64,000 bases of DNA from Robertmurraya sp. FSL R5-0851. GTDB lineage: Bacteria > Bacillota > Bacilli > Bacillales > Cytobacillaceae. The translations under genes were made by a program, and so were the position numbers. The stretch lies in the NCBI RefSeq assembly GCF_038002965.1, contig NZ_JBBOOE010000001.1, forward strand, positions 1,841,001 through 1,905,000. Direction: 5' to 3'. Numbering within the stretch: the first letter of the stretch is position 1; every line of letters begins with the position of its first letter. Positions 1 through 64,000 of the stretch are shown one piece after another. The notes under the pieces were generated by a model. It did no database searches. It saw only the letters and a list, made by a program, of their open reading frames with translations, and had not been told where the DNA came from.

Positions 1-1
1 G

Positions 2-856
2 CGTCTTGAAAAAGAGTTAGAAAAAGCGAAAGTCGAGCGGGTTGAAGCAGAGTATGATGTTCGTTTTACGATTGAAAATCATAACAAGGTGGGGAAACGA
101 TTTCTAGAAGTGAAGGATTTGTCAAAGAATTTTGATGGTCGAGTGCTATTTAATAACGTTAATTTTACCATTCTCCACGGTGAGAAGGTCGCTATTACTG
201 GTTCGAATGGAAGTGGTAAAACAACATTGATAAAAATCATACTTGGTCAGGAACCGTCAGATGGAGATGTATGGATTTCTCCAACAGCAACCATTGGTTA
301 TTTGACACAAGAAGTATTTGATTTACCATTGGAAAAAACACCGGGGGACCTTTTTCACAAAGAAACCTTTAAGGCAAGAGGGAAAGTTCAAAATCTTATG
401 AAGCATTTAGGTTTTACAGCTTCTCAATGGAAGGAACCGCTTCAAAATATGAGCATGGGTGAACGAGTAAAGTGTAAACTGATGAGATATATTTTAGAAG
501 AAAAAGATGTGCTCATATTGGATGAACCTACCAATCATCTTGACTTACCTTCCCGAGAGCAGTTAGAAAGGACTTTGGCAGAGTATAATGGCACGTTAAT
601 CATTGTTTCTCATGACCGATATTTTTTGGATAAGACGACAAATACAAAACTTGTTCTTGATAATAGGACTATCCAAAAACAACTAAGTGAGGTTACACAA
701 AAATCAAGTGATTTAGAAGAATTGCAGTTAAAGCTTGAAACAGAGAGACAAGAAGTTCTAGGGAAACTCAGCTTTATGACTCCAAAAGATCAATCATATA
801 AAGAACTTGATTGTAGATTTAAGGAACTGACAAGAAAATTAAAAGAGCTTAAATAG
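2..856 (+). CDS. ABC-F family ATPase, C-terminal part (cut by window start)
   Basis: The reading frame is open from base 2, so the gene begins before the window. The visible part is the second ATPase domain of an ABC-F protein: Walker A GSNGSGKT, signature MSMGERVK, Walker B ending in LDEPTNHLD and the H-loop VSHDRYFLD. A charged coiled-coil tail of about 65 residues follows. ABC-F proteins have no membrane domain; they act in the ribosomal E site as translation factors or as resistance factors against 50S-targeting antibiotics. The relaxed signature (MSMGE rather than LSGGE) resembles the VmlR/Vga/Lsa resistance branch, but the linker between the two domains, which decides specificity, is outside the window. 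Confidence 0.88.
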   Translation, partial: RLEKELEKAKVERVEAEYDVRFTIENHNKVGKRFLEVKDLSKNFDGRVLFNNVNFTILHGEKVAITGSNGSGKTTLIKIILGQEPSDGDVWISPTATIGYLTQEVFDLPLEKTPGDLFHKETFKARGKVQNLMKHLGFTASQWKEPLQNMSMGERVKCKLMRYILEEKDVLILDEPTNHLDLPSREQLERTLAEYNGTLIIVSHDRYFLDKTTNTKLVLDNRTIQKQLSEVTQKSSDLEELQLKLETERQEVLGKLSFMTPKDQSYKELDCRFKELTRKLKELK

Positions 857-861
857 TGGTG

Positions 862-905
862 AAGCCGGAGAGCCTTTTGTGTAAGGCTCTTTCCGGTGCC
901 TTCAT
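862..905 (+). terminator. Likely terminator after the ABC-F gene
   Basis: A hairpin pairs GAGCCTT with AAGGCTC inside outer GCCGG/CCGGTGC arms, just after the stop codon. The T-run is weak, so termination may be leaky. Confidence 0.5.
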
Positions 906-1060
906 ACTTGTAATTGATATAGTGTAAATATTACAATACATATGAAGTTATTCAATAATCCTGATTTAAATAACAAATGACCCAAGCCTAAAAAATAAGT
1001 TTCTGAAAAGTTGAAAAATGTTATAATATTATTGTTATACAAATTTGTGAGGTGGCGAAC

Positions 1061-2239
1061 ATGCAACGAACTGCAGAAAATATATCAGAACAAAAAAAGG
1101 AAGAGACTATGGCTTATTCTAGAACAAATCCATTTCAAGCAAAGGTTCTTAAAAATATTAATATAAATGGACCTGCTTCTAATAAAGAAACAAGACATAT
1201 AGAGTTGTCATTAGAAAATTCCGGCCTTTCATACGTACCGGGAGATTGCCTTGGGATTTTTCCGCAAAATGATCCTGATTTAGTTGCGTCTATCCTTGAA
1301 GAAATGAAGTGGGATGCAGAAACGCCTGTAATTGTTGATAAGATTGGTACAACTTTACCACTGAAAGCAGCTTTATCCACTCACTTTGAAATTACGTTAT
1401 TAACAAAGAAAATTTTACAACAAGCTGCTGAACTAACTGAGAACACGGAGTTAAAAAGGCTAGTAGCAGCCGAAAATATTGCTGAATTAAAGGAATATGT
1501 GGATGGTCGTGATTTACTTGACTTGTTGCATGACTTTGGACCATGGACCGGATCAGCTCAAGAAATTGTATCTCTTTTAAGAAAATTGCCACCACGTCTG
1601 TATTCTATCGCAAGCAGCTTTGTTGCTCATCCTGGGCAAGTACATTTAACCATTGGTGCCGTACGATATACAGCCCATGGACGTGATCGTAAGGGAGTAT
1701 GTTCAGTACAATGTTCAGAACGTCTTGAAGAGGGCGATAGCATTCCTGTATTTATTCAACAAAACAAGCATTTTAATCTTCCTGAATCTGACGAAGCAGA
1801 TATCATTATGGTTGGACCTGGAACAGGTATCGCCCCATTCCGTTCATTCATTCAAGAACGTGCCGTGGGTAAAGCAGCAGGTAGATCTTGGTTGTTCTTT
1901 GGAGATCAGCATGCGGAAACAGATTTCTTATACAAAGAAGAGTTAGAGGGCTATGTAAAGGAAGGTTCTTTAACAAAATTAGAGACCGCGTTCTCTCGTG
2001 ATTCAGAACAAAAAGTGTATGTCCAACACAAGATGCTTGAAAACAGTAAGGAAATTTATGAGTGGCTAGAAAAAGGTGGATATTTCTACGTTTGTGGAGA
2101 TAAGACTTATATGGCTAAAGATGTGCATGAAGCACTGATCACGATTATCGAAACAGAAGGTTCGCTTTCACGTGAAGAGGCTGAAAGTTATTTAAATGAT
2201 TTAAAAAAGCAGGGTCGATACCAGCGTGATGTATACTAA
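1061..2239 (+). CDS. Stand-alone FAD/NADPH reductase module (CysJ / cytochrome P450 reductase type)
   Basis: A protein of about 392 residues with the FAD-binding and NADP-binding parts of diflavin reductases: RLYSIAS (FAD), GPGTGIAPFR (pyrophosphate binding), YVCGD and a C-terminal YQRDVY. Family members such as CysJ have about 600 residues because they start with a flavodoxin domain; here the N-terminus is only about 35 unstructured residues and the flavodoxin is absent. The enzyme should take electrons from NADPH to FAD and pass them to a separate partner, possibly a flavodoxin or sulfite reductase, but no cysI or flavodoxin gene is adjacent. The ATG at 1061 has a GAGGTGG site six bases upstream; an in-frame GTG at 1052 overlaps that site, and an ATG at 1109 also has a fair site. 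Confidence 0.85.
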   Translation: MQRTAENISEQKKEETMAYSRTNPFQAKVLKNININGPASNKETRHIELSLENSGLSYVPGDCLGIFPQNDPDLVASILEEMKWDAETPVIVDKIGTTLPLKAALSTHFEITLLTKKILQQAAELTENTELKRLVAAENIAELKEYVDGRDLLDLLHDFGPWTGSAQEIVSLLRKLPPRLYSIASSFVAHPGQVHLTIGAVRYTAHGRDRKGVCSVQCSERLEEGDSIPVFIQQNKHFNLPESDEADIIMVGPGTGIAPFRSFIQERAVGKAAGRSWLFFGDQHAETDFLYKEELEGYVKEGSLTKLETAFSRDSEQKVYVQHKMLENSKEIYEWLEKGGYFYVCGDKTYMAKDVHEALITIIETEGSLSREEAESYLNDLKKQGRYQRDVY

Positions 2240-2246
2240 TAGTAAG

Positions 2247-2280
2247 AGAGCTATTCGAACATTCGAATAGCTCTTTTTTT
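2247..2280 (+). terminator. Intrinsic terminator
   Basis: A 13-bp perfect stem (AGAGCTATTCGAA / TTCGAATAGCTCT) is followed by seven T, immediately after the reductase gene. Confidence 0.9.
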
Positions 2281-2405
2281 ATATATTTTTTAAACGAGAC
2301 AAAAGCTCTAATATTGGAATAATATCTTTAGGGTAACATTATCAAAATATACACAGTCCTTTTCTAAAAGAAAAACTTACTTGACACTACTCTGTAGTGA
2401 CATTA

Positions 2406-2428
2406 TAGTTACTTACATAAAGTAACTA
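2406..2428 (+). promoter_or_regulatory. Candidate operator: 9-bp inverted repeat before the flavin oxidoreductase operon
   Basis: TAGTTACTT and AAGTAACTA form a perfect inverted repeat with a 5-base spacer. It sits downstream of a TTGACA box (near 2391) and just before the ribosome binding site, a position suited to repression. The shape fits a dimeric HxlR or MarR type regulator; no such gene is next to it. Confidence 0.55.
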
Positions 2429-2456
2429 AGTGATAATTATTGAGGAGAATATGGTA

Positions 2457-3515
2457 ATGCAGGTGAAAAACGCAGGAATTGAAATTGGTCTATATACGCT
2501 TGGTGATATTATACCAGATCCTCATACAGGAAAAGTGATTAGTCCAGGTAAAAGATTGAAGGAAATACTCGAGGCAGCAAAGCTTGCTGATGAAGCAGGG
2601 CTTGATGTCTTTGGGGTTGGAGAGCATCACCGTTTAGATTACGCAATATCTTCTACGCCAGTTGTACTATCAGCAATGGCTCAACTAACCAAAAATATCA
2701 AATTAACGAGTGCAACTACTGTTCTAAGTACCGTTGACCCTGTTCGTTTGTTTGAGGATTTTGCAACATTGGATTTACTTTCTAATGGACGAGCAGAAAT
2801 CATTGCTGGGCGAGGGGCTTTTTTAGAATCGTTCCCACTCTTTGGTTTTGATATTAATGAATATAATGATTTATTTTTAGAAAATATGGATCTATTTTTA
2901 CAGTTAAATCAACAAGAGAAGATCACTTGGAAAGGCCAATTTCGATCATCATTATGGAACGCAGAAATTTCTCCAAGACCGCTCCAAGATAAGCTACCCA
3001 TTTGGGTTGGTGTTGGTGGTTCACCAGAAAGTGCTGAACGTGCAGGTATGCTTGGGGTTGGAATGGCTGTAGCGATTTTAAGTGGAGATTCGATGAGGTT
3101 TAAGCCATTAGTTGATTTGTACCGACAAGCTGGTAGTAAGGCAGGACACTCATCGGATAAACTAAGAGTAGGAGTTACTGGCCATGGGTATTTTGCAAGT
3201 ACCAGCCAAAAAGCAAGAGATGAATTTTACCCTTATTATTCTGTATACAAGTCATATGTCAATCAGCAATTAGGCAAAACAGGAAAATTATCAAGAGAAG
3301 AATTTGATCAATTGACAGATCCTGACACAGCCCTTTTTGTGGGTAGTCCGCAACAAATCGTGGAGAAAATTCTCCGTCAACATGAGCTTTTTGGCCATCA
3401 GCGCTTTATAGCGCAAATTGATATTGGTGGGTTACCGTTCGAAAAAGTAGCGGAAGGGATCGAGATATTAGCCACAAAGATAGCTCCAATCGTGAGGAGA
3501 GAAATAAGTAAGTAG
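2457..3515 (+). CDS. Luciferase-like (LLM class) flavin-dependent oxidoreductase
   Basis: A 352-residue TIM-barrel protein of the bacterial luciferase-like superfamily. Recognisable family segments are DVFGVGEHH near residue 50, SATTVLSTVDPVRLFEDFATLD near 85, NGRAEIIAGRG near 110, and PIWVGVGGSPESA near 180. Such enzymes use reduced FMN (or F420) to oxygenate or reduce a small substrate; the substrate cannot be read from the sequence. The GAGGAG site at 2442 favours the ATG at 2457 (9-base spacing), although a GTG at 2430 and an ATG at 2451 are in frame. It is the first gene of an operon with two riboflavin-precursor genes, which suggests a link with flavin supply or a flavin-like product. 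Confidence 0.85.
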   Translation: MQVKNAGIEIGLYTLGDIIPDPHTGKVISPGKRLKEILEAAKLADEAGLDVFGVGEHHRLDYAISSTPVVLSAMAQLTKNIKLTSATTVLSTVDPVRLFEDFATLDLLSNGRAEIIAGRGAFLESFPLFGFDINEYNDLFLENMDLFLQLNQQEKITWKGQFRSSLWNAEISPRPLQDKLPIWVGVGGSPESAERAGMLGVGMAVAILSGDSMRFKPLVDLYRQAGSKAGHSSDKLRVGVTGHGYFASTSQKARDEFYPYYSVYKSYVNQQLGKTGKLSREEFDQLTDPDTALFVGSPQQIVEKILRQHELFGHQRFIAQIDIGGLPFEKVAEGIEILATKIAPIVRREISK

Positions 3516-3548
3516 AAGTGAAAATAATAATGAAAAGAGGTTACCTTT

Positions 3549-4304
3549 TTGACACAGACAAAATTTGATTCAAAAGTTCTTTCTGTTTTAGAAGACAAAA
3601 TTCAATTAATTAAAACAGGTAAAGGAGCCATCTATTTAGTTGGTCCAATTAAACTACCTGTTAACCTTTACGGTGAAACAGTTGTTTTTCAATGGTATTG
3701 TTGGTTAAATTGTGATGAAGTAACAGAAGACTTTGAAAAAATTATCAACAAATTATCTTCTGTTAACTTAGCCGAACTACAACAATCCAGCGTTCTAGCA
3801 TATGGAGATTTTTCTTATGGGGAAGATGCCATTATTCGAATGCATTCTATCTGTCATACAGGTGATATTTTTGGAAGTAAGAGATGTGATTGTGGATATC
3901 AATTAAAACAATCGATGAAGATGATTGTTGACCATGGAACAGGTGCATTATTTTACTTGGCTAATCATGAAGGGAGAGGGATTGGTTTATTTAGTAAAGC
4001 AATGGCCTATATTCTCCAGGAAAATGGCTACGATACAGTCGATGCAAACGAAAGTCTAGGTTTTGTAGATGATTCTAGAAATTATTCAGATGCGATTCAA
4101 GTACTAAAGGCACTTCGCTCAAAACCAGTTACCCTTATGACAAATAATCCAAAAAAGCTTGAGGCATTAAAAAATGCAGGGCTAACAGTCTCAGATAGAA
4201 AACCATTATGGGGAGATATATCCGAATACAATGAAAATTATCTTCAAACAAAAATTAAACGTTCTGGCCATTTAGAAGAAGAAGGGAATTGTCCAAATGA
4301 CTAA
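3549..4304 (+). CDS. ribA: GTP cyclohydrolase II, single-domain
   Basis: A 251-residue protein whose C-terminal two thirds match GTP cyclohydrolase II: HSICHTGDIFGSKRCDCG carries the three zinc cysteines, followed by NHEGRGIGL, YDTVDANESLGF and TNNPKK. The enzyme opens GTP to 2,5-diamino-6-ribosylamino-pyrimidinone phosphate, the first step to riboflavin. Unlike the usual Bacillus RibBA it has no DHBP synthase domain. The N-terminal 70 residues are unusual and unassigned. The start is a TTG eight bases after AGAGG. The canonical RQEGR motif reads NHEGR here, a small divergence. It overlaps ribD by 8 bases, so the two are translationally coupled. Confidence 0.88.
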   Translation: MTQTKFDSKVLSVLEDKIQLIKTGKGAIYLVGPIKLPVNLYGETVVFQWYCWLNCDEVTEDFEKIINKLSSVNLAELQQSSVLAYGDFSYGEDAIIRMHSICHTGDIFGSKRCDCGYQLKQSMKMIVDHGTGALFYLANHEGRGIGLFSKAMAYILQENGYDTVDANESLGFVDDSRNYSDAIQVLKALRSKPVTLMTNNPKKLEALKNAGLTVSDRKPLWGDISEYNENYLQTKIKRSGHLEEEGNCPND

Positions 4305-5388
4305 TGATGAATTTTATATGGACTTGGCATTGAATAATGCCTTAGCCATGAAAGGACAGACAGATCCAAATCCATTAGTCGGGTCTGTAATCGTCAATAA
4401 TAATCGGGTAGTAGGAATTGGGGCGCATTTAAAAGCGGGCGAACCACATGCGGAAATTCACGCCATACGGATGGCTGGTGATCAGGCGAGAGAGGGAACC
4501 ATCTATGTAACCCTTGAACCTTGCTCTCATCACGGGAGAACGGGTCCTTGTGCAGTAGCGATTGTAGAAGCAGGTATTAAGAAGGTAGTTATTGCGACAC
4601 TCGATCCAAACCCCGTAGTTTCAGGAAACGGTGTAAAAATCCTTAAGGATGCGGGTATTGAAGTAGTTGTTGGGGTAGGAATGGAAAAATCTCAACGAAT
4701 GAACGAAGTGTTCAATAAATTTATTGTTCAGAAAAAGCCGTTTGTCACATTAAAATCAGGTATTACACTTGATGGAAAGATCGCCACACACACTTCCGAT
4801 AGCAAATGGATTACTTCTGCAGAGGCTAGAGAAGACGTTCACCATCTCAGAAATCAAAATATGGGTATATTAGTAGGAGTAAATACAGTGATTAAGGATG
4901 ATCCGGAATTAACTGCTCGTATTCCTAATGGAAGGAATCCAATTCGAGTGATAATGGATTCAACTTTAAAACTTCCACTTGATTCAAAGGTTGTAACAGA
5001 TAAAAAGGCAGAAACATGGATTTTTACTAGTGACACCTACGATAGAGAAAAGAAACAAACATTAGAGAGTATGGGAATCAATGTATTTCATACATCTGGA
5101 AAAAAACAAGTAGACCCTACCGAAGTGGTAAGTATATTAGGTGAAAAGCTTGTATCTTCTCTACTAATTGAAGGTGGAGGAGGAATTAATGCGTCCTTCT
5201 TTGAAAATCAGCTGATAGACAAAGTTGTTCTCTATATGGCTCCAAAGTTAATCGGTGGGAGTATGTCTCCATCGTTTCTTGGAGGGAGCGGTGTAGAAAA
5301 AATGAAGGATGCTGTGGAACTTTCAGATGCATCGATTACCCAAATTGGGAAAGATTTTAAATTTGTTGGTTACCCAATTTATAAATGA
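4297..5388 (+). CDS. ribD: Bifunctional pyrimidine deaminase/reductase RibD
   Basis: A 363-residue protein of full RibD length. The N-terminal deaminase has the zinc motif HAEIHAI (near residue 50) and EPCSHHGRTGPC. The C-terminal reductase has SGITLDGKIAT, GVNTVIKDDPELTAR and the NADPH-site EGGGGINASF. It converts the product of GTP cyclohydrolase II to 5-amino-6-ribitylamino-uracil phosphate. Genes for lumazine synthase, riboflavin synthase and DHBP synthase are absent here, and no FMN riboswitch was seen upstream, so this is probably an extra copy serving the adjacent flavin-dependent enzyme or a specialised pathway rather than the main rib operon. Confidence 0.92.
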   Translation: MTNDEFYMDLALNNALAMKGQTDPNPLVGSVIVNNNRVVGIGAHLKAGEPHAEIHAIRMAGDQAREGTIYVTLEPCSHHGRTGPCAVAIVEAGIKKVVIATLDPNPVVSGNGVKILKDAGIEVVVGVGMEKSQRMNEVFNKFIVQKKPFVTLKSGITLDGKIATHTSDSKWITSAEAREDVHHLRNQNMGILVGVNTVIKDDPELTARIPNGRNPIRVIMDSTLKLPLDSKVVTDKKAETWIFTSDTYDREKKQTLESMGINVFHTSGKKQVDPTEVVSILGEKLVSSLLIEGGGGINASFFENQLIDKVVLYMAPKLIGGSMSPSFLGGSGVEKMKDAVELSDASITQIGKDFKFVGYPIYK

Positions 5389-5390
5389 GG

Positions 5391-5420
5391 TTGATTTGCT
5401 CGTAACTCATGAAATATAGT
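5391..5420 (+). promoter_or_regulatory. Promoter of the TetR gene
   Basis: TTGATT, 18 bases, TATAGT, lying immediately upstream of the TetR operator and overlapping the end of ribD only by a few bases of spacing. Confidence 0.5.
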
Positions 5421-5421
5421 A

Positions 5422-5444
5422 AAATGAATGGAGTTCATTCATTT
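5422..5444 (+). promoter_or_regulatory. TetR operator 1 (autoregulatory)
   Basis: AAATGAATG and CATTCATTT form a perfect 9-bp inverted repeat with spacer GAGTT. The inner core is TGAATG-N5-CATTCA. It lies between the TetR promoter and its ribosome binding site. The same 17-bp core occurs before the agmatinase-family gene (7961-7979). Known TetR members such as Bacillus FadR bind similar TGAATGA/TCATTCA half-sites. Confidence 0.75.
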
Positions 5445-5456
5445 GAGGTGGTAATG

Positions 5457-6038
5457 ATGAGTCACACCAATGAAAAATATGATAAAATTTTACAAGCTGC
5501 CATTGAAGTTATTTCTGAAAAAGGTCTAGACAAAACATCTATTTCCGATATTGTAAAGAAAGCTGGCGTTGCACAGGGGACTTTTTATCTCTATTTTCGA
5601 TCAAAAAATGCACTAATTCCAGCCATTGCTGAAAACTTACTTATGTATTCACTCAGCAATATAAAAAAGAGAGTAGTAGAAACGACAACTTTTTGGGAAA
5701 AAATAAAGGTGTTTATTGACGAAACCTATCGTATAACGGATGAATACAAAGATGTGCTTGTTCTTTGCTATTCGGGTCTTGCATTAGAGTATTCTTTAGA
5801 AACCTGGGAAACGATTTATACACCTTATTATCATTGGTTCGAGGAGATCTTACAAAATGCGATCGTACATGAAGAAATTATTAGTAATTTCCATGTAGAG
5901 TGGACATCAAAAATGATTATTAATCTTGTCGAAAATGCAGCTGAGCGTTTTTACATAGCTAAAGATCAAGACATGGAATTAGAAGACTCGAAAGAAGAAC
6001 TATTCCGATTCCTAGAGAGGTCATTATCAATAAAATAA
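5457..6038 (+). CDS. TetR family transcriptional regulator
   Basis: A 193-residue regulator. The N-terminal helix-turn-helix is clear (TSISDIVKKAGVAQGTFYLYF near residues 25-45), followed by a ligand domain without assigned ligand. ATG at 5457 has a GAGGTGG site five bases upstream; the frame is open further up but that would run through the operator. The same operator core appears at this gene and before the agmatinase-family gene, with a degenerate relative before the PuuP-like importer, so it is probably the repressor of these three units. A polyamine, guanidino compound or acyl compound as inducer would be possible; nothing in the sequence decides this. Confidence 0.88.
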   Translation: MSHTNEKYDKILQAAIEVISEKGLDKTSISDIVKKAGVAQGTFYLYFRSKNALIPAIAENLLMYSLSNIKKRVVETTTFWEKIKVFIDETYRITDEYKDVLVLCYSGLALEYSLETWETIYTPYYHWFEEILQNAIVHEEIISNFHVEWTSKMIINLVENAAERFYIAKDQDMELEDSKEELFRFLERSLSIK

Positions 6039-6055
6039 GAAAATGATTCTATCAA

Positions 6056-6092
6056 AAACGACAAACAACACACTGTGTTTGTCGTTTTTTAT
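6056..6092 (+). terminator. Intrinsic terminator after tetR
   Basis: AAAACGACAAACA pairs with TGTTTGTCGTTTT and is followed by further T residues. Confidence 0.88.
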
Positions 6093-6288
6093 TTACCTTA
6101 AAAAATAGATTCTTGTTTAAAAATATCTTGCATTCTCTTCCATCATGAAATAAGATAGTCTCAGTTGAAAGCGATTTCATTAAATATCTGTTCGATTTAT
6201 GTCAGATCATCTAACGAGGAAGTGGAAAGAATAGAAAAGTATGAGTATATTAACTAAGAAGGAAGGTTTCTGAATTTACAGTTATATG

Positions 6289-6305
6289 AATGACGATCAG
6301 TCATT
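6289..6305 (+). promoter_or_regulatory. Degenerate TetR-type operator before the importer gene
   Basis: AATGAC-GATCA-GTCATT, preceded by TG so that a TGAATGA half-site is present. The half-site spacing is 4 bases longer than in the two strong copies, so binding is less certain. Confidence 0.4.
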
Positions 6306-6330
6306 TTTAGTAAATAGAAGGGAGGTTATT

Positions 6331-6368
6331 AATTTTTTACATGTAGAGAAGAGCACATGTAAAAAATT
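6331..6368 (+). repeat. Perfect 14-bp inverted repeat in the importer leader
   Basis: AATTTTTTACATGT and ACATGTAAAAAATT are separated by 10 bases. It lies between a GGGAGG sequence (6320) and the true ribosome binding site of the importer gene. The 5' arm contains an ATG directly followed by TAG (6340-6345). It could be a dimeric regulator site (TACATGTA cores) or an RNA hairpin affecting translation. The rest of 6093-6408 shows nothing else recognisable. Confidence 0.55.
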
Positions 6369-6408
6369 ATCTAAATATTGAAAAAATATTCTGTTTGGGG
6401 GAAGATAC

Positions 6409-7785
6409 ATGCCGGCTGAAAGAATTGAATTAAGAAGGTCACTTAAGCTATCGCATATTGTGTTAATGGGTATTGGGTATATGACACCTATGGTTGTTTT
6501 CGATACCTTTGGTATTGCTTCCGAAGCTACAGCAGGTCATGTTCCTACAGCATATATCCTAGCCTTGGTTGCAATGTTGTTAACGGCACTTAGTTATAAA
6601 CAGATGATTCAAGTTTATCCAACCGCTGGATCTGCTTATACGTACACTCAAAAGTCAATTAATCCACATTTAGGATTTTTAGTTGGATGGGCAGCGCTAA
6701 TGGACTATTTATTTTTACCGATGGTCAATGCCCTTATTTTTCAAATCTATTTATCTTCTATCTTTCCAGAGGTACCTGAGTGGATATGGGTGGCAGGATT
6801 TGTTATTGTGGTGACCTTCTTTAACTTAATGAGTATCAATTCAACGGCAAATTTTAATACTTTCTTAGTTATTCTACAAGGAACGATTATTTTATTGTTT
6901 ATTGGTGTCGCTATTAAATATTTATTAAGTGACGGCGGTGTAGAACAAGCATTCTCCATTCAGCCATTTTTTGAACAAGGGTTAGATTCATCACTTCTAA
7001 TAGCCGGTGCGACGTTAATGTGTTTTTCATACTTAGGATTTGATGCGGTGGCAATGCTAGCAGAAGAGACACCACACCCAAAAAAGACTATTCCAAAGGC
7101 CATTTTTCTTACTGCGTTACTAGGTGGATTGATGTTTATTGTCACCTCCTATTTTATTCAGCTCCTTTTTCCTAATCCTCAAAACTTTACTGACCTAGAA
7201 GCATCATCTCCAGAAATCGCTGCCTCAATCGGAGGAGCTATATTTCAGATTATCTTTATTGCTGGGGGAATAGCTGGCACACTTTCGTCTGGTATTGCTT
7301 CACATGCGAGCGTATCGAGACTGTTATATGTTATGGGGAGAGATAAAATCCTACCGGAGAGAATCTTTGGATATGTACATCCCAAGCTTAGGACTCCAGC
7401 TTTAAACATTATTATAGTAGGAATTGCTTCTCTATCTGCGATCTTTTTCAGCCTGGCGACGGCTGCTTCATTTATTAATTTTGGAGCATTAATTGCTTTT
7501 ACATTTGTAAATTTATCAGTCATTGCACATTATGCCTTTAAAAACAAACAATACACAACATTAAAGGGCTTGTTTTCATATGTCATTATGCCATTGCTAG
7601 GTGCGGGAGCAATTTTTGTTTTGTGGTTAAACCTTGAAAAGAGTTCTATTATTCTTGGTGCCACATGGCTTGCCTTCGGACTTTTGTACCTAATATATCT
7701 TACGAGAATGTTTACTAGAAAGATTAGTAATATCGAATTTAATGAAATGGAAGAGCTTGAACCAACTACGTTAATAAAGATGTAA
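6409..7785 (+). CDS. puuP: Putrescine importer of the APC superfamily (PuuP-like)
   Basis: A 458-residue membrane protein with about 12 hydrophobic segments. The sequence follows E. coli PuuP closely at memorable points: GYMTPMVVFDTFG near residue 25, AGSAYTYTQKSINPH near 75, CFSYLGFDAV near 205, EETPHPKKTIPKAIFLTA, and ASHASVSRLLYVMGRD near 300, then INFGALIAFTFVNLSV. It should import putrescine or a close amine by proton symport. The ATG at 6409 follows GGGGGAAG by five bases. It is flanked by the TetR gene and an agmatinase-family gene, consistent with polyamine use. The assignment to PuuP is from remembered family features, so related amino acid or amine substrates remain possible. Confidence 0.85.
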   Translation: MPAERIELRRSLKLSHIVLMGIGYMTPMVVFDTFGIASEATAGHVPTAYILALVAMLLTALSYKQMIQVYPTAGSAYTYTQKSINPHLGFLVGWAALMDYLFLPMVNALIFQIYLSSIFPEVPEWIWVAGFVIVVTFFNLMSINSTANFNTFLVILQGTIILLFIGVAIKYLLSDGGVEQAFSIQPFFEQGLDSSLLIAGATLMCFSYLGFDAVAMLAEETPHPKKTIPKAIFLTALLGGLMFIVTSYFIQLLFPNPQNFTDLEASSPEIAASIGGAIFQIIFIAGGIAGTLSSGIASHASVSRLLYVMGRDKILPERIFGYVHPKLRTPALNIIIVGIASLSAIFFSLATAASFINFGALIAFTFVNLSVIAHYAFKNKQYTTLKGLFSYVIMPLLGAGAIFVLWLNLEKSSIILGATWLAFGLLYLIYLTRMFTRKISNIEFNEMEELEPTTLIKM

Positions 7786-7802
7786 GTCTTTTATAAAAAA
7801 TA

Positions 7803-7855
7803 GAAGGGGTGCGAGAAGAACAACATGCACCTACACGGAATAACAACCCCCCTTC
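7803..7855 (+). repeat. Nested inverted repeats after the importer gene
   Basis: GAAGGGG (7803-7809) can pair with CCCCTTC (7849-7855), and alternatively GGTGC (7808) with GCACC (7827). The two pairings exclude each other. No T-run follows, so this is not a standard terminator; it could be a leader RNA or a processing site. The remainder of 7786-8108 is AT-rich and holds the TetR operator described separately. Confidence 0.35.
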
Positions 7856-7960
7856 CTAATTGGAAAAAAGATGGAGATATTCACTTGATCTTTTTTTGTT
7901 TTTCACTTATATTCAGATTATTAAAATAATTTTGTGTTATTTTATTTTTTAGGATTAATA

Positions 7961-7979
7961 ATGAATGACAGTCATTCAT
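7961..7979 (+). promoter_or_regulatory. TetR operator 3 before the agmatinase-family gene
   Basis: ATGAATGAC-A-GTCATTCAT is a perfect 19-bp palindrome. It contains TGAATG-N5-CATTCA with exactly the spacing found before the TetR gene. It follows directly on a possible -10 sequence (TTAATA at 7955), so a bound repressor would block the promoter. Confidence 0.72.
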
Positions 7980-8108
7980 AACATTTAACAGAAAGTTGAG
8001 GCGATAAAATGAACATGTTACATTTTTTGATTCCAGTACTCCTTTCAATGGATTTATTTTTGAATGTGACTCAACCATTCAAAATAAATTACAGGAGGAA
8101 AATAAAAA

Positions 8109-9050
8109 ATGAAATATCCATTATCGCCCGAGGTCAAACCTGAATTTTGTACAACAGGATCTTTTGTGAGACTACCAGAACAAAGAGAGAATGCCAAACT
8201 AGCCATAATTGGCATGCCTTTTGATACAGCTGCTTCCTTTCGGGTAGGAGCGCGTTTTGCTCCTCAGGCTATTCGACAAGCATCTATGACTTTGTTTCCG
8301 TACCATCCTATTCACAAGGTGTATCCTTTTGATGAAACAAATGCCATTGATATCGGAGACGTTTCTGTCATCCCTCATAATATTCATAAAAGCTACGAAC
8401 TTATGGAAGAAGCAGTTAAAGGACTTATGGAAAAGGGGATCATCCCTATTGGACTAGGAGGAGATCATTCAATTACTCTTGCAAGTTTACGTGCCGCAGC
8501 AAAAGTCCATGGACCCGTAGCGTTGATTCACTTTGATTCCCACACGGATACTTGGGATACGTATTACGAAGAAAAGTATTGGCATGGTTCTCCTTTTATA
8601 CGTGCACATGAGGAAGGTTTGGTTGATCCGTCCAAGGTCTTTCAAATCGGGATAAGAGGTACGCTCAACCATCCTGGCGACGTTCAAGAGAGCTATGAAT
8701 TAGGATATAACGTCATAACTACTCACGATCTAGAACAAATGGGATTTGAGAGCGTGCTTACAAAAATGCGAAATGTCATTGGTGATACTCCCGTCTTTTT
8801 AACCTTTGATATCGACTTTGTTGACCCCTCCTGTGCCCCAGGGACAGGTACGTTAGAGGTAGGTGGGTTCAGTAGTAGAGAAACATTACAAATGATTCGA
8901 TCTCTTACTGGATTCAACTATATTGGATTTGATGTAGTAGAAGTGCTGCCTCAGTATGATCAAACGCAAATCACCGCTTTATTAGCAGCTACTATTGTGC
9001 ATGATTTTGCTAGTTTGGCTGCGTTGAAGATAAAAGAGCAGAAGGAATAG
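8109..9050 (+). CDS. speB: Agmatinase / ureohydrolase family enzyme
   Basis: A 313-residue member of the arginase/agmatinase fold. The metal-binding motifs are complete: GGDHS near residue 120, HFDSHTDTWD near 145, and FDIDFVDPSCAPGTGT near 240. Family members split urea from a guanidino compound; agmatinase gives putrescine. The neighbour is a putrescine importer, which supports agmatine, but guanidinobutyrate, guanidinopropionate and guanidine hydrolases share the same motifs and cannot be separated by eye. The ATG follows CAGGAGG. The operator at 7961 and the TetR gene upstream suggest induction by the substrate or a product. Confidence 0.85.
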   Translation: MKYPLSPEVKPEFCTTGSFVRLPEQRENAKLAIIGMPFDTAASFRVGARFAPQAIRQASMTLFPYHPIHKVYPFDETNAIDIGDVSVIPHNIHKSYELMEEAVKGLMEKGIIPIGLGGDHSITLASLRAAAKVHGPVALIHFDSHTDTWDTYYEEKYWHGSPFIRAHEEGLVDPSKVFQIGIRGTLNHPGDVQESYELGYNVITTHDLEQMGFESVLTKMRNVIGDTPVFLTFDIDFVDPSCAPGTGTLEVGGFSSRETLQMIRSLTGFNYIGFDVVEVLPQYDQTQITALLAATIVHDFASLAALKIKEQKE

Positions 9051-9058
9051 AATGTGAG

Positions 9059-9090
9059 AGAGGGAGTTGAAGTACTTCCTCTTTTTTTGT
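9059..9090 (+). terminator. Intrinsic terminator after the agmatinase-family gene
   Basis: AGAGGGAGT pairs with ACTTCCTCT (one G-T pair) and runs into seven T. Confidence 0.8.
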
Positions 9091-9162
9091 TGTTTGAAAT
9101 AATAATTTGCTTGTTTATAAAAAAATCTCTTGCAATAATTGCTAATTTATATAAAAATTAAG

Positions 9163-9172
9163 TAAGCGCTTA
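9163..9172 (+). promoter_or_regulatory. LacI-type operator A
   Basis: TAAGCGCTTA, a perfect palindrome in the longer context AGTAAGCGCTTAACT, 47 bases before the LacI-family start codon. It suggests autoregulation. Confidence 0.72.
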
Positions 9173-9218
9173 ACTAAATAAATTAGTGCATCTCAGATTT
9201 AAATTTAGGAGTGGAACG

Positions 9219-10217
9219 ATGAAAGTAACTATATATGATGTTGCCAGGGAGGCAAACGTATCAATCGCAACTGTCTCTAAAGTAATTAACAATACAGGTA
9301 GAATAGGAGAAAAAACAAAAAGAAAAGTAGAAGAAGTGATGAAGAGGTTGGATTATCAACCCAATATGATGGCTTCTGCTTTAATGGGGAAACAAACGAA
9401 AACAATTGGACTTCTTATTCCTGATTTAGCAAATCCATTTTTTTCTGAGCTTGCACGAAGTATAGAGGACCGTGCCCATGAGTTTGGATACAATTTAGTG
9501 ATCTGTAGTACAGATTATTTGCCAGAAAAAGAAAATAAATACCTTAATCTGCTTAAAAGAAAGAATGTAGATGGATTTATTTTAGCGTCGGGCTTTGAAA
9601 ACTTAGAAAAAGTAGAAGAAATGGTGAGGGAACACGTGCCTGTGGCCATTGTTGCTAGAGACTTCCCCATGTTTTCAATCAATACAGTTGCCCTAGACGA
9701 TTTTATGGGGGGGTATTTGGCAGCTTCTCATTTGATGAAGCTTGGGCATCAAAAGATTGCTGTTATTGCTAGGGATGTATGGAGTAATAGGGAAAGACTT
9801 CGTGGGTTTAAACAAGCATTAGAAGAGAAAAACATCAAGTTTATGGGGAATTTTGAATATATTGATGGTCCGAGCCATGTGGAGCCAGGTAAGAAAATGG
9901 CACTTAAATACCTTACAGATGATGATGCTCCTACGGCTATTTTTGCTTGCAATGATTTATTGGCGATCGGTGCTATCCAGGCTGTAAAAGAACTTGGAAA
10001 AAGCGTTCCTGATGATGTTTCTATTATGGGGTTTGATAATACACTTATTGCAACTATTGTGGAGCCACCATTAACTACCATTGCACAACCCATTCAGAAC
10101 ATGGGAAAAGAGGTTTTGGATCTAATTATATCTATGATCAATGGGGAAAAAAAGGAGGTAATGCGCTTAACATTATTGCCTTCGCTTGTAGAAAGAAACT
10201 CAACGTCACCATTGTAG
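9219..10217 (+). CDS. LacI family transcriptional regulator of the sugar-acid locus
   Basis: A 332-residue regulator. The N-terminal helix-turn-helix reads TIYDVAREANVSIATVSKVIN, followed by the hinge and a periplasmic-binding-protein-like ligand domain (TIGLLIPDLANPFFSELA near residue 60, FACNDLLAIGA near 245, MGFDNT near 275). The start at 9219 has AGGAGTGG nine bases upstream. Five copies of a palindromic AAGCGCTTA operator lie before this gene, before the first dehydrogenase gene and before the transketolase genes, so it is very probably the local repressor; the inducer should be the imported sugar acid or an early intermediate. Confidence 0.92.
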   Translation: MKVTIYDVAREANVSIATVSKVINNTGRIGEKTKRKVEEVMKRLDYQPNMMASALMGKQTKTIGLLIPDLANPFFSELARSIEDRAHEFGYNLVICSTDYLPEKENKYLNLLKRKNVDGFILASGFENLEKVEEMVREHVPVAIVARDFPMFSINTVALDDFMGGYLAASHLMKLGHQKIAVIARDVWSNRERLRGFKQALEEKNIKFMGNFEYIDGPSHVEPGKKMALKYLTDDDAPTAIFACNDLLAIGAIQAVKELGKSVPDDVSIMGFDNTLIATIVEPPLTTIAQPIQNMGKEVLDLIISMINGEKKEVMRLTLLPSLVERNSTSPL

Positions 10218-10325
10218 CAAGCTAATGGTATAGTAATATAATAGTATAAAATATTCAAAATTTTTTAATAAAACGGTTGATTTTTTATAAAGTATTGAAT
10301 ACAATTTAACCATCGAGAATTTGAT

Positions 10326-10335
10326 AAAGCGCTTA
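10326..10335 (+). promoter_or_regulatory. LacI-type operator B
   Basis: AAAGCGCTTA followed by ACTAA, identical over 16 bases to the copy at 15690-15705 (TAAAGCGCTTAACTAA). It is the first of three operators in the 296-base region before the dehydrogenase operon. Confidence 0.7.
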
Positions 10336-10404
10336 ACTAAAAATGAGTATCTTTGTTAGCTTAATAAACTAATAGAATAAAAGAATTATTTTTGACTCTA
10401 AAAG

Positions 10405-10414
10405 TAAGCGCTTA
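10405..10414 (+). promoter_or_regulatory. LacI-type operator C
   Basis: TAAGCGCTTA followed by ACACA; 79 bases downstream of operator B and eight bases after a TTGACT sequence at 10392. Confidence 0.7.
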
Positions 10415-10475
10415 ACACACTTGATTTAGCAACTATACATATCAGCATATTACGTATTTTTTTTGAAAATTAGAG

Positions 10476-10485
10476 TAAGCGCTTT
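10476..10485 (+). promoter_or_regulatory. LacI-type operator D
   Basis: TAAGCGCTTT, 71 bases downstream of operator C and just before the AAGGAG ribosome site of the first dehydrogenase gene. Spacings of 79 and 71 bases between the three sites would allow looping. Confidence 0.65.
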
Positions 10486-10513
10486 CTGGAAGAAAAGAAA
10501 GGAGCCGATCAGT

Positions 10514-11545
10514 TTGAAAGCATTAGTAAAAGTAAAAGCAGGCGTAGGTAATGTTTCTTTATTAGACATCGATGATCCACCATGTCAAGCAGATAAAGTT
10601 AAAGTAGAGGTGAAATACACCGGAATTTGTGGAACGGATCTACATATCTACCATGAAACGTTTAAAAACTATCCTCCTGTCATTATGGGCCATGAGTTCT
10701 CTGGTATTGTTTCCGAGGTAGGTACCAACATTACCAAGGTAAAGGTTGGAGATCGAGTCACAGTTCTTGGTTCCACTGCCTTAACCTGTGGAGATTGTCA
10801 CTATTGTAAAACTGGCCATTATATGTTTTGCTCCAATCGAAGAGGGATGGGACATGGGGTCGACGGAAGTTTCACGAAATATGCAGTTGTTCGGGAAGAT
10901 ATGATTTACAAGTTACCTGACCATGTGAGTCTTGTGGAAGCTGCGATGTCTGAACCACTTGCTTGTGCCGTGCAGGCTATTGAAGAATTAACTACGATTC
11001 AAGTGGGTGATACCGTTTTACTATCTGGCCCAGGTCCAATAGGATTGATTTGCTTATCTCTTCTAGCAGTTAAAGGGTGCAAGGTGATTGTAGCAGGTAC
11101 ATCATCGGATGCATTGCGATTGAAGATTGCAAAAGAATTAGGTGCTGATGTCGTCGTCAATATTGATGAACAGAATCTTGACAAAATTATTGAGGACGAA
11201 ACCAAGGGTTTAGGAGTAGATGTAACAGTTGAGTGTGCTGGTGCTGGTCCATCCATAAAGAGTTGTTTGAAGTCACTAAAAAAGTTAGGAAAACATATAC
11301 AAGTTGGCATAGCTGGTAGAGAAATTACTTTAGATTTTGACTTAATTCTTTATAAGCAAATCAAGGTATACGGATCACTCGCACATTCGATGAAAACGTG
11401 GGATCGTGTCATCCAAATCTTAGAACAGAGGAAGGTCAACTTAACCCCAATTATTACTCATAAGCTTCCACTGTCTGAATGGGAAGAGGCATTTCAATTA
11501 TGTGAGGATAAACAATGTGGAAAAGTATTACTAAGCCATGATTAA
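10514..11545 (+). CDS. Zinc-dependent alcohol/polyol dehydrogenase 1 (MDR family)
   Basis: A 343-residue medium-chain dehydrogenase. Catalytic zinc residues are in CGTDLHIY and GHEFSG; the structural zinc cysteines are in LTCGDCHYCKTGHYMFC near residue 90; the NAD site reads GPGPIGL near 175. It belongs with sorbitol, L-threonine and L-idonate 5-dehydrogenases and should oxidise a secondary hydroxyl with NAD(P). The start is TTG at 10514 after AAAGGAG; the frame extends upstream but runs through operator D. As first gene of the locus, it may turn a sugar acid into its keto form. The exact substrate is not known. Confidence 0.85.
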   Translation: MKALVKVKAGVGNVSLLDIDDPPCQADKVKVEVKYTGICGTDLHIYHETFKNYPPVIMGHEFSGIVSEVGTNITKVKVGDRVTVLGSTALTCGDCHYCKTGHYMFCSNRRGMGHGVDGSFTKYAVVREDMIYKLPDHVSLVEAAMSEPLACAVQAIEELTTIQVGDTVLLSGPGPIGLICLSLLAVKGCKVIVAGTSSDALRLKIAKELGADVVVNIDEQNLDKIIEDETKGLGVDVTVECAGAGPSIKSCLKSLKKLGKHIQVGIAGREITLDFDLILYKQIKVYGSLAHSMKTWDRVIQILEQRKVNLTPIITHKLPLSEWEEAFQLCEDKQCGKVLLSHD

Positions 11546-11594
11546 GTGGCAATTAATCCTATGATTCAATATGGAATAAAGGAGGAGAGTTGGG

Positions 11595-12686
11595 ATGTCT
11601 AGTATAAAAGTAGAGTCTTCAGATAATCTAGACTTGGCTATTCCTAAAATTATGAGTGTAGCTTATCTACAAAAACCATTGGAAGTGAGTATTGAACAAG
11701 AGGATGTTCCGTCCGTCTCTGGGAGAGAAGTGCTTGTCAAGGTGATGGCTGTAGGGATTTGCGGATCTGATGTGCATTACTATGCTCACGGCAGGATTGG
11801 AAATAGACTTGTTACCTATCCGCATATTCAAGGACATGAATGTGCTGGAATTGTCGTTGCAACAGGAGACAAAGTGACTCGGTTTAAAGTCGGCGACCGT
11901 GTTGCGGTTGAACCAGGTGTTGCCTGCATGTCTTGTTCGTGGTGTAAGGAGGGGAGGTATAATCTCTGCCCGGATGTACAGTTTTTATCTACACCACCAG
12001 TAAAAGGGGCATTTGTTCAGTTTTTAAAGCATCCTGAAGAATTTCTATTTCCTATTCCAGAGTCACTTTCATTTGAACATGCGTCCTTAGCAGAACCTCT
12101 TTCGGTAGCCATTCATGCAGTCAACAGAGGGAAGTTAAAACCCGGATCAACTGTAGTCATTACAGGAATGGGGCCCGTTGGGTTAATGACGGTAGTAGCT
12201 GCTAAAGCTTATGGTGCAAAAGAGATTATTGTAACGGATATGGAGCCCTTACGACTAGAGACCGCTCAAAAGCTTGGTGCTACCCAAGTCATTGATATAT
12301 CAAGTACAGATACAATTAAAGAGATAATGCAAGTAACCTCAGGGTTAGGGGCTGACCTAGTCTTTGAAACTTCTGGTAATGTAAGAGCCTTGCAATCTAC
12401 TATAGAGATGGTCAAGCGAGGTGGTTCAGTTGTAACAATAGGCTTTCCAAATACAGAGGAAGTCCCATTGAATGTGACACTTATGCTGCAGAAGGAAATA
12501 GATCTTTTCTCTGTGTACCGATATACCAACACGTATCCATTAGCCATTAATATATTGGTAGACTTAGGCAGTCAAATCGAGCCCATTATTACGGATCGAT
12601 ATTCTTTAGAACAAATAAACGAGGCAATGTATCAAGCTTATGCGAATAGAAGTAATAGCTTGAAGGTAATTGTTTTTCCAAACTAA
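11595..12686 (+). CDS. Zinc-dependent polyol dehydrogenase 2 (sorbitol/xylitol dehydrogenase type)
   Basis: A 363-residue medium-chain dehydrogenase. It has ICGSDVHYYAHGRIG and GHECAG (catalytic zinc), CMSCSWCKEGRYNLC (structural zinc), and GMGPVGLM (NAD site, near residue 190). The GSDVHYYxHGRIG stretch is typical of L-iditol 2-dehydrogenase and xylitol dehydrogenase. It has an N-terminal extension of about 20 residues and an excellent AAAGGAGGAG site. It lies 49 bases after dehydrogenase 1, in the same operon. Two polyol-type dehydrogenases in one operon suggest inversion of a hydroxyl through a keto intermediate, as in conversion between L-idonate, 5-keto-gluconate and gluconate; this is inference. 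Confidence 0.87.
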   Translation: MSSIKVESSDNLDLAIPKIMSVAYLQKPLEVSIEQEDVPSVSGREVLVKVMAVGICGSDVHYYAHGRIGNRLVTYPHIQGHECAGIVVATGDKVTRFKVGDRVAVEPGVACMSCSWCKEGRYNLCPDVQFLSTPPVKGAFVQFLKHPEEFLFPIPESLSFEHASLAEPLSVAIHAVNRGKLKPGSTVVITGMGPVGLMTVVAAKAYGAKEIIVTDMEPLRLETAQKLGATQVIDISSTDTIKEIMQVTSGLGADLVFETSGNVRALQSTIEMVKRGGSVVTIGFPNTEEVPLNVTLMLQKEIDLFSVYRYTNTYPLAINILVDLGSQIEPIITDRYSLEQINEAMYQAYANRSNSLKVIVFPN

Positions 12687-12771
12687 TTTTTTAACTAATA
12701 GATAGTGGGCACAAGGGGAGAAGAGAAAATTTCAATAAATATTACTTATTAAAATAAAGGGGGAAATAGAA

Positions 12772-13791
12772 ATGAAGAAACTGGTAAAAGGGACTACACT
12801 GGCAGCTGTACTAGCAATGACGTTAGCAGGATGTGGGGGTGGGGCAGAAACTCAGTCTGCCAATGCTGATGCTTCAGAAAAAAAACAAATCGTATTGGAT
12901 TTAAGTATACCTGAGCCAGAAGGCGCAAAGTTCGATGTGGCAGCAAAGGCTTTCAAAGATGAATTAGAAGAATTAACCGACGATCAATTAACCGTAAAAA
13001 TTCACTATAATAACTCGCTTGGTGGAGAACGAGAAGTGTTTGAATTAATGGGTATGGGCTCGTTGGATATGGCTGTTCAATCTGCTGGGCCAATGGGTAA
13101 CTGGGTTTCAGAATTTAATATGTTTGATCTTCCTTTCCTTTTTGATAATCTTGAACACGCTCGAGCTGTATTAGATGGTGAAATAGGGGATGAACTTGCT
13201 CAAAAATTTGAAACAGAAACAAATGTAAAAGTACTTGGTTGGGTTGAAAATGGTTTTGTTGCAACATCTTCAAATAAACCTATTAATAGTGTGGAAGACG
13301 TAAAAGGTTTAAAAGTTCGTGTGCAGGAAAATGAGTTGCAGATTGATGCATGGAAAGCATATGGAGCGGATGCTACACCAATGGCATGGACTGAGGTGTT
13401 TACCGGATTACAACAAGGGGTTATTGATGGTCATTCTAACTCATTAGCAACCATTCAAACATCAAAGATCTTCGAAGTTCAAAGCCATGTCGCTTTATTA
13501 GGAGACCGCTATTCTCCAGGTCCGATTTCTATTAGTAAGAAAACGTTTGATAGTCTTACACCAGAGCAACAAGAGGCTGTTATTAAGGCAGCTGAGCATG
13601 CAGAACCAATTGGAAGACAAGCAAACGATGACAAAATTAATGCAGCAGCTGATTTCCTTAAAGAACAGGGCTTGGAGTTAACAGAACCTGATAAGGAATC
13701 GTTTAAAGCAAAGACCGATTCTGTATATAAGAAATGGGCACCTAAAATTGGTGAGGAAATGATTGAAAAGGTAAAGAATTTTAAGTATTAA
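12772..13791 (+). CDS. dctP: TRAP transporter solute-binding lipoprotein (DctP family)
   Basis: A 339-residue extracytoplasmic binding protein. The N-terminus has a lysine start, a hydrophobic stretch and the lipobox LAGC (cysteine 22), so it is anchored as a lipoprotein. The DctP fold is seen in GGEREVFELMGMGSLDMAV near residue 85, LKVRVQENELQIDAWKAYGADATPM near 180, and VFTGLQQGVIDGHSN near 207. The conserved arginine in KVRV usually holds the carboxylate of the ligand, so the substrate is expected to be an organic or sugar acid rather than a neutral sugar. It lies in the operon between the dehydrogenases and the two membrane subunits. Confidence 0.93.
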   Translation: MKKLVKGTTLAAVLAMTLAGCGGGAETQSANADASEKKQIVLDLSIPEPEGAKFDVAAKAFKDELEELTDDQLTVKIHYNNSLGGEREVFELMGMGSLDMAVQSAGPMGNWVSEFNMFDLPFLFDNLEHARAVLDGEIGDELAQKFETETNVKVLGWVENGFVATSSNKPINSVEDVKGLKVRVQENELQIDAWKAYGADATPMAWTEVFTGLQQGVIDGHSNSLATIQTSKIFEVQSHVALLGDRYSPGPISISKKTFDSLTPEQQEAVIKAAEHAEPIGRQANDDKINAAADFLKEQGLELTEPDKESFKAKTDSVYKKWAPKIGEEMIEKVKNFKY

Positions 13792-13800
13792 GATCCTCTT

Positions 13801-13833
13801 GAGGGCAATATGAACGGTGAAAATATTGTCCTC
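13801..13833 (+). repeat. Stem-loop between dctP and dctQ
   Basis: GAGGGCAATAT pairs with ATATTGTCCTC across an 11-base loop, ten bases after the dctP stop. There is no T-run. Hairpins in this place often protect the upstream transcript, giving more binding protein than membrane subunit. Confidence 0.6.
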
Positions 13834-13853
13834 CCCTTTAAGGAGTTGAAAAA

Positions 13854-14345
13854 ATGAAGAGCATAAGTGGAATGTATATTCGAACCATCGATAAGTTAAA
13901 CAAATTTTTTGGCTATGCCTTAGCCTGCATATTGGCATTTATGACGATTATTATCTTCTGGCAAGTAGTTGCAAGATACGTAGTAGGCTCCTCGCTGGCT
14001 TGGTCAGAGGAACTGTCACGATTCTTGATGATTTTAATGATTTTAATTGGCTCTTCCTTAGCTCTTAGAGATAACGAGTTAATATCCGTGGAAATTCTTC
14101 CGGAAGTTCTAAAAGGAAAAGCTAAAAAATGGCTAATTATCTTAGTGCATTCCATATCGACTTTCTTTTATATCGTCTTAATGTTCTATGGGTGGAAAGT
14201 AGCGCAAAGTTTCGGAAATCAAATCGCCCCTGGAACAGGAATTTCAATGTTTTTTATTTACCTTTCCTTACCTCTTGGAGGCTTACTGCTTCTATTAAAT
14301 ACGATTACATGTATCTTAGAACAGTTTCTAGGAAGAAAGGAGTGA
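13854..14345 (+). CDS. dctQ: TRAP transporter small membrane subunit (DctQ family)
   Basis: A 163-residue protein with four hydrophobic segments. The family hallmark is visible near residues 35-65: FWQVVARYVVGSSLAWSEEL followed by SRFLMILM. It is the small permease component that works with DctM in sodium-driven uptake. It starts after AAGGAG and is followed four bases later by dctM, the typical dctPQM order. Confidence 0.92.
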   Translation: MKSISGMYIRTIDKLNKFFGYALACILAFMTIIIFWQVVARYVVGSSLAWSEELSRFLMILMILIGSSLALRDNELISVEILPEVLKGKAKKWLIILVHSISTFFYIVLMFYGWKVAQSFGNQIAPGTGISMFFIYLSLPLGGLLLLLNTITCILEQFLGRKE

Positions 14346-14349
14346 TGGG

Positions 14350-15624
14350 ATGTTACCAGTATTTTTTGTGTCTCTATTTGTCTTCATATTTTTAAGCGTA
14401 CCGATCGCGTTTTCTTTGGGTCTGTCAACTGTATTAGGCGTGTGGATGCATGATACCCTTCCTTTGGAGATTGTTCCTCAAAGAATATTTGTTTCTATGA
14501 ATTCCTTTCCTTTGATGGCGATCCCTTTCTTTATTCTTGCTGGAAATTTAATGGGTGCAGGGAGTATGTCAAAGAGACTAGTTAATTTCGCTAGTTCACT
14601 AGTTGGCCATTTTACCGGTGGATTAGCCATGGTGGCAATTGTTACATCCATGTTTTTTGCAGCTATTTCTGGTTCGGGAGCAGCAACTACGGCGGCTATT
14701 GGATCCATACTGATTCCTGCCATGGTAGCCAGAGGTTATAAAATTGAATATGCAGCTGCCAACCAGGCGGTAGCTGGTGCTCTAGGTATTATTATTCCAC
14801 CGAGTATCGCGATGATATTATATGGAGTAGCAGCTGAGGTTTCAATTGGCGATCTTTTCATAGCTGGAATTCTTCCAGGATTATTGATTACTTTTTCTCT
14901 ACTGATAAGTGCCTTAATAATTGCAAAGCGAAGAGGTTACGTTGGAGAAGAACGTAAAACTTTTCCGGATATAATTAAATCGTTTAAGGAATCTATTTTA
15001 GCCTTGTTAATGCCTATTATCGTCTTAGGAGGAATCTATTCAGGAATATTCACACCAACAGAAGCATCGGTCGTTGCGGTTGTATATTCTTTTGTAGTCG
15101 GGTATTTTGTTTACCGAGATCTGACCATACAACAAGTGGCTGATACATTAAAGAAATCCGCTATAAGCAGTTCTGTCATTATGATTGTAATTGGGACTGC
15201 TGGATTATTTGGGTTCTTTATTGAAATGAATGGTGTACCGGGTATGATTTATAGTTCTATATCTGATGTCATAACAAATAAATATATCTTCTTAATTATC
15301 GTTAATATCATTTTATTTGTGGCTGGGATGTTCCTAGAGGGTGGAGCAGCAATACTAATATTTGTGCCATTATTATTAGGTACTGCAGTTAATTTAGGAA
15401 TTGATCCTGTTCACTTTGGGGTCATAATGGTGTGTAACTTAGCGATTGGCCTAGTAACACCACCGGTTGGCATTGATTTATTTGTGGTATCACAGCTAAC
15501 GAAGTTATCGATTGTAAGAATTGCCAAAGCAGTCATTCCATTAATTTTTATATTAATCGTAGACGTGCTAGTGATTTCTTTCTTCCCGCCACTTTCTACT
15601 TGGCTGCCATCTTTATTAAAATAG
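14350..15624 (+). CDS. dctM: TRAP transporter large membrane subunit (DctM family)
   Basis: A 424-residue protein with about 12 hydrophobic segments, full length for DctM. Typical features are SFPLMAIPFFILAGNLM near residue 50, SGSGAATTAAIGSILIPAM near 105, GIIIPPSIAMILYG near 150, FTPTEASVVAVVY near 235, and GLVTPPVGIDLFV near 370. It forms the substrate channel with DctQ. It ends the first part of the locus: a terminator and a new LacI operator follow. Confidence 0.94.
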   Translation: MLPVFFVSLFVFIFLSVPIAFSLGLSTVLGVWMHDTLPLEIVPQRIFVSMNSFPLMAIPFFILAGNLMGAGSMSKRLVNFASSLVGHFTGGLAMVAIVTSMFFAAISGSGAATTAAIGSILIPAMVARGYKIEYAAANQAVAGALGIIIPPSIAMILYGVAAEVSIGDLFIAGILPGLLITFSLLISALIIAKRRGYVGEERKTFPDIIKSFKESILALLMPIIVLGGIYSGIFTPTEASVVAVVYSFVVGYFVYRDLTIQQVADTLKKSAISSSVIMIVIGTAGLFGFFIEMNGVPGMIYSSISDVITNKYIFLIIVNIILFVAGMFLEGGAAILIFVPLLLGTAVNLGIDPVHFGVIMVCNLAIGLVTPPVGIDLFVVSQLTKLSIVRIAKAVIPLIFILIVDVLVISFFPPLSTWLPSLLK

Positions 15625-15642
15625 CATGATTGTTTGATTAAA

Positions 15643-15680
15643 AAGCAAGATAAGTTCATCTTCTTATCTTGTTTATTTTT
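15643..15680 (+). terminator. Terminator inside the sugar-acid locus
   Basis: AAGCAAGATAAG pairs with CTTATCTTGTTT (the G-C core is nine bases), followed by a T-rich stretch. It separates the transporter unit from the transketolase unit. Confidence 0.75.
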
Positions 15681-15691
15681 CTCTATTTGGT

Positions 15692-15701
15692 AAAGCGCTT
15701 A
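15692..15701 (+). promoter_or_regulatory. LacI-type operator E before the transketolase unit
   Basis: AAAGCGCTTA followed by ACTAAA; shares TAAAGCGCTTAACTAA with operator B. Its place after a terminator and 48 bases before the next start indicates a second promoter under the same regulator. Confidence 0.7.
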
Positions 15702-15739
15702 ACTAAATATAATCATTTGAACTAAAGGAGGATTTTATT

Positions 15740-16594
15740 ATGAATTCATCGTTAAGTAAGGAAAAAATAATGCTTCTAAAAGAGAAAGCATCTGAGGCTA
15801 GGAAACTGATTATCGAGACCGTTCATCATGCAGGTGCAGGTCATATTGGTGGTCCAATGTCAGCAACCGATATTCTAACCAATTTATATTTTCATGAAAT
15901 GAATATCGATCCAGATGATCCAAAAAGTGAGGAAAGAGATCGATTTGTATTGTCAAAAGGACATTCAGCGATTGGTCTCTATGCAGTTTTAGCATTGAGA
16001 GGCTATTTACCAGTTGAGGAACTCCAAACCTTTGATTCATTAAATTCCCGTCTACAGGCTCATCCAGATATGAACACTCTACCTGGTCTTGACATGTCTA
16101 CTGGTTCTTTAGGTCAAGGAATCTCTGCGGCTGTTGGAATTGCGTTAGGGGCAAAGCTTCAAGGTAAAAGGTACCGAACGTTCTGCATGATTGGAGATGG
16201 AGAATCTCAAGAAGGGCAAGTATGGGAGGCTGCGGATATCGCTTCAAAATATGAACTCGATAATTTAGTTGGCATCCTTGATTATAACAAGTTGCAGCAA
16301 TTTGGTTGGTGTGGAGAAGAGAAGTCTAGAAAGAGTCCAATTCATGACCCAAAAGAAAGATGGGAATCCTTTGGCTGGCACGTGATTGAAATTGACGGAC
16401 ATAACCAAGAGGAAATAGAGAAAGCATTCAATGAAGCAAGAGAGGTAAAGACAAAACCAGTTATGATCATTGCTAACACAGTAAAAGGTAAGGGTGTTTC
16501 ATTTATGGAAAACCAATATCTATGGCATTCGCGTATCCCGACAGATGCTGAGCTAAAACAGGCGAAAAAAGAACTTGAAATGGGGGCATTGTAA
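15740..16594 (+). CDS. Transketolase, N-terminal subunit
   Basis: A 284-residue protein equal to the thiamine-diphosphate (PP) half of transketolase. Seen are AGAGHIGGPMSATDIL near residue 32, RDRFVLSKGHSA near 70, STGSLGQGISAAVG near 120, and the ThDP/magnesium motif GDGESQEGQVWEAA ending in the asparagine of LDYNKLQQFG near 183. Split transketolases of this kind are common in catabolic operons of Firmicutes and often act on unusual ketoses. The gene shares one base with the C-terminal subunit gene (TAATG), giving coupled translation. AAAGGAGG precedes the ATG. Confidence 0.93.
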   Translation: MNSSLSKEKIMLLKEKASEARKLIIETVHHAGAGHIGGPMSATDILTNLYFHEMNIDPDDPKSEERDRFVLSKGHSAIGLYAVLALRGYLPVEELQTFDSLNSRLQAHPDMNTLPGLDMSTGSLGQGISAAVGIALGAKLQGKRYRTFCMIGDGESQEGQVWEAADIASKYELDNLVGILDYNKLQQFGWCGEEKSRKSPIHDPKERWESFGWHVIEIDGHNQEEIEKAFNEAREVKTKPVMIIANTVKGKGVSFMENQYLWHSRIPTDAELKQAKKELEMGAL

Positions 16595-17553
16595 TGAAAA
16601 GTGTAGTTCCACAAAAAAATGTATCAATGAGAGACGTGTTTGGCGATACACTGCTTAAATTTTCATTGGAATCCAGTCGAGTGTATGCGATAGATGGTGA
16701 CTTAGCGAACTCTACCAAACTAGATACAGTGGCTAATGGCAATCCAAAGAAGTTTCTACAAATGGGAATTGCTGAACAGAATATGATGAGTGTTGCTGCT
16801 GGCCTTGCGACAACGGGCTTACAGCCATGGGCATGTACATTCGCTGCCTTTTTGTCCAAACGGGCAATTGACCAAATACAAGTTCAAATTGCACAGCCAA
16901 AGCTAGATGTAAAAATGATTGGTGCTTATAGCGGTTTATTAACTGGTGTTACAGGAAAAACACACCAGGCACTTGAAGATATTGCGATCTTCCGCGCTCT
17001 TGCCAATATGGTTGTTCTTGCACCTGCAGATGCCATAGAAATGAAGCAAATGATGGAGTTTGCACATAAGTACGAAGGGCCTGTCTATATACGAATCGCA
17101 CGTGATCCGTATCCTGTAATTGTTGATGGTAAATATCAATTTGAATTCGGGAAAGCTGCTACCTTAAAAGATGGAAAGGATGTAACGATTATTTCGACGG
17201 GGACACAAACATGTCGTTCATTAGCTGCTGCGGAACAATTAGATACAGAAGGGATTTCAGTCGCGGTTGTTCATATGCCTACGATCAAACCTTTGGATAC
17301 TGCTGCAATTATTAAAGCAGCAAAAAGCACAGGAGTTATTGTAACCGCTGAGGAACATAGTATTTATGGTGGATTAGGAAGTGCAGTGGCAGAGGTACTA
17401 GTTGAAGAATGTCCAGTACCGATGTTACGTGTAGGTGTAAGAGATGTAAACTCTGAATCTGCGAATAATGACGACTTGCTTGAAAAGTATGGGCTTTCTG
17501 AAGGACATATTGTAAGAACAGTGAAAGAAGCATTGAAGAAGAAACAAAAATAA
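16594..17553 (+). CDS. Transketolase, C-terminal subunit
   Basis: A 319-residue protein with the pyrimidine-binding and C-terminal transketolase domains. The catalytic glutamate lies in MGIAEQNMMSVAAGLA near residue 60; GLTGVTGKTHQALEDIA near 115 and ITAEEHSIYGGLGSAVAE-like sequence near 250 follow. It forms the heteromeric enzyme with the preceding subunit and moves a two-carbon ketol group from a ketose to an aldehyde. The absence of sugar kinases in the locus suggests that the donor is not phosphorylated. Confidence 0.93.
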   Translation: MKSVVPQKNVSMRDVFGDTLLKFSLESSRVYAIDGDLANSTKLDTVANGNPKKFLQMGIAEQNMMSVAAGLATTGLQPWACTFAAFLSKRAIDQIQVQIAQPKLDVKMIGAYSGLLTGVTGKTHQALEDIAIFRALANMVVLAPADAIEMKQMMEFAHKYEGPVYIRIARDPYPVIVDGKYQFEFGKAATLKDGKDVTIISTGTQTCRSLAAAEQLDTEGISVAVVHMPTIKPLDTAAIIKAAKSTGVIVTAEEHSIYGGLGSAVAEVLVEECPVPMLRVGVRDVNSESANNDDLLEKYGLSEGHIVRTVKEALKKKQK

Positions 17554-17577
17554 ACAAATGAGAGGGGACTGGAAAGG

Positions 17578-19005
17578 ATGCAAACGAGTATCGTAACGGA
17601 AAAGCTTTTTATAGATGGAAAGTGGATCGAAACGTCAAACACACACAAAGTGTATAACAAATTCACGGGTGAGCTTTTTTCAGAAATTTGTGTAGCTGAT
17701 GAATTGAGAATAAATCAGGCAGTTGAAGCAGCGGTCCATGCACATAAACATACGCAGTTTCCAGCCGATTTCCGCTACCAAGTATTGATGAAAACGGCTG
17801 AACTATTGTTACAGGATGTTGATGCTTTAGCAGAGATTATTGCGAAGGAAGGGGGAAAGCCGATCACTGATGCTAAGGCAGAAGTGAGACGTTCAGCCTC
17901 TACCCTACAGATCGCTGCAGATGAAGCAAAAAAGCTAGTGGGTGAAATCATCCCGAACTACAATGTACAAGGCCGCTTTCTTTATACAATTAAAAAACCG
18001 GTCGGAGTAGTCGCAGCGATTACACCGTTTAATTTCCCACTGAATTTAGTAGTTCATAAAGTTGCACCTGCACTTGCAGCAGGTAATCCAGTGATTCTAA
18101 AACCAGCATCCGACACAGCCACCATTGCTATTAAACTATGTGAATTGTTAGAACAAGCCGGTGTTCCTAAAGGTTACTTACACTGTGTAATAGGAAGCGG
18201 TGGAACTGTAGGGGAACAGCTTTTAAACGATGAAAGAATTTCTCATTATACATTTACTGGATCACCAGCAGTAGGAAAGCATATACAAAAAACGATTGGT
18301 TTAAGAAAAGCGACATTGGAGCTTGGGTCAAACTCTGCTACGATCGTTCATGGAGATGCGGACATTTCGAAAGCAGCCGCAAAACTTGCTAAGATGGCAT
18401 TTGCACATGCTGGACAAATATGTATTTCAGTACAGAGAATATTTGTTCAAAACTCAGTAAAGGAAAAGTTTCTTGAACTATTTTTAAACGAAGTATCTCG
18501 CCTAAAGGTAGGAGATCCTCTCGACCCAGAAACCGTTGTTGGTCCGATGATAAGTGTAAAAGAAGCGAAGCGAATTGAGCAGTGGGTAGAGGAAGCTGCA
18601 TCTGCTGGTGCAGAAATACTAACAGGCGGAAAACGTGAGGGAAGTATTTATTATCCGACAGTCATTACAAATATAAAAAAGGGAATGAAAGTGGCAGACG
18701 AAGAAGCATTCGCTCCAGTAGTAACTGTGACCACGTACGAAACCTTAGAAGAGGCGATTGAATTGGTGAATGATTCAAAATATGGCCTTCAAGCTGGTAT
18801 TTACACATCTGATTTAAGTCTTTCTTATAAAATTCCATACCTTCTTGAAGTTGGTGGAGTTGTAATCAACGATACTTGCTGTTTCCGGACAGATCAGATG
18901 CCATATGGTGGAGTAAAAGAAAGTGGGAATGGCAAGGAAGGTCCAGCTTACGCCATTCAGGAACTTGTTGAAACAGTAACTGTCGTAGTAAACCTCGAAA
19001 ATTAA
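17578..19005 (+). CDS. NAD(P)-dependent aldehyde dehydrogenase
   Basis: A 475-residue aldehyde dehydrogenase of full length. The cofactor-site PFNFPLNLVVHK is near residue 145, the glycine motif FTGSPAVGKHI near 220, the catalytic glutamate in TLELGSNSA near 248, and the catalytic cysteine in HAGQICISVQR near 282. It resembles the succinate-semialdehyde/lactaldehyde/glyceraldehyde branch. In this operon it should oxidise the aldehyde released by the transketolase, for example tartrate semialdehyde or glycolaldehyde. The family alone does not fix the substrate. Confidence 0.9.
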   Translation: MQTSIVTEKLFIDGKWIETSNTHKVYNKFTGELFSEICVADELRINQAVEAAVHAHKHTQFPADFRYQVLMKTAELLLQDVDALAEIIAKEGGKPITDAKAEVRRSASTLQIAADEAKKLVGEIIPNYNVQGRFLYTIKKPVGVVAAITPFNFPLNLVVHKVAPALAAGNPVILKPASDTATIAIKLCELLEQAGVPKGYLHCVIGSGGTVGEQLLNDERISHYTFTGSPAVGKHIQKTIGLRKATLELGSNSATIVHGDADISKAAAKLAKMAFAHAGQICISVQRIFVQNSVKEKFLELFLNEVSRLKVGDPLDPETVVGPMISVKEAKRIEQWVEEAASAGAEILTGGKREGSIYYPTVITNIKKGMKVADEEAFAPVVTVTTYETLEEAIELVNDSKYGLQAGIYTSDLSLSYKIPYLLEVGGVVINDTCCFRTDQMPYGGVKESGNGKEGPAYAIQELVETVTVVVNLEN

Positions 19006-19045
19006 TATAATCTATAAATAAATATTTTAGAAGGGTTGGTTAAAA

Positions 19046-20134
19046 ATGAAAACCTTTAAGATTGCCGTCATCCCAGGTGATGGAATCGGTCCCGAAGTGA
19101 TTAATGAAGGAATCAAGCTGATGACTCGAATCGCTGAATTGGACGGACGAATGAAATTCCAATTTACACATTTCTCATGGGGATGCGAATATTATTTGAA
19201 GCATGGGAGGATGATGGATGAGGATGGTATTGAACAGTTGAAAAGCTTTGATGCCATCTATCTTGGGGCAGTTGGCTATCCAGGTGTTCCAGATCATATT
19301 TCACTTTGGGATCTCCTTTTAAGAATCCGTAAAGAGTTTGATCAATACGTAAATATTCGCCCTATTACTCTTTTAAACGGTGCACCTTGTCCCATAGTAG
19401 GAGGAAGTAAAGATACGATTGATATGCTCTTCATCAGAGAGAATAGTGAGGGAGAGTATGCAGGAGCTGGAGACTGGCTTTTCAAAGGAAAGCCTCAGGA
19501 AGTGGTTCTCCAGACAGGTGTCTTTTCAAGAGTAGGTACCGAGCGAATTATTCGTTATGCATTTGAAACAGCATCTAGAGAAGGAAAGACTCTAACTAGT
19601 ATTAGTAAAGGAAATGCCCTGAACTATTCAATGGTATTCTGGGATCAAGTGTTTGAGGAAGTGGGTAAGGAATACCCAAATGTTCAAACCTACTCCTATT
19701 TAGTGGATGCAGCAGCTATGTTTATGATTAAGGATCCAAAGAGATTTGAAGTAGTAGTAACTTCGAACTTATTCGGTGATATACTAACCGATTTGGGAGC
19801 GGCACTGGCAGGAGGATTAGGATTGGCGGCTGGAGCTAATATTAATCCAGAAAGAAAGTACCCTTCCATGTTTGAACCGATTCATGGATCAGCACCAGAT
19901 ATTGCTGGAAAGGGCATGGCAAACCCACTAGCAGCTATTTGGTCTGCCAGTCAAATGTTTGACTTCTTTGGTTTCGAGGATATTGGGAAGCAGATCCTCC
20001 ATTCCATGGAGAAAACACTAGAAGAGGGTTCAATACTTACTCCAGATTTGGGTGGTTATGCTTCTACTTCAGAGGTTGGGGCAAGTGTGGGTGAAATATA
20101 TACGGAAATGATAAAATCACGGACATCAGTATGA
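19046..20134 (+). CDS. Tartrate / D-malate dehydrogenase family (decarboxylating hydroxyacid dehydrogenase)
   Basis: A 362-residue member of the isocitrate/isopropylmalate dehydrogenase superfamily. Seen are IPGDGIGPEVI at residue 7, FIRENSEGEYAG near 130, and the metal and NAD region NLFGDILTDLGAALAGGLGLA near 235 and FEPIHGSAPDIAGKGMANP near 272. The short FIRENSEGEY form and length match TtuC tartrate dehydrogenase and D-malate dehydrogenase better than LeuB. Such enzymes oxidise and decarboxylate a 2-hydroxy acid: D-malate to pyruvate, or tartrate to glycerate. It is the last gene of the transketolase unit, fitting a C4 hydroxy-diacid as the final pathway-specific metabolite. Confidence 0.87.
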   Translation: MKTFKIAVIPGDGIGPEVINEGIKLMTRIAELDGRMKFQFTHFSWGCEYYLKHGRMMDEDGIEQLKSFDAIYLGAVGYPGVPDHISLWDLLLRIRKEFDQYVNIRPITLLNGAPCPIVGGSKDTIDMLFIRENSEGEYAGAGDWLFKGKPQEVVLQTGVFSRVGTERIIRYAFETASREGKTLTSISKGNALNYSMVFWDQVFEEVGKEYPNVQTYSYLVDAAAMFMIKDPKRFEVVVTSNLFGDILTDLGAALAGGLGLAAGANINPERKYPSMFEPIHGSAPDIAGKGMANPLAAIWSASQMFDFFGFEDIGKQILHSMEKTLEEGSILTPDLGGYASTSEVGASVGEIYTEMIKSRTSV

Positions 20135-20226
20135 AACATAACCTAAACAACAGATAAAAGTGATAGTTAGACCTCGAATTTAGTTCTATTGAAGTAGATG
20201 ATAATTTAGAATAGTACAAGTAAATT

Positions 20227-20267
20227 AAAGGGGGTTGGTAGTTAAAGAATTACCAACCCCCTTTTTC
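20227..20267 (+). terminator. Strong intrinsic terminator ending the sugar-acid locus
   Basis: AAAGGGGGTTGGTA pairs with TACCAACCCCCTTT across 10 bases and runs into a T-tract. The rest of 20135-20419 holds nothing else recognisable. Confidence 0.92.
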
Positions 20268-20419
20268 TGTTTAAAAAGGAAGAAAATCCATTTAAGGAAA
20301 GTGGATGGTGTGATCTTATTGAAATAGGATGGGTAAGAATCATGCATTGTATGGTATTATTCGAATATAAAAAACCAACATACAATTATTATATTAAACC
20401 ACCTATGGAGATGATAAGC

Positions 20420-20866
20420 ATGGTCTGGACTATTTTGTTTTTAATTCTTATAAGTCTAGTAAAAGTATTACCAACCGTTCTTCCACTAGGAGCAGTGGAA
20501 TGGATTATGAGTAAGTTTGCAACTCATGCGAAGCTTGATGATCAAAAGGTTTCAGTAACTATAGATAATTTTTCTTTAGATCATGAAGAGAAGATGGTAT
20601 TTATTAAGTACTTTAATGAAGCGATCTTTATGGAGAAATATTATATTTATCCAGGAACAGAACAGTCATTTTTACCACCAGAAAAGAATGGAAAACACAT
20701 CATTATTGACGCGAAAATGGGGAACATCGATGTAAGACTATATCTATATAATGAAAGAAACTCAATCGATGTAGTCAAACAGTTCAAGAAAAAGGTAATA
20801 GTATATAATATCCATTCAGAAAATTTACAAGAGTACTTTATAGCAAAAGGTGAGAGAGTCATTTAA
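20420..20866 (+). CDS. YfmQ family protein (membrane-anchored, unknown function)
   Basis: About 148 residues: one N-terminal hydrophobic segment (residues 3-22) and a soluble domain with VEWIMSKFATHAKL, FIKYFNEAIFMEKYYIYPG and IDVRLYLYNERN. This matches my recollection of the YfmQ family of Bacillus, which has no assigned function. The frame is open from 20342, but the ATG at 20420 has a GGAG nine bases upstream and begins directly with the membrane segment. Confidence 0.7.
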   Translation: MVWTILFLILISLVKVLPTVLPLGAVEWIMSKFATHAKLDDQKVSVTIDNFSLDHEEKMVFIKYFNEAIFMEKYYIYPGTEQSFLPPEKNGKHIIIDAKMGNIDVRLYLYNERNSIDVVKQFKKKVIVYNIHSENLQEYFIAKGERVI

Positions 20867-20877
20867 TCTTTAACAAA

Positions 20878-20919
20878 AACGAAAGGAATCACCAATGTAG
20901 GTGCCTTTCGTTTTTTTAT
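20878..20919 (+). terminator. Intrinsic terminator shared by convergent genes
   Basis: AAACGAAAGG pairs with CCTTTCGTTT, with T-run on the plus strand and A-run on the other side, so it can serve both the YfmQ-like gene and the MocR gene. Confidence 0.85.
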
Positions 20920-22373
20920 TATTTTTTTAGCTTTACAAACGCTCGTTTTAATCTTTGTACCCCTTCAGAAATGAGATGGGAGTCTACTCGACCAAAGGTA
21001 AGCCGAATATAGCCTTTTTCTGATCCAAAAAGAGAACCAGGAACGAAAGCCACCCCATTACGTAACGATTCTTCAAGCAGATGAAATTCATTTACATCTC
21101 CATGCAAGCTACACCAAATATGGATTCCACCCTCAGGAACATGGAAAGATAATTCGCTGGTAAGCTCTTCTTTTAAGGAAGAAATAAGAATATTTCTTTT
21201 CTCTGTTAGTAGTGCTTTTAAAGATTTTAGGTTTTGATCAAAGTAATGTGACTGTATATATTCACTTGCCAACCATTGTGGGAAAATACTATGTCCAAAA
21301 TCAATCTGTTGTTTGGCATCTGCTAGACGCTGAATAATTTTATCCGGACCAATAATCCAACCAATTCTTAATCCAGAAGCTGCAATCTTAGAAAAAGAAC
21401 TGATATATAAAACACTTCCTGTTTCGTCAATAGACTTCAGGGAAGAGGTTTCGATTTCTTCTGAAAAGGATATAAGACTATAAGGATCGTCCTCCACCAC
21501 TGGAATCCCTAGTTCATTTGTAATTTCTAGTACTCTTTTTCTTTTTTCAATAGGCAGAATGGTACCAGTTGGATTTTGAAAAATGGGATTTAAAAATAGC
21601 ATTTTAATATTATGCTTTTGATGCAATTTTATAATATCCTCTGGATTCATCCCATCTTCATTGACAGGAAGTTTAAAGGTTTTTAACCCCATTGTTCGAA
21701 AGATAGGGAGGGAGTGGGCATAAGAAGGATCCTCATACGCGATAGCATCTCCCTTTTCTAATAAACATTGAGCAACTAAATACAATGCCTGTTGTGCTCC
21801 TGACGTAATAAGAATAGATTGACTCGAGCAATCGATATGTTTATGTGTTTTTAAATGAGCAACCAAGCTATTGCGAAGCTCAAGGTTTCCTTGTGGATGG
21901 TCATATCCTAATGATTGTTGGAAATCATTCTTTGATAAGATTTCTTTGAACATCTTGGTCGGCATTAAATCACTTGCTAATTCCCCGCTAGCAAAGTTAA
22001 TTAAATTTTTTTCTAACACTTCATCCCTGATCTGTTGAAACAAAGGTAGATTAGGTAAAAAAGAGCCGCGTTCAACATAGAGATCCCAATTTGGGACCCG
22101 TGATCGAGTTAACCCCCAAACATCTGAGTGTACCCTTGTTCCACTCCCTTTGATCCGTTCAATCATGCCATTCGAATATAATACATCATAGGCTGTTACA
22201 ATAGTCGCTCGATTCACTTCTAATTCTTTTGCTAACTTTCGTTCAGAAGGCAGAATGGTTCCAGGGGGATACTCTCCGTAGGCAATTCTCTTTTGAATAT
22301 AATTAGCTATTTGTTGATAAATAGGGATATCTAATTGTTTGTCTGGTCTCCATTCCATTGTCTTCACCATCAT
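20919..22373 (-). CDS. MocR-type regulator: GntR DNA-binding domain fused to an aminotransferase-like domain
   Basis: A 484-residue fusion. The N-terminal winged helix is of GntR type (IPIYQQIANYIQKRIAYGEY, then GTILPSERKLAKELEVNRATIV near residue 40). The rest is a class I aminotransferase fold with the PLP region: VEDDPYSLI near residue 300 and the lysine segment ISSFSKIAASGLRIGW near 335. MocR regulators sense PLP or amino acid derivatives (for example PdxR, GabR). No pdx or gab gene is adjacent; the nearest divergent gene encodes a 64-residue membrane protein. The first ATG lacks a clear ribosome site; an ATG 15 bases further in is possible. Confidence 0.9.
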   Translation of the reverse strand: MMVKTMEWRPDKQLDIPIYQQIANYIQKRIAYGEYPPGTILPSERKLAKELEVNRATIVTAYDVLYSNGMIERIKGSGTRVHSDVWGLTRSRVPNWDLYVERGSFLPNLPLFQQIRDEVLEKNLINFASGELASDLMPTKMFKEILSKNDFQQSLGYDHPQGNLELRNSLVAHLKTHKHIDCSSQSILITSGAQQALYLVAQCLLEKGDAIAYEDPSYAHSLPIFRTMGLKTFKLPVNEDGMNPEDIIKLHQKHNIKMLFLNPIFQNPTGTILPIEKRKRVLEITNELGIPVVEDDPYSLISFSEEIETSSLKSIDETGSVLYISSFSKIAASGLRIGWIIGPDKIIQRLADAKQQIDFGHSIFPQWLASEYIQSHYFDQNLKSLKALLTEKRNILISSLKEELTSELSFHVPEGGIHIWCSLHGDVNEFHLLEESLRNGVAFVPGSLFGSEKGYIRLTFGRVDSHLISEGVQRLKRAFVKLKK

Positions 22374-22556
22374 TGAATTTAAGATACTTTATTATATCGA
22401 AGGAAGGAAGAATAAGAAAATATTTACCCTTTATTTCAAAGTTTCTTCTGATTGGATGGCCAGTAATTTGGAAAATTGGATGGGTTAAATGAGTGGGTTG
22501 ATCTGTATAATTGAGATAAGAGTATTTTTGATTAATTTGTCAACAAGAGGTGTAAG

Positions 22557-22751
22557 ATGTTATTTCTGATTATTTTAGTATTTATTGTCCTGATTATTTC
22601 GGTCATACTTACGTTAGTAATAACAGGGAAGAGCGACGAAAACTATAGGAGTTCTGTCAAGAGGAATACTATAAACCTCTCCCTTATCTATATAGTTATT
22701 ATTGTCTTGTCATTAATTGCCCTTGGTGGCTATATATGGTGGCAAACGTAA
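22557..22751 (+). CDS. Small two-segment membrane protein, unknown
   Basis: A 64-residue protein with two hydrophobic segments (residues 1-24 and 43-60) joined by a polar loop containing KSDENYRSSVKRN. The ribosome site AGAGGTG lies six bases before the ATG. I do not recognise the family. It is divergent from the MocR gene with about 180 bases between the starts and could be its target. Confidence 0.6.
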   Translation: MLFLIILVFIVLIISVILTLVITGKSDENYRSSVKRNTINLSLIYIVIIVLSLIALGGYIWWQT

Positions 22752-22809
22752 ATTTTATAAAAACTAATACTGAACTACCAATGACTTTTTGGTGGTTTTT
22801 CTATTTCAC

Positions 22810-22839
22810 TTGACAATAGAGGTCTAACTGGAGTAATTT
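22810..22839 (+). promoter_or_regulatory. Promoter of the marR-exporter operon
   Basis: TTGACA at 22810 followed 18 bases later by TAATTT; the -10 region lies inside the MarR operator. Confidence 0.55.
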
Positions 22840-22862
22840 ATCTAATAGGGTTAGATAAATTA
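22834..22862 (+). promoter_or_regulatory. MarR operator 1: perfect 12-bp inverted repeat
   Basis: TAATTTATCTAA-TAGGG-TTAGATAAATTA, overlapping the -10 region and ending 14 bases before the marR start. The core ATCTAA-N5-TTAGAT recurs before the exporter genes. Confidence 0.8.
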
Positions 22863-22876
22863 GAAGGGAGCTTACG

Positions 22877-23302
22877 ATGGATTATAAAGAGTTGGCGGAA
22901 GAACTGTTACGTAATATGACGAGAACAGCTAAGATGCCATTTCAGAAAAAAGTAGAAGATATTTCACATGGAGAGAAGAAAATTTTAGGATTCCTTACGT
23001 TTGCCAAGAGCAGTGCTACTTCAGGTGAACTGAGTGAGGCATTATATCTTACGACTCCTCGTGTGGCATCGGCACTGAATAGCTTGTCCAAAAAGGGATT
23101 TATTCAGCGAAGCAGAGACGCTAATGATAAACGCATTGTCATTGTCACCATTACTGAAGAGGGAACTCACTTTATGGAGGAAGAACGCAAAGAGGCGTTA
23201 ATGATGATTGAGCAAACACTTGAAAAGCTTGGAGAACATGATGCGAAAGAATTTGTTCGTATCTTAAAAAGAATAACCGACATTACTATTGAAAGTGAGT
23301 AA
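22877..23302 (+). CDS. MarR family transcriptional regulator of an ABC exporter
   Basis: A 141-residue winged-helix regulator. The DNA-binding region reads SSATSGELSEALYLTTPRVASALNSLSKKGFIQRSRDANDKRIVIVTITEEG, split here by residues 48-95, with the usual wing. Its operator overlaps its own promoter and a second copy lies before the ABC genes, so it should repress both. It probably responds to a toxic substrate of the exporter. Confidence 0.9.
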   Translation: MDYKELAEELLRNMTRTAKMPFQKKVEDISHGEKKILGFLTFAKSSATSGELSEALYLTTPRVASALNSLSKKGFIQRSRDANDKRIVIVTITEEGTHFMEEERKEALMMIEQTLEKLGEHDAKEFVRILKRITDITIESE

Positions 23303-23349
23303 AACATGATGCAGGCACAAAGTATTCGTCTGCTTTTTATTAATAAAGT

Positions 23350-23366
23350 ATCTAACACTATTAGAT
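23350..23366 (+). promoter_or_regulatory. MarR operator 2 before the exporter genes
   Basis: ATCTAA-CACTA-TTAGAT, the same 6-bp arms and 5-base spacer as in operator 1, 34 bases before the first exporter gene. Confidence 0.7.
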
Positions 23367-23399
23367 TTATAGAGAGATCTACTGTTAGGGGGTATATGA

Positions 23400-25163
23400 A
23401 TGATAAAAATATTTAAGCATCTTCAGGGCAAAGACTGGTTATTAATTATGTGTAGTTTGGTGTTTATTATTGCACAGGTTTGGCTTGATTTAAAGCTCCC
23501 TGACTATATGTATGAAATAACCATGCTCGTCCAGACAGAAGGAAGTAAAATGAGTGAGGTTCTCGTTCAAGGGGGATACATGCTTCTTTGTGCAGTGGGC
23601 AGTATGATAGCGGCAATGATTACTGGCTTTTTTGCCGCAAAAGTTGCAGCGGGATTTTCTGTTCGTCTCCGAGGAATGGTATTTGAAAAAACCATGTCTT
23701 TTTCGATGGAAGAAATCAATGGTTTTTCTACATCTAGTTTGATCACTCGATCAACCAACGATATTACACAAATTCAATTGTTGATCGCTACTGGACTTCA
23801 AGTACTGGTCAAAGCTCCAATTTTAGCGGTTTGGGCTGTTTTTAAAATTATGGGTAAAAGCTGGGAGTGGACAGCTGCCACAGGGTTCGCCGTTTTATTT
23901 CTTATAGTGATGCTTTCAATCATAATTATTGTCGCCTTGCCGAAATTTAAAGTGATTCAGACTTTAACTGATAACCTTAATCGTGTAACAAGGGAACACT
24001 TGACCGGGATTCGCGTTGTTCATGCCTACAACGCTGGAGCCTATCAGGAAGAGAAATTTGAACAAGCGAACAATGATCTCACGAATACGAATTTATTTAC
24101 AAGCCGAGTGATGGCAATATTGATGCCAACGATGGGACTCATCATGTCTGGTCTCGGTCTAGTCATTTATTGGATTGGAGCCTTTTTAATCAACCAGGCT
24201 GCCATACCTGATCGATTATCCTTGTTCTCAGAAATGGTTGTATTCTCGTCATATGCAGTGCAGGTAATCATGGCCTTTATGATGCTTTCGTTTGTGTTTA
24301 TTATGCTTCCTCGGGCATCTGTCTCTGCTAAACGTATTAACGAAGTACTAAATACAAAGGCAAAAATTATAGATGGAAACTTGACGGATGGAAAGGAAGG
24401 TCTTTCCGGAGAAATTGAATTCCGTAATGTTAGTTTTAAATACCCAGACGCAAAAGACTATATTCTTCGTAACATCAGTTTTTCAGCTCATAAAGGAGAA
24501 ACGGTGGCAATTATTGGGTCAACCGGTAGTGGGAAAACTTCATTAGTAAATTTGATCCCACGATTTTATGATGCTATGGAGGGAGAAATTTTCATTAATG
24601 GAGTGAACGTAAAAAATTATTCTCAGGAAGCATTACACGATAAGCTAGGGTATGTATCTCAAAAAGCTGTTTTATTCAGAGGTACCGTGTCTTCCAATGT
24701 AGCATACGGCCACAACATAGACATCGTATCAGAAGAAACAAGTATTAAAAAAGCGATAGAAATTGCACAAGCAACAGAGTTTGTTGAAAAAATGGAGAAT
24801 CAGTACGAAGGTGAGATTGCTCAAGGTGGTACAAATATTTCTGGAGGACAGAAACAAAGATTGTCTATCGCACGCGCGATTTTCAAACAACCTGAAATTT
24901 ATTTGTTCGATGATTCATTTTCTGCATTAGATTATAAGACAGATCGAATATTGCGTTCGTTACTGAAAAAAGAAATTAAGGATGCCACAACGATCATCGT
25001 TGCACAACGAATAGGTACGATTAAAGATGCAGACCGAATTGTTGTTTTAGACGATGGGGAAGTCGTCGGCATGGGAACGCATCAAGAGCTTATGATCAAT
25101 TGCGAGGTATATCAAGAAATTGCGTATTCTCAGTTGTCAAAGGAGGAGCTTGAAATTGGGTAA
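23400..25163 (+). CDS. Heterodimeric ABC exporter, subunit with degenerate ATP site
   Basis: A 587-residue half-transporter: six hydrophobic segments (residues 1-310) and an ATPase domain. The Walker A is GSTGSGKTS (near 373) and the signature ISGGQKQR (near 480). The Walker B end reads FDDSFSALD, so the catalytic glutamate is aspartate, and the H-loop reads VAQRIGTI, so the switch histidine is glutamine. These changes are typical of the degenerate site of heterodimeric exporters such as TM287/288, BmrCD and YfiBC. Its gene overlaps the next by 8 bases. Substrate is unknown; multidrug export is likely from the MarR context. Confidence 0.92.
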   Translation: MIKIFKHLQGKDWLLIMCSLVFIIAQVWLDLKLPDYMYEITMLVQTEGSKMSEVLVQGGYMLLCAVGSMIAAMITGFFAAKVAAGFSVRLRGMVFEKTMSFSMEEINGFSTSSLITRSTNDITQIQLLIATGLQVLVKAPILAVWAVFKIMGKSWEWTAATGFAVLFLIVMLSIIIIVALPKFKVIQTLTDNLNRVTREHLTGIRVVHAYNAGAYQEEKFEQANNDLTNTNLFTSRVMAILMPTMGLIMSGLGLVIYWIGAFLINQAAIPDRLSLFSEMVVFSSYAVQVIMAFMMLSFVFIMLPRASVSAKRINEVLNTKAKIIDGNLTDGKEGLSGEIEFRNVSFKYPDAKDYILRNISFSAHKGETVAIIGSTGSGKTSLVNLIPRFYDAMEGEIFINGVNVKNYSQEALHDKLGYVSQKAVLFRGTVSSNVAYGHNIDIVSEETSIKKAIEIAQATEFVEKMENQYEGEIAQGGTNISGGQKQRLSIARAIFKQPEIYLFDDSFSALDYKTDRILRSLLKKEIKDATTIIVAQRIGTIKDADRIVVLDDGEVVGMGTHQELMINCEVYQEIAYSQLSKEELEIG

Positions 25164-26970
25164 GAAAAATCATAAAACTAATGCAATGAAGCATCCTCAA
25201 CACGGGGGAGCACCCTCTTCAAATGGGATCAATAAGGCCTCCTTAAAGCAACTCATATCGTATTGTAGAGCATATATACCAATCATAACTGTTGCCTTAG
25301 TCCTTGCTATGCTAGGGTCAGTTTTCAATATCGTTGGACCAGAACTGCTTAGTCAAATTACCGATTTCATTACAGAGGGCTTGATGACCAAAATTGATCT
25401 TGATGCTGTGGTTAAAATCGCAACGATTCTTGCTTTTCTATATGGGTTAGGGTTTATTTTTAACTACATCCAAGGGTATATTATGGCCACTGTCACACAG
25501 AGAGTGTCCAAAAAATTACGTACAGAGATTTCAACGAAAATCAATCGATTACCACTCAAGTATTTTGACTCAACAAGTACAGGTGATGTCCTTAGCCGTG
25601 TAACAAATGATGTTGACATGATTGGACAGACGATGAATCAGAGTTTAAGTACATTGGTATCAGCTATTACTATGTTTGTTGGCTCACTGATCATGATGTT
25701 TTACACGAACTGGATTATGGCTCTTTCAGCTGTACTTTCTACCATTTTAGGGTTTGCACTCATGACGTTCATCATTTCAAAATCTCAAAAATACTTCGCC
25801 CAGCAGCAAAAAGAACTAGGGAAATTGAATGGTCATATTGAAGAGATTTATACGGGACATCATGTTGTGAAGGTATATAACGGAGAGAAAGAAGCAAAGG
25901 AAACGTTCCGTGAAATTAACACACGCCTATACAATAGTGCATGGAAATCTCAATTCATGTCTGGTCTAATGATGCCGCTCATGATGTTTGTTGGTAACTT
26001 CGGATATGTGGTGGTTTGTTTAGTCGGAGCTGTGCTTGCTGTTAATGGTAGTATCTCATTTGGGGTGATTGTTGCCTTTATGATTTACATTCGTCTCTTT
26101 ACACAGCCATTATCACAGCTTGCACAAGCAGCTACAAATCTTCAGTCCACAACCGCTGCGAGTGAACGTGTATTCGAATTTCTTGGAGAAGAAGAACTGG
26201 CAAATGAAAGTGGCAAAACACTCAGACTCGAAAGTGCAAAAGGTGATGTGGAGTTTAAGCATGTGAACTTTGGATATAATCGAGACAATATGGTTATTAA
26301 GGATTTTTCCACAAAGGCAAAGGCAGGACAAAAAGTGGCAATTGTCGGCCCAACAGGTGCTGGTAAGACCACTTTGATTAATCTATTGATGCGTTTTTAT
26401 GAAGTGAATGGTGGAGAAATTTTAATCGACGGTGTTCCAACAAGTAATCTTACACGACAAAATATTCATCAACTATTCTGTATGGTACTTCAAGATACAT
26501 GGTTGTTTGAAGGAACGATAAGAGAAAATATTGTTTACTCTCGAAAAGGAGTTTCAAATGAACAGGTAGAGGAAGCCTGTAAAGCAGTGGGTTTACATCA
26601 TTTTATTACAACTCTTCCTCATGGGTATGACACTGTATTAGACGATAAAGCCAATCTTTCAGCGGGGCAAAAACAGTTAATTACCATCGCTCGTGCCATG
26701 GTGGAGGATGCTCCGTTGCTAATCCTTGATGAAGCAACAAGTTCCGTTGATACTCGTACAGAATTATTGATTCAGGAGGCAATGGATAAGCTGACAGTGG
26801 GCAAAACTTCATTTGTTATTGCACATAGACTTTCGACAATCAAAAATGCAGACTTGATTCTAGTAATGAAGGATGGAGATATTATCGAAAGTGGGAAGCA
26901 TCAAGAATTGCTTCTGAAAAACGGATTTTATGCAGATTTATATAATAGTCAGTTTGAAGATGCATCATAA
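25156..26970 (+). CDS. Heterodimeric ABC exporter, catalytically complete subunit
   Basis: A protein of about 604 residues with an N-terminal polar extension of about 35 residues, six membrane segments and an ATPase domain with Walker A GPTGAGKTT, signature LSAGQKQ, Walker B LILDEATSSVD and H-loop IAHRLSTI. Catalytic glutamate and histidine are present, unlike the partner. The ribosome site AGGAGG at 25141 favours the TTG at 25156, which overlaps the end of the partner gene; an upstream TTG at 25120 is also in frame. Together they should form one exporter with one active ATP site. Confidence 0.92.
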   Translation: MGKKNHKTNAMKHPQHGGAPSSNGINKASLKQLISYCRAYIPIITVALVLAMLGSVFNIVGPELLSQITDFITEGLMTKIDLDAVVKIATILAFLYGLGFIFNYIQGYIMATVTQRVSKKLRTEISTKINRLPLKYFDSTSTGDVLSRVTNDVDMIGQTMNQSLSTLVSAITMFVGSLIMMFYTNWIMALSAVLSTILGFALMTFIISKSQKYFAQQQKELGKLNGHIEEIYTGHHVVKVYNGEKEAKETFREINTRLYNSAWKSQFMSGLMMPLMMFVGNFGYVVVCLVGAVLAVNGSISFGVIVAFMIYIRLFTQPLSQLAQAATNLQSTTAASERVFEFLGEEELANESGKTLRLESAKGDVEFKHVNFGYNRDNMVIKDFSTKAKAGQKVAIVGPTGAGKTTLINLLMRFYEVNGGEILIDGVPTSNLTRQNIHQLFCMVLQDTWLFEGTIRENIVYSRKGVSNEQVEEACKAVGLHHFITTLPHGYDTVLDDKANLSAGQKQLITIARAMVEDAPLLILDEATSSVDTRTELLIQEAMDKLTVGKTSFVIAHRLSTIKNADLILVMKDGDIIESGKHQELLLKNGFYADLYNSQFEDAS

Positions 26971-26977
26971 TAATATA

Positions 26978-27020
26978 ATAAACACCCTGGAAGATCCATT
27001 TCTCCAGGGTGTTTATTATT
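26978..27020. terminator. Bidirectional terminator
   Basis: AATAAACACCCTGGA pairs with TCCAGGGTGTTTATT, flanked by A- and T-rich ends, between convergent genes. Confidence 0.88.
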
Positions 27021-27460
27021 TATTGAAGCATATGCTTTCTCTGATTTTCTTCCATTAAAAATTGAATAAAATGATTGATCGCACGAGCGTTTGGCTGTTC
27101 TTTTATAAGATTAATATATTCTTTCTTATGGTAATCAGTGGCGACTTCACTATTCTTAATTCGATCAATAATGTATGCCGAACTTTGCTTCTGAATTTCT
27201 TTTTGGTGGAATCTTAGCTCCCGAAATAAAGCGAATCCGAGTGCACCGATTGCAGCGTAGATAAGGATGGTAGGAAGGGTATCCTGAGTAATCTCACCGA
27301 AAAATAATACATATCCAAGATTAAATAGTGATACCCAAATTAAGGGCATGGTCCATAAAGCGTATCTAGATACTTTCTTCATTAATGGAGAAAGTTTTTC
27401 CTGCATGAGTTCGATTTCTTTTTTAATATAATTGGGCATATCCTTCGTGAAAAGGTTCAT
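27020..27460 (-). CDS. Small membrane protein under a manganese-type riboswitch (possibly YybP / DUF5392)
   Basis: 146 residues with two hydrophobic segments (about 33-53 and 60-80), a charged N-terminus with coiled-coil tendency and a charged C-terminal domain (DYHKKEYINLIKEQPN). I do not recognise conserved catalytic residues. A clear yybP-ykoY riboswitch with its own terminator lies directly upstream on the same strand, so the gene should be expressed when manganese is high. In Bacillus subtilis this riboswitch class controls yybP and ykoY; the length and topology fit a YybP-like protein, but I cannot confirm identity. AAAGGAAG precedes the ATG. Confidence 0.7.
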   Translation of the reverse strand: MNLFTKDMPNYIKKEIELMQEKLSPLMKKVSRYALWTMPLIWVSLFNLGYVLFFGEITQDTLPTILIYAAIGALGFALFRELRFHQKEIQKQSSAYIIDRIKNSEVATDYHKKEYINLIKEQPNARAINHFIQFLMEENQRKHMLQ

Positions 27461-27487
27461 TTTTTTCTTCCTTTCCCTTTTTTAATG

Positions 27488-27616
27488 GATAAAAACAAAA
27501 AAGACCTTTACCAAAATAAATTGGTAAAGGTCTTGCTAACAACAGTAGTTGCCAACAAAGCCGAGAGCTAGATGCTCCGTAATGACGACCTTGCTGTTAA
27601 AGCTACTCCCCTTTAG
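27488..27616 (-). ncRNA. yybP-ykoY (manganese-sensing) riboswitch with terminator
   Basis: Read on the minus strand, the conserved parts of this class are all present in order: AAAGGGGAGTAGC at the 5' end, TCGTCATTACG, GGCTTTGTTGGCAAC, and TTAGCAAGACCTTTACC. The last part forms the terminator stem AAGACCTTTACCAA / TTGGTAAAGGTCTT, ending in a T-rich run. The switch precedes the 146-residue membrane protein gene. Manganese binding normally disrupts the terminator and turns the gene on. Confidence 0.92.
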
Positions 27617-27637
27617 GAGTATGAAATTAATAATTTT

Positions 27638-27666
27638 ATTATAGGGAAATTTGGTGTTTCTGTCAA
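27638..27666 (-). promoter_or_regulatory. Consensus sigma-A promoter of the riboswitch transcript
   Basis: On the minus strand: TTGACA, 17 bases, TATAAT, a perfect match to consensus, about 20 bases before the conserved riboswitch start. Confidence 0.85.
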
Positions 27667-27741
27667 TTTGGAAACGTGATTAGTTTTGTATAAAAATGGT
27701 ATAATGATTGAAATGAAATAACTGAGAAGGGTGGGGGAACG

Positions 27742-28305
27742 ATGTCTATAGAGATTCATACATTTCCAAATCTTGAAACGGATAGATTAGTTTTGAGAAA
27801 AATTACAAAAGACGATGCTAGTAATATACTTAGCTATCTTTCTGATAACGAAGTAATGAAATATTATGGATTGGAACCCTTTAAATCTATCAACGAGGCA
27901 TTGGACGAGATATCATGGTATCAATCCCTTGAAAAGAACAATAAAGGATTAAGATGGGGAATTACGTTAAAAGAAGAGGGAATTGTTATTGGTAGTTGTG
28001 GTTTTCATAACTTTGTTTCTCAACATTTCCGTACAGAGATTGGATTTGAGTTAAGCAGAGATTACTGGGGAAAAGGAATAGCTGGAGAGGCATTAAAAAC
28101 AATCATTGCCTATGGTTTTCAACAATTTGGGTTTCAAAGGATAGAAGCGTTAATTGAACCTCCTAACCTTTCATCCCAAAGGTTAGTGGAGAAACAGGGA
28201 TTTATTAGAGAAGGTTTACTTAGAAAATATGAGTATACTCGCGGGAAATTTGATGATTTATATATGTATTCATTGTTAAGGGAGGATTTTTCTAAATTGG
28301 AATGA
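27742..28305 (+). CDS. GNAT family N-acetyltransferase (RimJ/RimL type)
   Basis: 187 residues. Typical RimJ/RimL features: ETDRLVLRKITKDDA near residue 12, IGSCGFHNF near 85, EIGFELSRDYWGKGIAGEAL near 98 (acetyl-CoA pyrophosphate loop) and RIEALIEPPNLSSQRLVEKQGF near 132. These enzymes acetylate N-termini of ribosomal proteins, small amines or antibiotics; the acceptor cannot be inferred. It is a single gene with its own terminator. Confidence 0.88.
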   Translation: MSIEIHTFPNLETDRLVLRKITKDDASNILSYLSDNEVMKYYGLEPFKSINEALDEISWYQSLEKNNKGLRWGITLKEEGIVIGSCGFHNFVSQHFRTEIGFELSRDYWGKGIAGEALKTIIAYGFQQFGFQRIEALIEPPNLSSQRLVEKQGFIREGLLRKYEYTRGKFDDLYMYSLLREDFSKLE

Positions 28306-28329
28306 GGATTAATCCGACCTTTGTTGAGT

Positions 28330-28360
28330 GGACTGCCATCCAGGTAGTCCTATTTTTTTA
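28330..28360 (+). terminator. Intrinsic terminator
   Basis: GGACTGCC pairs with GGTAGTCC and is followed by TATTTTTTT. Confidence 0.85.
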
Positions 28361-28400
28361 TTTAAATATCAATCTAGTTGAAAAATATTCTCAATTACTG

Positions 28401-28427
28401 TTGACATTATTTGTGTATCCATATAAC
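28401..28427 (+). promoter_or_regulatory. Promoter of the siderophore-binding protein gene
   Basis: TTGACA at 28401; TATAAC 15 bases later or TAACAT at 18 bases. The Fur box follows directly. Confidence 0.5.
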
Positions 28428-28442
28428 ATAAGGATATGAAAA

Positions 28443-28457
28443 TGATAATCATTATCA
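28443..28457 (+). promoter_or_regulatory. Fur box
   Basis: TGATAATCATTATCA, a perfect 7-1-7 match to the Bacillus Fur consensus, between promoter and start codon. It predicts repression by iron. Confidence 0.92.
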
Positions 28458-28482
28458 ATACATAAAAAGGAGATATGAAAAA

Positions 28483-29439
28483 ATGAAAAAATTAGGTTTA
28501 TCTTCTCTTATTTTCACCATGCTGTTTCTACTAGCGGCTTGTGGAAGTAAGGAGGAAGCGAGTACAACCACTAACGGAAGCACGGAAGCAGTAGAAGAAT
28601 CAAAGGAAGTTACGTTCACACATGAATACGGTGAAGTAACACTTGAGAAAAATCCTGAGAAAGTAGTTGTTTTTGACTTTGGAATACTAGATGCATTAGA
28701 TGCGTTAGGTGTAGAAGTAGCTGGACTTCCGCAAGCGATTGTACCTGAAAGTCTAGAAAAGTACAAAGGCTCAGAATATACAAATGTAGGTAGTTTAAAA
28801 GAACCTGACTTTGAAGCGATCCATGAATTACAGCCAGATGTGATTTTTATTTCAGGAAGACAAGCTGAGTTATATGATCAATTTGCTGAGATTGCCCCAA
28901 CCATATTTGTTGCTGTTGATTATGCGAATTACATTCCTTCTCTAGAAGAAAACTTCAACCTTTTAGCTGAACTGTTTGAAAAAGAGGCTGTACTAAAATC
29001 TAAGATGGAAGAGCTACAATCAAGTATTGATGAGGTAAATAAAGAAGCATCTGCGTCTGAAAGTAAAGCTCTGATTTTACTAGCTAATGAAGGAAAAGTA
29101 AGTGCGTACGGACCTGGTTCACGTTACGGTTTCGTTCATGATGTGTTTGGCTTTAAGGCAGTAGATGAAAATATAGAGGTTTCTCAGCACGGTCAAAGTA
29201 TAACGTTTGAATACATTCTCGAGAAAAATCCAGATGTTATTTTTGTTATTGACCGCTCTGCTGCTGTCGGTGGAGAAGTAGGAGCGAAAGAAACAATTGA
29301 AAACGAACTTGTTATGAAAACAAACGCCTATAAAAATGGGAAGATTATATACCTAGATGCAGTTAACTGGTATATTGCTGGGAATGGTATTAGTTCTACA
29401 CAAGCAATGACGGAAGAAGTAAAAGCAGCACTAGAATAA
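28483..29439 (+). CDS. Siderophore (iron complex) ABC transporter binding lipoprotein
   Basis: 318 residues. Lipoprotein signal with lipobox LAAC (cysteine 20), a low-complexity linker rich in Ser/Thr/Glu, then a class III binding protein: KVVVFDFGILDALDALG near residue 60, PDVIFISGRQ near 118, and YGPGSRYGFVHDVFGF near 205. It resembles the catecholate-siderophore binding protein YclQ. No permease or ATPase gene is next to it, so it must share a transporter encoded elsewhere. The Fur box upstream supports an iron role. Confidence 0.9.
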   Translation: MKKLGLSSLIFTMLFLLAACGSKEEASTTTNGSTEAVEESKEVTFTHEYGEVTLEKNPEKVVVFDFGILDALDALGVEVAGLPQAIVPESLEKYKGSEYTNVGSLKEPDFEAIHELQPDVIFISGRQAELYDQFAEIAPTIFVAVDYANYIPSLEENFNLLAELFEKEAVLKSKMEELQSSIDEVNKEASASESKALILLANEGKVSAYGPGSRYGFVHDVFGFKAVDENIEVSQHGQSITFEYILEKNPDVIFVIDRSAAVGGEVGAKETIENELVMKTNAYKNGKIIYLDAVNWYIAGNGISSTQAMTEEVKAALE

Positions 29440-29448
29440 TGAGGAAAG

Positions 29449-29473
29449 CCGGGACAAATGTTCCGGTTTTTTG
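29449..29473 (+). terminator. Intrinsic terminator
   Basis: CCGGGACA and TGTTCCGG form a stem followed by TTTTTT. Confidence 0.85.
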
Positions 29474-29632
29474 TTAGGATTAGATTAATAGTAATTGACA
29501 GCCCTTTTATCATAGATGACAGCGGTTTTATAAAAATGAGTTTTTCTAGGCCTGCTTTTATAGTTAGGGCCTTTACCAATTGCATTGAACCTTTAAGGAG
29601 AACCCGTCAACAAATTGCAAATGAAAAATAAA

Positions 29633-29810
29633 CGGAGAAATTCCGGTTAATTAGGGAAATACCGATATTTCCCTAAAAATAAAGGGAGTTTTTCCGGTTA
29701 AACTATCAAAATCTTTGGATTTTGTCATATTCAGAGCAGTTAGTCGGAATATCTCCGCTTATATCTGCTTTCTAAGCCTCCTCAATAGACATTAGCCGGA
29801 AATTCTCCGC
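29633..29810. repeat. Cluster of four related 18-19-base repeats plus a hairpin
   Basis: The unit resembles CGGAGAAATTCCGGTTAA. Copies are at 29633-29650 and 29684-29701 (direct), and 29740-29758 and 29792-29810 (inverted). Between the first two lies TTAGGGAAATA-CCGA-TATTTCCCTAA (29651-29676), a perfect 11-bp hairpin that shares the GGGA/TTCC theme. The spacings are irregular. No gene was found in 29440-29973; the cluster is the only notable content. Confidence 0.65.
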
Positions 29811-29973
29811 CTATGAATTCCTGTTTTTTCACTTTTTACACTTCAAAAGTGAACCCGTAATAGGTAGGTCCACACGCTTTTATCATGATTTCTTCATAGT
29901 GTCGTCATTTTTCTGACATAATGTTTTGTTATGATTTAAAAAACAATAAGACATACACTTATGGGGGATTAAA

Positions 29974-30666
29974 ATGCAAAGAGATTTATTAATAGTAGAT
30001 CAATTGTTGTCACAAATTAAGATAACTTCAAATAGAGAGAACAAACCTGTAACCATTCACGGTAGCGCCAAGGATCTACGATGTATCGGAGTGGGGACAG
30101 ATGCCGCGGTATTTCAGTATATTCATAACCCAACATACGCATTTAAACTGTTTGCTGATGATAAAAAAGGAAAAATTCAAATCGAAGCTTCTGTATATGA
30201 AGTTTCAGCGGGGGCATCGTACTTTCCTAAATGTTATGCCGCAAATGATCGATATTTAGTCTTAAGCTTTGAATCTGGCATTACACTGTATGATTGTCTC
30301 ATTCAGGGAATTCGTATTCCATCACAAGTCATACAAGATGTTGAAAAGGCAAGAGAATACGCTAGGAAAAATAATTTAAATCCTCGTGATATTCATTTGA
30401 AAAATATTTTACTTCAAAATGGTCGAGCAAAAGTCATTGATGTGTCTGAGTATATGAACAAAGGAAATGATCATCGATGGGAGGATCTGAAAAAAGCTCA
30501 TGATGAATACTATCCTTTGATTGAAGGTAAAGCAGTACCGTCTTTACTTTTGGAAACCATTCAAAGTTGCTATAACAATAGACAATCATCTTCAATGGAA
30601 GAGTTTATGAAGGAAATATTTAAGACGAAAGTGTTAAGTCCTTTTCGTGTACCTGAGGAGGTGTAG
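29974..30666 (+). CDS. Protein-kinase-like protein (YrzF/YbdM type)
   Basis: 230 residues with a shortened kinase fold. A glycine-rich loop and lysine (GVGTDAAVFQ then YAFKLFA) lie near residues 38-60. The catalytic loop reads NPRDIHLKNILL near 132 (aspartate and asparagine kept), and the metal motif reads IDVSEY in place of DFG. This fits the small atypical Ser/Thr kinases of Bacillus such as YrzF. The DVS variant leaves kinase activity open. It stands alone with GGGGG before the ATG. Confidence 0.78.
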   Translation: MQRDLLIVDQLLSQIKITSNRENKPVTIHGSAKDLRCIGVGTDAAVFQYIHNPTYAFKLFADDKKGKIQIEASVYEVSAGASYFPKCYAANDRYLVLSFESGITLYDCLIQGIRIPSQVIQDVEKAREYARKNNLNPRDIHLKNILLQNGRAKVIDVSEYMNKGNDHRWEDLKKAHDEYYPLIEGKAVPSLLLETIQSCYNNRQSSSMEEFMKEIFKTKVLSPFRVPEEV

Positions 30667-30678
30667 CAAGTGTTTTAA

Positions 30679-30707
30679 TTGACAGTTATTTAGGGTCGCT
30701 ATATTAT
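30679..30707 (+). promoter_or_regulatory. Promoter of the second marR gene
   Basis: TTGACA, 17 bases, TATTAT. The spacer contains TTATTTAGGGTC (30686-30697), which recurs at 31283-31294 before the nitroreductase gene, so it may be part of an operator. Confidence 0.65.
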
Positions 30708-30729
30708 ATAAATGTGAGGTGACTAAATA

Positions 30730-31185
30730 ATGGAATCACAGGAAAAACAATTAGAGCAATTTGTAGATTGTGTTCAAGCGATTGGTCGACACATGAAGAG
30801 GAGTCAAAGGAATAGTCAAGACGGAACGGAGATTACGAAGACACAATGGCTTATTTTACGTTTTCTAGCGAAACAGAATGGATGTACAATTGGTCAGCTT
30901 GCGGAACGGCTAGAAGTTCGTTCAAGTTCCATGTCTCAAATGATTGATCGATTAGAGCTAGCTGGAACAGTTTACCGTGAACCGGATAAAAATGATGCAA
31001 GAACACGCATCGTAAAATTAACTGAGGCTGGAAAAGAAATGATTTCTAAAATGAAACATTCCCGAATGGAGATGATAGCTGGTCCATTTAATCAGCTTAC
31101 CCAGGAGGAACAGAACACGCTGGTTGAAATTATGATGAAAATGACAACAAATCTCAAGCTACATGGTTCACGTTGTAAAGAATGA
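30730..31185 (+). CDS. MarR family transcriptional regulator
   Basis: 151 residues. The winged helix is seen in TKTQWLILRFLAKQNGCTI near residue 37, then GQLAERLEVRSSSMSQMIDRLELAG and EPDKNDARTRIVKLTEAG (wing, near 95). GAGGTGA precedes the ATG. It lies upstream of a nitroreductase gene and shares sequence elements with that gene's upstream region, suggesting it controls itself and the nitroreductase. A C-terminal cysteine (CKE end) is the only cysteine besides two others, so redox sensing is possible but unproven. Confidence 0.9.
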   Translation: MESQEKQLEQFVDCVQAIGRHMKRSQRNSQDGTEITKTQWLILRFLAKQNGCTIGQLAERLEVRSSSMSQMIDRLELAGTVYREPDKNDARTRIVKLTEAGKEMISKMKHSRMEMIAGPFNQLTQEEQNTLVEIMMKMTTNLKLHGSRCKE

Positions 31186-31217
31186 TAATAACATTATTAC
31201 AGGGCTATATAGCCGGC

Positions 31218-31242
31218 AACTTAGTTAAGTTCGCTATATAAT
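31218..31242 (+). promoter_or_regulatory. Candidate operator and promoter before the nitroreductase gene
   Basis: AACTTA-GT-TAAGTT is a 6-bp inverted repeat followed by CGCTA and a perfect TATAAT (31237-31242). The stretch TCGCTATAT also occurs in the marR promoter. A further TTATTTAGGGTC copy lies at 31283. Confidence 0.5.
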
Positions 31243-31412
31243 ATAAGAAAGAAACTAAGTAATCTCAACCATATTGTCACCTTTATTTAGGGTCCCTGTA
31301 GTATCTATGGATTTACGTAATTAGTAGATAACAAAGGATATTATTATGAGCTTTATACTAGTCAGTTTAAACGTGTAAGTTAAATGTAAAGAACATAGGG
31401 GAGGAAACTAAA

Positions 31413-31898
31413 TTGAACATTTTAGAAAATATTTATTCTAGACGAAATATTAAAAAATTTAAAGCAGACATGGTTGAACCAGAACAAATCAACAAATGGT
31501 TAGAAGCTGGAACGATGGCTCCTAATCATAAGATGACCCAGCCATGGGAAGTGTATATGATTGGACCAGAAACAAGAACAAAATTAAATCATAAAACAAA
31601 TTTTTGTCAGGCACCTGTTGTACTAGCGATCCTATCCAAACATGGATCAACGGAAATAGAGACGTATGAAAATGTTCTTGCCACCGCTTGTTTTGTCCAA
31701 AACGTTAATTTAGCTGCTTGGGCAGAAGGTGTTGGAACCTTCTGGTCTTCCATGGGGAATGCAGCGAAAAATCGTGAAATCATGGGCATTCCAGATGGGT
31801 ACGATGTGATTGGGGTGTTTGGGATTGGTTATCCAGAAGAGATTAGTCAACCAAAAGAAAGAACGTCTATACAGGAAAAAATGAAGTATCTTCCATAA
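31413..31898 (+). CDS. Nitroreductase family protein (NAD(P)H:FMN type)
   Basis: 161 residues, short for the family. FMN-site features are SRRNIKKF near residue 9, GTMAPNHKMTQPWEV near 33, and GIGYPEEISQPKER near 145. Such enzymes reduce nitroaromatics, quinones or act as small NAD(P)H dehydrogenases. The start is TTG after GGGGAGG. A MarR gene lies upstream, a common pairing for quinone or electrophile response. Confidence 0.87.
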   Translation: MNILENIYSRRNIKKFKADMVEPEQINKWLEAGTMAPNHKMTQPWEVYMIGPETRTKLNHKTNFCQAPVVLAILSKHGSTEIETYENVLATACFVQNVNLAAWAEGVGTFWSSMGNAAKNREIMGIPDGYDVIGVFGIGYPEEISQPKERTSIQEKMKYLP

Positions 31899-31913
31899 AA
31901 AATAGTGACTTGA

Positions 31914-31950
31914 AAGCGGTGTCTCCTAGAGGGAGGTCACTGCTTTTTTA
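31914..31950 (+). terminator. Intrinsic terminator
   Basis: AAGCGGTG region pairs imperfectly with CACTGCTT around an inner CCTAGAGG hairpin and is followed by six T. Confidence 0.7.
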
Positions 31951-32041
31951 TTGAAGAATACGGTTGACTTTAAAATATAGTATTTCCTCTAAATCTATTA
32001 AAGTGTAAAATAATGTTGAATAATGAAAGGGGATACATACC

Positions 32042-33973
32042 TTGAATCCAAAATACCTAGATTTACTGGCCCAAAAATATGATAGTGAAGAAAAAGTAGT
32101 AACGGAAATTATTAATCTTGAAGCGATCCTTAATCTTCCAAAGGGAACAGAACATTTTGTCAGTGATTTACATGGGGAGTATCAAGCTTTTCAACATGTG
32201 TTAAGAAATGGATCGGGAAATGTCAAGGAAAAAATAAAAGATCTGTTTCAAGATGTTTTAACTGAAAAAGAGATGAATGAGTTTGCTACATTAATTTATT
32301 ATCCAGAAGAAAAATTACAGTTAGTAAAAAATACTTTTATAAGTGATCAAGAAGTTAACCAATGGTATATAGTCATCATCTATCGTATGATAAAACTCAT
32401 ATCATATGCTTCTTCTAAATATACACGCTCGAAATTACGTAAAGCATTGCCCAATCAGTTTGTTTACATAATTGAAGAGTTACTTTATAAAGCAGATGAT
32501 TCCAACAATAAGGAACAATATTATACGAAGATTGTTCAACAAATTATTTCCTTAGGACAGGCAGAAAAGCTCATTACTGGTCTAGCTTATACAACTCAAA
32601 GATTGGTAGTTGACCATCTCCATGTAGTTGGGGATATTTATGACCGTGGACCTGAACCAGATAAAATTATGGAAACTCTCATCAATTATCATTCTGTTGA
32701 TATTCAATGGGGAAATCATGATGTTCTATGGCTAGGCGCATTTGCTGGTTCAAAGGTTTGTCTCGCTAATATTATTCGTATCTGTGCCCGGTACGATAAT
32801 TTGGATATTATTGAAGATGTATATGGAATCAATCTTAGGCCGCTTCTTAATCTGGCTGAGAAATACTATAATGACAATCCCGCTTTTAGACCAAAGGCGC
32901 ATTCAGATAAGAAACTGACAGATCATGAACGACTACAAATTACAAAAATTCATCAAGCCATTTCCATGATTCAGTTTAAACTAGAGATGCCGATCATAAA
33001 GAGACGCCCGAACTTTAATATGGCAGAGAGACTTCTGCTTGAGAAAATTGATTATGACAAAAATGAAATTACAATCAATGGGAAAACATACCAACTGGAA
33101 AACAGCTGCTTTGCTACAGTGAATCCAGAACAACCTGATCAATTACTAGAGGAAGAAGCTCAAGTGATTGAAAGACTGCTATTTTCTGTCCAGCATTCCG
33201 AAAAGTTAGCAAGGCATATGAATTTTCTAATGAAAAAAGGCAGTCTTTATTTGAGATATAACGGAAACTTATTAATCCATGGCTGTATTCCTTTAGATGA
33301 AGAAGGAAATATGGAGAAAATGGTGATTGAAAATACAACCTATGCCGGTCGGGAATTACTTGATAAATTTGAACATTATTTACGTCATGCTTTTGCTCAT
33401 CCTGAAAAGACAGATGACCTGGCGACAGATATGGTCTGGTATTTATGGACAGGAGAGTATTCCTCTCTCTTTGGAAAAAGGGCCATGACCACCTTTGAGC
33501 GCTACTTTATTAAAGAAAAGGAAACCCATAAAGAGAAAAAGAACCCTTACTACCATTTACGGGAAAACGAGGACCTCTGCCGTAGAATTTTAGAGGAGTT
33601 TGATTTGAATCCAGAACAAGGTCACATTATTAATGGTCATACACCAGTAAAAGAAATTGAAGGAGAAAATCCTATTAAAGCCAACGGTAAGATGCTTGTC
33701 ATCGATGGAGGATTCTCCAAAGCATATCAATCAACAACAGGGATAGCGGGTTACACGTTATTATATAATTCCTACGGTATGCAGCTTGTTGCACACAAGC
33801 AATTTAATTCAAAACAAGATGTACTTTGTAATGGAACAGATGTTTTATCAGTAAAAAGATTGGTAGATAAAGAACTAGAGAGAAAAAAGGTTATAGAAAC
33901 AAATGTTGGAGAAGAGTTATTACAGGAAATATCTATTTTAAATAGTTTGCGTGAATACCGATATATGAAATAA
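32042..33973 (+). CDS. fbp: Fructose-1,6-bisphosphatase class III
   Basis: 643 residues, full length for the Bacillus Fbp family. Metallophosphatase motifs are complete: [12 protein letters not shown] near residue 38, [10 protein letters not shown] near 198, [10 protein letters not shown] near 222, and the C-terminal INGHTPVKE near 528 with [11 protein letters not shown] near 550. It removes the 1-phosphate of fructose-1,6-bisphosphate in gluconeogenesis. The start is TTG with AAAGGGG upstream. Growth on the organic acids handled by neighbouring loci would need it, but it is a separate unit. Confidence 0.96.
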
Positions 33974-34009
33974 GCAGGAACAGTGCTCACTGTCCTGTTT
34001 TTTTTACAT
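33974..34009 (+). terminator. Intrinsic terminator after fbp
   Basis: CAGGAACAGTG pairs with CACTGTCCTG with one bulge, then eight T. Confidence 0.85.
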
Positions 34010-34084
34010 GAACTTGTACTCTTTAAGGTTTTGTTAAGGTTAATACAACATAATAGGCTCAACAAGTAAAAAAGGAGCCGAATA

Positions 34085-35920
34085 ATGAAAAAAAATAATA
34101 GATTTACAAAGTAGGTGGCACCATTAGTATGTGCTGGCATGTTAGTTGCATGCAGCAATAGTGAGGAGTCAGTTATTTTAACTAGTACCTCTTCTGGAGT
34201 AAATATTGACACGTTAAGTACAATTGGTAACGGAAATATTCAAACGTTTGTAAGTGAGCTTGCAACCTACAGCGATGATGACCTTTATACAGAGTGGGAA
34301 AATGAGGATCCAACGTATATTCAATTGAATGAGGGGACAGCCACTTATGAAGGATCAGGAGCTGTCGTTGTGTCTGAAAGCACTATTTATATCCGTACCG
34401 GTGGTGTATATGTTATAAGTGGAACATTAGATGATGGACAAATCGTTGTAGAAGCGGAGGATAAAAGTACCGTTCGACTCGTCTTAAATGGAGTAGACAT
34501 TCATAGCAGTACTTCCGCTCCTATTTATGTGAAGGATGCTGAAAAGACAGTGATATCCTTACCGGAGGGGACAGAGAATATCATTTCTGATGGAACGCAG
34601 TATGTATATGATGATAAAGAAGAAGAGGAACCCAATTCCGCCATTTTTAGTAAAGATCATTTAACCATTAATGGTGAAGGAAAGCTTACTGTAGAGGGTA
34701 ACTTTAATGATGGAATTATTGGAAAAGATGAGCTAAGAATTACAGGTGGAAATATTGTAGTAACAGCTAAAGATGATGCTATTGTTGGACGAGACCTAAT
34801 AGCTGTCCAGGATGGGAATTTAACGCTTACAGCAGGCGGTGATGGAATCAAATCAACTAATGATTAAAATGCTGAAAAAGGAAATATTGCCCTTGAAGGT
34901 GGAACATATACCATTGTAGCAGACAATGATGGTATACAAGCTGAAACTTCCCTGTATGTATTAGACGGAGATTATGACATTGTAACTGGTGGTGGAAGTC
35001 CTGAAACCATTGGAATAAATGAGTATGCTAATGGAGGACACTCCGAGGACTCCACAACCTTTACAGAAACAAGCAGTGCAAAAGGTCTGAAGGCGACAAC
35101 GGAGCTTGCGATTGGTGGAGGGACATTTGTAATTGATTCATTTGATGATGCCATTCACAGTAGCAATAGTGTTTTATTAGAAGCCGGGGAAATGACAATT
35201 GCATCAGGAGATGATGGGATTCACGCCGATTCATCGGTAGTAACTAAGGGTGGAAATCTTACAATTACCAAGACTTATGAAGGAATCGAAAGTAAAATTG
35301 TGGCCATTGCAGGTGGTACGATCGACATTACCTCTGCTGATGATGGACTAAATGTGGGTGGCGGAGCGGATTCCTCAGGTGACAACATAGAAGAAAGCGC
35401 AGCAGGGGATCATCTTATTCAGATTACAGGAGGATATGTATCTGTAAATTCACTGGGTGATGGCCTGGATTCTAACGGTTCATTTGTTATGACGGATGGG
35501 ACAGTCGTTGTGAATGGACCAACAGATGATGGAAATGGTCAAATTGACTATGTGGAGACATTTGAAATATCTGGAGGAGTACTAGTTGCAGCTGGGAGTA
35601 CGAAAACACAAACTAGCTCCGAGATGTCTGGACAATATGCCATTATGATGACATTCCCAGAAACACAGGCGGCAGGAACGCTTGTTCATTTAGAAGATAG
35701 TGAAGGAAATACGATCGCCACTTTTGCACCAGAAAAAGAATATCAGTCACTTTATATAAGTTCACCGGACTTATCGAAAGATTCTAGCTATACGTTATAT
35801 TCAGGAGGTTCTTCTACAGGAACTGAAACGAATGGTTTATACACAGACAGTGATTATAGTGGTGGAACACTCGTAGTAGATTTTACAATCTCAGATGTGA
35901 TGACAAGGCTGAATGGGTAA
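34085..35920 (+). pseudogene. Carbohydrate-binding-domain (beta-helix, Cthe_2159-like) lipoprotein, broken by two in-frame stops
   Basis: One continuous frame from ATG 34085 (AAGGAG upstream) to TAA 35918, interrupted by TAG at 34112 and TAA at 34865. The two stops are in the same frame and no shift is needed. After the first stop the frame continues as a signal with lipobox VAC, then repeated beta-helix turns (DGQIVVEAEDKSTVRLVLNGVDI, TINGEGKLTVEGNFNDGI, DDGIHADSS and similar). The family is a secreted calcium- and polygalacturonate-binding beta-helix. Single changes (CAG to TAG, GAA to TAA) would explain both stops. A fragment restarting at 34115 or 35192 lacks the signal or the N-terminal half. 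Confidence 0.85.
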
Positions 35921-35922
35921 AA

Positions 35923-35947
35923 AAAGAGGGTGCTTCACCCTCTTTTA
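35923..35947 (+). terminator. Intrinsic terminator
   Basis: AAAGAGGGTG, loop CTT, CACCCTCTTT followed by T residues. Confidence 0.88.
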
Positions 35948-36037
35948 TCATTTATATTCCCTATGTAAAAATGAAACTATTCTTAAACTCGTTCGTCTAT
36001 ATACTGTATGATTTACTTTTTGAAAGGAAAGGCAGCC

Positions 36038-36571
36038 ATGAAAAGATTTTGGATGTTCGTTTGCATGATTCTTATAGTAACTATTATATACTACCAATAT
36101 ATTAAAAAAGAGGATGTCCCGTTGCCTACCGCTCTTCATCCAGTAGTAGAGGAGCGTACCAATCAACTCATTCAAAATATGGCCGATCAGGGAATTACAG
36201 TTGTTATTACAGATGGCTTTCGTAGTGTAGAGGAACAAAATATTCTATATGAGCAAGGTCGTACAACAGAAGGAAGCATTGTTACGTATGCTAGAGGAGG
36301 AGAATCACTTCATAATTTTGGACTTGCAGTGGACTTTGCCCTAAAGACCGAAGCAGGTCAGGTTATTTGGGATATGGAATTTGATGGGAATGGAAATGGA
36401 TCTCCTGATTGGATGGAAGTGGTTGAGAGAGCTAAGGAACTCGGGTTTGAATGGGGAGGAGATTGGATGGGATTCGAAGATTATCCGCACCTACAACTTG
36501 ATTTTGGGCTAAGTCTTAGTGAATTACAAAGAGGGGAACGACCAACAGAAGAGGCATTGACAGCCTATTAA
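36038..36571 (+). CDS. M15-family L,D-/D,D-peptidase, CwlK-like
   Basis: About 177 residues. A membrane-anchor or signal segment (residues 5-20), then the VanY/CwlK zinc peptidase domain: ITDGFRSVEEQNILYEQGR near residue 55, GESLHNFGLAVDFA near 82 (His and Asp zinc ligands), and DYPHLQLDFG near 148 (third ligand His). CwlK cleaves the L-Ala-D-Glu bond of peptidoglycan; relatives cut D-Ala-D-Ala. ATG at 36038 follows GAAAGGAAAGG; the frame is open 30 bases further up. Confidence 0.87.
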   Translation: MKRFWMFVCMILIVTIIYYQYIKKEDVPLPTALHPVVEERTNQLIQNMADQGITVVITDGFRSVEEQNILYEQGRTTEGSIVTYARGGESLHNFGLAVDFALKTEAGQVIWDMEFDGNGNGSPDWMEVVERAKELGFEWGGDWMGFEDYPHLQLDFGLSLSELQRGERPTEEALTAY

Positions 36572-36758
36572 TCTATTATATGAAATGAGAAAAACTGGTA
36601 TATTTGTTTTTATTTATCATTTTGTTGTTTTAAAAAATGAAAAAAAAGTGACCTATTCATAGCAAATGATTGCCTAATCCTATCATAACCATTTACGTAT
36701 TTGACCACTATGCATTACAATCAAACTACAAAGATATGAGGAATGAGGGGAATCATGA

Positions 36759-37676
36759 ATGTCTGAGCAAATTTACCAACAACAGTCCGAGCTGACGAAA
36801 CTCATTAAACGGTATGCAACGCAAAATGGTGTACACACAACCGCTATCCCGTCGTTATTTTTTATTAGAGAATCGGATGTTACGGAACCTCGGTATGGAG
36901 TTTACAAGCCCTCCTTTTGTATGATCGTTCAGGGGGAGAAGGAAGTATTACTGGCAGAAGAGCGTTTTCAATACAGTCCTGCTGATTACCTAGTTGCCTC
37001 TGTTAACTTGCCGGTCACAGGGCAAGTAATTAAAGCATCAACGGACTCTCCTTATTTAGCTCTAAAACTTGAATTTACACCGAATCAAATCTTAGAGGTC
37101 TTAAGTGACTTTAAGGCAACCGTCGAACCGAAGAAAAAGGTAAATCGGGGAATGTTTGTAAGTAAAATTGAGACATCTCTTTTAGATGCAGTTCGCAGGC
37201 TAGTTAGTTTACTAGATAATCCTAAAGATATTCCTGTTCTTGCACCTCTTTTTACAAAGGAAATTCTTTATAAGGTTCTTCAAGGGCCGTACGGGGGAAT
37301 GCTAGAACAAATGGCAATAGAGGGAAGCACCACTTATCAAATTAGGGATGTTATTCAAGAAATCTTTAATAACTTTGAAAGATCCCTTCGAGTGGAGGAA
37401 CTTGCAGAATTAGCGAATATGAGTGTATCTTCCCTTCATAGACTCTTTAAAGAAGTAACCGGTTTGAGTCCGATTCAATTCCAAAAGCAACTAAGATTAC
37501 AGGAAGCTCGACGATTGTTGTTATCAGAGTCAAATGATGCCGCGGATGTTGCTTTTCGTGTGGGATACGAAAGTCCTTCACAATTCAGTCGTGAATATTC
37601 ACGTATGTTTGGCTTCCCACCCAAGGAAGATATTAAGCGTCTAAGAGAAACCTATAACCAGAGAATCCACGCATAA
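36759..37676 (+). CDS. AraC family transcriptional regulator
   Basis: 305 residues. The N-terminal sensor domain (YKPSFCMIVQGEKEVLLAEERF near residue 52, YLVASVNLPVTGQV near 78) is of the AraC_N type that recalls YqhC-like regulators. The C-terminal double helix-turn-helix is complete (VEELAELANMSVSSLHRLFKEVTG near 212; VAFRVGYESPSQFSREYSRMFG near 262). YqhC-type regulators respond to aldehydes, but the target here is unknown: no co-directed gene follows. GAGGGG lies eight bases before the ATG. Confidence 0.9.
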   Translation: MSEQIYQQQSELTKLIKRYATQNGVHTTAIPSLFFIRESDVTEPRYGVYKPSFCMIVQGEKEVLLAEERFQYSPADYLVASVNLPVTGQVIKASTDSPYLALKLEFTPNQILEVLSDFKATVEPKKKVNRGMFVSKIETSLLDAVRRLVSLLDNPKDIPVLAPLFTKEILYKVLQGPYGGMLEQMAIEGSTTYQIRDVIQEIFNNFERSLRVEELAELANMSVSSLHRLFKEVTGLSPIQFQKQLRLQEARRLLLSESNDAADVAFRVGYESPSQFSREYSRMFGFPPKEDIKRLRETYNQRIHA

Positions 37677-37728
37677 GTTCTTGATTTTAATAGAAGAACA
37701 GCTCAGTTATAAGAATCCTTTAATGTGT

Positions 37729-37764
37729 TAACACACCCTGTTATAAGGATCCAGGGTGTGTTAT
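37729..37764. terminator. Terminator between convergent genes
   Basis: AACACACCCTG pairs with CAGGGTGTGTT and is followed by ATTTG; it can serve both sides. Confidence 0.8.
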
Positions 37765-37781
37765 TTGTTTGGATCAAAAAA

Positions 37782-38408
37782 CTAAATTTCTTTAGATGAT
37801 AGGGGTAAAAATATCTTCACTCCTCGTTTATTGAATGGAAGTATTTTTAGGTCTCCAATCAAATGACTAATATATCCGCCTAGACAAGCATAGAACACAC
37901 CATCCATTCCAAGAGAGGATTCAAAAAGGAAAGCAATATAGCCAAAGAACGCTATTCCTACTAATGAATGGGTATAGCTCCGATGCGAGGATACAGAAGC
38001 TATCATAATATAAATCCCCAGTAGAATGATCCAAAGCTCCTCTACAGATAATCCACCTACTAAAACAGCTACTCCCGTAATAGTTAACATATGCTTTTGC
38101 TTTATTAATGATGCGATTAACATAATCATTAAACCGATTCCTACTCCTAGCCATCTTTCCATCTCTGATTTTTCAAAGAAACTATAGATCACCATCATTA
38201 TTCCAATGATTAGAGCAGATAGCCGAATTACTTTATGTGAAAGGGTTATTTTTCCACGAAGCTTTCCGTCAATATCTAGGTCTGGGATTAAACCTGAGAT
38301 TCCTCCCAAACCGACTAACAAAAGTGTTGTTGTTGGTGATGTTTGTAATGAATTTGCAACGACAAATCCTGTTGCTGCACCTACTGCTGCATGTGATGTA
38401 CCATTCAA
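37782..38408 (-). CDS. Membrane-bound metal-dependent hydrolase (YdjM/DUF457 type)
   Basis: 208 residues with about five hydrophobic segments. Family motifs: histidine 6 in MNGTSHAAVG, GLIPDLDID near residue 40, HRSYTHSLVG near 143 and GYISHLIGDL near 178. These His/Asp residues form the predicted metal site. YdjM-like proteins are SOS-controlled in E. coli; no LexA box was noted here. The start is TTG after AGGTGG. Confidence 0.87.
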   Translation of the reverse strand: MNGTSHAAVGAATGFVVANSLQTSPTTTLLLVGLGGISGLIPDLDIDGKLRGKITLSHKVIRLSALIIGIMMVIYSFFEKSEMERWLGVGIGLMIMLIASLIKQKHMLTITGVAVLVGGLSVEELWIILLGIYIMIASVSSHRSYTHSLVGIAFFGYIAFLFESSLGMDGVFYACLGGYISHLIGDLKILPFNKRGVKIFLPLSSKEI

Positions 38409-38597
38409 TTATTTTCCACCTCTATGAATCTATTATGTAGTAAATCAAAACACTTTGTTTATTCTACTACAAAACATCTGTTCTGTTTAGAAGAAAAATG
38501 ATTATTGGTATCAAAATACTAAGCCTTTCTTTTTGTGAGTGAGTCTTTTAGTATAGAATTTATACATATCAGATCAGAAAGAAGAGGGAATGAAAAT

Positions 38598-39476
38598 ATG
38601 ATTACAGTCGAAAATGAATGGTTGCAGGTAGATATAGAAAGTCATGGAGCAGAATTACGCAGAGTTAAGCACAAGAAAAATGGACTAGATTATATGTGGA
38701 CAGGGGACAACAAATATTGGGGAAGAGTGTCTCCAGTATTGTTTCCGATAGTAGGGCGATTAAAAGATGATCAATATCAAATCGATGGTCAAACGTATCA
38801 GATGTCACAACATGGTTTTTTGCGTGATGTTGAATTCAAATTACTAGAGCAAACAGCAACTAATGCTGCTTTTGTTTTTGAATCTGCTGGACGTTTTAGT
38901 GATGTGTATCCTTATGAATTTAAAGCGATTATCCGGTATATGCTTCAAGAAGACTCACTGATTGTACATTGGGAAATTGTGAATGAAAATGAGAAGGAAA
39001 TGCATTTTTCTATTGGTGCTCATCCTGCTTTTAAGATTCCACTTTTAGAAAGTGAAACCATTGAGGATTACCATATACACTTTACTCCTGCAGAAGATAT
39101 GAGTGTAATGGAGTACGAGCTTCAGAACTCTTTGCTTCACGAGAAAGGGAAAGTTGATGATATTGGAATGCTTCCACTAACACATTCACTTTTTGCGAAT
39201 GATGCTCTCGTTTACAGCAATATCGATAAGATTACATTGGTTTCAAATAAATCCAGTTATGGAGTAGAAGTTATGTTTAAAAATTTCCCGTTTGTTGGAA
39301 TATGGTCGAAATATATAGAGGAAGATGGGAGTATTGCTCCATTTGTTTGCATTGAGCCATGGTACGGGGTGGCTGATACTTATGATACGGTAGGAGATTT
39401 TAAAGAGAAATTTGGCGTGAATACACTTAAACCTAGGGAAACATTCCAGACAGAGTACAATATCAAGTTTAAATAA
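38598..39476 (+). CDS. Aldose 1-epimerase family protein (LacX-like)
   Basis: About 292 residues. Galactose mutarotase fold motifs: SPVLFPIVGRL near residue 47, MSQHGFLRDVEF near 70, HFSIGAHPAFKIPL near 140 (catalytic histidine), and FVCIEPWYGVAD near 252 (catalytic glutamate). It resembles the LacX/YihR-like branch with unknown sugar. ATG at 38598 with GAAGAGGGA upstream; the open frame extends about 60 bases further without support. Confidence 0.88.
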   Translation: MITVENEWLQVDIESHGAELRRVKHKKNGLDYMWTGDNKYWGRVSPVLFPIVGRLKDDQYQIDGQTYQMSQHGFLRDVEFKLLEQTATNAAFVFESAGRFSDVYPYEFKAIIRYMLQEDSLIVHWEIVNENEKEMHFSIGAHPAFKIPLLESETIEDYHIHFTPAEDMSVMEYELQNSLLHEKGKVDDIGMLPLTHSLFANDALVYSNIDKITLVSNKSSYGVEVMFKNFPFVGIWSKYIEEDGSIAPFVCIEPWYGVADTYDTVGDFKEKFGVNTLKPRETFQTEYNIKFK

Positions 39477-39495
39477 AAGTATAAGTAAAAATGAG

Positions 39496-39526
39496 AAGCA
39501 CACGGAGAAACCGTGTGCTTTTGCTG
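39496..39526 (+). terminator. Intrinsic terminator
   Basis: AAGCACACGG, loop AGAAA, CCGTGTGCTT then TTGCTGTTTT. Confidence 0.85.
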
Positions 39527-39728
39527 TTTTATTATGTAGCATTTTCTAATGGATGTGTTAGTGTGAATATAACATAAAAGGGTTCCGAGAACTTGCTTAA
39601 TTTAATCACCTTATTATAAAATCTAAATTTTTAAAAAAACTATTTAAAAATTCATAGTATTCCTATAAGATATATAACATAATTATATTAGAAAATATTA
39701 GATAATTAGTATAGTATAGGGGAATTCA

Positions 39729-40289
39729 ATGAATACTTTAGAAAAATCGAATGACAATATAAAAAATCCATCGTTTGATCGTTTATTGGTATACTTTAAT
39801 AAAATGAAAGGTGAATCTAGAAACGATGCTAAGTTTGATTATATAGATTCTATCATAAGTGTTGTAGGGGTCTTTCTAGCTGTTAGTATCATTTGTATTT
39901 TAGCTTTTTCCTCAAATTATTCTATGGTAATAGGTCCTTTAGGAGCGAGCAGTATTTTAGTATTTGCGGCGCATAACGGTCCTTTATCTCAACCGAGGCA
40001 AGTAATTGGGGGCTACATCCTTTCCACTGCAACAGGTCTTCTCATTTGGAGTATTTTTGGGAAGAGTCTGTATATTATAATAATTACCTTAGTGATTGTG
40101 TTAATTTTAATGGCTCTTACAAAAACCATCCACCCACCCGCTGCAGCTAGTGCTCTAGTTGCGATTAACTTTGAAACCGGATGGGGCTATCTTATTCCCG
40201 TATTCATAGGCATCTTTTTACTAGTGTTTGTTTCCATGCTATATAATAATCTATTTCCTAAGAGACAATACCCGAAACATTGGCTGTAA
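39729..40289 (+). CDS. HPP family membrane protein
   Basis: 186 residues with four to five hydrophobic segments after a polar N-terminus of about 40 residues. The family motif is present as TKTIHPPAAASALVAI near residue 132, with MVIGPLGASSILVFA near 68. Some HPP proteins have been reported as nitrite transporters of chloroplasts and cyanobacteria; the bacterial function is open. Single gene. Confidence 0.88.
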   Translation: MNTLEKSNDNIKNPSFDRLLVYFNKMKGESRNDAKFDYIDSIISVVGVFLAVSIICILAFSSNYSMVIGPLGASSILVFAAHNGPLSQPRQVIGGYILSTATGLLIWSIFGKSLYIIIITLVIVLILMALTKTIHPPAAASALVAINFETGWGYLIPVFIGIFLLVFVSMLYNNLFPKRQYPKHWL

Positions 40290-40325
40290 ATAGAGAACAT
40301 ATTTATCTTGAAAAAGTAAGTATAT

Positions 40326-40352
40326 CCGTAGATTTATTTCTACGGTTTTTTA
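40326..40352 (+). terminator. Intrinsic terminator
   Basis: CCGTAGA and TCTACGG stem followed by six T. Confidence 0.85.
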
Positions 40353-40507
40353 TTTGACAAATATTAGGTGTCATTTGTGTTTAAGATAGTCTTTGGATTT
40401 ATACATTGATATAATATTATATATTCTGTCACAATATAAATAACTTTAGTGTTTCATACATACATTTCTCAATAGTATAAATAGAACGGAATGAGAGGGA
40501 GATAGAT

Positions 40508-41425
40508 ATGAAAATTTTAACGGTTGAAGATTTGGTTCGGAAATTTTCATTAAAAGTACTTACTGGGGAAAATAAGTTAAAGCAACAAATAAAACAATCA
40601 AGATCTCACCGTCCAGGCTTGGAATTTGTGGGTCACTTTGATTTTTTTCCAACGGAACGTGTTCAAATTCTTGGTAGAAAAGAAATTACATATTTACACA
40701 AATTGAGTATAGAGGAACGCCAGATGCGTATAGGAAATATTGTAAAATACCATCCACCTTGCTTTATCGTTACTGCTGGACAGGAGGGGCTAACTTATTT
40801 AACTCAGTATTGCCTAGAAGAGGGAATTCCATTGTTGTGTACAAACGAGCCTCATCCTACATCTGAATTTATTACAAACCTTGATGATTATATGCTAAAA
40901 ACATTAGCTCCTGCTATCGCTGTACACGGGGTTTGTATCAATGTATATGGGATGGGCATTTTACTTCGGGGAAATTCAGGTGTCGGTAAAAGCGAAACGG
41001 CACATACGATGATAGGTAGGGGTCACAGGCTTGTGGCTGATGATATTGTAGTGTTAAAAAAACTTAGTCCACGAACGATTCTCGGGACCCATGATGGAAA
41101 AACGAAGGAGTTTCTAGCGCTTCGGAGTATCGGCCTATTAAATGTAGTCCGCTTATATGGGCGAAAAGCTTTTCAGGATGAGACGAGGATTGCGCTAGAT
41201 ATTGAATTGACAAAATGGCAGAAAAATTCACTCAATAATGAGTTGGATCACGAAGCCAAATATACCGAATATATGGGAGTACAAATCCCCCATATAGAAA
41301 TTCAGCTTCAACCGGGTCGCGATGTGGCGGGTTTAATTGAAGCAGCGGCAAATAACTGGCTTCTGAAGCAGCAAGGTTACAGTGCAGCGGAGGAGTTTAT
41401 GCAACGGTTAGAGTCTGATATATAA
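40508..41425 (+). CDS. HPr kinase/phosphorylase paralogue (diverged)
   Basis: 305 residues, the same length and domain order as HprK. The P-loop GNSGVGKSETA (near residue 154) and the following GHRLVADDIVVLKK are conserved, as are VHGVCINVYGMGILLRG and the C-terminal PGRDVAGLIEAAANNW. However, the HprK signature EIRGLGIINV reads ALRSIGLLNV, losing the glutamate and glycine. True hprK in Bacillus normally sits with lgt and ppaX; here it is alone. I infer a second, diverged copy that may phosphorylate another HPr-like protein or none. ATG preceded by GAGGGAG. Confidence 0.85.
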   Translation: MKILTVEDLVRKFSLKVLTGENKLKQQIKQSRSHRPGLEFVGHFDFFPTERVQILGRKEITYLHKLSIEERQMRIGNIVKYHPPCFIVTAGQEGLTYLTQYCLEEGIPLLCTNEPHPTSEFITNLDDYMLKTLAPAIAVHGVCINVYGMGILLRGNSGVGKSETAHTMIGRGHRLVADDIVVLKKLSPRTILGTHDGKTKEFLALRSIGLLNVVRLYGRKAFQDETRIALDIELTKWQKNSLNNELDHEAKYTEYMGVQIPHIEIQLQPGRDVAGLIEAAANNWLLKQQGYSAAEEFMQRLESDI

Positions 41426-41440
41426 TCTTGAGCAATCAAT

Positions 41441-41475
41441 GGCATTAATCATTAGATTAATGTCCTTTTTAGTTT
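41441..41475 (+). terminator. Intrinsic terminator
   Basis: GGCATTAATC, loop ATTA, GATTAATGTCC then TTTTT. Confidence 0.8.
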
Positions 41476-41611
41476 TTGTATAAGAATTTTACGTAACTGC
41501 TTCACTTAATAAATAATTTTACAGAAGTACTATATTTTAGTGAAATTAGGTCGATAAAGATAATATAAATATCTCAAATTCAAAATGCTTATACATACGA
41601 AAGGTACACAG

Positions 41612-42862
41612 ATGAGTATAATTAAAGATTTTTTGTTTCAACTGACGCTAGTGGTTATCCCTATATTTATTTACTATACATTTATTACAGAAAAGGTAAA
41701 AAGCCAGAAAAATAAAAACATCATTATGACCATTTTATGGGGAATATCAATCATATTTTGCATGTCCTTTCCAGTGAATTTTGGTGATAATTCTCGTTTG
41801 GAGTTAAGAATTATTCCTCTATTATTAGGCACGTTATATGGTGGATTTTGGCCGGGGATCTTCTTGTCTGTAATAATCATCCTTTTTCGCCTATCCTTTG
41901 GAATTAGTATAGGATTTTATAATACGGTTCTTGTCTTATTAACATCACTACCTTTTATATTGTTTTTTCAAAGATCGTTTTCACTTTCGAAAAAAGATAA
42001 AAGGGTAAAAATTGCGGTGGGTCTTTCCTTGTTTTACTGTCTAAGTGGCCTTACTATTTTCTGTATTTTGAGAGGTTTTTCCTATGATTTTTTCAAAATA
42101 CAGATGGTTCATCTTTTCTTAGCAGTAGTTGTTACTTGGTTATTTACCATTCTGATTGAAAAAATCAGGGAGATTCACCAGCTTCGTTTAGAGGTTCAAA
42201 ATACGGAGAAATTACGAGTGATAAGTGAGTTAACAAGTGTTTTCGCTCATGAAATCAGAAATCCAATGCAAGTTACACGTGGTTTTTTACAACTTCTAAA
42301 TGAACCCGATTTGCCAAAAGTAAAAAAAGAATATATAAAAATATCAATTGATGAACTGGATCGTGCAAATGAAATTATTGAAGATTTTTTATCCGTTGGA
42401 AAACCGTCCATTAATAACATCGCAAAAATCGAAGTAGGTTATCAGATAGAACGTGTAGTAAATATCATACGAAGTTACAGCCTCAATCATAATGTTGAGA
42501 TTAGAACGGATATTCAGGATAACTGTTGGATATTTGCTAACCCCCAAAAATTGAACCAGTCGTTAATTAATATTTTGAAAAATGCTGTAGAGTCTATGCC
42601 CACTGGAGGAAGGGTTTGGGTTAGTTGTACTGCAACAGATGATGGATTCATAAAAATTATCATTAAGGACCAAGGAATTGGCATGACAAAAAAACAAATA
42701 GACAGACTTGGCTCTCCGTTTTATTCTTTAAAGGAAAAAGGAACAGGATTAGGAATGATGGTAAGTTTTCAAATTATCCATTCTTTCAAAGGGAAAATAA
42801 AAGTGAATAGTGAAAAAGATAAGGGTACTGAAGTTATTATTCTTTTACCTCAGATTAACTAG
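41612..42862 (+). CDS. Orphan sensor histidine kinase, KinB-like
   Basis: About 416 residues. Six hydrophobic segments in residues 5-190 resemble the 5TMR-LYT sensor; there is no PAS domain. The kinase core has the H-box FAHEIRNPMQVTRGFL, N-box NILKNAVESMP, G1 KDQGIGM and G2 GTGLGMMV. The arrangement is that of sporulation kinase KinB and related kinases that feed Spo0F. No response regulator gene is adjacent, which supports a phosphorelay role by inference. ATG at 41612 follows GAAAGG; an in-frame ATG at 41585 has no site. Confidence 0.88.
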   Translation: MSIIKDFLFQLTLVVIPIFIYYTFITEKVKSQKNKNIIMTILWGISIIFCMSFPVNFGDNSRLELRIIPLLLGTLYGGFWPGIFLSVIIILFRLSFGISIGFYNTVLVLLTSLPFILFFQRSFSLSKKDKRVKIAVGLSLFYCLSGLTIFCILRGFSYDFFKIQMVHLFLAVVVTWLFTILIEKIREIHQLRLEVQNTEKLRVISELTSVFAHEIRNPMQVTRGFLQLLNEPDLPKVKKEYIKISIDELDRANEIIEDFLSVGKPSINNIAKIEVGYQIERVVNIIRSYSLNHNVEIRTDIQDNCWIFANPQKLNQSLINILKNAVESMPTGGRVWVSCTATDDGFIKIIIKDQGIGMTKKQIDRLGSPFYSLKEKGTGLGMMVSFQIIHSFKGKIKVNSEKDKGTEVIILLPQIN

Positions 42863-42933
42863 GATATGAATGAATCAGACATACAACTTCCATTTTGTGT
42901 TAGTCTTTAAAACTAGTGACAAAGTACGTAAAG

Positions 42934-42960
42934 AAACCTTAATTTCAAGGTTTTTTTTTG
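42934..42960 (+). terminator. Intrinsic terminator
   Basis: AAACCTT, loop AATTTC, AAGGTTT and a run of T. Confidence 0.85.
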
Positions 42961-43077
42961 GCCATTTTGTTAGTGATTATATCGATAAGTTTAATTTTTA
43001 AAATATAGGCATATAGGCAAGCTACCAAACTCAGCTTCGGTTAATAAATTATCTGTATAAGCCGAAGGGGTGAGAAA

Positions 43078-43554
43078 ATGGGCAGACGAATAAAACATAA
43101 TGCACGTGACGTGGAGGAGTTAGCAAGGCTCATGCTGGCTGAAGCGATAGGAGAAGGAGTTCAAGGGATGAACAAAGTGGGAACGGTTGTAGCCAATCGT
43201 GTAGAGGCTAACTGTGCTCCTGATTTCAAAAACCTACGCAATATTAGGCATGCCATTTACCAAACGATACCTGGAACTGGGGTCCCTCATTTCGAACCCG
43301 TCTTAAATGGGTCATTGTATACACAACGTCCCAGCGAAGAAGACCTCCAAAGAGCTAGGAATTTGTTACATGGTCATAGGGAACCTCGTGCCAAAATGAA
43401 TCTGTGGTTTTATAACCCAAGTCCAGGGAAAAAGTTTCGAGCACCTTGTGGCGCTACTATGCCTAGGTCACCTATGACGAAGTTCGATTTTGCGTTCAAA
43501 AATCATTGCTTCTATGTCGCTGTACCGGGCTACTGCACAGAATTTTATAGATAA
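43078..43554 (+). CDS. cwlJ: Spore cortex-lytic enzyme CwlJ
   Basis: 158 residues. The SleB/CwlJ hydrolase domain is clear: LARLMLAEAIGEGVQGMNKVG near residue 15 (catalytic glutamate), VVANRVEANC near 37, and MNLWFYNPSPG near 105. There is no signal peptide, as usual for CwlJ, which is placed in the spore coat from the mother cell. It degrades cortex peptidoglycan when dipicolinate is released during germination. AAGGGGTGAG precedes the ATG; a CTTCGG/CCGAAG hairpin (43035-43067) overlaps the start of that site. gerQ follows after 21 bases. Confidence 0.93.
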   Translation: MGRRIKHNARDVEELARLMLAEAIGEGVQGMNKVGTVVANRVEANCAPDFKNLRNIRHAIYQTIPGTGVPHFEPVLNGSLYTQRPSEEDLQRARNLLHGHREPRAKMNLWFYNPSPGKKFRAPCGATMPRSPMTKFDFAFKNHCFYVAVPGYCTEFYR

Positions 43555-43575
43555 AATTTTTAGGAGTTGATTTTT

Positions 43576-44061
43576 ATGTCTTGTCAAGACTTTAATTATT
43601 ATCCCATGAACTACTATTCTAGTTTTTATCCATCTTCTATGTCTAGGGAAAGTGGCACCCAACCTGCTGGCGCTCCAGCGGCTATGCCTTCTGGTTTCCC
43701 ACCAGGCATGCATTCTGGACCTACGTATTCTGTCCCGGTAGTTCCGATGGGGACTGGACAGCAACTTTTAGCAGGAGCGGTGGAAGAATCATTTATTGAA
43801 AATATCCTGCGCTTTAACAAAGGTAAAATCGGAACTTTTTACTTTACTTACCAAGGTAACAGCAAATGGAACGCGATGGTTTATCACGGGCGAGTAGAAA
43901 CAGCTGGTCGTGATCATATCATCATTAGTGATCCTACAAGTGGCAAACGCTACCTCCTGATGATGGCAAATCTTGACTGGGTAGAATTTGATGAAGAGAT
44001 TAACTATCCTTATCCGACAATCTCTCCAGATGTCCAGGCGAGTCTTACGTCTACGGACTGA
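43576..44061 (+). CDS. gerQ: Spore coat protein GerQ
   Basis: About 161 residues. An N-terminal Tyr/Pro/Ser/Met-rich region is followed by the conserved GerQ domain from residue 65: VEESFIENILRFNKGKIGTF, then YTYQ-like and WNAMVYHGRVETAGRDHIIISD. GerQ is cross-linked into the coat and is needed for CwlJ placement, and the two genes lie together here as in other bacilli. ATG at 43576 has AGGAG ten bases upstream. Confidence 0.94.
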   Translation: MSCQDFNYYPMNYYSSFYPSSMSRESGTQPAGAPAAMPSGFPPGMHSGPTYSVPVVPMGTGQQLLAGAVEESFIENILRFNKGKIGTFYFTYQGNSKWNAMVYHGRVETAGRDHIIISDPTSGKRYLLMMANLDWVEFDEEINYPYPTISPDVQASLTSTD

Positions 44062-44071
44062 GTTTATAAAA

Positions 44072-44110
44072 CAATGAAAACCCGCTTATTCGTGAAGCGG
44101 GTTTTCATTG
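44072..44110. terminator. Strong bidirectional terminator
   Basis: CAATGAAAACCCGCTT pairs with AAGCGGGTTTTCATTG over a 7-base loop, between convergent gerQ and the HAD gene. Confidence 0.92.
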
Positions 44111-44148
44111 TGAGCTTTATTTCAAAAGAAGGATAGTGCCTTTATTAG

Positions 44149-44961
44149 CTATGTATTTAATATTAATTGTTCAATCGCATATGCGACTCCATGTTCATTA
44201 TTGGAACGTGTATGAAATTGAGCGATTTCTTTGACACTTTCCTCGGCATTCCCCATAGCTACGCCACAACCTGCATACTCAATCATGGTTAAATCATTCT
44301 CGCCATCACCAATACAGATGACTTCTTCACGAGCTATGCCTAATTTTTCAGCAAGAAGTTTTACAGCATTTCCTTTACTGACACTTGGGTGTAAAATTTC
44401 ATAAAAAAAGGGAGCACTGCGCACCATCGTATATTGTTCCTTAAGAGTTGCTGGAATTGCAGCTATCGTTTTCTCTAAGCGTTCAGGTTCTCCAACAAAC
44501 ATTACTTTCGGTATTAAGATCTCTGAGGGTATTTCATCAATTTCTCTATAATGCAAAGGCACACCATTTACAAATGATTCGACAACGGTATATGGACTAA
44601 TGTCCTTATTGGGAGTATAAATTCTTTGTGAATCAAAGAAATGCATGGATGTCTGGAGTTGTTGGCTGACTCCATAGAGAGTCATTAAGTCTTCATGTGT
44701 TAAAGAAATTTCTGACGCGACTTCTTTTGTTTCTGAATGTTGGACTAATGCTCCATTAAACGTAACCACATATTGGTCATGTAGGTCTAACTCTTCAATG
44801 AACTCATGAACCCCTCCGATCGGTCTTCCTGTACAAATGACCACTTTAACTCCTCTTCGTTTAGCTTCTTGGATTGCCTCATTTACTTCTCTTGTTACCT
44901 CTTTACGATCATTAATTAAGGTTCCATCAATATCAATAGCAAGCAATTTATACATGTTCAT
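44149..44961 (-). CDS. Cof-type HAD-superfamily phosphatase
   Basis: 270 residues. Motif I LLAIDIDGTLIND at the N-terminus with the two catalytic aspartates, motif II VVICTGRP near residue 38, C2-type cap, motif III lysine region SKGNAVKLLAEKLG near 195 and motif IV CIGDGENDLTMIEYAG near 215. This is the YidA/YkrA group, which removes phosphate from sugar phosphates or flavin/PLP precursors with broad specificity. GGAGTGA precedes the start. Confidence 0.92.
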   Translation of the reverse strand: MNMYKLLAIDIDGTLINDRKEVTREVNEAIQEAKRRGVKVVICTGRPIGGVHEFIEELDLHDQYVVTFNGALVQHSETKEVASEISLTHEDLMTLYGVSQQLQTSMHFFDSQRIYTPNKDISPYTVVESFVNGVPLHYREIDEIPSEILIPKVMFVGEPERLEKTIAAIPATLKEQYTMVRSAPFFYEILHPSVSKGNAVKLLAEKLGIAREEVICIGDGENDLTMIEYAGCGVAMGNAEESVKEIAQFHTRSNNEHGVAYAIEQLILNT

Positions 44962-45156
44962 TGATTCACTCCAATATTAGGTATTTACCATATCGTAGCA
45001 CATTTTTTTTGAGAGAAGCTAATTGTTTTAATTTTGCGAATATTATTGCAGAAATCGATGGTTACATGGTATTCTTTTTATACATAAAATAAAACATCGT
45101 TTCGCAATAACAAACAACATGGAATATTGATATTAATAAACAAAGGAGGAATTATG

Positions 45157-45936
45157 ATGAAATTTGCCCGATTTGCAGTGGATTCTAAAATTTATAAAGG
45201 AGTAATTAGTGATGATTCTATCAATGAAATAAAGGGAAATATATTTGAAAACTGGGAGTTTACAGGTCTAACATTTCCGCTGCAGGAAGTTCATTTACTG
45301 GCACCGTTAGAACCAAATCAAGTGATTGGGATTGGTGCAAATTATGTTGCTAAAGCGGAAGACTTACCAGAGGAACTACCTGAAATACCTGTTTTTTTCT
45401 TTAAGCCTAACTCATCTGTAATAGGACCTGAAGAAAAAATTATTATACCTGAAGGAATTGACCAAGTAAAATTTGAGTCCGAATTAGCTGTTGTGATGGG
45501 AAGAGAGGCTAGAAACGTTTCGGAATCAGAGGTTCTTGATTACATATTCGGCTATACCATTGGAAATGACGTTACAGCCCCTCAGTATTTCCATCAGGAT
45601 GGTCACTGGACCATAGGTAAATCTTTTGATACATTTACTCCATTAGGACCGGTTATTGAAACGGAGCTTAATCCATTTCATATTAATGTTCAAGCAAGCG
45701 TTAACGGGATCGAAAAACAAAACAGCCCAACCAGTTTAATGATTATATCCATTCAAAAAATGGTTTCCTATCTTTCAAAGGTGATGACTCTTAAACCGGG
45801 TGACGTAATCTTGACAGGAAGTCCTGTTGGAGCAGAATTGATAGGCGAGGGAGAATTCATTGAATGCCGTATCGAGGGGATTGGGATACTCCGCAATACA
45901 TTTGTAACCTCGAAGGTGAAATCAAATCTCCGCTAG
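45157..45936 (+). CDS. Fumarylacetoacetate hydrolase (FAH) family protein
   Basis: About 259 residues. FAH-domain motifs: VIGIGANYVAKAEDLPEE near residue 58, KFESELAVVMGR near 102 (metal-binding glutamates), GYTIGNDVTA near 130, GKSFDTFTPLGP near 150 and LTGSPVG near 220. Relatives act as acylpyruvate hydrolases, oxaloacetate decarboxylases or 2-keto acid hydratases/isomerases. It lies beside, but convergent to, the glycolate oxidase genes, so a link is only suggestive. ATG at 45157 follows AAAGGAGGA. Confidence 0.87.
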   Translation: MKFARFAVDSKIYKGVISDDSINEIKGNIFENWEFTGLTFPLQEVHLLAPLEPNQVIGIGANYVAKAEDLPEELPEIPVFFFKPNSSVIGPEEKIIIPEGIDQVKFESELAVVMGREARNVSESEVLDYIFGYTIGNDVTAPQYFHQDGHWTIGKSFDTFTPLGPVIETELNPFHINVQASVNGIEKQNSPTSLMIISIQKMVSYLSKVMTLKPGDVILTGSPVGAELIGEGEFIECRIEGIGILRNTFVTSKVKSNLR

Positions 45937-45967
45937 TGTAGGATTTAACAACGGAATGAATTAAAAA

Positions 45968-46021
45968 AACTAAAACTGTGTTCGTTTACCTTGATCAAGC
46001 AGACGAACACAGTTTAGTTTT
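45968..46021. terminator. Bidirectional terminator
   Basis: AACTAAAACTGTGTTCG pairs with CGAACACAGTTTAGTT (one mismatch) and has T- and A-rich flanks between convergent genes. Confidence 0.88.
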
Positions 46022-46031
46022 TCTCTTTTCT

Positions 46032-47378
46032 TTATAAATCCACTAGGTTTTTGTCAGAATATTGATCGGCTTCAAGCAGCAGGTCTGCAATATGTACCAC
46101 ACGTACATGATTAGTTAGACCCTCTCGCTCAATGCCAAGCTTCATTTGCAGAAAGCAGCCTGGGTTAGCGGTGACAATAGTTGTTGCATTCGTTGCTTTT
46201 GTTGATTTCATTTTTGTGTCTAGTATTTTCATAGACATTTCCGTTTCTACTATATTATAAATCCCAGCTGAACCACAGCATCGATCTGCGTTCTTCATTT
46301 CACGATACTCTGCATTATTAATTGATTTTAATAGGGTACGAGGCTCGGAAGACGTTTTCATTACATTCCTTAAGTGACATGAATCCTGGTATGTAATAAC
46401 TTGGGCTGGTAGTTGTAAATTTCTTTTATGGAACTGCAAATCAATTAAAATACTAGAGATGTCTTTTAATTTTTCTGAAAACTGCATGGCGCGATCTGCC
46501 CATTCTGGCTCATCTTTTAGAAGGTGATGATAATCTATTAAAAACGCACCACAGCCACCTGCATTTGTAATGATGTAATCCACCTGAAGATCTTCAAAGG
46601 CCTTAATATTTCGTTTTGCGAGCTCTTTTGCTGCGTTCTTTTCTCCGCTATGGCCATGTAAGGCACCACAGCAAGCCTGTTCAGTTGGTATGACAATATC
46701 GCAGCCTGCTCTCTGTAAAAGCTTCATAGTAGAATCATTTGTTTTCATAAACATCGTATCCATTAGGCACCCAGAGAAGAATGCAACACGTTTTTTTACA
46801 GTCGTTTCTGATTGAAGAGAGGTAGGACGATTTTTCAATTCCTTCATTGTTGGTATTTCTGGAAGAACTCTTTCCATTGATGACAAGCTTTCCGGTAAAA
46901 GTTTCATCATACCACTAGTCCGAACCATGCGTTGTAGACCTGAGCGTTGGTAAAAACCTATTAATCCTGTTAAAGTACGAATGCGGTTTTGATGGGGAAA
47001 TAGACCTTCAAATACAGCCTTTCGAACCGTTCTTACAGGTAAAGAATGTTTCTTGTTTTGATTAATAATGTCACGAGCTTCCTCAAGTAAATGACCATAA
47101 TTTACTCCCGATGGACACACTGGCTCACAAGCTCTGCAACCTAAGCACATATTAAGTGAACGTTCAACATCCTCGTCTGGCTCGATAATCCCATCCACTA
47201 CTGCTTTCATGACGGCTAAGCGGCCCCTTGGAGAATGGGATTCTTGAAACCCTGAATCGATATAAGTTGGACAAGTAGGTAAACAAAATCCGCAACGCAT
47301 ACAGTTCAGAAGGTCGTCTTCATTCATACGTTCCTTAAATTGCTGTTGGATATTCTCTCGTTCCTTTAGCGTTGTCAT
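46032..47378 (-). CDS. glcF: Glycolate oxidase iron-sulfur subunit, copy 1
   Basis: 448 residues. Two 4Fe-4S sites (CMRCGFCLPTCPTY near residue 26 and CLGCRACEPVCPSG near 78) and two CCG domains (CCGALHGHSG near 235, CCGSAGIYN near 365), the layout of GlcF. It carries electrons from the flavin subunit to the membrane. Its ATG overlaps the stop of glcD by 4 bases. With the upstream glcD and CdaR regulator, the order equals ysfB-ysfC-ysfD of Bacillus subtilis as I recall it. Confidence 0.93.
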   Translation of the reverse strand: MTTLKERENIQQQFKERMNEDDLLNCMRCGFCLPTCPTYIDSGFQESHSPRGRLAVMKAVVDGIIEPDEDVERSLNMCLGCRACEPVCPSGVNYGHLLEEARDIINQNKKHSLPVRTVRKAVFEGLFPHQNRIRTLTGLIGFYQRSGLQRMVRTSGMMKLLPESLSSMERVLPEIPTMKELKNRPTSLQSETTVKKRVAFFSGCLMDTMFMKTNDSTMKLLQRAGCDIVIPTEQACCGALHGHSGEKNAAKELAKRNIKAFEDLQVDYIITNAGGCGAFLIDYHHLLKDEPEWADRAMQFSEKLKDISSILIDLQFHKRNLQLPAQVITYQDSCHLRNVMKTSSEPRTLLKSINNAEYREMKNADRCCGSAGIYNIVETEMSMKILDTKMKSTKATNATTIVTANPGCFLQMKLGIEREGLTNHVRVVHIADLLLEADQYSDKNLVDL

Positions 47379-48796
47379 TTCGTAACCACCACCCGTTTCC
47401 TTGTATCTTTTGCAAAGACCTTTCCAGGATTCATTATATTATTTGGATCTAAAGAATCTTTGATTGCCTTCATAGCTGCAATCCCCGCTTCACCGAGCTT
47501 CAATTCGAGATATGGCGCTTTCATCATTCCTACACCATGTTCACCTGTAATTGTCCCGCCAAGTTCAATCGCTTTTTCGAAGATTTCTTCAAAGGCTTTT
47601 TCAACACGTTCAATTTCTTCATGATTTCGTACATCGGTTAAGCAGGTTGGGTGTAAATTTCCATCACCGGCATGTCCAAATGTACATATATTTAGGTTAT
47701 ACTTTTTGGCTATATCGTTAATAGATTTTACCATTTTAGCTATTTCAGAACGCGGAACCGTAGCGTCCTCTAAGTAGGTTGTTGGCTTTAACTGGGCCAA
47801 TGCAGAAAGCGCTGAACGCCGTGCCGTTCTAAGACTCTCGGCTTCTTCTTGGGAATGTGCTATTTTTACGGATACTGCCTGCTCATGCTCACATATATTT
47901 GCCATTCTATCCATATCGCGCTTTACGACTTCGATAGGTCCATCTTGTTCAATGAGAAGGACAGCTTTTACATCTGTTGGTAAGCCAATTTGCGCATGGG
48001 CTTCAACAACCTTTAGTGTTGGTTGATCAAGAAATTCAAGGGTGGTAGGGATGATTTTATTGGCAATGATTTTGGAGACCGTTTTCGCTGCAGCGTCAAG
48101 GTCTTGATATAGTGCAAGCATTGTCATCTTAGCCTCAGGCATTGGGATGAGTTTAAGTGTCGCCTCAGTAACAATACCTAGTGTACCTTCGGAACCAACA
48201 AGTAGCCGAGTAAAATCATAGCCAGCAACATCCTTTGCAAGCTTGCCCCCCGTGCGAATAATGTCTCCGTTAGCTAATACGATTTCTAAAGCGATTACAT
48301 AATCGCGTGTGACCCCGTACTTAAGCCCTCGTAAGCCTCCGGAATTTTCATTAATATTTCCGCCAATGGTTGAGATTTTCATAGAGCTTGGGTCAGGGGG
48401 GTAGAATAACCCTTTTTCTTCAACTGCTTGAATCATATCTAAAGTAATTACCCCTGGTTGAACCGTTACTGTAAGGTTTTCTTCATCGATTTCTATGATA
48501 GAATTCATATGCTTAAATAAAAGGACAATGCCGCCTTCTGTTGGACACGTTCCTGCACAGAGATTTGTTCCAGAACCTCTAGGGACAATCGGGATGCTAT
48601 GCTCATTACAAATTTTAACGATTTCAGATATCTCTCTTGTGTTTCTAGGAGCAATCACTAGATCAGGAAGAGACTGAAATTGTGGTGTTGCATCATAGGA
48701 ATAAACAAGCCTCCCCACCTTTGAATCATCAATATTTTCCGGACCTACTATCTTTAAAAGTTTTGACTTTATTTGATTTGTTATCAATGCGAACAT
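47375..48796 (-). CDS. glcD: Glycolate oxidase FAD subunit, copy 1
   Basis: About 473 residues. The PCMH-type FAD domain is seen in PRGSGTNLCAGTCPTEGGIVL near residue 72, PPDPSSMKISTIGGNINENSGG near 130 and DFTRLLVGSEGTLGIVTEATL near 195; the C-terminal GEHGVGMMKAPYL near 430 is typical. It oxidises glycolate or D-lactate-like 2-hydroxy acids. The frame is open to 48844, but the ATG at 48796 directly follows AGGAAGG; a TTG at 48787 has better spacing, so the start is uncertain by a few codons. Confidence 0.92.
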   Translation of the reverse strand: MFALITNQIKSKLLKIVGPENIDDSKVGRLVYSYDATPQFQSLPDLVIAPRNTREISEIVKICNEHSIPIVPRGSGTNLCAGTCPTEGGIVLLFKHMNSIIEIDEENLTVTVQPGVITLDMIQAVEEKGLFYPPDPSSMKISTIGGNINENSGGLRGLKYGVTRDYVIALEIVLANGDIIRTGGKLAKDVAGYDFTRLLVGSEGTLGIVTEATLKLIPMPEAKMTMLALYQDLDAAAKTVSKIIANKIIPTTLEFLDQPTLKVVEAHAQIGLPTDVKAVLLIEQDGPIEVVKRDMDRMANICEHEQAVSVKIAHSQEEAESLRTARRSALSALAQLKPTTYLEDATVPRSEIAKMVKSINDIAKKYNLNICTFGHAGDGNLHPTCLTDVRNHEEIERVEKAFEEIFEKAIELGGTITGEHGVGMMKAPYLELKLGEAGIAAMKAIKDSLDPNNIMNPGKVFAKDTRKRVVVTK

Positions 48797-48847
48797 CCTT
48801 CCTAGTATTAGTAGCGAATAATAAGTTCTGTAAGCATACTCCAATCA

Positions 48848-48892
48848 TAAAAAAACTCTGTATGATTTTCTATGGATAATCATACAGAGTTT
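48848..48892 (-). terminator. Terminator between the CdaR gene and glcD
   Basis: AAACTCTGTATGATT and AATCATACAGAGTTT form a perfect 15-bp stem; on the minus strand a T-run follows. It separates the regulator from glcD, which must have a promoter in the remaining 50 bases or depend on read-through. Confidence 0.88.
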
Positions 48893-48905
48893 ACGTAATT
48901 TTTAT

Positions 48906-50024
48906 TTAATTTTTTAGATAATCATCCAAAAATGTCAGAGCGAGATACAGAGTAGTCATATCGTGAATATCTCGTGGATTTAAATTTGTCAGTTGTTCAA
49001 TTCGTTTCAACCGGTAGTGTAGAGTGTTAATATGGATATGCAGTGCATCGGAAGTTCCTTTAAATGATTGATTCTGTCCTAGAAATGTTTTTAATGTATC
49101 AATCAATTCAGTTTCATTCAAGATGGGTGCAATCGTCCGATTAACGAATTCGACTCTCGTTTCTTTCTTAATATCCTCTAAACACATTTCTAGTCTTAAA
49201 TCATCGTCGAAAACAATAGAACTCGTTCGTCTAGCTACTGTCAAAGCTCTTTCGGCATGTTTGAATGATTGATAGAGAACTTGAGGAGGAACAACTTCCC
49301 CAATTCCAAAAGAAATATTGAGGTTTATCCGTTCATTTAAAAAATTTTTTAACTTCTCAGTGAATTGCAATGTTTGTTGTTTTTTTTCAATTCCATGTAC
49401 TCCGTGTAATATAACAAGACGTTCATTCCCCCATCTAACAAATACATCATCGCTATTCATCATAAAAGATGGCATAATATCCTTCCAAATATTTGTTTGG
49501 ATGATTTCTCGACCCTCCGATAAATAATGACCAATAATCACTTGTCGATTAATATGTAAATCAATTCCTAGTAACTCAGCTTGGTTAAGAAATGTGCCAG
49601 ACCATTCTTTTTTTTGAACCCAGTCAAATACAAAAGCCTCAAGAACTCGGGCTTGCCATTCCATTTGCTCCGAATAGTAGCTTTCTGTGATGAGTAATTC
49701 TGTCATTTTTCTTATTATTTCTCCGTACTGTGATACTTGATTTGGGTTGCCTGTAATCCCGATAATCCCAACGATTTGATTCTGAAAGAAGACGGGTAAG
49801 TTAATACCTGCTTTCACACCTTTTAATAGAAGTTGATCTTGTTCGGTGATAATAACTTTTTTTCGTTCACGATAGCAAATCAATGCCCCTTCATGAAAGG
49901 AACCCACGCGATATTCATCGGTACTTGCGATAATTGTTCCATATATATCTACTACAATTAAATCTTCCTCTAGAAACTTTTTTACCTCAGAGATAATGTT
50001 CTTTGCTAATGAAGGTCGTATCAT
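48906..50024 (-). CDS. CdaR family sugar-diacid-type regulator
   Basis: About 372 residues. The N-terminal Diacid_rec domain (residues 5-135) includes VVDIYGTIIASTDEYRVG and GIIGITGNPNQVSQYGEIIRKMTELL; the middle resembles a GGDEF-like CdaR domain; the C-terminus is a PucR-type helix-turn-helix (LHIHINTLHYRLKRIEQLTNLN near 330). CdaR proteins sense glycerate, glycolate or sugar diacids. It should activate the downstream glcD-glcF pair. ATG at 50024 has GGAGAA six bases upstream; a GTG at 50030 is directly adjacent to that site. Confidence 0.9.
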   Translation of the reverse strand: MIRPSLAKNIISEVKKFLEEDLIVVDIYGTIIASTDEYRVGSFHEGALICYRERKKVIITEQDQLLLKGVKAGINLPVFFQNQIVGIIGITGNPNQVSQYGEIIRKMTELLITESYYSEQMEWQARVLEAFVFDWVQKKEWSGTFLNQAELLGIDLHINRQVIIGHYLSEGREIIQTNIWKDIMPSFMMNSDDVFVRWGNERLVILHGVHGIEKKQQTLQFTEKLKNFLNERINLNISFGIGEVVPPQVLYQSFKHAERALTVARRTSSIVFDDDLRLEMCLEDIKKETRVEFVNRTIAPILNETELIDTLKTFLGQNQSFKGTSDALHIHINTLHYRLKRIEQLTNLNPRDIHDMTTLYLALTFLDDYLKN

Positions 50025-50127
50025 ATTCACTTCTCCAAAATGTATATTACTTGTCTATTCATATACTAATACGTTTTCTTTGTGTAAGAAAAGTATTTTT
50101 TACCTGAATTATTTGTAAATCCAAATT

Positions 50128-50144
50128 CGTTTCATAATGAAACG
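50128..50144 (+). promoter_or_regulatory. Palindrome upstream of the sigma-54 promoter (candidate activator site)
   Basis: CGTTTCAT-A-ATGAAACG is a perfect 8-bp inverted repeat, about 85-100 bases before the -24 element, the usual distance for a sigma-54 activator site. It also lies about 100 bases from the CdaR start, so either regulator could bind. Nothing else recognisable was seen in 50031-50228. Confidence 0.6.
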
Positions 50145-50228
50145 TTTTGTGACGTTCGATTGTGTCATTTTGAAATGTTAATGAAGTGAGAATGAAAGAT
50201 TTATAGAAAATATAAACAGAAAATGAAT

Positions 50229-50245
50229 TGGCACAAAAATTGCAT
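50229..50245 (+). promoter_or_regulatory. Sigma-54 promoter of the aminotransferase gene
   Basis: TGGCAC-AAAAA-TTGCAT fits the -24/-12 consensus (TGGCAC-N5-TTGCA) exactly, 46 bases before the start codon. A sigma-54 activator is encoded next downstream. Confidence 0.9.
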
Positions 50246-50291
50246 ACAAGAAAAGAGTGCATACCATTTTGATTAATAGGGGGAAATAAAG

Positions 50292-51461
50292 ATGTTTTCT
50301 GAAAAAATGGATTTAAGACTACCAGGTCCCGTTCAGGTACCTAGAGAAATTCAACGGGCTATGTTACGGAGCTTTGATCATCCAATGATGGACTATCGTA
50401 ATGAAGAGTTTCAGGAAATCCTTAAAGAAACAACCGATGCAGCAAAGATGATTTTTCAAACGCAAAACCCTGTATATGTCTTAACTTCAAGCGGCGCATC
50501 TGCCCTTGAAACGTCGATGGTAAACCTAGTCGGCCCATCTGATACGATTATCATTTGTTCGGTTGGATATTTCGGGGAGTATTTGACGGAGATCGCTGAG
50601 CATATTGGGGTTAAGGTTATAAAGATTGAAACTGAATGGGGAAAGATTGTAAATCCAGAAGATGTGAGAAAGGCGTTGAAAAATAATTCAGAAGTAAAGG
50701 CTGTCTTTGCCACTCATTGTGAAACGTCAACCGGAGCGATTAATCCAATTAAAGAGATTGCTAATGTTGTAAAAGAAACAGAAGCAGTTTTTGTTGTGGA
50801 TGCCGTAAGCTCCATTGTAGGAACACCATTGTATATGGATGAGTGGGGAATTGACATCGTAGCAACAGGTGGCCAAAAAGCATTAATGCTTCCACCAGGA
50901 ATTGCATTAATAACATTGAGTGAGAAAGCATGGACAGCTGTAGAAAAACATAAATGTCCTTCTTACTATTTTGATTTAAAGAAATATAAGAAATGGCTTC
51001 CTATTGGCCATACTCCATACACACCAAATATCGCACTGGTTAATGGTCTACTAGAGGCATGCCGAATGATTGAAAGATCAGGCGGTATGGAAGCAGAATA
51101 CAAGCGCCATGCCTGCCTAAAAGAGATGACCCGTGCTGGAGTTAGAGCATTAGGATTAAAACTATTTGTTGAAGATTCTATTGCAAGCCCTACATTAACC
51201 TCTGTTGTCTTTGACTTCATGGATGCAGATCAATTTAGAAAAAAGATGCGTGAAGACCTTCATGTTGCCATTGGTGGTGGACTTGGGCAATTAAAAGGAA
51301 AATTACTACGTCTTGGACACATGGGATATACAGATGCTTCGGATATATTAAAAATGTTTGCCTCATTAGAATTAAATTTAGTAAGACATGGTGTAAATGT
51401 ACAGCTAGGTGCAGGGGTTTCCGCTGCACAAAAATACTGGCTGGAAAATCCTTGGTGTTAA
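50292..51461 (+). CDS. Class V aminotransferase, glyoxylate type (PucG-like)
   Basis: 389 residues. PLP-dependent class V fold: LRLPGPVQVPREIQ at the N-terminus, SSGASALETSMVNL near residue 62, VVDAVSSIVGTPLYMDEWGID near 168, and the PLP lysine in TGGQKALMLPPG near 195. It belongs with serine-glyoxylate, alanine-glyoxylate and ureidoglycine-glyoxylate (PucG) aminotransferases. With glycolate oxidase genes on both sides, its likely role is to convert glyoxylate to glycine. It is expressed from a sigma-54 promoter and followed by the activator gene after 120 bases. Confidence 0.87.
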   Translation: MFSEKMDLRLPGPVQVPREIQRAMLRSFDHPMMDYRNEEFQEILKETTDAAKMIFQTQNPVYVLTSSGASALETSMVNLVGPSDTIIICSVGYFGEYLTEIAEHIGVKVIKIETEWGKIVNPEDVRKALKNNSEVKAVFATHCETSTGAINPIKEIANVVKETEAVFVVDAVSSIVGTPLYMDEWGIDIVATGGQKALMLPPGIALITLSEKAWTAVEKHKCPSYYFDLKKYKKWLPIGHTPYTPNIALVNGLLEACRMIERSGGMEAEYKRHACLKEMTRAGVRALGLKLFVEDSIASPTLTSVVFDFMDADQFRKKMREDLHVAIGGGLGQLKGKLLRLGHMGYTDASDILKMFASLELNLVRHGVNVQLGAGVSAAQKYWLENPWC

Positions 51462-51581
51462 TTGGATATCTTGGCTCTAAATCTGTTAACCTGTTGGACC
51501 TCCTAGAGAAAATATATAATTTAATATTTTAATAGTATAATGGGAGTAAAATACTCATTTTTCTATTCTGGGAGGAAAAAA

Positions 51582-53498
51582 ATGTCTTCAATTGTGATTA
51601 TTGTTCCTTTTAAGGATTTGGCAGATATTTCAAAAGAAGCTTGCCTCAAGATAGGAGCTCAAATACCTGTTATAAATATACCTATGAATCAAGTAGTAGA
51701 TGCTGCGAAGCAGGCGGAAAATAGCGGCGCGGAGGTTATCATTTCGCGTGGGATAGCCGCATGGAATATCTCGCAGTCAGACGTACGAATTCCCGTCGTT
51801 TCTATTCCTATAAGTGGTTATGATATGCTAAGAGCTTTTACGAAAGCATCAGAGATAGGGGAACGGATAGGTATTGTTGATTCGAGAGAGACACTTACAA
51901 ATGTGGAAAGTTTAGAACTTATTTTAAAAACTAAAATAGAAAAAATTGCAGTTCACTCGTTAAATGAAGCAGAGCTTGCGATCAATGAATTAATCGAAAA
52001 AGGTATCGATGTTTTAATTGGTAGATATTCTTATGTACAACTAACCAAAAAAAGAGGAATCAAATCTATAATCATAAGGTCAGGAGTAGAGTCAATAATC
52101 CAAGCTATTTCTGAGGCTGAGTCCGTATTGAAGGTTAGACAAAAAGAAATAAACCGTACGAAGCAATTGCAGGCAATCCTTGACTTTATTACAGATGGAG
52201 TCATATCAGTAGATCATAATGGGGTTATAAATGTTTGTAATCCAGCGTTCGAAAAGATGCTGAATACTCCTTATAAAAATATTATCGGTAAAAAAATGGA
52301 TGACCTTTTATCGAACTCTATTATTTCGAGGATTCTAGAGTCTGGAAAAGAGGAAATTAATCGTATCCAAGAGATTAATGGTATGAAAGTGATCGCCAAT
52401 CACATTCCAATTCACCAGGGAGAGAAGGTGTTAGGGATTGTAAGTACATTTCAGGAGATCAATAAGCTACAGCAAAAAGAGCACGAAATCAGAAAGAAGC
52501 TTTCCTATAACGGACATATCACAAAATATTCAATCGAGCAAATGGTAGGTGAAAGTGAAAAATATAAGGGAGCTGTCGAAAAAGCTATCAAGTATGCAAA
52601 GGCTGATTCTACCATTCTGCTTTCGGGAGAAACAGGTGTAGGAAAAGAAGTGTTTGCCCATATCATTCATAGCCAGAGTACTCGTTCTGACGGCCCGTTT
52701 GTTGCCGTGAATTGTGCTGCAATTCCATTGACTCTATTAGAAAGTGAGTTATTTGGCTATGTTGAAGGGGCCTTTAGTGGTGCGAAAAAGGGAGGGAAAT
52801 CTGGGCTTTTTGAAATGGCCCATAATGGAACGATTTTTCTTGATGAAATTGGAGAAATGGAAGAACAGCTTCAAGCAAGACTGTTGAGAGTTCTACAAGA
52901 AGGAGAAGTAAGAAGACTTGGAGATGACCGCGTGATCCGAATAAACGTTCGAGTAATCACAGCGACAAATCGTAATTTAGAAGAACTTGTTAAATCGGGA
53001 AACTTCAGAACTGATCTTTACTACAGGATAAACATTCTGAATATTTCGATTCCTCCTTTGCGAGAAAGAAAAAAAGACATTCCTCTATTATGTGAGAGTT
53101 TTATTAAGGAATTAAACATAACTATTCAAAAGAATACAATTGGCTTTGATGAGAAGGCCATTCAATTACTACAAAGTTACCCTTGGCCTGGCAATATTCG
53201 AGAATTACGAAATATAGTAGAACGGTCTATGATTCTTTCAAGTGAAGATATTATATCCTCTGCAACTGTGTTAGAGGCGGGAGGAGCCTCTTTTGAATAC
53301 TCGTTACAAGAGAACATGCCCTGTCCAGAAAAAACTATTAAGGATCAAGAAGGATTAATTGAAAATGAAAAGGCATACATCTTAGGTGTTTTAAAACAGG
53401 TAAATGGGAACAAAACGGAAGCAGCGAAAATTCTAGGTATCGGAAGATCAACACTATGGAGAAAATTATCGAACACAAATGAAGGAGGTACAAAATGA
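51582..53498 (+). CDS. Sigma-54-dependent transcriptional activator with PrpR-type sensor domain
   Basis: 638 residues in four parts: PrpR_N sensor (residues 1-175), PAS domain (about 185-290; DGVISVDHNGVINVCNPAFEKML), AAA+ domain (about 325-555) and a Fis-type helix-turn-helix (NKTEAAKILGIGRSTLWRKL near 610). The AAA+ part has GETGVGKE (Walker A), LFGYVEGAFSGAKKGG (GAFTGA loop with Ser for Thr) and FLDEIGEM (Walker B). GGGAGG precedes ATG 51582. It should activate the sigma-54 promoter at 50229. It overlaps the second glcD by 4 bases, so it is co-transcribed with it. Ligand probably a small organic acid. Confidence 0.93.
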   Translation: MSSIVIIVPFKDLADISKEACLKIGAQIPVINIPMNQVVDAAKQAENSGAEVIISRGIAAWNISQSDVRIPVVSIPISGYDMLRAFTKASEIGERIGIVDSRETLTNVESLELILKTKIEKIAVHSLNEAELAINELIEKGIDVLIGRYSYVQLTKKRGIKSIIIRSGVESIIQAISEAESVLKVRQKEINRTKQLQAILDFITDGVISVDHNGVINVCNPAFEKMLNTPYKNIIGKKMDDLLSNSIISRILESGKEEINRIQEINGMKVIANHIPIHQGEKVLGIVSTFQEINKLQQKEHEIRKKLSYNGHITKYSIEQMVGESEKYKGAVEKAIKYAKADSTILLSGETGVGKEVFAHIIHSQSTRSDGPFVAVNCAAIPLTLLESELFGYVEGAFSGAKKGGKSGLFEMAHNGTIFLDEIGEMEEQLQARLLRVLQEGEVRRLGDDRVIRINVRVITATNRNLEELVKSGNFRTDLYYRINILNISIPPLRERKKDIPLLCESFIKELNITIQKNTIGFDEKAIQLLQSYPWPGNIRELRNIVERSMILSSEDIISSATVLEAGGASFEYSLQENMPCPEKTIKDQEGLIENEKAYILGVLKQVNGNKTEAAKILGIGRSTLWRKLSNTNEGGTK

Positions 53499-54904
53499 AT
53501 GAAATAATCATCTTGCGATTAAAACAGATTTTTGATTCAAACCGTGTTTTAACTAGCAGAACGGATAGAATGACCTATTCATATGATGCCTCATTTGCTA
53601 CTCAGTTAAATCCTAGTGAACCAGAAGTAGTCGTGATTCCTCAAACGACAGACGAAGTTAGCGAATGTGTGAAATTGGCAAACGAATTCAGAGTCCCTCT
53701 TTATCCAAGAGGAGCGGGAACCGGCCAAACAGGAGGAGCTGTTCCAGTAAAGGGAGGTATCGTGATGGACCTTTCCAAAATGAATCGAATCTTGGAAATT
53801 GACCATCAAAACATGCAAGTAATTATTGAACCTGGTGTTGTACAAGCGGATTTAAATAACGCTCTCAAGAAATATAATTTACGCTTTCCACCAGATCCAG
53901 GTAGTGCGAAAATGTGCACAATTGGTGGGATGGTTTCAAATAATTCAAGTGGGCTTAGGGCTGTTAAATATGGTGTCACCCGGACATACGTACTAGGGTT
54001 AGAGGTTGTATTGCCTACTGGAGATGTGATTGTTACAGGCGGGGAAAAATCAAAAGCATTAAAATCGGTTTCGGGATTTGATCTATCACACCTTATGATT
54101 GGCTCTGAAGGTACCCTAGGAATTGTAACAAAGTTACGTTTGAAAATACTTCCCTTGCCTGAAACCAGAGGAATTGTATTAGCCTCGTTTTTGAAGCTAG
54201 AGGATGCGGGCATGGCTGTAAATGCAACGTTTCGCTCAGGCTTACAGCCATCTGCCATTGAAATAATGGATGTCAATTGCATTAAAGCTGCGAATATGAT
54301 GAAGCCCGTCTTGCAACTACCAGATGATAATGAAGCATTACTCATCTTTGAGGTCGATGGAGGTCAAGATGAAGTGACATCACAGGTAATGAGGCTGAGT
54401 CAAGTAGTCAGTGAATACTCACACTATGTGAAATTTAGCAATGAACCTGATGAATGTCAGGCGCTTTGGGAAGCACGACAAATTGTAGGTGCAGCGGTTG
54501 GACTACTAAATCCAGGTGGGTTTAGAGTGTATGGAGGAGAAGATATTTGTGTTCCAATTTCGAAGCTGCCTGAAGTGCTTAGGAGTATTCATAACCTTGC
54601 GGATAAATACGGAATCATATGCGGTATTTATGGCCATGTGGGCGATGGAAATCTCCATACAGGTCCAGTGATTAAACTCAATAATAAGGTTGAAGTTGAA
54701 AATGTTCAAAAAATGATAGATGAGATCCATCATTTGGCTATTGAGATGGAGGGAACAACAACAGCTGAGCACGGAGTTGGAATTGTTAGAGCAGAATATA
54801 TGGAAAAGGAGCATGGACCTGCACTCGAATTGATGAGAGCAATAAAAAGAACGATGGATCCTAATAATATTTTAAATCCAGGAAAGATGGCTTTGCCAAA
54901 CTAA
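53495..54904 (+). CDS. glcD: Glycolate oxidase FAD subunit, copy 2
   Basis: 469 residues. FAD-domain motifs PRGAGTGQTGGAVPVKGGIVMDL near residue 70, PPDPGSAKMCTIGGMVSNNSSGL near 130 and DLSHLMIGSEGTLGIVTKL near 195; C-terminal AEHGVGIVRAEYM near 428. Clearly homologous to copy 1 but only moderately similar, so the substrate may differ (glycolate, D-lactate or another 2-hydroxy acid). It overlaps the activator gene by 4 bases and is followed by its iron-sulfur partner after 18 bases. Confidence 0.9.
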   Translation: MNEIIILRLKQIFDSNRVLTSRTDRMTYSYDASFATQLNPSEPEVVVIPQTTDEVSECVKLANEFRVPLYPRGAGTGQTGGAVPVKGGIVMDLSKMNRILEIDHQNMQVIIEPGVVQADLNNALKKYNLRFPPDPGSAKMCTIGGMVSNNSSGLRAVKYGVTRTYVLGLEVVLPTGDVIVTGGEKSKALKSVSGFDLSHLMIGSEGTLGIVTKLRLKILPLPETRGIVLASFLKLEDAGMAVNATFRSGLQPSAIEIMDVNCIKAANMMKPVLQLPDDNEALLIFEVDGGQDEVTSQVMRLSQVVSEYSHYVKFSNEPDECQALWEARQIVGAAVGLLNPGGFRVYGGEDICVPISKLPEVLRSIHNLADKYGIICGIYGHVGDGNLHTGPVIKLNNKVEVENVQKMIDEIHHLAIEMEGTTTAEHGVGIVRAEYMEKEHGPALELMRAIKRTMDPNNILNPGKMALPN

Positions 54905-54922
54905 TAATTTTAGGAGGGTTTT

Positions 54923-56260
54923 ATGAAAGCGTTGACAACAGAAGAAGCCATGCTGACTTGTGTAAGATGCGGAGCATGCCGTGAAGTTTGTCCAACTCTT
55001 GACATTACTGGAAGAGAAGCCGATGGTCCTAGGGGCCGCGTCTTGATGGCAAGAAGCTTACTTTTAGGAGAAATACCCGTAAATAATGAAATTAAAGATC
55101 AGCTAGACCGCTGTCTCCTTTGCTCAGCCTGTGTCGATGCATGTCCAATCGATGTACCTGTCCCTGACATTGTCATGCTTGCAAAAGAGAGAATACAGGA
55201 AGCAAGAGAAAAAGTCGAAGTAAAAGTGGAAGATTTACATAAAGAATCTTCGATTGTAAAAAAAGTAAAATCTTTTTTCTATGAAAAAATACTACCCAAT
55301 CAGTCTCATCTTCATAAAATTGGTCATTTGTTATGGATCTACCAAAAAAGTGGAGTTCAGTCGCTCGTAAGAAAGCTAGGAATAATTAATCTTTTTCCAT
55401 CACAGCTTTCAGATATGGAAAGGATTATGCCGGAAATTTTATCTCCTAGTAAAAGAAAGCCATTGCCTGTTTGGACTGATAATGTGAATGTCACAATTGA
55501 AAACCCAAAGGAAGTAGCAATGTTCCGTGGATGTATTATGGATGTGATGTTTAGAGAAACAAATGAACACTCGATTCAGCTCCTCTCAAAATCGGGTTTT
55601 AAAATTCATACTCCTTCTGAACAAACCTGCTGTGGCGCTCTGCATATTCATAATGGAAATCGAAAGAAAGCCATTGAACTAGCAAAACAAAATATTGAAG
55701 TATTTGAAAAATCAAGTGCAGAAAATATTGTGTCAAATGCCGGTGGCTGTGGGGCAGCATTACGTGAATATGAGGAGCTCTTTCGAGATGATCCAGAATG
55801 GCTACCACGTGCACGAGAATTCTCAAGAAAGGTTCGGGATATTAGCGAAGTCATTTTAGAAAAAGGATCTCTGCCAAAGGCTGTTGGTAGAGGTGAACGA
55901 GTAACCTATCAGCCTTCCTGCCATCTGCAATATGTTATGAAGGTAAAGGATGCTCCTACTAAACTATTAAAATCCGTTTCAGAATCAGAGTATGTTGATT
56001 TACCTGGTTCGAAGCATTGTTGCGGATCTGCAGGTATCTATAACCTGCTGCAGCCTCAATTAGCAGGCGATATATTAGTAAGAAAAATGGAGAAAGTCAA
56101 TCAAACGAATCCTGCGGTATTGATTACGACTAATCCAGGGTGTTACTTACAAATGAAATCGGGAATTTACAAGGACAAAAAAGAAGATACCATCAGGCCT
56201 CTTCATATCGTAGATTATTTACTAGAATCCATTGAATGTGCAGAGAAAACTAATAATTAA
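54923..56260 (+). CDS. glcF: Glycolate oxidase iron-sulfur subunit, copy 2
   Basis: 445 residues with CVRCGACREVCPTL near residue 12, CLLCSACVDACPID near 62, CCGALHIHNG near 235 and CCGSAGIYN near 370. The N-terminus is slightly shorter than in copy 1. It should couple copy 2 of the FAD subunit to the respiratory chain. AGGAGGG precedes the ATG. A terminator follows, ending the activator-glcD-glcF unit. Confidence 0.92.
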   Translation: MKALTTEEAMLTCVRCGACREVCPTLDITGREADGPRGRVLMARSLLLGEIPVNNEIKDQLDRCLLCSACVDACPIDVPVPDIVMLAKERIQEAREKVEVKVEDLHKESSIVKKVKSFFYEKILPNQSHLHKIGHLLWIYQKSGVQSLVRKLGIINLFPSQLSDMERIMPEILSPSKRKPLPVWTDNVNVTIENPKEVAMFRGCIMDVMFRETNEHSIQLLSKSGFKIHTPSEQTCCGALHIHNGNRKKAIELAKQNIEVFEKSSAENIVSNAGGCGAALREYEELFRDDPEWLPRAREFSRKVRDISEVILEKGSLPKAVGRGERVTYQPSCHLQYVMKVKDAPTKLLKSVSESEYVDLPGSKHCCGSAGIYNLLQPQLAGDILVRKMEKVNQTNPAVLITTNPGCYLQMKSGIYKDKKEDTIRPLHIVDYLLESIECAEKTNN

Positions 56261-56268
56261 AGCAATCT

Positions 56269-56300
56269 TTCCCCCTAATGTAAAGGGGGATTTTCTTTTA
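56269..56300 (+). terminator. Intrinsic terminator
   Basis: TCCCCC and GGGGGA stem with 9-base loop, then TTTTCTTTT. Confidence 0.82.
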
Positions 56301-56377
56301 AGTTGCATATATTAAAAAATCTATATATTCTATAAAATAGATAGAGCAATATCATACATGGGAAATGAGGAAAGAAA

Positions 56378-57022
56378 TTGGAAATCAACATTGTTCAACC
56401 CTTGTACCAACAGGCATATAGAGAATTTAAAAAATTAATATTAACGGGTCAAATCTCGCCTGGTGAGAAAATTGTCATGTCAAAGCTTGCTGAGCAATAT
56501 AACATTAGCCGAACTCCATTGCGAGAAGCATTACGACAATTGCAAACGGAAGGGTTAATTGTCCAAGATCATACAAGTATGAAAGTTGTCGAATTAAATA
56601 AAACTGATTTTTTAGAACTTTTTCATTGTAGGTTGCTTTTAGAGAAAGAAGTGATTCGAATGATTGTAGAGGAAATCACTGAAGCAAAGTTAGAGAAAGT
56701 TTATGAAGTGTTAATGGAGTCTAACGATGCGATAGAAGTAGGGGATAGCTTCAAAATCCTTGAGTTGAATACACAATTTCATGAATTGTTAATCATGAGC
56801 TGTTCGAATTACCAGCTGGCACATCTATTAAACCATGTTAGATCTTTATTATTAATTTATAGAGCGAATATCAACCAGAAACCACAATACTCTAAAGAAA
56901 TTTATCATGAACATTTAGAAATTTATAATGCAATTAAATCTAGGGATGTTGAAAGAGCTGTGGAAGTTATTGAGGAACATCTTAAAAATGATCAGATTAG
57001 AGGACAATCCGTTTTTGAATAA
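56378..57022 (+). CDS. GntR family regulator, FadR/FCD subgroup
   Basis: 214 residues. The N-terminal winged helix (QAYREFKKLILTGQISPGEKI then SKLAEQYNISRTPLREALRQLQTEGLI) is followed by an all-helical FCD domain with metal-binding style residues (FHELLIMSCSN near residue 130, EIYHEHLEIYNAIKSRDVERA near 175). FCD regulators sense small organic acids. TTG start after GAGGAAAG. Sites with GTATAC half-sites before the downstream carrier and CoA-transferase genes are likely targets, now separated from the regulator by an insertion element. Confidence 0.9.
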   Translation: MEINIVQPLYQQAYREFKKLILTGQISPGEKIVMSKLAEQYNISRTPLREALRQLQTEGLIVQDHTSMKVVELNKTDFLELFHCRLLLEKEVIRMIVEEITEAKLEKVYEVLMESNDAIEVGDSFKILELNTQFHELLIMSCSNYQLAHLLNHVRSLLLIYRANINQKPQYSKEIYHEHLEIYNAIKSRDVERAVEVIEEHLKNDQIRGQSVFE

Positions 57023-57083
57023 ATAAAAAAAGCACCGTTTAACACACCAGTGTTTGGACTAACCTAAAATAGTGAGACAATAT

Positions 57084-57144
57084 AAAACACCTCCAAAATG
57101 GCAATACTTGAGATAAGTATTGTGACATTATTCGGAGGTGTTTT
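57084..57144 (+). promoter_or_regulatory. Hairpin sequestering the orfA ribosome binding site
   Basis: AAAACACCTCC (57084-57094) pairs with GGAGGTGTTTT (57134-57144); inside it, CAATACTT pairs with AAGTATTG (57102-57122). The 3' arm contains the GGAGGTG of orfA. Such hairpins stop translation from transcripts entering the element from outside. Confidence 0.8.
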
Positions 57145-57147
57145 TGC

Positions 57148-57468
57148 GTGGGCAAAAAAACTGTATATACAAAAGAGATTAAATGGGCGGTAGTAAGAGA
57201 TAAGCTTGAAGGAAAATTAACAACACGGGAAATTATGAACAAATACAAAATCAAAAATAAAACTCAAATTGAAACTTGGATGAGATGGTACAAGAATGGA
57301 GAAATGTATCGGTTTGATCAGCCAATTGGTAAACAATATACATTTGGGCATGGGCCCGATTCTTTAAGTAAGGACGAGCGAATAAGTAATCAACTAACTC
57401 ACCTAAAAATGGAGAATGAAATTCTAAAAAAGTATATGGCGATGAGAAAGGAGTCGATAAAGGGCTAG
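57148..57468 (+). CDS. IS3-family transposase OrfA (DNA-binding subunit)
   Basis: 106 residues, GTG start. A helix-turn-helix (KLTTREIMNKYKIKNKTQIETWMRWYKNG, in two pieces near residues 24-52) and a C-terminal coiled coil (THLKMENEILKKY). Near the end the codons CTA AAA AAG contain the slippery heptamer A-AAA-AAG (57426-57432) in the right phase for the -1 frameshift that makes the OrfAB fusion in IS3 elements. Confidence 0.85.
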   Translation: MGKKTVYTKEIKWAVVRDKLEGKLTTREIMNKYKIKNKTQIETWMRWYKNGEMYRFDQPIGKQYTFGHGPDSLSKDERISNQLTHLKMENEILKKYMAMRKESIKG

Positions 57469-58313
57469 TAGTACAATTGGTTGAATAATTTCGTGAAAAA
57501 TATACCGTTACTTCCATTTTAAAAGTTTTAGGGATTCCACGTGCTAGCTATTATCGTTGGACTAAAGGGTTTGGTGAATATCGGAATGAACATGAAGATT
57601 TAATTATTGAAATCTGTAAGGCTACTAAATATAGAAATGGTCATAGGAAAATTAGAGCTATTCTAAAGCGAGAACATCATATTCATCTTAATAGGAACAC
57701 AGTTCAAAACATTATGCAGAAGCATCATTTGCAGTGTAAGGTGAAACCAAAACGCAAGTGGAAATCGCAGGGAGAAAGTGAAGTCATTGTACCTAATATT
57801 CTTAATCGTGATTTTAGTGCAAGTAAACCAAATGAGAAGTGGGTAACGGACATTACGTATATCCAGTATGGCAGCGAAACATTATATCTGTCTACGATTA
57901 TGGATTTGTATAATAATGAAATTGTAGCTTATAAGATTTATAATCATCAACAAACGACATTAGTAATTGATACACTGCAGGATGCTTTGGATAAACGCAA
58001 TCAGCCAGAAGGAGTTATTATACACTCCGATCAGGGGAGTGTGTATACTTCGTATACTTTTCAAAATTATTTGAAGGAACATCATTTAGTAGGTAGTATG
58101 TCCAGACGAGGGAACTGTTGGGACAATGCGGTGATTGAATCATTTCATTCAAATTTAAAGACAGAGGAATTCCAATATTGTAAGTTTAATACCCTATCTA
58201 ATTTAGAAGTTATTTCTAGAATAGATGGGTACATTCATCATTACAACGAGGGTAGGATTCAAGCAAAATTAGGCTACTTAACTCCAATAGAATTTGGATT
58301 AAAGGCAGCTTAA
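57433..58313 (+). pseudogene. IS3-family transposase OrfB with an early in-frame stop
   Basis: After a -1 shift at 57426 the frame runs GLVVQLVE then hits TAA at 57486 and continues FREKYTV... to 58313. The remainder is a complete integrase: IPRASYYRW, HLNRNTVQNIMQKHHL, then the DDE core WVTDITYIQY, IMDLYNNEIVAY, IIHSDQGSVYTS and SRRGNCWDNAVIESFHSNLKTE, with D, D and E all present. A single change (GAA to TAA) would explain the stop. A shorter product starting at 57714 would lack the N-terminal domain. Confidence 0.82.
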
Positions 58314-58352
58314 AGGATTCGGGGTTATCCACTTTGCATGTAGAAAAGACGT

Positions 58353-58468
58353 GCACTTTATTTGGAGATGCGGGCATGATAGCCTATTATGGCTAAGCCA
58401 GATTTTTCTTTGAGATATCTGGCTTCCTGGCTAAAGAATCTATGCCCGCAGAGGCTCCAAGTAAAGTG
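58353..58468. repeat. Long imperfect inverted repeat with inner hairpins
   Basis: CACTTTATTTGGAG and GCGGGCAT on the left match, inverted, ATGCCCGC and CTCCAAGTAAAGTG on the right, with a small indel. Inside are GCCAGAT/ATCTGGC (58397-58423) and AGCC/GGCT hairpins. The folded shape and GC-rich arms differ from the AT-rich surroundings. It may be a small non-coding RNA, a MITE-like remnant or the end structure of the insertion. The remaining part of 58469-58837 is AT-rich and shows only the GTATAC site. Confidence 0.55.
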
Positions 58469-58800
58469 ACAAAGTGCCTGAACTATTTCCAGTAAAGAAC
58501 CAATATCAAATTAATGAAAAAGTGTTAAATTTAATATGGATAGGTGTTTTATATATGTCTCATTTGGCTAGGTCAGTTCAGTTTATGGTTGCTTTTTTTT
58601 ATGTAGAAAAGTATTTCGAAAAATTATTTTAGGGATTAACCCCCAAAAAACAAATTCATAGGATATAAACAAGAGAATTATATTATTCTAGAAAAACTCT
58701 TTGTTTAATACTATTAACATGATAAAAAAAATTTTCTAAATAGATTGAAAATTTCGTTGACTTCAGTAAAAGGTGAACTTAATATTAAGTTGTACTTAGT

Positions 58801-58813
58801 GTATACAGGATAC
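58801..58813 (+). promoter_or_regulatory. Imperfect GTATAC site before the carrier gene (candidate GntR operator)
   Basis: GTATACAGGATAC, one mismatch from a perfect palindrome, with TGTATAC like that of the large palindrome at 60442-60476. Confidence 0.45.
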
Positions 58814-58837
58814 AGTAGTGAGGAGGTGGCTGAAAAC

Positions 58838-58924
58838 ATGAAGGTAGCGAGTGAACGAGTACAAGAACGTATCCTTTCTTTAAAAGATTACTGCACTGAA
58901 TGTAAGAAAAAATGTAAGCGTTAG
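58838..58924 (+). CDS. 28-residue cysteine-containing peptide, unknown
   Basis: An ATG at 58838 preceded by GAGGAGGTGG (seven-base spacing) opens a 28-codon frame ending in TAG. The peptide is basic at the end and has cysteines 19, 22 and 26 in the pattern CTECKKKC, like half of a zinc ribbon or a metal-binding tail. I do not recognise it. It lies 149 bases before the dicarboxylate carrier gene, after the putative operator, and could be a leader or a small regulatory protein of that operon. Confidence 0.5.
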   Translation: MKVASERVQERILSLKDYCTECKKKCKR

Positions 58925-59073
58925 CAATTTTATGAAAAGGGTGAAATGTTCCAAAGGGGATGGACCTTATCACTTAGCCAATTTTGTATCGCTTTTTTCA
59001 TGATTTACCGATGCTGTTGCAATTTCGAAAGTTAATAATGCAATATTACATTTTGTACTTAGGGGGTATACAT

Positions 59074-60351
59074 ATGGGCATTGAATTAATCTCAATCTTA
59101 ATTCTTTTACTCATGTTCGTTATTGGCTCGGTCTTACCTATAAACATAGGTCTTTTAGGTTTTGTGGCAGCTTTTATTGTTGGATCAGTAGTGGCGGGCA
59201 TGGAAATGGATGCTATATTTTCCGGATATCCTGGAAATCTTTTCATTCTCCTTGCTGGGGTTACCTTCTTCTTTGGTATTGTACAGAACAACGGAACGAT
59301 TGATTTAATCACCAAGTGGGGAATGAAATTAGTCAGAGGAAATGTTGGACTGATGCCATGGGTAATGTTTGTTATCACACTTCTGTTGGCATCGATTGGC
59401 ACACAGGCTACTGCTTGTGTAATGATCATAGCTCCAATTGCATTAAGGATTGCAGCAAAGAACAACATAAATCCAGTTATGATGGGTTGTTTAGTTGTTA
59501 TCGCTTCAACTGCTGGTGCCTTCTCTCCACTAAACCTTTTTGGCTTAATTGTTAAAGGGGTTATGGAAACAAGTGCAATTCCACATGAACCAGTGCTTTT
59601 ATTCATAAATACCACACTATATAGTACATTAGCAGCGATCATTATTTACGTAGCAATGGGCGGAATTAGCTTGCTTAAAAACAAGATCTCCTCTCAGGCA
59701 TATACAGCTGCAACATTAGAAGACGGTGCGGCTAGTGAAGAAGTGAAGTTAACTTGGTATAGAGCAATGACACTATTGGGGATTGTGGCTCTTATTGTAA
59801 TGGCTCTTGTATTAGAAATGGACATGGGCTTTTCTGCACTCATTGTAGGTTTGATTCTTACATTGATGGCTCCTAAACAAAATGCAAAGGTTATTGGTAC
59901 CTTACCATGGACAGCGATTTTCATGATTACTGGTATCGTGACATATGTTGGCGTACTAAAGAGCATCGGAGCATTGGATTACATGACAGACCTTATAGCT
60001 TCAGTAGAAAGTTCAGTAGTAGCATCTTTAGCAGCTTCATATGTGGGGGGAATCATCTCTGCGTTTGCGTCAACAACAGGATTCTTGGCTGCCATTATAC
60101 CACTTGCAGCACCAATCCTTCAGGATCCAACCGTTTCGTCAGTTGGAGTTATTGCAGCAATCTCCATTGCTTCTAGTATTGTAGATTTAAGTCCATTTTC
60201 AACAAGTGGAGCATTATTAGTTGCGAACACTCAAGGAATGAGTGAAAGAGAATATTATACGAAACTAGTAACAGTTGCTGGATTTGTTGTTGTTTTAGGA
60301 CCAGGGCTAGCTTGGTTGATATTTGTTTTAATTGGGGTACCATGGGGATGA
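59074..60351 (+). CDS. MatC-like dicarboxylate (malonate-type) carrier
   Basis: About 425 residues with 11-12 hydrophobic segments. The N-terminal half matches the MatC/SLC13-like family: NIGLLGFVAAFIVGSVVAG near residue 25, TFFFGIVQNNGTIDLI near 75, ASIGTQATACVMIIAPIALR near 108 and ASTAGAFSPLNLFGLIVKG near 145; SSIVDLSPFSTSGALLVAN near 365 mirrors it. It should import a small dicarboxylate such as malonate, or a related acid. ATG at 59074 follows AGGGGG. The following genes encode CoA-dependent enzymes, which suggests uptake and CoA activation of the same acid. Confidence 0.85.
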   Translation: MGIELISILILLLMFVIGSVLPINIGLLGFVAAFIVGSVVAGMEMDAIFSGYPGNLFILLAGVTFFFGIVQNNGTIDLITKWGMKLVRGNVGLMPWVMFVITLLLASIGTQATACVMIIAPIALRIAAKNNINPVMMGCLVVIASTAGAFSPLNLFGLIVKGVMETSAIPHEPVLLFINTTLYSTLAAIIIYVAMGGISLLKNKISSQAYTAATLEDGAASEEVKLTWYRAMTLLGIVALIVMALVLEMDMGFSALIVGLILTLMAPKQNAKVIGTLPWTAIFMITGIVTYVGVLKSIGALDYMTDLIASVESSVVASLAASYVGGIISAFASTTGFLAAIIPLAAPILQDPTVSSVGVIAAISIASSIVDLSPFSTSGALLVANTQGMSEREYYTKLVTVAGFVVVLGPGLAWLIFVLIGVPWG

Positions 60352-60441
60352 TTAGTAGATCCAAAAAAGTATGGAAAGGAAGTTTGTTTTTACTAAATAA
60401 TCAGAAAATTAATTGACTTTATTGAACTAGATAATTACACT

Positions 60442-60476
60442 TATCGTATGTTGTATACTGTATACAATATACGATA
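60442..60476 (+). promoter_or_regulatory. 35-bp near-perfect palindrome: GntR operator candidate
   Basis: Core TTGTATAC-T-GTATACAA (60451-60467) extended on both sides by TATCGTAT and ATACGATA with a single mismatch pair. A further GTATACAAT half-site lies at 60481. The TTGTATAC form fits FCD-type GntR regulators. It is in the 325-base region before the CoA-transferase operon; nothing else was recognised there. Confidence 0.75.
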
Positions 60477-60676
60477 TGCAGTATACAATCCGAAATCTCG
60501 TTTTATGTTGCTTTATTAACTAAATTGCGTGAAGTTCTCAGTATGAGAGAAACATGCGGGAAAGCATTCAAGAGAGAGACCCTAGAGTCATGAAATTTGG
60601 AACTTGATGATTGGCTTTAAGTAGTTTCCAAACTAGGAAACTAATATTTTTAAAAGAATCGAGAGTGATGTAGAAG

Positions 60677-61894
60677 ATGACTGCTTTAACAGGAGTGAAG
60701 GTATTAGATGCGTCCCAAATCATGGCTGGACCTTATTGCACAATGGTGTTAGCTGATCTAGGTGCAGAAGTTATTAAAATAGAAAAAATTAATGGCGGCG
60801 ATGATTCTAGACAAATGGGGCCATATGTTAACGGTGAATCAACTTGCTTTTTTCAGATCAACAGAAACAAGAAAAGTGTTGCATTAAATTTAAAAACAGA
60901 AGAAGGAAAAAGGATCTTCAATGAGTTAGCTAAAGAGGCTGATATTATTGTTGAGAATTATCGCCCAGGGGTAACAAAATCTTTAGGAATTGATTACGAA
61001 TCTATGAAAAAGTTGAATGAAGGGATTGTTTATTGTTCAATCTCAGGCTTTGGTCAAACTGGACCATATTCACATAAAGGTGGATTTGACTTAGTTGCTC
61101 AAGGAATGACAGGGTTAATGAGCATGACTGGACTTCCTGGAGGCAGACCATTAAAGTCAGGTGTCGCTGTTTATGATATAGGAGCAGGAATTACCGCTGC
61201 ATATGGAATTTTAGCAGCGTATATACACAAATTAAAAACAGGAAAAGGTCAACAAGTTGATATTTCACTTGCAGAGTGCGGACTTCCTTGGTTTGCTTGG
61301 GAAGCAGCAGCTTATTTTGCTAACGGAGTAATTCCTGAGCCGTCTGGATGGAGACATAGGGTATCCGCCCCATATCAGGCTATTAAGGCGAAGGATGCTT
61401 ATATGATGATAGGATGTGCTAACCAAAGAACATGGGAAAAATTCTGTTTAGAGGTTCTAAACAAACCTGAATGGCTGAACGATGAGAGATATAAAACAAA
61501 TTCGCTTCGACATGATCATGTTGAAGAGCTTGAAAGAGAAATAGAAGAAATTACAACTACAAGGGATGCGAGCTATTGGATAAATAAGTGTGAACAAGCA
61601 GGAGTACCTTCAGGACCAATTAATAACTTTGCAGAAGCAGTTAACAATGAACATTATCTCGAAAGAGAAATGGTCGTGGAATTGGATCATTCACTATTAG
61701 GAAAAATGAAAACTATTGGATCTCCAACGAAGTTTTCAGAATCAAAGGTTGAGATTAAAACACCTGCCCCACTTTTAGGAGAACATACAGAAGAAGTGTT
61801 AAAGAAGATTGGTTATTCTGATGATGACATTCAATCATTTTTACAAAGAGGAATCATTGATACTCAAATTCAAAAAGAAAACACGATAAAATAG
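60677..61894 (+). CDS. CaiB/BaiF family (class III) CoA transferase
   Basis: 405 residues. Class III CoA-transferase motifs: VLDASQIMAGPYCTMVLADLGAEVIKIE (split as VLDASQIMAGPYC near residue 9 and LGAEVIKIE near 28), NRNKKSVALNLK near 65, ADIIVENYRPGV near 93, GPYSHKGGFDLVAQGMTGLM near 133 with the catalytic aspartate. It transfers CoA between carboxylic acids. Together with the carrier and the hydratase it points to degradation of an imported organic acid through its CoA ester. Confidence 0.9.
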   Translation: MTALTGVKVLDASQIMAGPYCTMVLADLGAEVIKIEKINGGDDSRQMGPYVNGESTCFFQINRNKKSVALNLKTEEGKRIFNELAKEADIIVENYRPGVTKSLGIDYESMKKLNEGIVYCSISGFGQTGPYSHKGGFDLVAQGMTGLMSMTGLPGGRPLKSGVAVYDIGAGITAAYGILAAYIHKLKTGKGQQVDISLAECGLPWFAWEAAAYFANGVIPEPSGWRHRVSAPYQAIKAKDAYMMIGCANQRTWEKFCLEVLNKPEWLNDERYKTNSLRHDHVEELEREIEEITTTRDASYWINKCEQAGVPSGPINNFAEAVNNEHYLEREMVVELDHSLLGKMKTIGSPTKFSESKVEIKTPAPLLGEHTEEVLKKIGYSDDDIQSFLQRGIIDTQIQKENTIK

Positions 61895-61946
61895 TATGTA
61901 CCAATAGGAATTTTGAAAAATCAATTTAAATTGGAGGGGTCAAATT

Positions 61947-62753
61947 ATGTCAGTAAATGAAACAGTTGAGGTTGGGTGCGTCAAACTTGATCGTTTTGGT
62001 GCTGTTGCTCAATTAACTCTATCTCGACCAAATTCACTTAATGCGGTGACCTGGGAGATGTATCAACAGCTTGAAGAACATTTAACGGCACTTGCAACTG
62101 ACACCGCCACACGCGTACTAGTTATTCGCGGAGAGGGGGAAAAGGCATTTGCAGCAGGAACAGACATTAGTCAATTTAATGGCTTTACTGGACAGGATGG
62201 TATTAATTACGAAAGTAGAATCGATAAAATCGTAGATAAGTTGGCACAATTTCCAAAGCCTACGATTGCAGCAGTTAATGGATACGCAGTAGGAGGAGGG
62301 CTTCTTCTCTCCCTAGCTTGTGACCTGCGATATGCTACACCGAAAGCACGATTTGGAGCACCAATGGCTCGCACACTGGGGAATTGCTTGAGTTTAAACA
62401 ATTACCAAAGGTTAGTTACTGAACTTGGTCCTATGAGAACGAAAGAATTGCTTTATACCGCTCAAGTTATTTCAGCTGAAGAACTTTTTGCATATGGCGC
62501 GTTAACAGCCATTTTAGAGGGAGAAAACTTCTTTGATAAAGTGTTAGAAATCGCTACTAAGATCACTAAGAATGCTCCTTTAACAGTGAATGCAACGAAG
62601 GAAGCCATGAACCGAATCAATAAGAGCAAAAGGTTAAATACACCTGAAGATACATTTGAAGATGTCATAGCCATGGTATACGGCAGTCGTGATTTTGCAG
62701 AAGGGGTTTCAGCTTATTTAGAAAAGCGTTCTCCCATATGGATAGGAGAGTAA
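61947..62753 (+). CDS. Enoyl-CoA hydratase/isomerase family protein
   Basis: 268 residues. Crotonase fold: LSRPNSLNAVTWEMY near residue 28, GEKAFAAGTDISQF near 70 (first oxyanion-hole residue), and AAVNGYAVGGGLLLSLACDLRYA near 108 (second). The usual acid/base glutamate positions near 130-150 read differently (GAPMARTLGNCLSLNN), as in CaiD-like and decarboxylase-like members, so hydration of a plain enoyl-CoA is not certain. GGAGGGG precedes the ATG. Middle gene of a CaiB-CaiD-CaiE-like order. Confidence 0.87.
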   Translation: MSVNETVEVGCVKLDRFGAVAQLTLSRPNSLNAVTWEMYQQLEEHLTALATDTATRVLVIRGEGEKAFAAGTDISQFNGFTGQDGINYESRIDKIVDKLAQFPKPTIAAVNGYAVGGGLLLSLACDLRYATPKARFGAPMARTLGNCLSLNNYQRLVTELGPMRTKELLYTAQVISAEELFAYGALTAILEGENFFDKVLEIATKITKNAPLTVNATKEAMNRINKSKRLNTPEDTFEDVIAMVYGSRDFAEGVSAYLEKRSPIWIGE

Positions 62754-62784
62754 AAGGCTAATAGAGATGAAGGAGGCTACTAGG

Positions 62785-63303
62785 TTGGGAATCTATCGAT
62801 TAGATGAGTTTATGCCAAAAATTGATCCAACTGCCTATATCGCACCAGGGGCACAGATAGTTGGAAATGTAGAAATTAAAGCAAATGCATCAGTTTGGTT
62901 TAATGCAGTTATTAGAGGAGATAATGAAAAACTTACGATCGATGAAGGGGCAAATGTCCAAGATGGGGCGGTTATCCATTCTGATCCAGGTTATCCAACA
63001 TATATTGGGAAAAATGTAACCATAGGACATAATTGTGTAATACACGGTTGTACCATTGAAGAAGGTGCTGTCATTGGTATGAATGGTACCATTCTTAATG
63101 GAGCCATCATAAAAAAGCAATCCTTTATTGCAGCAGGAGCCCTTGTTACTGAGAATAAAATGATTGAGGAGAGAATGCTTGCTGCTGGTGTACCTGCAAA
63201 AGTATTGAAAGAAGCACCAAGTACTTTGATCGAACGTGCAGAAGATGGGGCTGCTTTTTATCGCAGCAATGGAAAACGGTTTAAGGAAAATAATATTTTG
63301 TAG
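62785..63303 (+). CDS. Gamma-carbonic-anhydrase-like hexapeptide protein (PaaY/CaiE type)
   Basis: About 172 residues of left-handed beta-helix repeats. Zinc ligands are seen in VIHSDPG near residue 73, and IGHNCVIHGC near 88, as in gamma-carbonic anhydrases and PaaY/CaiE. PaaY-like proteins hydrolyse CoA thioesters that clog CoA pathways. A perfect AAGGAGG at 62770 points to the TTG at 62785; the ATG at 62767 lies before that site. The gene closes the CoA-transferase operon. Confidence 0.87.
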   Translation: MGIYRLDEFMPKIDPTAYIAPGAQIVGNVEIKANASVWFNAVIRGDNEKLTIDEGANVQDGAVIHSDPGYPTYIGKNVTIGHNCVIHGCTIEEGAVIGMNGTILNGAIIKKQSFIAAGALVTENKMIEERMLAAGVPAKVLKEAPSTLIERAEDGAAFYRSNGKRFKENNIL

Positions 63304-63352
63304 AAAAATGCATGTAAAGGCAACAAACGTCCTTGTCTAGTGCGATAATTGT

Positions 63353-63376
63353 TAGGGTGACACGAGGTCACCCTTA
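63353..63376 (+). terminator. Possible terminator after the CoA-transferase operon
   Basis: AGGGTGAC and GTCACCCT form a stem with loop ACGAG; the following TATTATTATT is only partly T-rich. Confidence 0.5.
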
Positions 63377-63445
63377 TTATTATGGAAACGAAAACCCCGG
63401 GCTAGGCCCGGGGTTCCAAAAAGCTTTCAGCGTGGTATTAAAAAA

Positions 63446-63506
63446 ACTTCCCCATGGTGCTAAAATATTTTTGGTTCGCCAACCAAAATACCAGCACGGA
63501 GGAAGT
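63446..63506 (+). promoter_or_regulatory. RNA hairpin sequestering the tnpA ribosome binding site
   Basis: ACTTCC/GGAAGT, GTGCT/AGCAC and TATTTTTGGTT/AACCAAAATA form one long interrupted stem around loop CGCC. The GGAGG of tnpA is in the 3' arm. This matches the known translation control of IS200. Confidence 0.85.
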
Positions 63507-63509
63507 CCC

Positions 63510-63992
63510 ATGTCTAAAGACAATAATAGTTTAGCACACACTACCTGGAATTGTAAGTATCACATCGTCTTTGCACCAAAGTATAGAAGACAGATTATCT
63601 ATGGGAAAATCAAAAAGGATATTGGAGAAATACTACGCACATTATGTGAAAGAAAAGGTGTAGAGATTATTGAAGCTACAGCATGTAAGGATCATGTACA
63701 TATGTTAGTGAGCATCCCACCAAAACTAAGTGTATCTGCATTTGTAGGTTATTTAAAGGGAAAGAGTAGTTTAATGATATTTGACCGACATGCAAACCTG
63801 AAATACAAGTACGGTAATCGTAAATTTTGGTGCACAGGATATTATGTAGATACAGTTGGAAGAAATAAAAAGGTAATTGAAGAATATATACGTAATCAAA
63901 TACAAGATGATATAGTCGCAGAACAATTAACAATGATGGAATACATTGATCCATTCACGGGTGAAGAAGTAAGGAAAAAGAAACGAGGTTAA
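63510..63992 (+). CDS. tnpA: IS200/IS605 family transposase TnpA
   Basis: 160 residues. HUH motif in KDHVHMLVSIP near residue 65 and the catalytic tyrosine in GYYVDTVGRN near 113; the start HTTWNCKYHIVFAPKYRR is typical of IS200. It is a single-strand DNA transposase of the Y1 HUH class. No tnpB accessory gene lies upstream; downstream is outside the window. ATG at 63510 follows CGGAGG; the frame is open to 63333 through the regulatory hairpins, which should not be coding. Confidence 0.94.
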   Translation: MSKDNNSLAHTTWNCKYHIVFAPKYRRQIIYGKIKKDIGEILRTLCERKGVEIIEATACKDHVHMLVSIPPKLSVSAFVGYLKGKSSLMIFDRHANLKYKYGNRKFWCTGYYVDTVGRNKKVIEEYIRNQIQDDIVAEQLTMMEYIDPFTGEEVRKKKRG

Positions 63993-64000
63993 AAGGGAAG

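Follow-up and report, generated by a model that had tools for sequence, protein, structure and literature searches.

What acid could be broken down by a LacI-marked set of genes that encodes dehydrogenases, a TRAP importer and a split transketolase, and by which reactions? This question was raised by a locus spanning 9163-20264 of the window, the 64,000-nucleotide stretch of the Robertmurraya sp. FSL R5-0851 genome that was analysed (Table 1). The genes that a first-pass annotation had named there (a LacI regulator, two MDR dehydrogenases, a TRAP transporter, a split transketolase, an aldehyde dehydrogenase or ALDH, and a TtuC-type dehydrogenase) were all found as open, collinear reading frames. 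Its remark that a sugar kinase and an aldolase were absent also held, since domain and model annotation assigned neither function to any of the ten proteins of the locus. Its description of one locus was right in that there is a single LacI-marked gene set, but this set falls into two units, separated by a hairpin between dctM and tktN and each preceded by an operator-like site.

Layout of the locus, importer and dehydrogenases

Table 1 Features of the LacI-marked locus (positions in the window)
Feature	Position	Strand	Evidence
LacI-type operator (predicted) TAAGCGCTTA, upstream of lacI	9163..9172		motif match
LacI-family regulator of locus	9219..10217	+	ORF + domain/model matches
Operator (predicted)	10326..10335		motif match
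Operator (predicted)	10405..10414		motif match
Operator (predicted), ~30 bp 5' of MDR1 start	10476..10485		motif match
MDR1, zinc-dependent MDR dehydrogenase	10514..11545	+	closest models/structures of L-threonine 3-dehydrogenase type
MDR2, zinc-dependent MDR dehydrogenase	11595..12686	+	closest structures ketose reductase/sorbitol dehydrogenase
DctP, TRAP solute-binding protein	12772..13791	+	lipoprotein-like start; PF03480
DctQ, TRAP small permease	13854..14345	+	PF04290
DctM, TRAP large permease	14350..15624	+	PF06808
Terminator-like hairpin separating the two units, DctM/TktN	15643..15674	+	hairpin scan
Operator (predicted) of second unit, 5' of tktN	15692..15701		motif match
TktN, N-terminal (ThDP-binding) half of split transketolase	15740..16594	+	PF00456
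TktC, C-terminal half of split transketolase	16594..17553	+	PF02779 + PF02780; Y112, T120
ALDH, lactaldehyde-dehydrogenase/GAPN-like; proposed (R)-malic (or tartaric) semialdehyde dehydrogenase	17578..19005	+	
TtuC/DmlA-type beta-decarboxylating dehydrogenase	19046..20134	+	model + sequence comparison
Strong terminator-like hairpin 3' of TtuC, 17 pairs	20227..20264	+	hairpin scan

The sequence AAGCGCTTAAC was found four times in the window, against 0.03 matches expected, and WAAGCGCTTW five times, against 0.25 expected. These LacI-type sites may function as operators, through which the LacI repressor would govern both units. An operator-like site 5' of tktN recurs in many relatives, and related LacI proteins (47% to 97% identity) are encoded in both TRAP-type and inositol-type clusters (see below). 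The hairpins in Table 1 belong to 10 terminator-like sites found across the whole stretch, where 6.4 were expected. MDR1 starts at a TTG with AAAGGAG upstream, the ORF lister instead beginning at 10463.

All three TRAP proteins scored above their Pfam cut-offs, and the structure of DctP was predicted with a pLDDT of 90.9. Relatives of DctP adjoin a D-threonate-kinase-like gene (42%) and beta-oxidation-type genes (50%), and its fifth-best relative in the PDB by sequence is 4xfe, a glucuronate-binding protein. Candidates for the imported acid would be a 2-deoxyhexonate, idonate or gluconate, and a hexuronate. Were it D-glucuronate, one MDR enzyme would reduce it to L-gulonate and the other would form D-fructuronate from this by oxidation, the pair replacing an isomerase; transketolase would then produce erythruronate, ALDH meso-tartrate and TtuC D-glycerate. 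This scheme accounts for the presence of two dehydrogenases and agrees with the place of 4xfe among the DctP relatives; fructuronate has, in a Fischer-type analysis, the same D-threo end as the donor proposed below, and conversion of meso-tartrate to D-glycerate is a classical tartrate dehydrogenase activity. However, the operon contains no uronate-specific gene and no uronate gene was noticed in the domain-annotated relative clusters, and we regard this route as quite unlikely.

Phosphate site of the split transketolase

The transketolase domains, all above cut-off, lie in separate N and C chains. Of the canonical phosphate contacts (Arg, Ser, His, Arg), TktC keeps R13, S40 and R170 but has lost the histidine, replaced by Y112, and T120 replaces a nearby aspartate. 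The Tyr+Thr pair was present in 17 out of 17 rows of the clade of the window TktC (14 genomes) and was absent from all 42 rows of other split transketolases, of which 33 kept the histidine. Among the 120 matches listed of 7998 scored database homologs, the tyrosine was found in 120 and the threonine in 118. Such a changed pocket fits action on a non-phosphorylated keto acid, and sequence comparison supports TktNC being a dedicated keto-acid transketolase, the donor of which would be cut without prior phosphorylation. The Tyr/Thr signature would also offer a means of finding such transketolases.

The gene set of TRAP transporter, MDR1, MDR2 and split transketolase with a TtuC-like gene was found in 14 examined genomes, the window genome included. 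A TtuC ortholog (at least 76% identity) was present in 12 of them; Lysinibacillus has a 52% TtuC paralog in its place and Salinicoccus carries TtuC in broken frames only. Two of the 14 genomes have another gene broken up into a pair of ORFs, G188 its ALDH gene and G049 its LacI gene. Genes for an ALDH and a TtuC-type enzyme accompany this transketolase also where they are non-orthologous, as in Lysinibacillus and Domibacillus; the Domibacillus ALDH shares 67% identity with its counterpart in the carnitine-like cluster described below. In SSADH the arginine pair lies in the motifs ITRK and KFRNAGQ. The window ALDH has VVHK and AFAHAGQ at these motifs and so is without SSADH-type arginines, whereas the ALDH of the Lysinibacillus operon has both, which fits a carboxylated aldehyde as substrate.

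The retention of three phosphate contacts (Arg, Ser, Arg), and the PPi-PFK and aldolase genes lying alongside in some relatives, would suit an ordinary role in the pentose phosphate pathway, the recycling of sugar phosphates, with ALDH and TtuC serving an unrelated short acid pathway. We find this highly improbable, given the constancy of the Tyr+Thr change, the tracking of the transketolase genes by ALDH and TtuC-type genes even when these are non-orthologous, and the co-location with IolD, IolB and IolE in genomes without IolC above cut-off.

Inositol-type sister clusters and the fate of the proposed four-carbon product

The last of these points comes from clusters that combine iol and transketolase genes, found in G703 and in five further genomes, where proteins above the cut-offs of the IolD, IolE, IolB and IolG models are encoded adjoining the Tyr/Thr transketolase. 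G703 shows a single run, LacI-PPiPFK-IolG-IolD-IolB-IolE-IolG-ABC-MDR-IolG-TktN-TktC-ALDH(76%)-TtuC(79%), which also carries operator-like sites; G703 yielded no IolC match at E<=1e-40 and no IolA above cut-off. IolC above cut-off was absent from five of the six genomes. The Aeribacillus genome (G587) carries an additional iol cluster of the canonical kind, IolC included, and gave no TtuC match at E<=1e-90. IolA-type proteins above cut-off are encoded elsewhere in genomes G510, G390 and G588. The stretches of G510 and G326 showed no IolB, and the operator was absent in G390, the LacI of which is 47% identical, and in G326. An ALDH ortholog was found in only three of the six inositol-type clusters, within the stretch examined and with one contig stopping right after TktC, and a TtuC-type gene within 15 kb in four of them (two of the 52% kind). 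PPi-PFK is encoded in four of the six and in three other clusters, which fits entry of the C2 unit via sugar phosphates. Transketolases of the TRAP and inositol types were intermixed on the tree, with moderate support; no TktN column tells them apart, but four TktC columns do (positions 3, 7, 241 and 318; 0.15 expected on relabelling).

From these sequence data we infer the following reactions. In the first unit, the TRAP system would import the acid, from which the two MDR dehydrogenases would make a donor of the 5-keto-hexonate type, D-threo configured at the end that is cleaved. In the second, the split transketolase would shift the two-carbon ketol end to a phosphosugar acceptor, feeding the pentose phosphate pathway, and leave a four-carbon aldehyde acid, which ALDH would oxidise to a (2R)-hydroxy-dicarboxylate, to be oxidised and decarboxylated by the TtuC/DmlA-type enzyme. 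In the inositol-type clusters the expected series would be 2-deoxy-5-keto-D-gluconate, (R)-malic semialdehyde, D-malate and pyruvate. We consider this two-unit explanation as a whole probable. The order of steps given in the first-pass annotation (transketolase action on a keto acid without phosphate, then ALDH, then a decarboxylating enzyme of TtuC type) is supported by the pocket, the recurrence and the iolG-D-B-E context. Its tartrate product is not established: D-malate is the end expected for the iol clusters, and one cluster with a TtuC relative resembles a route to D-malate (see below).

None of the iol genes is among those of the window operon, and the window genome gave no IolD match at E<=1e-150, so inositol would not be a source of 2-deoxy-5-keto-gluconate there through ring opening by IolD. 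2-Deoxyhexonates seldom occur free in nature, which together with the lack of an IolD match favours a plain hexonate. TtuC relatives 73-77% identical are encoded in other clusters; the one that was domain-checked (L072) contains a Rieske oxygenase, an ALDH and a BCCT carrier, resembling the L-carnitine route to D-malate. Homologs from quite different clusters lie at about the same distance from the window TtuC, which therefore says little about its own substrate.

L-idonate or D-gluconate could be converted via 5-keto-D-gluconate and L-tartaric semialdehyde to L-tartrate, on which TtuC would act. With 495.8 bits TtuC exceeds the cut-off (470.4) of TIGR02089, the NCBIfam model for tartrate dehydrogenase; 5-keto-D-gluconate shares its D-threo end with 2-deoxy-5-keto-D-gluconate (Fischer analysis), an engineered TktA is described as making the 5-ketogluconate cleavage (PMC12016104) and E. 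coli DmlA as active on L-tartrate and D-malate (PMC11353897). On the other hand, TtuC stays below PRK08194 (480.8 bits, cut-off 501), both MDR enzymes are far under the L-idonate 5-dehydrogenase model NF007375 (MDR1 173 and MDR2 222.8 bits, cut-off 469), 2-deoxy compounds would have to be accepted by the TtuC and ALDH orthologs of the iol clusters, and the malate dehydrogenase of the A. baumannii carnitine route is inactive on L- and meso-tartrate (PMC11353897). This route taken as a whole seems to us possible but rather unlikely. For the window, a D-malate ending would be at least as likely as one through tartrate, and we slightly prefer it.

Comparison with known systems

Bacterial inositol catabolism is commonly described as passing, once the ring is open, through a kinase and an aldolase, although a few alternatives are known, and the step order of the canonical Bacillus pathway is IolG-E-D-B-C-J-A. 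The sister clusters are like it in encoding IolG, IolE, IolD and IolB above cut-off, and unlike it in that transketolase, ALDH and TtuC take the place of its kinase, aldolase and malonic semialdehyde dehydrogenase. We lean towards seeing in the operon the branch, fed by an acid, of a catabolic system of Bacilli that has not been described so far, in which transketolase would cut (2-deoxy-)5-keto-hexonates unphosphorylated and, in the sister clusters, replace those three enzymes, inositol giving D-malate or pyruvate plus C2 units via sugar phosphates with a PPi-dependent phosphofructokinase. The shared enzyme module adjoining inositol genes seems to point to such a digestion of inositol and related acids, and a literature search found no such transketolase pathway. 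If true, this would be a separate solution with energetics of its own, in that no ATP would be spent on the sugar acid and pyruvate would be reached through D-malate, and Bacilli genomes with iolG/D/B/E but without iolC would have to be read differently.

The apulose-4-phosphate transketolase AptAB likewise has two subunits, an unusual donor and a sugar-acid catabolic setting, its donor being phosphorylated and branched. Among solved structures, TktC is nearest (294 bits) to the split transketolase of Carboxydothermus hydrogenoformans (6yaj/6yak), which differs in keeping the histidine and the Glu-Asp pair. The L-carnitine route to D-malate ends in the same two enzyme classes (PMC11353897), and the carnitine-like Bacillaceae Rieske/BCCT cluster has a paralogous pair of ALDH (46%) and TtuC (73%); in the L-carnitine route, however, the aldehyde comes from a Rieske oxygenase and not from transketolase.

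The sulfofructose transketolase SqwGH of the sulfoglycolytic transketolase (sulfo-TK) pathway is also split, acts on a donor that resembles fructose-6-phosphate but has a different anionic head group, transfers the C2 unit to glyceraldehyde-3-phosphate and has the same head-group histidine replaced (H466 to D, RSFHR to RAFDR; PMC11659671). That head group is a sulfonate, Ser is changed to Ala along with His to Asp, and the C4 product undergoes isomerisation and a further cleavage; the available text mentions no TtuC, TRAP or MDR step (PMC11659671). TktC lacks the RAFDR motif, as its serine is kept and its histidine became tyrosine, not aspartate. Finally, TktA engineered as R358I/H461S/R520Q is reported to form tartaric semialdehyde from 5-ketogluconate, and of its three substitutions one falls on the counterpart of the histidine changed in TktC (PMC12016104). 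That enzyme is man-made and single-chained, whereas the window transketolase keeps both arginines and, if our reading is right, would be a natural enzyme for the step from keto acid to aldehyde acid, until now obtained by engineering TktA.

Pocket of the split transketolase

Alignment of the window's TktC with the human and C. hydrogenoformans transketolases revealed that the phosphate-site residues R13, S40 and R170 are retained and that Y112 replaces a histidine (human H416) and T120 an aspartate (human D424); residue roles are assigned from the human and E. coli enzymes. The Y+T pair was found in 17 of 17 rows of the window's transketolase clade (14 genomes) and in 0 of the 42 other split-transketolase rows, 33 of which keep the His and 31 both His and Asp. 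Among the best 120 of 7,998 scored database homologs, all 120 have the Tyr and 118 the Thr. The simplest reading of these sequences is that the donor of the Y/T transketolase carries a non-phosphate head group. Further non-canonical pockets were observed in loci L044 and L048 (see table) and, as Y..N, in the L040 and L045 transketolases.

The TRAP-type operon and its conservation

The genes named in the first-pass annotation were all found where it had placed them in the window, which covers C1:1841001-1905000 of a 5.3 Mb genome, with open and collinear reading frames. The single locus that it described held for gene content and order, but a terminator-like hairpin splits it into MDR1-MDR2-DctP-DctQ-DctM and TktN-TktC-ALDH-TtuC; another hairpin lies 3' of TtuC. 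The sequence AAGCGCTTAAC occurs four times in the window (0.03 expected from shuffles), every copy preceding lacI, MDR1 or tktN, and WAAGCGCTTW five times (0.25 expected). Genome-wide, the operator pattern has nine copies, five of them outside the operon and inside unrelated ORFs, against one per strand for the reversed pattern used as control. The palindrome also lies 5' of the corresponding genes in relatives from several genera, and together with LacI we read it as a local, dedicated regulatory system with a predicted operator.

The TRAP, MDR1, MDR2 and split-transketolase set was examined in 14 genomes (three Robertmurraya, four Cytobacillus-type, two Domibacillus, one each of Sporosarcina, Brevibacillus, Lysinibacillus and Salinicoccus, and one further). 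The set is rare: counting the window's genome, 7 of the 193 family genomes have a DctP ortholog (E<=1e-80), and the TktC clade is present in 5 of the 377 genomes at order level (E<=1e-108) and in 7 of the 398 at class level (E<=1e-110). Both transketolase halves of Robertmurraya korlensis are 95% identical to the window's. A TtuC ortholog of at least 76% identity is present in 12 of the 14; the Lysinibacillus operon has a TtuC paralog (52%), and SSADH-type arginine motifs are present in its ALDH, whereas the Salinicoccus TtuC is in broken frames. Domibacillus has another ALDH, which shares 46% identity with the window's enzyme and 67% with the one in the carnitine-like cluster L072. Two genes, ALDH in G188 and LacI in G049, are each in two ORFs. 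Transketolase, ALDH and a TtuC-type gene are thus kept together even where non-orthologous genes supply the final two steps, an argument that chemistry holds the module together.

Among neighbouring observations, the two genes adjoining TtuC in L003 and L007 were not seen beside the window operon. Locus L066 is a putative further use of the TtuC dehydrogenase clade; L067 and L069 have a similar layout, and L062, L063, L068 and L071 the order of L072, in each case by ORF size.

Inositol-type clusters

Transketolases with the same pocket were found in clusters with inositol genes in six genomes.

Gene clusters and loci compared with the window operon (percentages, identity to the window's protein unless stated)
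Feature	Coordinates	Content
G703 (tentatively Bacillus xiapuensis), apparent transketolase-based inositol pathway, one run	L114:15604-19982 + L115:1-16882	LacI (74%)-PPiPFK-IolG-IolD (996 bits, cut-off 715)-IolB (367, cut-off 205)-IolE (65% identity in its BLAST match)-IolG-sugar ABC importer-MDR-IolG-TktN-TktC-ALDH (76%)-TtuC (79%), then MFS gene; operator-like sites
G510		TtuC (75%), class II aldolase, three LacI-like (47, 65, 60%), IolG, ALDH (69%), PPi-PFK, MDR, IolD (983 bits), IolE (402, cut-off 290), TktN, TktC, ABC genes; IolB none seen in stretch examined
G587 (Aeribacillus composti), G588 (Siminovitchia thermophila)		IolG, IolD, IolB, IolE, PPi-PFK, transketolase; ALDH in G587, none seen in G588
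G390, G326		IolG-like genes, IolD, IolE, transketolase; IolB in G390; Lysinibacillus-kind TtuC gene ~11.6 kb from TktC; G326 contig stops at TktC
Y/T transketolase loci	L010:556-11796; L102:4717-11164	IolO-like enzyme (205 and 276 bits against the 5-keto-L-gluconate epimerase model, cut-off 300), SDR, 527-537 aa protein, Liv-type ABC importer; aminotransferase in L010, 33% match to it in L102
Tandem split-transketolase pairs, two	L044:1872-5410; L048:10827-13540	Other pocket residues (N..D, L..D)
Siminovitchia terrae, operon ALDH remnant	L004:11849-12031	61 residues (75%), 3' of TktC; cluster with sugar ABC importer, PPi-PFK, aldolase; TRAP genes none seen
Cytobacillus/Domibacillus, beside operon TtuC	L003:14520-17688; L007:14484-16739	3-hydroxyacyl-CoA-dehydrogenase-like gene, Fe-ADH (by BLAST in L007)
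Carnitine-like cluster	L072:5896-12471	Pyr_redox protein, Rieske oxygenase, ALDH (46%), TtuC (73%), BCCT carrier
TtuC relative (78%)	L066:5909-11840	Aconitase-type, HMG-CoA lyase-like, arylmalonate decarboxylase-like genes
DctP relative (42%)	L086:5913-17210	D-threonate-kinase-like gene (312 bits, cut-off 450), PdxA, nickel-pincer isomerase; PrpR-type activator, ALDH, Fe-ADH

IolC exceeded its cut-off in only one of the six genomes, G587, which carries it in an additional iol cluster of canonical type, with no transketolase seen there; the others have weaker sugar-kinase matches except G703, with no sugar-kinase or IolC match at E<=1e-40. A separate canonical iol cluster with IolC is present in the TRAP-type genome G395. 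The IolA-type model (TIGR01722) was over cut-off in five of nine genomes tested (the window's, G395, G510, G390 and G588) and in none of G703, G326, G734 and G889. In G703, IolG, IolD, IolB and IolE should make 2-deoxy-5-keto-D-gluconate, and neither an IolC match nor an IolA model over cut-off was found for the onward steps; transketolase, ALDH and TtuC come next in the run. The larger finding is an apparent transketolase branch of inositol breakdown, of which no description was found in the literature searched, judged by title and abstract start. Loci L010 and L102 are perhaps a third feeder, for an amino sugar acid.

Donor, predicted chemistry and imported acid

On a maximum-likelihood tree of 27 transketolase rows (ultrafast bootstrap), TRAP-type and inositol-type enzymes are intermixed: the inositol-type Aeribacillus falls with Robertmurraya, Cytobacillus, Sporosarcina and S. 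terrae (support 83), and the TRAP-type Brevibacillus pairs with inositol-type G510 (86). Support is 45-74 at several of the remaining internal nodes, so this is moderate evidence. No TktN column in the alignment separates the two types; four TktC columns do (positions 3, 7, 241 and 318). Given the intermixing and the undivided TktN, the window's donor is probably the same as, or very similar to, the inositol-type one. IolD was not found in the window's genome, and the acid would therefore have to enter by the TRAP transporter. Small hydroxy acids appear to fall within the range of the DctP family, judging by the neighbours of its relatives in L086 and in L084 (50%; CoA-transferase and thiolase genes). 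The two MDR dehydrogenases might oxidise two epimers or, alternatively, reduce an aldehyde acid and re-oxidise it, standing in for an isomerase.

Cleavage of 2-deoxy-5-keto-D-gluconate would leave OHC-CHOH-CH2-COOH. By Fischer analysis its carbinol should keep the R configuration, so that oxidation would yield D-malate, the substrate of DmlA-type enzymes. D-Malate is also the intermediate demonstrated when A. baumannii degrades L-carnitine (PMC11353897). The alternative donors 5-keto-D-gluconate and D-fructuronate, which share its D-threo end, would give L-tartrate and meso-tartrate, respectively. The C2 unit would be handed to sugar phosphates. PPi-PFK, also encoded in the Brevibacillus, Lysinibacillus and S. 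terrae operons and joined by an aldolase in both S. terrae and G510, is consistent with its disposal via sedoheptulose or fructose bisphosphate.

The transketolase cleavage proposed at first pass was right in kind, and is strengthened by the pocket change, the retention of the module and the inositol link; its hexonate input and tartrate ending are possible for the window. The pocket histidine altered here is also changed in two described enzymes: it is Asp in the sulfofructose transketolase (PMC11659671) and Ser in an engineered TktA converting 5-ketogluconate to tartaric semialdehyde (H461S plus two Arg changes; PMC12016104), whereas the window's TktC has Tyr.
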